DNA of 12,104 nucleotides from Nitrospinae bacterium RIFCSPLOWO2_12_FULL_45_22 (GTDB taxonomy: Bacteria; 2-12-FULL-45-22), in contig MHDQ01000223.1 of NCBI GenBank assembly GCA_001803565.1, positions 1 to 12,104 of the forward strand. The letters run 5' to 3'. The position numbers were made by a program, and so were the translations under genes. The notes under the pieces are model-generated. The model worked only from the letters and a program-made list of their open reading frames with translations, ran no database searches and was not told where the DNA came from. Shown here piece by piece: positions 1 through 12,104 of this stretch; the stretch's first letter is position 1, and every line of letters starts with the position of its first letter.

Positions 1-15
1 TATACAAGGAGGGAT

Positions 16-1320
16 ATGGTGCCCTGGGGTGATACCTCACCTAAGCTAGCAGGGGTCTTTCAGAGAAAGAAGCCGCAAAAAGGCAGAAATATTAGATCTT
101 TCATCCTCTTATCTCTGCTCCTGTTGAACCTTTTTGTCTTTGGTGGGCAACTGAAGGATTCCTTTTTCCATAAAGAAAGCCGGGCTGCTAACCTCAACCA
201 GGTTGATAAAATTTCTAATGGTTTAGTACCAACCCCAAATCATATTGGTAAGATTCCTATTTCTTTCCAGGCGGTCAAGCAAAATAAGTATATACAGATA
301 AATAGCAACAACGAGATAATTTATAGTGTGGATGTGGCTTTACAGAAATATGCCGAGAAAGTATTACGGGACTACCGTGTGCCATACGGAGTGGTAGTAG
401 CATTGGAACCCAATACCGGCAGGATCCTGGCATTAGCTGGCTATTCCAGATATTATAAATCCAAGGCAAAAAATATGGGACTATGTTTCCGGGCATCCTT
501 CCCGGCGGCTTCTATCATCAAACTTGTGACCGCGTCTGCTGCCTTAGAATTAGATTCTTTGACACCTGAGAGCCAGATCAGTTACGAAGGTAATATGTAC
601 CATATAACACCCCAGAAATTGAGGAAGAAGATAAATAGACGTCAAAATACCACCTCCTTTGCTATGGCCCTGGCTAAATCCAATAATGTAGCCTTTGCTA
701 AGGTAGCGGTTAATGTTGTAGGGAGCAGGAACCTAACGGATTATGCCCAGCGATTCGGGTTCAACCGAACACTGGCTAATCATTTACCCGTAGAGATTAG
801 TAAGGCGCATATACCAGGCGAGTTTTATGGGCTAGGGGAATCTGGGGCTGGTTTTGGGGAGATATATATGAGCCCAATTCATGGAACTATGATAGCCGCT
901 ACTATTGCTAATAAAGGAGAGATGGTACAACCCCATCTGATACAAGAAGTCAGGGACCGAAAGGGGAACATACTATATCAGGCCCAGAAAAAGTCTTTAG
1001 GAAGAGCTATCCAGCCAGATACTGCCCGGGAATTAGACCGAATGATGCAAGGGACCATTACACTAGGTACAGCCCGTAAGGCATTTAAGGATCGTCGGGG
1101 GAGACCCTTCTTTCCTAATATGGCAATCGCTGGCAAGACCGGTTCTTTGAATGGAAATAATCCCCGGGGCGCTTATCATTGGTTCGTAGGGTTTGCCCCA
1201 GCGGATAACCCCAGGATTGCTATTGCCGCCCTGGTTATCAATAGTATTGATGGGGGTGGCTGGCGGATAAAAGGGTCTCAACTGGCCAGGATGGTCTTAC
1301 AAAAATATTTTTCTAAATGA
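16..1320 (+). CDS. Penicillin-binding protein, stand-alone transpeptidase domain
   Basis: This is a D,D-transpeptidase of the penicillin-binding protein family. It would cross-link peptidoglycan in the periplasm from a membrane anchor. The three family motifs are present in order: SIIK with catalytic S166 and K169, SNN at 222-224, and KTG at 374-376. A hydrophobic stretch near residues 28-43 is the likely N-terminal anchor. There is no glycosyltransferase domain, so it is a class B-like or single-domain protein; 434 residues is short for FtsI or PBP2, and no clear dimerisation domain is seen between the anchor and residue 110. The start is uncertain. AAGGAGGG at 6-13 lies only 2 bases before ATG 16, so GTG 19, with better spacing, may be the true start. 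A closely related alternative is a beta-lactamase-like member of the same fold, but length and anchor favour a PBP. Confidence 0.88.
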   Translation: MVPWGDTSPKLAGVFQRKKPQKGRNIRSFILLSLLLLNLFVFGGQLKDSFFHKESRAANLNQVDKISNGLVPTPNHIGKIPISFQAVKQNKYIQINSNNEIIYSVDVALQKYAEKVLRDYRVPYGVVVALEPNTGRILALAGYSRYYKSKAKNMGLCFRASFPAASIIKLVTASAALELDSLTPESQISYEGNMYHITPQKLRKKINRRQNTTSFAMALAKSNNVAFAKVAVNVVGSRNLTDYAQRFGFNRTLANHLPVEISKAHIPGEFYGLGESGAGFGEIYMSPIHGTMIAATIANKGEMVQPHLIQEVRDRKGNILYQAQKKSLGRAIQPDTARELDRMMQGTITLGTARKAFKDRRGRPFFPNMAIAGKTGSLNGNNPRGAYHWFVGFAPADNPRIAIAALVINSIDGGGWRIKGSQLARMVLQKYFSK

Positions 1321-1340
1321 CCCTCCCTTATAACGTAATG

Positions 1341-1559
1341 GTAACCGTTCACCCGGCTAATCTTTATCAGCCACTAAGACACAAAGGCACCAAGGAAATG
1401 TAAAACGCAAAGCTACCTGTCTGCTACAGGCAGGAAAGTGCAAAGCTCCTGTCTGTGTGCACCGCACAGGCAGGGAGGAATAATTACCTTAATTTTAGAC
1501 TTTGCATTTTAAGTTTTGAGCTTCTTGGTGACTTAGTGCCTTGGTGGCTGAACGGTTAC
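1341..1559. repeat. Terminal-inverted-repeat hairpin element A (MITE-like)
   Basis: The ends are an exact 11-bp inverted repeat, GTAACCGTTCA at 1341-1351 and its complement at 1549-1559. Inside is a second inverted pair, 1371-1394 against 1524-1547, matching at 20 of 24 positions and rich in CACCAAGG. The centre carries two small hairpins built from CCTGTCTG/CAGGCAGG (1416-1434 and 1448-1474). There is no protein-coding content and no clear target-site duplication. It lies between the PBP and tolC-like genes. Such small palindromic elements are usually non-autonomous mobile elements or palindromic intergenic repeats. Confidence 0.8.
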
Positions 1560-1612
1560 ACTTAATTTTAAACCCAGTTCCAAAGATGCAATAATACTTA
1601 TGTCCTGCTAAT

Positions 1613-1688
1613 GTGAACGACTTAAATCAATTCCCCTTAGGTCCCCCTTTGGTAAAGGGGGAGTTGTAAACTTATTTTTGCCGTTCAC
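1613..1688. repeat. Short inverted-repeat element with CCCCCTTT/AAAGGGGG hairpin
   Basis: GTGAACG at 1613-1619 pairs with CGTTCAC at 1682-1688. The interior has a perfect 8-bp stem, CCCCCTTT at 1643-1650 and AAAGGGGG at 1654-1661, around a GGT loop. The outer arms echo the GTTCA ends of element A, so this may be a reduced relative. It is non-coding. The rest of the gap from 1321 to 1891 (1560-1612 and 1689-1800) shows nothing recognisable. Confidence 0.6.
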
Positions 1689-1808
1689 TAGAGTAAATTA
1701 ACTACCGTCGGCTAGCCCCTTTGGCATGAACATCCCTTCGCTACGGCCTTATTCTTTATCCACTTAGCTAAAATTCTGCCTGGGAGATTTCCCTAAGGGA
1801 GGGAAAGA

Positions 1809-1817
1809 TGGTATAAT
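1809..1817 (+). promoter_or_regulatory. Extended -10 promoter candidate for the tolC-like gene
   Basis: TGGTATAAT is a perfect extended -10 (TGnTATAAT). It lies about 75 bases before the tolC-like start, giving a leader of roughly 70 bases. No good -35 is present, as expected for extended -10 promoters. A small palindrome, TCCCTAAGGGA at 1790-1800, lies where a -35 would be and could be an operator. Confidence 0.5.
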
Positions 1818-1891
1818 TTGAAGCATAATTCATCGAAGGAAGTTGTTATCTAAATAAAAGATAGCTCGTATTTCCCAGGAAGGAGGAGTTT

Positions 1892-3442
1892 ATGGAGAGT
1901 AAATCAAAGGTTTGGAGGAAATTGATATTAACTTTTTCTTGCATGATCTTTATGCTTGCTATTTGGCCACCCCTTGCCTCAAGTGCCGGAGGAAAGAGTA
2001 AGGCTTCTCCAGAAACATCCGCCCAGCAAATACCACTGACTTTGAGGGAATGCCTGGCTTTAGCCGTAGAAAATAATTTGGATATCATTATTGCCCGGCA
2101 TGATCCCCAGGCAGCAGAAACGGCTATTGCCGAACAGAAAGCGGCTTTCCACCCCTTGGCTTCCATGGATCTCACCAAGGAAAACAAAGATACCCCCTTG
2201 CCCTCTTCAGTACAGGTATTTACCCGGGGGGCCTTCAAGGCTATTGAGGACGAAATGATCGATTTCAATTGGGCTATTAGTCAAAGATTTGTTACTGGCA
2301 GTGAATATCGAGTATCTTTCCATAACCTCAGGAATGCCAATACCTATAACCGATTCAACTCGGAATATATTACCAATACCTTCTTTTCCTTTAAACAGCA
2401 CCTGCTAAGAAACTTTGGCTTTGACGTCAATAAGGCAGAGATAAATATTGCCCGCAATAACAGGGATATCTCCCAATATGAATTCGTGCGCCAGGTATTA
2501 GATATTATAGCTCAGGTAGAAAATACCTATTGGGACCTGGTCTTTACCAATGAAGACCTACAGGTGAAAAAGAAGTCCTTAGAATTAGCAAAGGATTTGC
2601 TGGAGCGAAACCGGATCCAGGTAGAGGTAGGTACCCTGGCACCCATCGAGATACTGGAAGCCCAAACCCAGGTAGCGGCCCGGGAAGAAGAGATCATCCG
2701 GGCAGAAAAGGTTGTGAAAGACAACGAAGACCGCCTACGAAAGCTAATTAACTCCCAGGCTATATCCTTACTCAAAGATGTAACGATAGTACCACAAGAC
2801 AAACCTTCCTCCCAAAAAATAGAGGTCTCCCTAGAAAAAAGTGTGCAAGACGCGTTAGAAAAGAGACCGGAATATCTCCAGGCCAAGACAAATCTCGAGA
2901 ATAGAAACATTCAGTTGGGATTCAGTAAGAACCAGCTCCTGCCCGTCGTAGACCTGGTAGCTGGCATCGGTACCCTGGCTAATCAGGGCAATTTTGGTAA
3001 CTCCCTACAAGATATAGTCTCGGGAGACAATGAAGACTGGCGGGTAGGAATAAGTGTAGAAATACCCCTGGGCACTCAACTGGCCAAGAGTCGCTACACT
3101 CGCTCTCGGATAGAGAACGAAAAGGCCCTTTTTGAGCTAGAAAATTTAAAACAAAATATTATTATCGAGGTGAAAGAAGCGGTAAGAGAGATAGAGACAA
3201 ATCTGAAGCGGACAGAAGTCACCAGGATTTCCAGCAGGCTCCATCAAGAACGGCTCGATGCGGAAGATAAGCGCTTCAGTGTCGGGCTATCTACCAGCCG
3301 GGACATTTTGGAAGATCAAGAGCAGTTGGTAGAGGCCTTGAGCCGCGAGCTCCTGGCTGTCATTGATTACCGTAAATCCCTGGTAAATTTAGAAAGGAGT
3401 AAGGGAACCCTCCTGGAAACCCGGAAGATAAAGACCTTTTAA
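1892..3442 (+). CDS. TolC-family outer membrane channel protein
   Basis: This is an outer-membrane efflux or type I secretion channel of the TolC/OEP family. It has a basic N-terminus, a hydrophobic core and a small-residue cleavage region near residues 28-32 (LASSAGG), which together make a Sec signal peptide. LTLRECLALAVENN after the signal is the typical OEP opening. Two long helical, charge-rich repeats follow (about 170-280 and 390-500), the second ending in the usual RFSVGLSTSRDILEDQEQLVEA-type segment. The 516 residues fit the family. AGGAGG at 1881-1886 is 5 bases from ATG 1892, so the start is secure. No inner-membrane pump or adaptor gene is adjacent in view, so the partner and substrate are unknown. 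Confidence 0.9.
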   Translation: MESKSKVWRKLILTFSCMIFMLAIWPPLASSAGGKSKASPETSAQQIPLTLRECLALAVENNLDIIIARHDPQAAETAIAEQKAAFHPLASMDLTKENKDTPLPSSVQVFTRGAFKAIEDEMIDFNWAISQRFVTGSEYRVSFHNLRNANTYNRFNSEYITNTFFSFKQHLLRNFGFDVNKAEINIARNNRDISQYEFVRQVLDIIAQVENTYWDLVFTNEDLQVKKKSLELAKDLLERNRIQVEVGTLAPIEILEAQTQVAAREEEIIRAEKVVKDNEDRLRKLINSQAISLLKDVTIVPQDKPSSQKIEVSLEKSVQDALEKRPEYLQAKTNLENRNIQLGFSKNQLLPVVDLVAGIGTLANQGNFGNSLQDIVSGDNEDWRVGISVEIPLGTQLAKSRYTRSRIENEKALFELENLKQNIIIEVKEAVREIETNLKRTEVTRISSRLHQERLDAEDKRFSVGLSTSRDILEDQEQLVEALSRELLAVIDYRKSLVNLERSKGTLLETRKIKTF

Positions 3443-3448
3443 CCTACA

Positions 3449-3486
3449 TTCATTCGTGCCATTAGTCTATTCGTGTAATTCGTGTC
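3449..3486 (+). repeat. Dispersed ATTCGTG repeat, single copy
   Basis: This 38-bp stretch between the convergent tolC-like and amidase genes matches the reverse complement of 6966-7003 at 33 of 38 positions. Each copy is made of short ATTCGTG units. Here it is a single arm, whereas inside element C it forms part of a hairpin. It is not coding. The remainder of the gap up to 3548 shows no clear terminator. Confidence 0.65.
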
Positions 3487-3548
3487 CCCCTTTTTCAACC
3501 CACTACAAATTATTTCTGGCCTTCGAGAAAGGGTGCGGAATCTAAGTT

Positions 3549-4709
3549 TTAAGGATGTCCTATTCGACTATAATTCTCTATACCAGCCAGAAGGGCTTGA
3601 GCAATCCCTTCACGATAATTGGTGCTTAGGATCCGTTCCCTGTCCTGGTCATTCGTAAGGAAAAGGGTCTCGACTAAAATACTGGGCATTTGGGCACCAA
3701 ACAATACATAAAAGGGGCCCCGCTTAACACCCAGGTCCACCACCCCGTCATAATCCCCTTTCAATTGGCGTATCAAAGAAGATTGGATTGATCCAGCCAA
3801 GGCACTGGATTCATTTATCTTTGAAGTCAACATTAAATCCTGTAAGATTATTTGCAGATCATTCAATCTTTCCTGGGGGATAAGATTTTCCCGGGCCACT
3901 AAGGCCATGGAGTCCGGGTCAGAAGTAAAATTGAGGAAATAGGTCTCAATACCTTTAAGGCCCGGTCTCTCACTGGCATTTATATGGATAGAGATAAAGA
4001 GATCAGCCCTTTCCCGATTAGCTATAGCGGTCCTTTCTTCTAACGGAATATAAATATCCCTATCTCTCGTAAGAAGTATCTGATAAGCACCTTTTCTCTT
4101 TAGTAGCCCCACCAGCCTGCGGGCAATATCTAGGGTCAAGTCCTTCTCCCTCACACCTCCGGAGCCAATAGCCCCAGGGTCTTTGCCCCCGTGACCAGGG
4201 TCTATTACTATCTTTTTTATTCCGGAATGAAAGGGCTTATATTTATGGGGAGGAAGTTCCTTTCTGACTGTCTTGATCCCCTTTGTTACGGATCTTTTTT
4301 TTGAGTCACCAAATACATCTATTACTATACGAAAAGGCTCATATAAGGTAAAGACCTTAAAATCATTAATAGCAGCTAAATCGAGCACTACCCGCACCCT
4401 ATCTGGCTTATTCTGCCCCATCCTTACCTTCCTTAATAACCCATCCTCCACCGGGATAGGTATCCCTTTTAACGTGGGATTGGTCGCAGTCCCATAGATA
4501 TCCACGTATACTCGGGCAGGATTTTCTAATTGCTTATATTTGTAATGGACCTCCCCCTCTACATCTATAACTATCCGGCTATATTGAGGATTAGACCAGT
4601 GGCGGACTTGCTTGACCAGTTTTAATGAGAGGGGAAGCCCCGGTCTTATTAGCCCCAGGTTGACAAGGAATATAAAGCCAACCACAAGATACTTACGCCT
4701 TAGTCCCAC
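3549..4709 (-). CDS. N-acetylmuramoyl-L-alanine amidase with AMIN domain (AmiC-like)
   Basis: This is a periplasmic zinc amidase that cleaves the lactyl-peptide bond of peptidoglycan and typically acts in cell separation. A signal-like hydrophobic segment at about 7-24 is followed by an AMIN localisation domain (about 30-135, with SRIVIDVEG and VRVVLDL strands). The Amidase_3 catalytic domain spans about 165-380. Expected zinc and catalytic residues are present: H173 in DPGHGG, E188 in REKD, H242 in SIHINAS and E347 in VETLF. The start is GTG at 4709 (written as M), supported by AGGAGG on the minus strand at 4719-4724, 9 bases away. The linker (135-160) and a regulatory-helix-like insertion around 275-320 match AmiC-type enzymes. 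The gene lies downstream of phoU on the same strand, but a gap of about 370 bases argues against a tight operon. Confidence 0.92.
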   Translation of the reverse strand: MGLRRKYLVVGFIFLVNLGLIRPGLPLSLKLVKQVRHWSNPQYSRIVIDVEGEVHYKYKQLENPARVYVDIYGTATNPTLKGIPIPVEDGLLRKVRMGQNKPDRVRVVLDLAAINDFKVFTLYEPFRIVIDVFGDSKKRSVTKGIKTVRKELPPHKYKPFHSGIKKIVIDPGHGGKDPGAIGSGGVREKDLTLDIARRLVGLLKRKGAYQILLTRDRDIYIPLEERTAIANRERADLFISIHINASERPGLKGIETYFLNFTSDPDSMALVARENLIPQERLNDLQIILQDLMLTSKINESSALAGSIQSSLIRQLKGDYDGVVDLGVKRGPFYVLFGAQMPSILVETLFLTNDQDRERILSTNYREGIAQALLAGIENYSRIGHP

Positions 4710-5083
4710 CCCTATTCTCCTCCTCTGGTCAGATAGTTTTCCTTAAATCCTAATAATTAACACTAAATAAGTTAATATTGCAAGAAGAAATTAAAAATTC
4801 CTATTAAGAATATATCACAATAGCTCTCTCTGGTAATAAACTCACCTATCTTTGTGGATGATGAGGCAGTAGTTATCGCAGAGGACGTAAAGAACGTGTC
4901 CGTGAGGCGTGTCATCCCTGCCTGTCGACAGACAGGGTGTCCGTAAAAAAGGCATAAAACTCAGAGCGCAAAACGCAAAGCTAAGGAGAAAAGAATAAAT
5001 AACTATTCTTTACTCTTTGTTCTCTGCTCTTTGTTCTTTGTTTGCGGGCCACGGATAGCTGACGGATAAACGCTGACAGGGTA
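4710..5083. other. Amidase-phoU gap with two palindromic repeats
   Basis: This non-coding gap separates the two minus-strand genes. The part next to the amidase (4731-4830) is AT-rich and should hold its promoter, although I see no convincing -35/-10. At 4916-4937 there is a 22-bp palindrome, CCCTGCCTGTC facing GACAGACAGGG with one mismatched pair. It uses the same CCTGTCTG unit as the hairpins in element A. From about 4989 to 5010, AAAGAATA and TATTCTTT form an 8-bp stem inside a longer purine/pyrimidine-biased inverted repeat (about 4965-5045) rich in CTTTGTTC units. Nothing else is recognised. Confidence 0.55.
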
Positions 5084-5749
5084 TCAGTATTTGGATACCT
5101 TTATCTCTTCTAGCTCCCCAGTGACCATAAAGACAGTCCTCTCACAAATATTGGTTACCCGATCACCAATCCTTTCTAAATTATGAGCTACCCAGAGGAG
5201 ATAGGTGGCGCGGGTGATGGTTTTAGGGTCCTGAAGCATGAAGGTGAGGAGTTCCCGATAGACCTGATTATAAAGCTCATCTATCTCATCATCTTCTTCA
5301 CACAAATCTTTTGCCTTTCGAATATCCCGGTTTATAAAGGCCTGGAGGCTCTGTCCTAACATCTGCCGGGCCTTCTGGGCCATGCGGGGAATATCAATAA
5401 GGGGCTTCAGTAAAGGCTCATCCCCCATCATTATATTGATTCGGGCAATCCCCTCGGCATGATCAGCCATGCGCTCTAAGTCAGTAATGATACTCAATAC
5501 CGCCGCAATAGTCCTTAGGTCCCGGGCCATAGGCTGCTGAGTGGCCAGCAGGGAGAGGCACCTCTCTTCTATTCTAAACCTCATCTTATTTATTTCTATA
5601 TCCCCTTCAACAATCCTTTGTGACCAAGAAATATCCCGCGTCTTTAATGCCTGGATTGCATCATCAATAGCTTGATCCACTAACATTCCCATGTCTATAA
5701 CCTCTTTCTGCAATCCTTCTAACGCCTCATGAAAACTCTCCCGGGCCAT
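5084..5749 (-). CDS. phoU: PhoU, phosphate uptake and signalling regulator
   Basis: PhoU links the PstSCAB phosphate transporter to the PhoR/PhoB two-component system and represses phosphate uptake when phosphate is plentiful. The protein is two repeated three-helix bundles, each with the metal-binding E-R-x-x-D signature: E92-R93-M-A-D96 in the first half and E192-R193-I-G-D196 in the second. The 221 residues fit the family almost exactly. The start is secure: AAGGAGG on the minus strand at 5757-5763 stands 7 bases before the ATG. No pst or phoBR gene is in the window, and no Pho box was recognised upstream. The gene is divergent from the sulfur cluster across a 730-base repeat-rich gap. Confidence 0.93.
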   Translation of the reverse strand: MARESFHEALEGLQKEVIDMGMLVDQAIDDAIQALKTRDISWSQRIVEGDIEINKMRFRIEERCLSLLATQQPMARDLRTIAAVLSIITDLERMADHAEGIARINIMMGDEPLLKPLIDIPRMAQKARQMLGQSLQAFINRDIRKAKDLCEEDDEIDELYNQVYRELLTFMLQDPKTITRATYLLWVAHNLERIGDRVTNICERTVFMVTGELEEIKVSKY

Positions 5750-5827
5750 AATCTCTCCTCCTTACTTAGTGCTTCATTTCATAAATACAGTTACGTATTA
5801 TGCCTATTTTTTGCCTTCTTTTTTATT

Positions 5828-5897
5828 AGGAAACCAAGAGGCCAGGAAATTAACCCCGCCTAAGCGGGGTTAACCTCTCCTGTATTCCTGGTTTCCT
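5828..5897. repeat. 70-base hairpin in the phoU upstream region
   Basis: The inner stem is perfect over 10 bp (TTAACCCCGC at 5850-5859 against GCGGGGTTAA at 5864-5873) with a CTAA loop. The outer arms pair AGGAAACCA at 5828-5836 with TGGTTTCCT at 5889-5897, and the segments between pair imperfectly. No T-run follows directly on either strand and no gene ends here, so a simple terminator is unlikely. It could sit in the phoU leader, or be another palindromic repeat. Confidence 0.65.
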
Positions 5898-5960
5898 TAT
5901 CATAAGCACTTTCTCTCAAATACGTCACCGTAATTATGGATTAGAGCACTAAGGACTAAA

Positions 5961-6142
5961 GTAACAGTTCAGCCCCTATCGAAAATGAATGTCATTCCGA
6001 CCCCTTCGCCCCTGTCATTCCGAGCGCAGCGAGGAATCTTTTATTGGAGCTCAGGGTAAACTCCGGGAGGAATCTTTATTTACCTCCGGTCTCGGAAAGA
6101 TTTCTCGTTGCGCTCGAAATGACAAAGAACCTGAACTGTTAC
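5961..6142. repeat. Terminal-inverted-repeat element B, carrying the CATTCCGAGCGCAGCGAG repeat
   Basis: A perfect 12-bp inverted repeat bounds it: GTAACAGTTCAG at 5961-5972 and its complement at 6131-6142. The interior arms are the well-known bacterial intergenic repeat GTCATTCCGAGCGCAGCGAG (6014 onward) and its inverted, slightly diverged partner ending in GAAATGAC. An extra GTCATTCCGA unit sits at 5991-6000, and a further GAGGAATCTTT unit at about 6067-6077. The 62-residue open frame across it is repeat-encoded and not a gene. The ends match those of element A apart from one base (GTAACAGTTCA versus GTAACCGTTCA). Confidence 0.8.
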
Positions 6143-6259
6143 GGAATAAAGTACCTCAGTTAAATCTGAGGCAATAGGCTATGGGTAATAGCTCCTAAGC
6201 TTTTTACGCTTTACGTCTTGCGTAGTATCTGTGGTCATATCTTTTAGAAAACTTTAGTC

Positions 6260-6273
6260 GGCTAAACGGTTAC
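6260..6273 (-). repeat. Solitary element end (reverse of GTAACCGTTTAGCC)
   Basis: These 14 bases are the exact reverse complement of the left end of element D (8525-8538). No matching opposite end is clear nearby. GTAATAG at 6185-6191 is a weak candidate. It lies 60 bases upstream of the rrf2 promoter and may be the remnant of a decayed element. A small hairpin, CCTCAG/CTGAGG at 6153-6170, lies between B and this end. Confidence 0.45.
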
Positions 6274-6332
6274 CAAATTTAACTAACATTGTAACCTGAC
6301 TTTGTCACATTTGCCATTAAGAAAAAAAAGCC

Positions 6333-6361
6333 TTGACAAGCTATTAAGGGAGTAGTATAAA
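6333..6361 (+). promoter_or_regulatory. Sigma-70-type promoter for the rrf2-like regulator
   Basis: A consensus -35 (TTGACA at 6333-6338) is followed by exactly 17 bases and TATAAA (6356-6361). It is the strongest promoter match in the window. It predicts a transcript start near 6368 and a leader of about 110 bases to the regulator's ATG. The palindrome at 6358-6389 covers its -10 and start site. Confidence 0.85.
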
Positions 6362-6389
6362 ATATGACTAACTTGATAGACATAATTTA
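6358..6389. promoter_or_regulatory. Palindromic operator candidate for Rrf2 autoregulation
   Basis: This 32-bp imperfect palindrome has 12 of 16 base pairs matching. Its core is TATGaCTAaC facing GaTAGaCATA, and the mismatches are mostly A opposite A. It overlaps the -10 and predicted start of the regulator's own promoter, where a bound dimer would block RNA polymerase. Rrf2-family proteins (IscR, CymR, NsrR) commonly bind such AT-rich palindromes at their own promoters. That this protein binds it is inference. Confidence 0.6.
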
Positions 6390-6433
6390 ATCGCAGAGGA
6401 ATTTTCATTTTAATAATGCGGTTTTGTGGTAGT

Positions 6434-6451
6434 CGCAGGCTTTAGCCTGCG
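6434..6451 (+). repeat. Perfect GC hairpin in the rrf2 leader
   Basis: CGCAGGCTTTAGCCTGCG has 8-bp perfect arms around TT. It lies in the predicted untranslated leader, about 30 bases before the ATG. No U-tract follows, so termination is unlikely. It could affect mRNA stability, or be a short dispersed palindromic repeat. Confidence 0.6.
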
Positions 6452-6479
6452 TTAATTTATATTAATCGGGGAACGGGGG

Positions 6480-6935
6480 ATGAAGCTCTCTAAAAAAGGG
6501 GAGTATGCGATAAAGGCATTACAATACCTCTCCTTTAATTACCACAGGGATATCATCCAGATAGCTGAGATCTCTGAAAGGCAGAAGCTCCCCCTCAAAT
6601 TCCTAGAACAGATCCTGCTTGCCCTTAAAAAAGCCGGCATCGTCCAGAGCAAAATGGGCCTAAAAGGTGGTTACCGGCTGGCTAAAGGGCCAGATGAGAT
6701 TTCGCTGGGAGAGGTATTGAGGATAATAGATGGCCCCCCGGACCCGGTAGACTGTGTTCGGCAAAGCGCTAGAAAGGAATGTGGAGAAGAGGATGAATGC
6801 AGCTTACGCATTATTATGCTGGAGGTAAAGGAGGCCATCTGTCAGGTCTTAGACCGGGTAACCCTAGAGGAGGTCTGCAACCGGGCTAAAGAGCTTCAAA
6901 AGAAACACTCTCTGGCCTTGGATTATCAGATCTAA
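6480..6935 (+). CDS. Rrf2-family transcriptional regulator (IscR/CymR-like)
   Basis: This is a small winged-helix repressor or activator of the Rrf2 family. The N-terminus MKLSKKGEYAIKAL and the recognition/wing segment GLKGGYRLAKGPDEISLGEVLRII (about 60-83) are typical. Three cysteines, C92, C101 and C107 (C-X8-C-X5-C), sit where IscR and NsrR bind an Fe-S cluster, so cluster sensing is plausible; C121 and C133 are additional. Length (151) fits the family. The translation start has only G-rich sequence before it (GGGG at 6468-6471, 8 bases away, and GGGGG abutting the ATG), so the ribosome site is atypical. It has its own promoter and overlapping palindrome and precedes sulfite reductase, tusA and cysH genes, which points to control of sulfur assimilation, as CymR does in Bacillus. 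The inducing signal cannot be read from the sequence. Confidence 0.9.
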   Translation: MKLSKKGEYAIKALQYLSFNYHRDIIQIAEISERQKLPLKFLEQILLALKKAGIVQSKMGLKGGYRLAKGPDEISLGEVLRIIDGPPDPVDCVRQSARKECGEEDECSLRIIMLEVKEAICQVLDRVTLEEVCNRAKELQKKHSLALDYQI

Positions 6936-6939
6936 TTTT

Positions 6940-7181
6940 GTAATAGTTTAGCCAAAATAAGATGGAACACAAATTACACGAATATACGAATAGCACGAAT
7001 GAAGCAAAAATGTTGCCTGCAACGCCAAAGGCTATTGGTGTCATTCGTCCATTCGTGGTTAAGTCTTTGGTTCTGGGTTTCGTTTTACAGACGCTTTTTA
7101 TAGATGTTTATCCCACCGTTGCAGGGTTTAGATGCTATCTCCGACAATTTTGTGATGAGCTTTATTTAGCTAAACAATTAC
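6940..7181. repeat. Terminal-inverted-repeat element C between rrf2 and the sulfite reductase gene
   Basis: The ends GTAATAGTTTAGCC (6940-6953) and AGCTAAACAATTAC (7168-7181) pair at 12 of 14 positions. Interior arms are ATTCGTG-type units (6975-7001 against 7041-7058). It begins 4 bases after the regulator's stop codon. The right end, including its flank CTTTATTTA, is nearly identical to that of element D. A 76-residue open frame inside it is composed of repeat sequence and is not credible. The remaining 61 bases before the next gene hold its ribosome site; no convincing separate promoter was found. Confidence 0.75.
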
Positions 7182-7242
7182 ACTTTTTTTGAACTAAATT
7201 CTACTAAATCTGTAGGCTTAATAGAATAAAGGGGGAGAGAGG

Positions 7243-8262
7243 ATGGTCAAGGAGATCGAGGCAAGCATAGACCATAATCTGGAGGAAGGGGTAAAAAGGT
7301 CTTTAGAGATCGAGGCCCAAATTGAGGGTAAGACAGGGAAGATGGACCTGAATGAGTTAAAGTCAGGAGGGTTTATCAAGCAGCGTCAAAAAGACCTCTT
7401 TACCGTACGACTCCGTTGTCCTGGTGGCAGAATTCCTTTAAGGAAACTAAAGAAGACCTGTGAGGTAGCAGAGAAATACGGTGGGGAGTATGTCCACCTC
7501 AGCTTCAGACAATCTTTAGAGATACCTTATGTAAATTACTACGATTTCCCTCAAATGATAAAAGAGTTGAGCGAGGAAGAGCAAGTTATCGCTTCTTGCG
7601 GCCCAAGGGTAAGGGTCCCGACGGCTTGTAGTGGCTGCGAATATAACCCTAATGGGCTGACCGACACCCAGAAGATGGCCCAGATGGTCAACGAAAAGTT
7701 CTTTGGTATAAGATGTCCCCATAAATTCAAGACTTCCTTCTCCGGTTGCCCGATAGACTGTGCCAGGACTAGCGAGATGGACCTGGGTTTTCAGGGAGCT
7801 GTGTATCCGCTCTGGGAAGAGGAGAGTTGCACCGGCTGCACTATCTGTGCCTATGCCTGCCTGGAAGGAGCTATTGTAGCTGATTCGGCCAGTGGTAAAC
7901 CAGTATTTAATCAACTCAATTGTCTTTATTGCTCGGATTGCATCAGGGCTTGCCCCACCGGGGCCTGGAAGGCAGGAAAGACCGGTCATATCGTTAGGGT
8001 AGGTGGCAGACATGGCAGGCACCCATTAAATGGCTCTGTTATTGCCCGATTTATCCCTGATGACGATGTTCCCAGGGTAATTGAGGGGGTATTGGAGTGG
8101 TATAACAAAAATGGAGAAGGTAAGGGCCGAATCAGGATAGGGCAACTGCTCATGGAGCCGGGAAAAATGGAGGCTCTTACCCGACATCTAGCGCCTGTAC
8201 TGGGGGATAATGCCTTAAAGAATCCGCGGCCTCCTGAACCAGTTCATATAAACCGATTCTGA
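7243..8262 (+). CDS. Siroheme sulfite/nitrite reductase with two 4Fe-4S ferredoxin clusters (AsrC/Dsr-like)
   Basis: This protein is likely to reduce sulfite to sulfide in the cytoplasm with a siroheme coupled to a 4Fe-4S cluster. Residues about 41-110 form the ferredoxin-like half-domain (GGFIKQRQKDLFTVRLRCPGG, as in AsrC). The siroheme-cluster cysteines follow: C129-X2-C132 and C169-X3-C173 (FSGCPIDCA). Two ferredoxin motifs come next, C196/C199/C202/C206 and C227/C230/C233/C237, each C-X2-C-X2-C-X3-C. The 339 residues fit the small anaerobic reductases, not the large assimilatory CysI. Oddly, the first pair is C-X2-C where C-X5-C is the rule (an additional C119 lies upstream). AGGGGGAG at about 7230-7237 supports ATG 7243. 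It is followed 20 bases later by the tusA-like gene and sits beside APS reductase, so sulfite is a more likely substrate than nitrite. Electron donor subunits (AsrA/B) are absent here. Confidence 0.85.
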   Translation: MVKEIEASIDHNLEEGVKRSLEIEAQIEGKTGKMDLNELKSGGFIKQRQKDLFTVRLRCPGGRIPLRKLKKTCEVAEKYGGEYVHLSFRQSLEIPYVNYYDFPQMIKELSEEEQVIASCGPRVRVPTACSGCEYNPNGLTDTQKMAQMVNEKFFGIRCPHKFKTSFSGCPIDCARTSEMDLGFQGAVYPLWEEESCTGCTICAYACLEGAIVADSASGKPVFNQLNCLYCSDCIRACPTGAWKAGKTGHIVRVGGRHGRHPLNGSVIARFIPDDDVPRVIEGVLEWYNKNGEGKGRIRIGQLLMEPGKMEALTRHLAPVLGDNALKNPRPPEPVHINRF

Positions 8263-8282
8263 TAGAAGGAAGGGGGGAAATA

Positions 8283-8528
8283 ATGACTGAATCAGAGAGG
8301 AGAAAAGCAGACGCTACCCTGGATATTTCTCAGGAGGTGTGCCCCATGACCCTGGTTTTAACCAGGCGTAGGATAGAGGCCCTTAACCCCGGGCAGTGTC
8401 TAGAGGTTATTCTATCCGACGGTGAAGCGGTAAGGAGTGTATCCCTGAGCGCTAAGGAAGAGGGGCACCGGATACTGCAAGTGAAGAACGAAGATGGCTT
8501 TATTAGCATTCTAATAGAGAGATCGTAA
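8283..8528 (+). CDS. TusA/SirA-family sulfur carrier protein
   Basis: This 81-residue protein of the TusA fold binds sulfur as a persulfide on a conserved cysteine and hands it to partner enzymes. The signature cysteine-proline is C20-P21 in DISQEVCPMTLVLTRR; the remaining pattern (a glycine before the LEVILSD strand, and GHRILQVKNEDGFISILIE at the end) matches the family. C39 is extra. A strong purine-rich site (AAGGAAGGGGGG) precedes ATG 8283, and only 20 bases separate it from the sulfite reductase stop, so the two are probably co-transcribed. Similar pairs occur in sulfur-oxidising and sulfur-assimilating gene sets, where the carrier may accept or deliver sulfane sulfur. Its stop codon TAA (8526-8528) lies inside the end sequence of repeat element D. 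Confidence 0.85.
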   Translation: MTESERRKADATLDISQEVCPMTLVLTRRRIEALNPGQCLEVILSDGEAVRSVSLSAKEEGHRILQVKNEDGFISILIERS

Positions 8529-8733
8529 CCGTTTAGCCACAAAAAGGCGCAAGAAGCACAAGAAAATTTCTGGTTAAGTTTATAACCACAAAGACACCAA
8601 GGACACCAAGAATTTAATTGACCACCATGAGATGCCATTTTTTGCTTTTCTTTGTGCTCTTTGTGGCTCATTTTATTGGAGTGCTTTTTTGCGGATATAT
8701 TTTTTGGCAACTTTATTTAAGCTAAACAATTAC
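8525..8733. repeat. Terminal-inverted-repeat element D between the tusA-like gene and cysH
   Basis: The ends GTAACCGTTTAGCC (8525-8538) and AGCTAAACAATTAC (8720-8733) pair at 11 of 14 positions. Interior arms are AGCCACAAA... at 8534 onward against ...TTTGTGGCT at about 8660-8668, with GCACAAGAAAA/TTTTCTTTGTGC continuing the stem. A central segment (about 8582-8610) carries a CACAAAGACACCAAGG unit related to element A. It provides the stop codon of the tusA-like gene and ends 22 bases before cysH. It may attenuate or process the transcript between the two halves of the cluster. Confidence 0.75.
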
Positions 8734-8755
8734 AATTTTAAGAGAGGAGGATATA

Positions 8756-9469
8756 ATGACTGTAGTGGCCAAAGAAGAAATAGAGGGGATCGGGGTAGAG
8801 TTTGAAAGCAAGAAGGCGCAGGAAATCGTAAACTGGGCCTTGGAGGAGTATGATCCCAATATTGCTTTATCCTGCAGCTTCGGGGCAGAGGATGTGGTAT
8901 TGGTAGATATGATAGCCAAGATCAGACCAGGCAGCCGGGTATTTACTCTGGATACGGACTTTTTCTTTCCTGAGACCCACGACCTTATAAAAAGAATAAA
9001 AGAAAAATATCCCATCGCTTTAGAAGTCTATACCTCTGATATGACGATAGAGGAAATGGAGAAAAAATATGCTAAGGAGCTTTACTCTACAGACCCAGAC
9101 CTCTGCTGTCAAATAAGGAAGCTTCAACCCCTCCAAAAGGCCCTTTCTGGTTTAACGGCCTGGATTACGGGTTTAAGGAGGGATCAAGCCCCTACCCGGG
9201 CTAATACCAAGAAGGTTGAGCTGGATAGCAAGTTTGGCCTGGTAAAGATCAATCCCCTGGCTGACTGGAGCCCGGATCAGGTTTGGGCCTATATCAGAGA
9301 AAATAAGGTGCCCTACAATGTGCTCCATGACCAAAATTATCCCAGTATAGGCTGTGCTCCCTGCACCAAGCCGGTAAAACCCGGAGAAGACCTTCGGACC
9401 GGTAGATGGGCGGGGAAAGGAAAGACCGAGTGCGGCCTCCATCCGGCCGATAACCCAGGGAAGAAGTAA
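8756..9469 (+). CDS. cysH: Adenylylsulfate (APS) reductase, iron-sulfur type, CysH family
   Basis: This cytoplasmic enzyme reduces adenylylsulfate to sulfite and AMP with thioredoxin or a similar reductant. The PP-loop-like site is LSCSFGAED (38-46). The catalytic cysteine is C226 in KTECGLH near the C-terminus. The four cluster cysteines that mark the bacterial APS-specific branch are present: C117-C118 (DLCCQIRK) and C200-X2-C203 (IGCAPC). PAPS reductases of the E. coli type lack these, so APS is the expected substrate. The 237 residues match the family. AGGAGG at 8745-8750, 5 bases before ATG 8756, is a strong ribosome site. The product feeds the upstream sulfite reductase. The next gene starts 2-5 bases after the stop, so the two are translationally coupled. 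Confidence 0.94.
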   Translation: MTVVAKEEIEGIGVEFESKKAQEIVNWALEEYDPNIALSCSFGAEDVVLVDMIAKIRPGSRVFTLDTDFFFPETHDLIKRIKEKYPIALEVYTSDMTIEEMEKKYAKELYSTDPDLCCQIRKLQPLQKALSGLTAWITGLRRDQAPTRANTKKVELDSKFGLVKINPLADWSPDQVWAYIRENKVPYNVLHDQNYPSIGCAPCTKPVKPGEDLRTGRWAGKGKTECGLHPADNPGKK

Positions 9470-9471
9470 AG

Positions 9472-10695
9472 GTGATGAATCCAGGATATCTGAAAGTAAA
9501 ATTGGCTTTGGAAGGAGTAAGGCTTGGTGCCTCCCTGCAAGCTGATGATATTGAAAAACAGATCATCCACCGGATAGAAGGAGACTATCAAGGAGTGATG
9601 ATGATCTTACCTGAGGATATCTGGGCTTATGTCCCCATAGTAGATCATCCTGAACCCCATCTCTATACACTGGTTAGAGAGCGGGATACGTTTTTTATCC
9701 AGCGAGATGAGGAAAGAATCCCTATCCGGCTAGTCCATTATCATAAAACAAATTGTAAAAATCCCTGCCCAAACCAAGATATCCAATCCCTTAAAACAGG
9801 TTTTATCCACGGCAAGTTTATATCCTTCTCCCCATTGTCCTGTTGCCCTTCCCTGGGTTGGCGTACTTACTGCCCTCATCAAGGGCAGCACCATACTATA
9901 TCCGGGAAGCACCTGGCTTTAGAGGCAGTATTAGAAGACATCCAAAAGGCAGTAGATAATGACTGGGGAGAATTTGTCCATCTCCATGTCGGTTTAGTGG
10001 CCACCGAAGATCGAGGCATTACCTTGTTAGAGCCCTATATCACCGCTATAAAAAGGCGGTTTAATACCCTAATAGCAGTAGAAATAGACCCTCCAACCAC
10101 TAATGACTGGATTGACCGGACTTATGCCCTTGGTGTGGATTCTATAAGTTATAATATAGATATTTTTAACCCCCCTTTATTTCAAAAGATCCACCCCGAG
10201 CGGGAGGCATTGATCGGCCGGGAACGATACCTGGAAGCATTGGCTTATGCGGCAGAAATATTCCCTGCCGGGACCGTTACCAGCCAATTAATCCTGGGCT
10301 TAGAGCCCAAAGAGTGGACCTTGACAGGTATTGATACTCTGACTAAACTTAGGATAGTGCCTCTATTGCCCTTACCCTTATTAGGTACCTGGGCCCGCAA
10401 AGAGATAGCCAGGGGAGATCTCCTATCCCTTGAAGATATAATTGAAATAGGCGCCCATCTTTACTGGGCAGTAAAAAAGAATCGGGTGAGGGTGAATTGG
10501 ATGAATTTTGGTGGCCATATCCTGACCCCTTTGGATGGTAGGTTCTTTGCGGCCGAGAAGGCCCGGCTCCAGGTAGCCCTTCATAATATCTACACCTCTA
10601 AGCTGGGGGGTAAGGTCCAGGTGGGTTTTTCCAACCTGAGGCGAAGATTAAGAGTGAAAAGGGTCATGGAATCCCTCGATTCTTCTGGATTATAG
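9472..10695 (+). CDS. Radical-SAM-like protein of unknown function with altered cysteine motif
   Basis: I do not recognise a named family. The middle and C-terminal parts resemble radical SAM enzymes of the biotin-synthase type: a beta-alpha repeat with LIAVEIDPP (200-208), YALGVDSISYNIDIFNPPLFQKI (218-240), AEIFPAGTVTSQLILGLEP (261-279) and VPLLPLPLLGTW (296-307). The usual C-X3-C-X2-C cluster is not intact. All five cysteines lie in residues 95-134: C95-X3-C99-X2-Q102 and C125-X8-C134-X2-Q137, so glutamine stands where a third cysteine would be in either reading. Residues 1-90 form an extra domain rich in strands. The start is GTG 9472 or ATG 9475, directly after the cysH stop, implying translational coupling and a role with APS reductase, perhaps in sulfur handling. 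That role is inference from context only. Confidence 0.6.
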   Translation: MMNPGYLKVKLALEGVRLGASLQADDIEKQIIHRIEGDYQGVMMILPEDIWAYVPIVDHPEPHLYTLVRERDTFFIQRDEERIPIRLVHYHKTNCKNPCPNQDIQSLKTGFIHGKFISFSPLSCCPSLGWRTYCPHQGQHHTISGKHLALEAVLEDIQKAVDNDWGEFVHLHVGLVATEDRGITLLEPYITAIKRRFNTLIAVEIDPPTTNDWIDRTYALGVDSISYNIDIFNPPLFQKIHPEREALIGRERYLEALAYAAEIFPAGTVTSQLILGLEPKEWTLTGIDTLTKLRIVPLLPLPLLGTWARKEIARGDLLSLEDIIEIGAHLYWAVKKNRVRVNWMNFGGHILTPLDGRFFAAEKARLQVALHNIYTSKLGGKVQVGFSNLRRRLRVKRVMESLDSSGL

Positions 10696-10705
10696 AAGAG
10701 AAGAC

Positions 10706-10880
10706 GTTCTTCTAGAAACCACAAATTATACAGATTTTTACAGATACACCCAGGTTAATTAGAAGTCAGGAGTCAGAATTCAGAATAGAAGTTGGTTGTC
10801 CTTTCATGCTGGTTATTAATTCTGACTCCTGTATTCCCTAAATAGTATAATCCGTGTGCATCCGTGGCTATATCTAGCTA
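10706..10880. repeat. Nested inverted repeat upstream of the anion transporter gene
   Basis: The strongest part is a perfect 14-bp inverted pair, CAGGAGTCAGAATT at 10767-10780 and AATTCTGACTCCTG at 10818-10831, around a 37-base loop. The outer arms, ACCACAAATTATACAGA-like sequence after 10717 and TATAATCCGTGTGCATCCGTGG at about 10846-10867, pair imperfectly. It fills most of the gap between the radical-SAM-like gene and the transporter. TATAAT at 10846-10851 with CTGACT 18 bases upstream of it could be a weak promoter for the transporter. Confidence 0.6.
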
Positions 10881-10889
10881 GTTCTTACC

Positions 10890-12104
10890 ATGGAAAGAGG
10901 GCCAGAAGCAGAAATCTTCAAAGAAGAAATATATATAGACCGTCGCCCCCTACCGCTCCTTCTGTTCCTGGCTTACAAACGGGGTCTTGTCCTCATTTTA
11001 GCCTTCCTCCTCTCGGGGATTATCCTGCAATTACCTGCCCCAGTGGGATTATCCTTAGCGGGGCAGAGGTGTTTAGCTATCTTCAGCCTCTGCCTTATCT
11101 GCTGGATAACCAATGCCCTCCCTCTGGCTATTACTAGCCTGATGGCCATGGGCCTGTTAGCCCTGTTGAGGGTATTGGAAAGCAAAGAGGTATTTGCCCT
11201 CTTCGGTAATGAGGCAGTATTTTTTATACTGGGGGCCTTTATCCTGGCTGCCGCCCTGATGAAGACCGGTTTGAGCAGCCGGATAGCCCTCTGGCTCCTA
11301 AATAGGTTCTCTACCAGCCCAGCAAGGCTCTTGTTAGGCATTTTACTTTCTGCTGCCTTCTTATCCTGTTGGATGCCAGAGCATGCGGTAGCGGCCTTTC
11401 TCTTCCCGGTAGTATTAGAGATTACGCAGGCCTTAGGGCTAAAGATAGGGAAGAGTCCTTATGGTACGGCCCTATTTTTGGCCTTAGCCTGGGGCTCTAT
11501 TATCGGCGGGGTGCAGACCTTTCTGGGCGGGGCAAGGAATGTCCTGGCTATAGGTATACTGCGGGAGTTTTCTGGCCAGCAAATCGGTTTTCTGGAGTGG
11601 ATAATAGCGGTCTGGCCCATAGTCTTATGGAATTTGATTATAGCCTATCTGATCTTGGTTCGGGCCTTCCCACCAGAAATCTCTGACATAAGGGGAGCCG
11701 TACGGGTATTGCAAGAGAAGCAACTGGCCAGAGGGAAAATTACCGGGGAAGAGAAGAGGGCCTTGTTCATCCTGCTCCTTACTATAACTGCCTGGGTATT
11801 CCTGGGGCACAGAATAGGGTTGGCCACTATTGCCATAATATCAGCCGTAGCCCTTTTTCTCCTTAATATTGTCTCCTGGCATGATGTAGAAGATTATGTG
11901 AATTGGGGGGTAATATTGATGTATGGTGGGGCCATTGCCCTCGGGGTAGCTCTAGCCAAAACTGGTGCTGGACATTGGGCAGTTACTTCCTTCATCACCC
12001 AATGGCAGCCATCCCCTGCTAGCATAATAGCTGTTTTGGTGATAATTTCTATATGTCTAACCGAGGCAATGAGTAATTCTGCGGTGGTAGCTATGATCCT
12101 TCCT
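10890..12104 (+). CDS. DASS/SLC13-family anion transporter, C-terminus beyond window
   Basis: This is a multi-spanning inner-membrane permease of the divalent anion:sodium symporter family, whose members carry dicarboxylates, citrate or sulfate. It is open for 405 codons and has no stop in the window. Family landmarks include WITNALPLAITSL (72-84), FILGAFILAAALMKTGLSSRIALWLL (112-137) and SNSAVVAMILP (395-405), which is the second SNT-type sodium-site motif. At the first SNT position (about 162-166) the protein reads MPEHA, and the usual GTPPN is GGARN (213-217), so cation coupling may differ. An in-frame TAG at 10875-10877 makes ATG 10890 the first possible start, although it has no clear ribosome site. 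Following APS and sulfite reductase genes, sulfate or another sulfur anion is a reasonable substrate guess; dicarboxylate is the alternative. Confidence 0.82.
   Translation, partial: MERGPEAEIFKEEIYIDRRPLPLLLFLAYKRGLVLILAFLLSGIILQLPAPVGLSLAGQRCLAIFSLCLICWITNALPLAITSLMAMGLLALLRVLESKEVFALFGNEAVFFILGAFILAAALMKTGLSSRIALWLLNRFSTSPARLLLGILLSAAFLSCWMPEHAVAAFLFPVVLEITQALGLKIGKSPYGTALFLALAWGSIIGGVQTFLGGARNVLAIGILREFSGQQIGFLEWIIAVWPIVLWNLIIAYLILVRAFPPEISDIRGAVRVLQEKQLARGKITGEEKRALFILLLTITAWVFLGHRIGLATIAIISAVALFLLNIVSWHDVEDYVNWGVILMYGGAIALGVALAKTGAGHWAVTSFITQWQPSPASIIAVLVIISICLTEAMSNSAVVAMILP

Follow-up and report, generated by a model that had tools for sequence, protein, structure and literature searches.

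A radical-SAM-fold protein with an incomplete cluster motif next to a probable sulfate transporter, and its clusterless relatives

The window, that is, the whole stretch of DNA analysed here, corresponds to the complete contig G000:C223 (12,104 bases) of a genome that is 85% complete and distributed over 321 contigs. Its genes encode, in this order, an Rrf2-family regulator, a small sulfite reductase, a TusA-family sulfurtransferase, CysH, the radical-SAM-fold protein under study (P0001) and a transporter of the DASS family (Table 1). The sequence of the CysH product contains the CC and CxxC elements of the [4Fe-4S] APS-reductase type. The stop codon of cysH lies at 9467-9469, leaving 2 or 5 nt to P0001 depending on whether translation of the latter starts at GTG 9472 (407 aa) or at ATG 9475 (406 aa), and the DASS gene starts 194 nt downstream of P0001.

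Table 1. Coordinates of genes and sequence features in the window
Feature	Position	Strand	Evidence
Rrf2-family regulator	6480..6935	+	Pfam PF02082, 1.2e-38
Small sulfite reductase with ferredoxin domains	7243..8262	+	Pfam PF01077, PF03460, Fer4
TusA-family sulfurtransferase	8283..8528	+	Pfam PF01206, 6.7e-19
Imperfect inverted repeat, TusA/cysH gap	8535..8668		arms of 31 nt, 71% complementary
cysH, APS/PAPS reductase	8756..9469	+	Pfam PF01507, 1e-52
P0001, radical-SAM-fold protein with incomplete cluster motif	9472..10695	+	intact ORF, NF045502 match, AlphaFold2 model, VIA
C95-X3-C99, cysteines unique to P0001	9754..9768	+	alignment; pLDDT under 50 at 91-104
Remnant of the C-X8-C-X2-C cluster loop, CCPSLGWRTYCPHQ (C124, C125, C134, Q137, 407 numbering)	9841..9882	+	alignment to 21-25 intact relatives
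Imperfect inverted repeat, P0001/DASS gap	10762..10836		arms of 24 nt, 83% complementary
DASS-family transporter of sodium-coupled anion type, probably for sulfate; truncated at the end of the contig	10890..12104	+	TIGR00785, 3.3e-67

Comparison with NCBIfam revealed that residues 4-297 of P0001 match the model NF045502 ('variant_rSAM') with an E value of 1.3e-30, yet the score (106.6 bits) is below the curated cut-off of 125 bits and the protein is one cluster cysteine short. The four intact relatives tested all scored above this cut-off (128-211 bits); four clusterless members besides P0001 were tested as well, and all of them, like P0001, scored under it. The match to Pfam Radical_SAM was below threshold, as were those to LipS2 (3e-5 over 93 residues, far below cut-off) and, in part of its length, to TIGR04043, the MSMEG_0568 family of radical SAM proteins (E 3.7e-12; 45.9 bits, far below the cut-off of 303.7). 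No BioB or LipA model was listed for P0001 in NCBIfam at E values up to 10. The same genome encodes a fragment of a second NF045502-type protein (L038 1-582, G000:C86, at a contig edge), which scores 154 bits, above the family cut-off, and ends before the cluster motif.

The AlphaFold2 model of P0001, obtained from a 55-row alignment (mean pLDDT 82.7, pTM 0.85), had lipoyl synthase as its best VIA match (Z 16.7, rmsd 3.5, 229 residues), followed by HydG, ThiH, biotin synthase, NifB and HydE (Z 14-16), and much the same list of structures was retrieved with the model of the intact homolog from genome G171 (Z up to 18.6). The best PDB matches are all radical-SAM enzymes, and the predicted fold of P0001 is a partial TIM barrel of the radical-SAM type, as a previous reading of this DNA made from the sequence alone (the sequence-only reading) had anticipated. 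No particular function is suggested by these matches, because their Z values are too close together. Although lipoyl synthase, HydG, ThiH, HydE and biotin synthase are alike in fold to P0001 (VIA Z 14-17, rmsd 3.4-4.7 over ~230-250 residues), they share with it 11-18% identity, and their cluster motif, which in most of them is C-X3-C-X2-C, differs from the C-X8-C-X2-C of its family. A radical-SAM fold devoid of radical chemistry is already recognised in the curated 'pseudo' family TIGR04347 (pseudo-SAM/SPASM, NCBIfam), which was met as a weak match of a protein neighbouring a P0001 homolog; this family has the SPASM architecture, and P0001 does not match it.

We use the name RSL for the sulfur-cluster branch of the NF045502-type family that contains P0001, as defined in this analysis. 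The branch has conserved residues of its own (PP, YA, W342 and RR), mostly missing from the rows of the wider family. P0001 keeps 63 of the 82 columns considered conserved, that is, present in at least 90% of the intact RSL rows; these correspond to 44 of 54 RSL-specific columns and 19 of 28 columns shared with the wider family. Identity to intact RSL members is 39-42% over nearly the full length. As judged from the alignment, these family-specific residues identify P0001 as a member of the RSL branch, and the genomic context of the branch is also found in the window (SiR-TusA-CysH-P0001-DASS).

The intact RSL loci comprised that of G171, 18 further loci from the same phylum, a Myxococcota contig (L031) and genome G725, the genomes compared being a sample that includes many draft assemblies. 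The gene order at these loci is mostly ThrC-SiR-TusA-MoaD/ThiS-CysM-JAMM-ThiF/MoeB-RSL-DASS-USP-CysC-CysH-Sat, although in some genomes members are absent or truncated by the end of a contig; conserved stretches of this sulfate-assimilation cluster are found at L032 210-12891, L101-L118 and L195 2905-10726. The RSL member of the cluster has no specific family name in NCBIfam. The DASS gene directly follows RSL in 22 of the 24 sulfur-type loci, window counted, the exceptions being G282 and G493 (near contig end), and CysH immediately precedes RSL in the window only. The constant partner of RSL is the DASS transporter, not cysH, and the link of RSL with sulfur assimilation is supported. The proximity to cysH had been taken as translational coupling pointing to a dedicated role in sulfur assimilation, with the proposal to see whether homologs also neighbour cysH: the short gap and the association with sulfur genes stand, but a dedicated partnership of P0001 with cysH was discarded, since immediate adjacency is confined to the window contig. 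Characterised sulfate transporters of bacteria are found among the DASS proteins (PMC5840216).

The intact RSL clusters resemble the CysO/CysM/Mec and HcyS/HcyD sulfur-carrier pathways in that they likewise hold a MoaD/ThiS-type carrier, a JAMM peptidase, a ThiF/MoeB E1 and CysM. To our knowledge, no radical-SAM protein is known in those sulfur-carrier-protein pathways, and the part of the literature that was searched contained no paper that describes a radical-SAM gene of this kind within sulfur-carrier clusters, and none on MSMEG_0568 or TIGR04347. JAMM-peptidase-like genes occur at contig edges of the window's genome (L165 3-332; G000:C53 8637-8780), so that a sulfur-carrier pathway may exist in this genome, split by the assembly.

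Members of the wider family that were examined carry the motif C-X8..11-C-X2-C, and the exact form C-X8-C-X2-C is present in 25 of 25 intact RSL sequences. In P0001 only two of the three family-motif cysteines are found, leaving the three-cysteine [4Fe-4S] ligand set incomplete. Its five cysteines (C95, C99, C124, C125 and C134, 407 numbering) all lie within 40 residues, with none elsewhere, a clustering that has a chance of 0.0004 by shuffling. The sequence-only reading had pointed out this clustering together with two triplets ending in glutamine, C95-X3-C99-X2-Q102 and C125-X8-C134-X2-Q137, whose CAA codons would be more than one base away from cysteine codons; both spacings are exact, and the Q137 codon matches TGC at none of its three bases. 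Of the two, the second triplet alone matters, because the motif of the family is C-X8-C-X2-C and not the C-X3-C-X2-C that had been assumed as the ancestral one. The alignment rules out C95-X3-C99 as an ancestral cluster motif: the relatives have T-x-x-G and no cysteine in this segment, so the first triplet does not derive from the cluster motif.

In the ungapped register (C125-X8-C134-X2-Q137), the third ligand of P0001 is a glutamine. The register favoured by pairwise BLASTP and by a segment profile equates C125 with Cys1 and C134 with Cys3, and the position of Cys2 then falls in a three-residue gap of P0001. On either alignment, one of the three cluster ligands is absent from P0001, and which one depends on the register; the earlier claim of an incomplete motif holds to this extent, while the absence of the third cysteine in particular is a property of the ungapped register. 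A cluster-loop profile derived from the intact relatives scored 4.6 bits in the annotated frame of P0001 and negative values in the other frames, indicating that compensating frameshifts are not the cause of the loss. A frameshift or local misassembly hiding a cysteine was also rejected, as the other frames do not match the profile of the relatives, and a search of the other reading frames of P0001 found no cysteine that would restore the motif.

Two further groups of RSL homologs were found to be devoid of the cluster motif. In genomes G030 and G177, which belong to one family, a homolog without the motif has a MoaD-type gene on one side and DASS on the other. In the phylum of G006, RSL homologs were detected in 56 of 77 genomes (57 matches, one of which, in G537, is of the wider canonical type), and the motif was wholly absent from all 44 sequences examined. 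The genes of this phylum form the block Mpl - RSL - another radical-SAM gene - peroxiredoxin - UPF0182, apart from the sulfur genes tested; DASS was not found beside RSL in this phylum and occurs elsewhere in those genomes, without the sulfur markers tried. The synteny is phylum-wide (L033 4390-11324; L119-L138 except L136), and the second radical-SAM gene has a C-X3-C-X2-C motif; the two genes may represent an active radical-SAM protein paired with a pseudo one. As for P0001 itself, the search for close relatives gave only weak matches in one other genome of its phylum, and a contig search gave one relative, which is intact. The homolog of G286 (L062, G286:C2 4521-5682) is in two pieces in adjacent stretches, perhaps by a frameshift or as a split gene.

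The dN/dS values of clusterless pairs from the G006 phylum (0.05-0.10) were like those of intact pairs (0.06-0.13), and that of the G030/G177 pair was 0.30. The low values indicate that the clusterless members are maintained proteins. These data bear on the possibility that P0001 is a decaying gene or an assembly or sequencing artefact, as might be suspected of a single copy on a long branch (1.23) in a fragmented assembly (321 contigs, 85% complete). Against this, the reading frame is open over 406 codons, up to the C-terminal end of the family, the retained family-specific residues amount to 44 of 54, the motif appears in no other frame, and clusterless relatives are under strong purifying selection. 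We consider this explanation very improbable; the refuting case envisaged by the sequence-only reading, an isolated decayed copy among intact homologs, does not agree with the existence of other lineages that lack the cluster and keep the gene. P0001 is probably still under selection.

The number of losses was addressed on two trees. Parsimony gave three changes of motif state on both; starred branches enforce two of them on the first tree and a single one on the second. AU tests did not reject a single clade of all clusterless rows (p 0.26), nor the grouping of P0001 with either of the other clusterless groups (p 0.18 and 0.20), and the long branch of P0001 (1.23 changes per column) has no firmly supported sister. 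From these phylogenies, one to three cluster losses fit, and parsimony favours three. Adaptation to oxygen was discarded as a simple cause of the loss, because heme-copper oxidase genes also occur in most genomes with an intact motif, and a clear one is missing from most of the clusterless G006 phylum.

The conserved positions lost by P0001 coincide in 14 of 19 cases with those lost by the G006-phylum clade (Fisher p 0.003), and the overlap with the losses of G030/G177 was not significant (p 0.37); if the losses share ancestry, the overlap would be partly inherited. F131, C247, G249, S288, R309, P329 and E359 (G171 numbering) are lost in all three clusterless groups, so that, in addition to the cluster loop, parts of the C-P-G and R-P motifs are affected. 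The G-L-E-P-x-E motif on the SAM side is intact in P0001. This motif, the two remaining motif cysteines and the spare cysteines close by would be compatible with a still active radical-SAM enzyme, in which C95, C99 or C124 (or a His or Gln) completes the set that holds the [4Fe-4S] cluster. We regard such activity as improbable: the superfamily-invariant glycine of CPG and the arginine of RP are also lost, as in the motif-free relatives, and we know of no established radical-SAM enzyme with a substituted cluster ligand. With one of the three cysteines missing from its [4Fe-4S] site and further invariant residues lost, P0001 has most likely given up radical formation.

A different question is whether the remaining cysteines serve another purpose. 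P0001 may carry a metal or cluster site made of the two motif cysteines and the three others nearby, in keeping with the metal site of another kind that the sequence-only reading had suggested from the clustering. In an explicit version of this idea, the Cys/His-rich stretch would have become a replacement site binding zinc or a differently held Fe-S cluster, with a new metal-dependent or sulfur-relay function, the candidate ligands being C95, C99, C124, C125 and C134 together with H89, H91, H113, H136, H140 and H141 (407 numbering). Residues 85-142 (406 numbering) contain five cysteines and six histidines, 11 of the 21 Cys and His residues of P0001 and every one of its cysteines (p about 0.001 by shuffling), and a longer comparable segment of intact relatives has 3-4 Cys and 0-4, mostly one, His. 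However, this is a composition argument from one sequence whose new cysteines occur in no relative, and the other clusterless lineages gained no such stretch. Furthermore, inside the P0001 model, pLDDT drops below 50 only in the segments concerned, 91-104 (C95/C99 segment) and 125-142 (cluster loop). In the intact G171 model, the block corresponding to the C95/C99 segment has a pLDDT of about 91-96, and the start of the cluster loop has values of 89 and then 74, versus 49 and 43 in P0001. We therefore hold a replacement metal site with a new function to be rather unlikely as the main explanation.

The explanation that we favour on balance, with some confidence, is that P0001 descends from a radical-SAM enzyme of sulfur assimilation as a functional, non-radical protein, which may have a replacement metal site. 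It builds on the computed fold, family, missing ligand, gene context, other clusterless relatives and retained family-specific residues. P0001 would be a divergent member of the radical-SAM family of sulfate-assimilation clusters, paired with the DASS anion transporter. Most likely it assists the uptake or assimilation of sulfur without radical chemistry, in a putative accessory or regulatory role; its barrel would bind either a partner protein or, as ligand, SAM or a sulfur metabolite. SAM is among the end products of sulfur assimilation, and with G-L-E-P-x-E and the core of the barrel retained, P0001 could bind it; feedback sensing on the neighbouring transporter would thus be one concrete version of this role.

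In a wider sense, we put forward, as a speculative proposal that we hold to be more doubtful than the reading of P0001 itself, that a hitherto overlooked radical-SAM component, linked to the uptake of sulfate, belongs to sulfate-assimilation gene clusters with sulfur carriers, and that its radical chemistry is dispensable. As many as three lineages would have lost the iron-sulfur cluster and retained the protein: in the lineage of the window a novel Cys/His metal site would have taken its place, and in another the protein would occur phylum-wide at a new genomic address. Intact RSL, for which no specific curated family name exists, is an unexplained component of a sulfate-assimilation cluster that is widely conserved. 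Matches of fold or domain alone are insufficient to annotate such proteins as radical-SAM enzymes. The lineages that have the protein without the cluster separate the role of the scaffold from that of the radical chemistry, and the function is therefore testable by comparing intact and clusterless versions.
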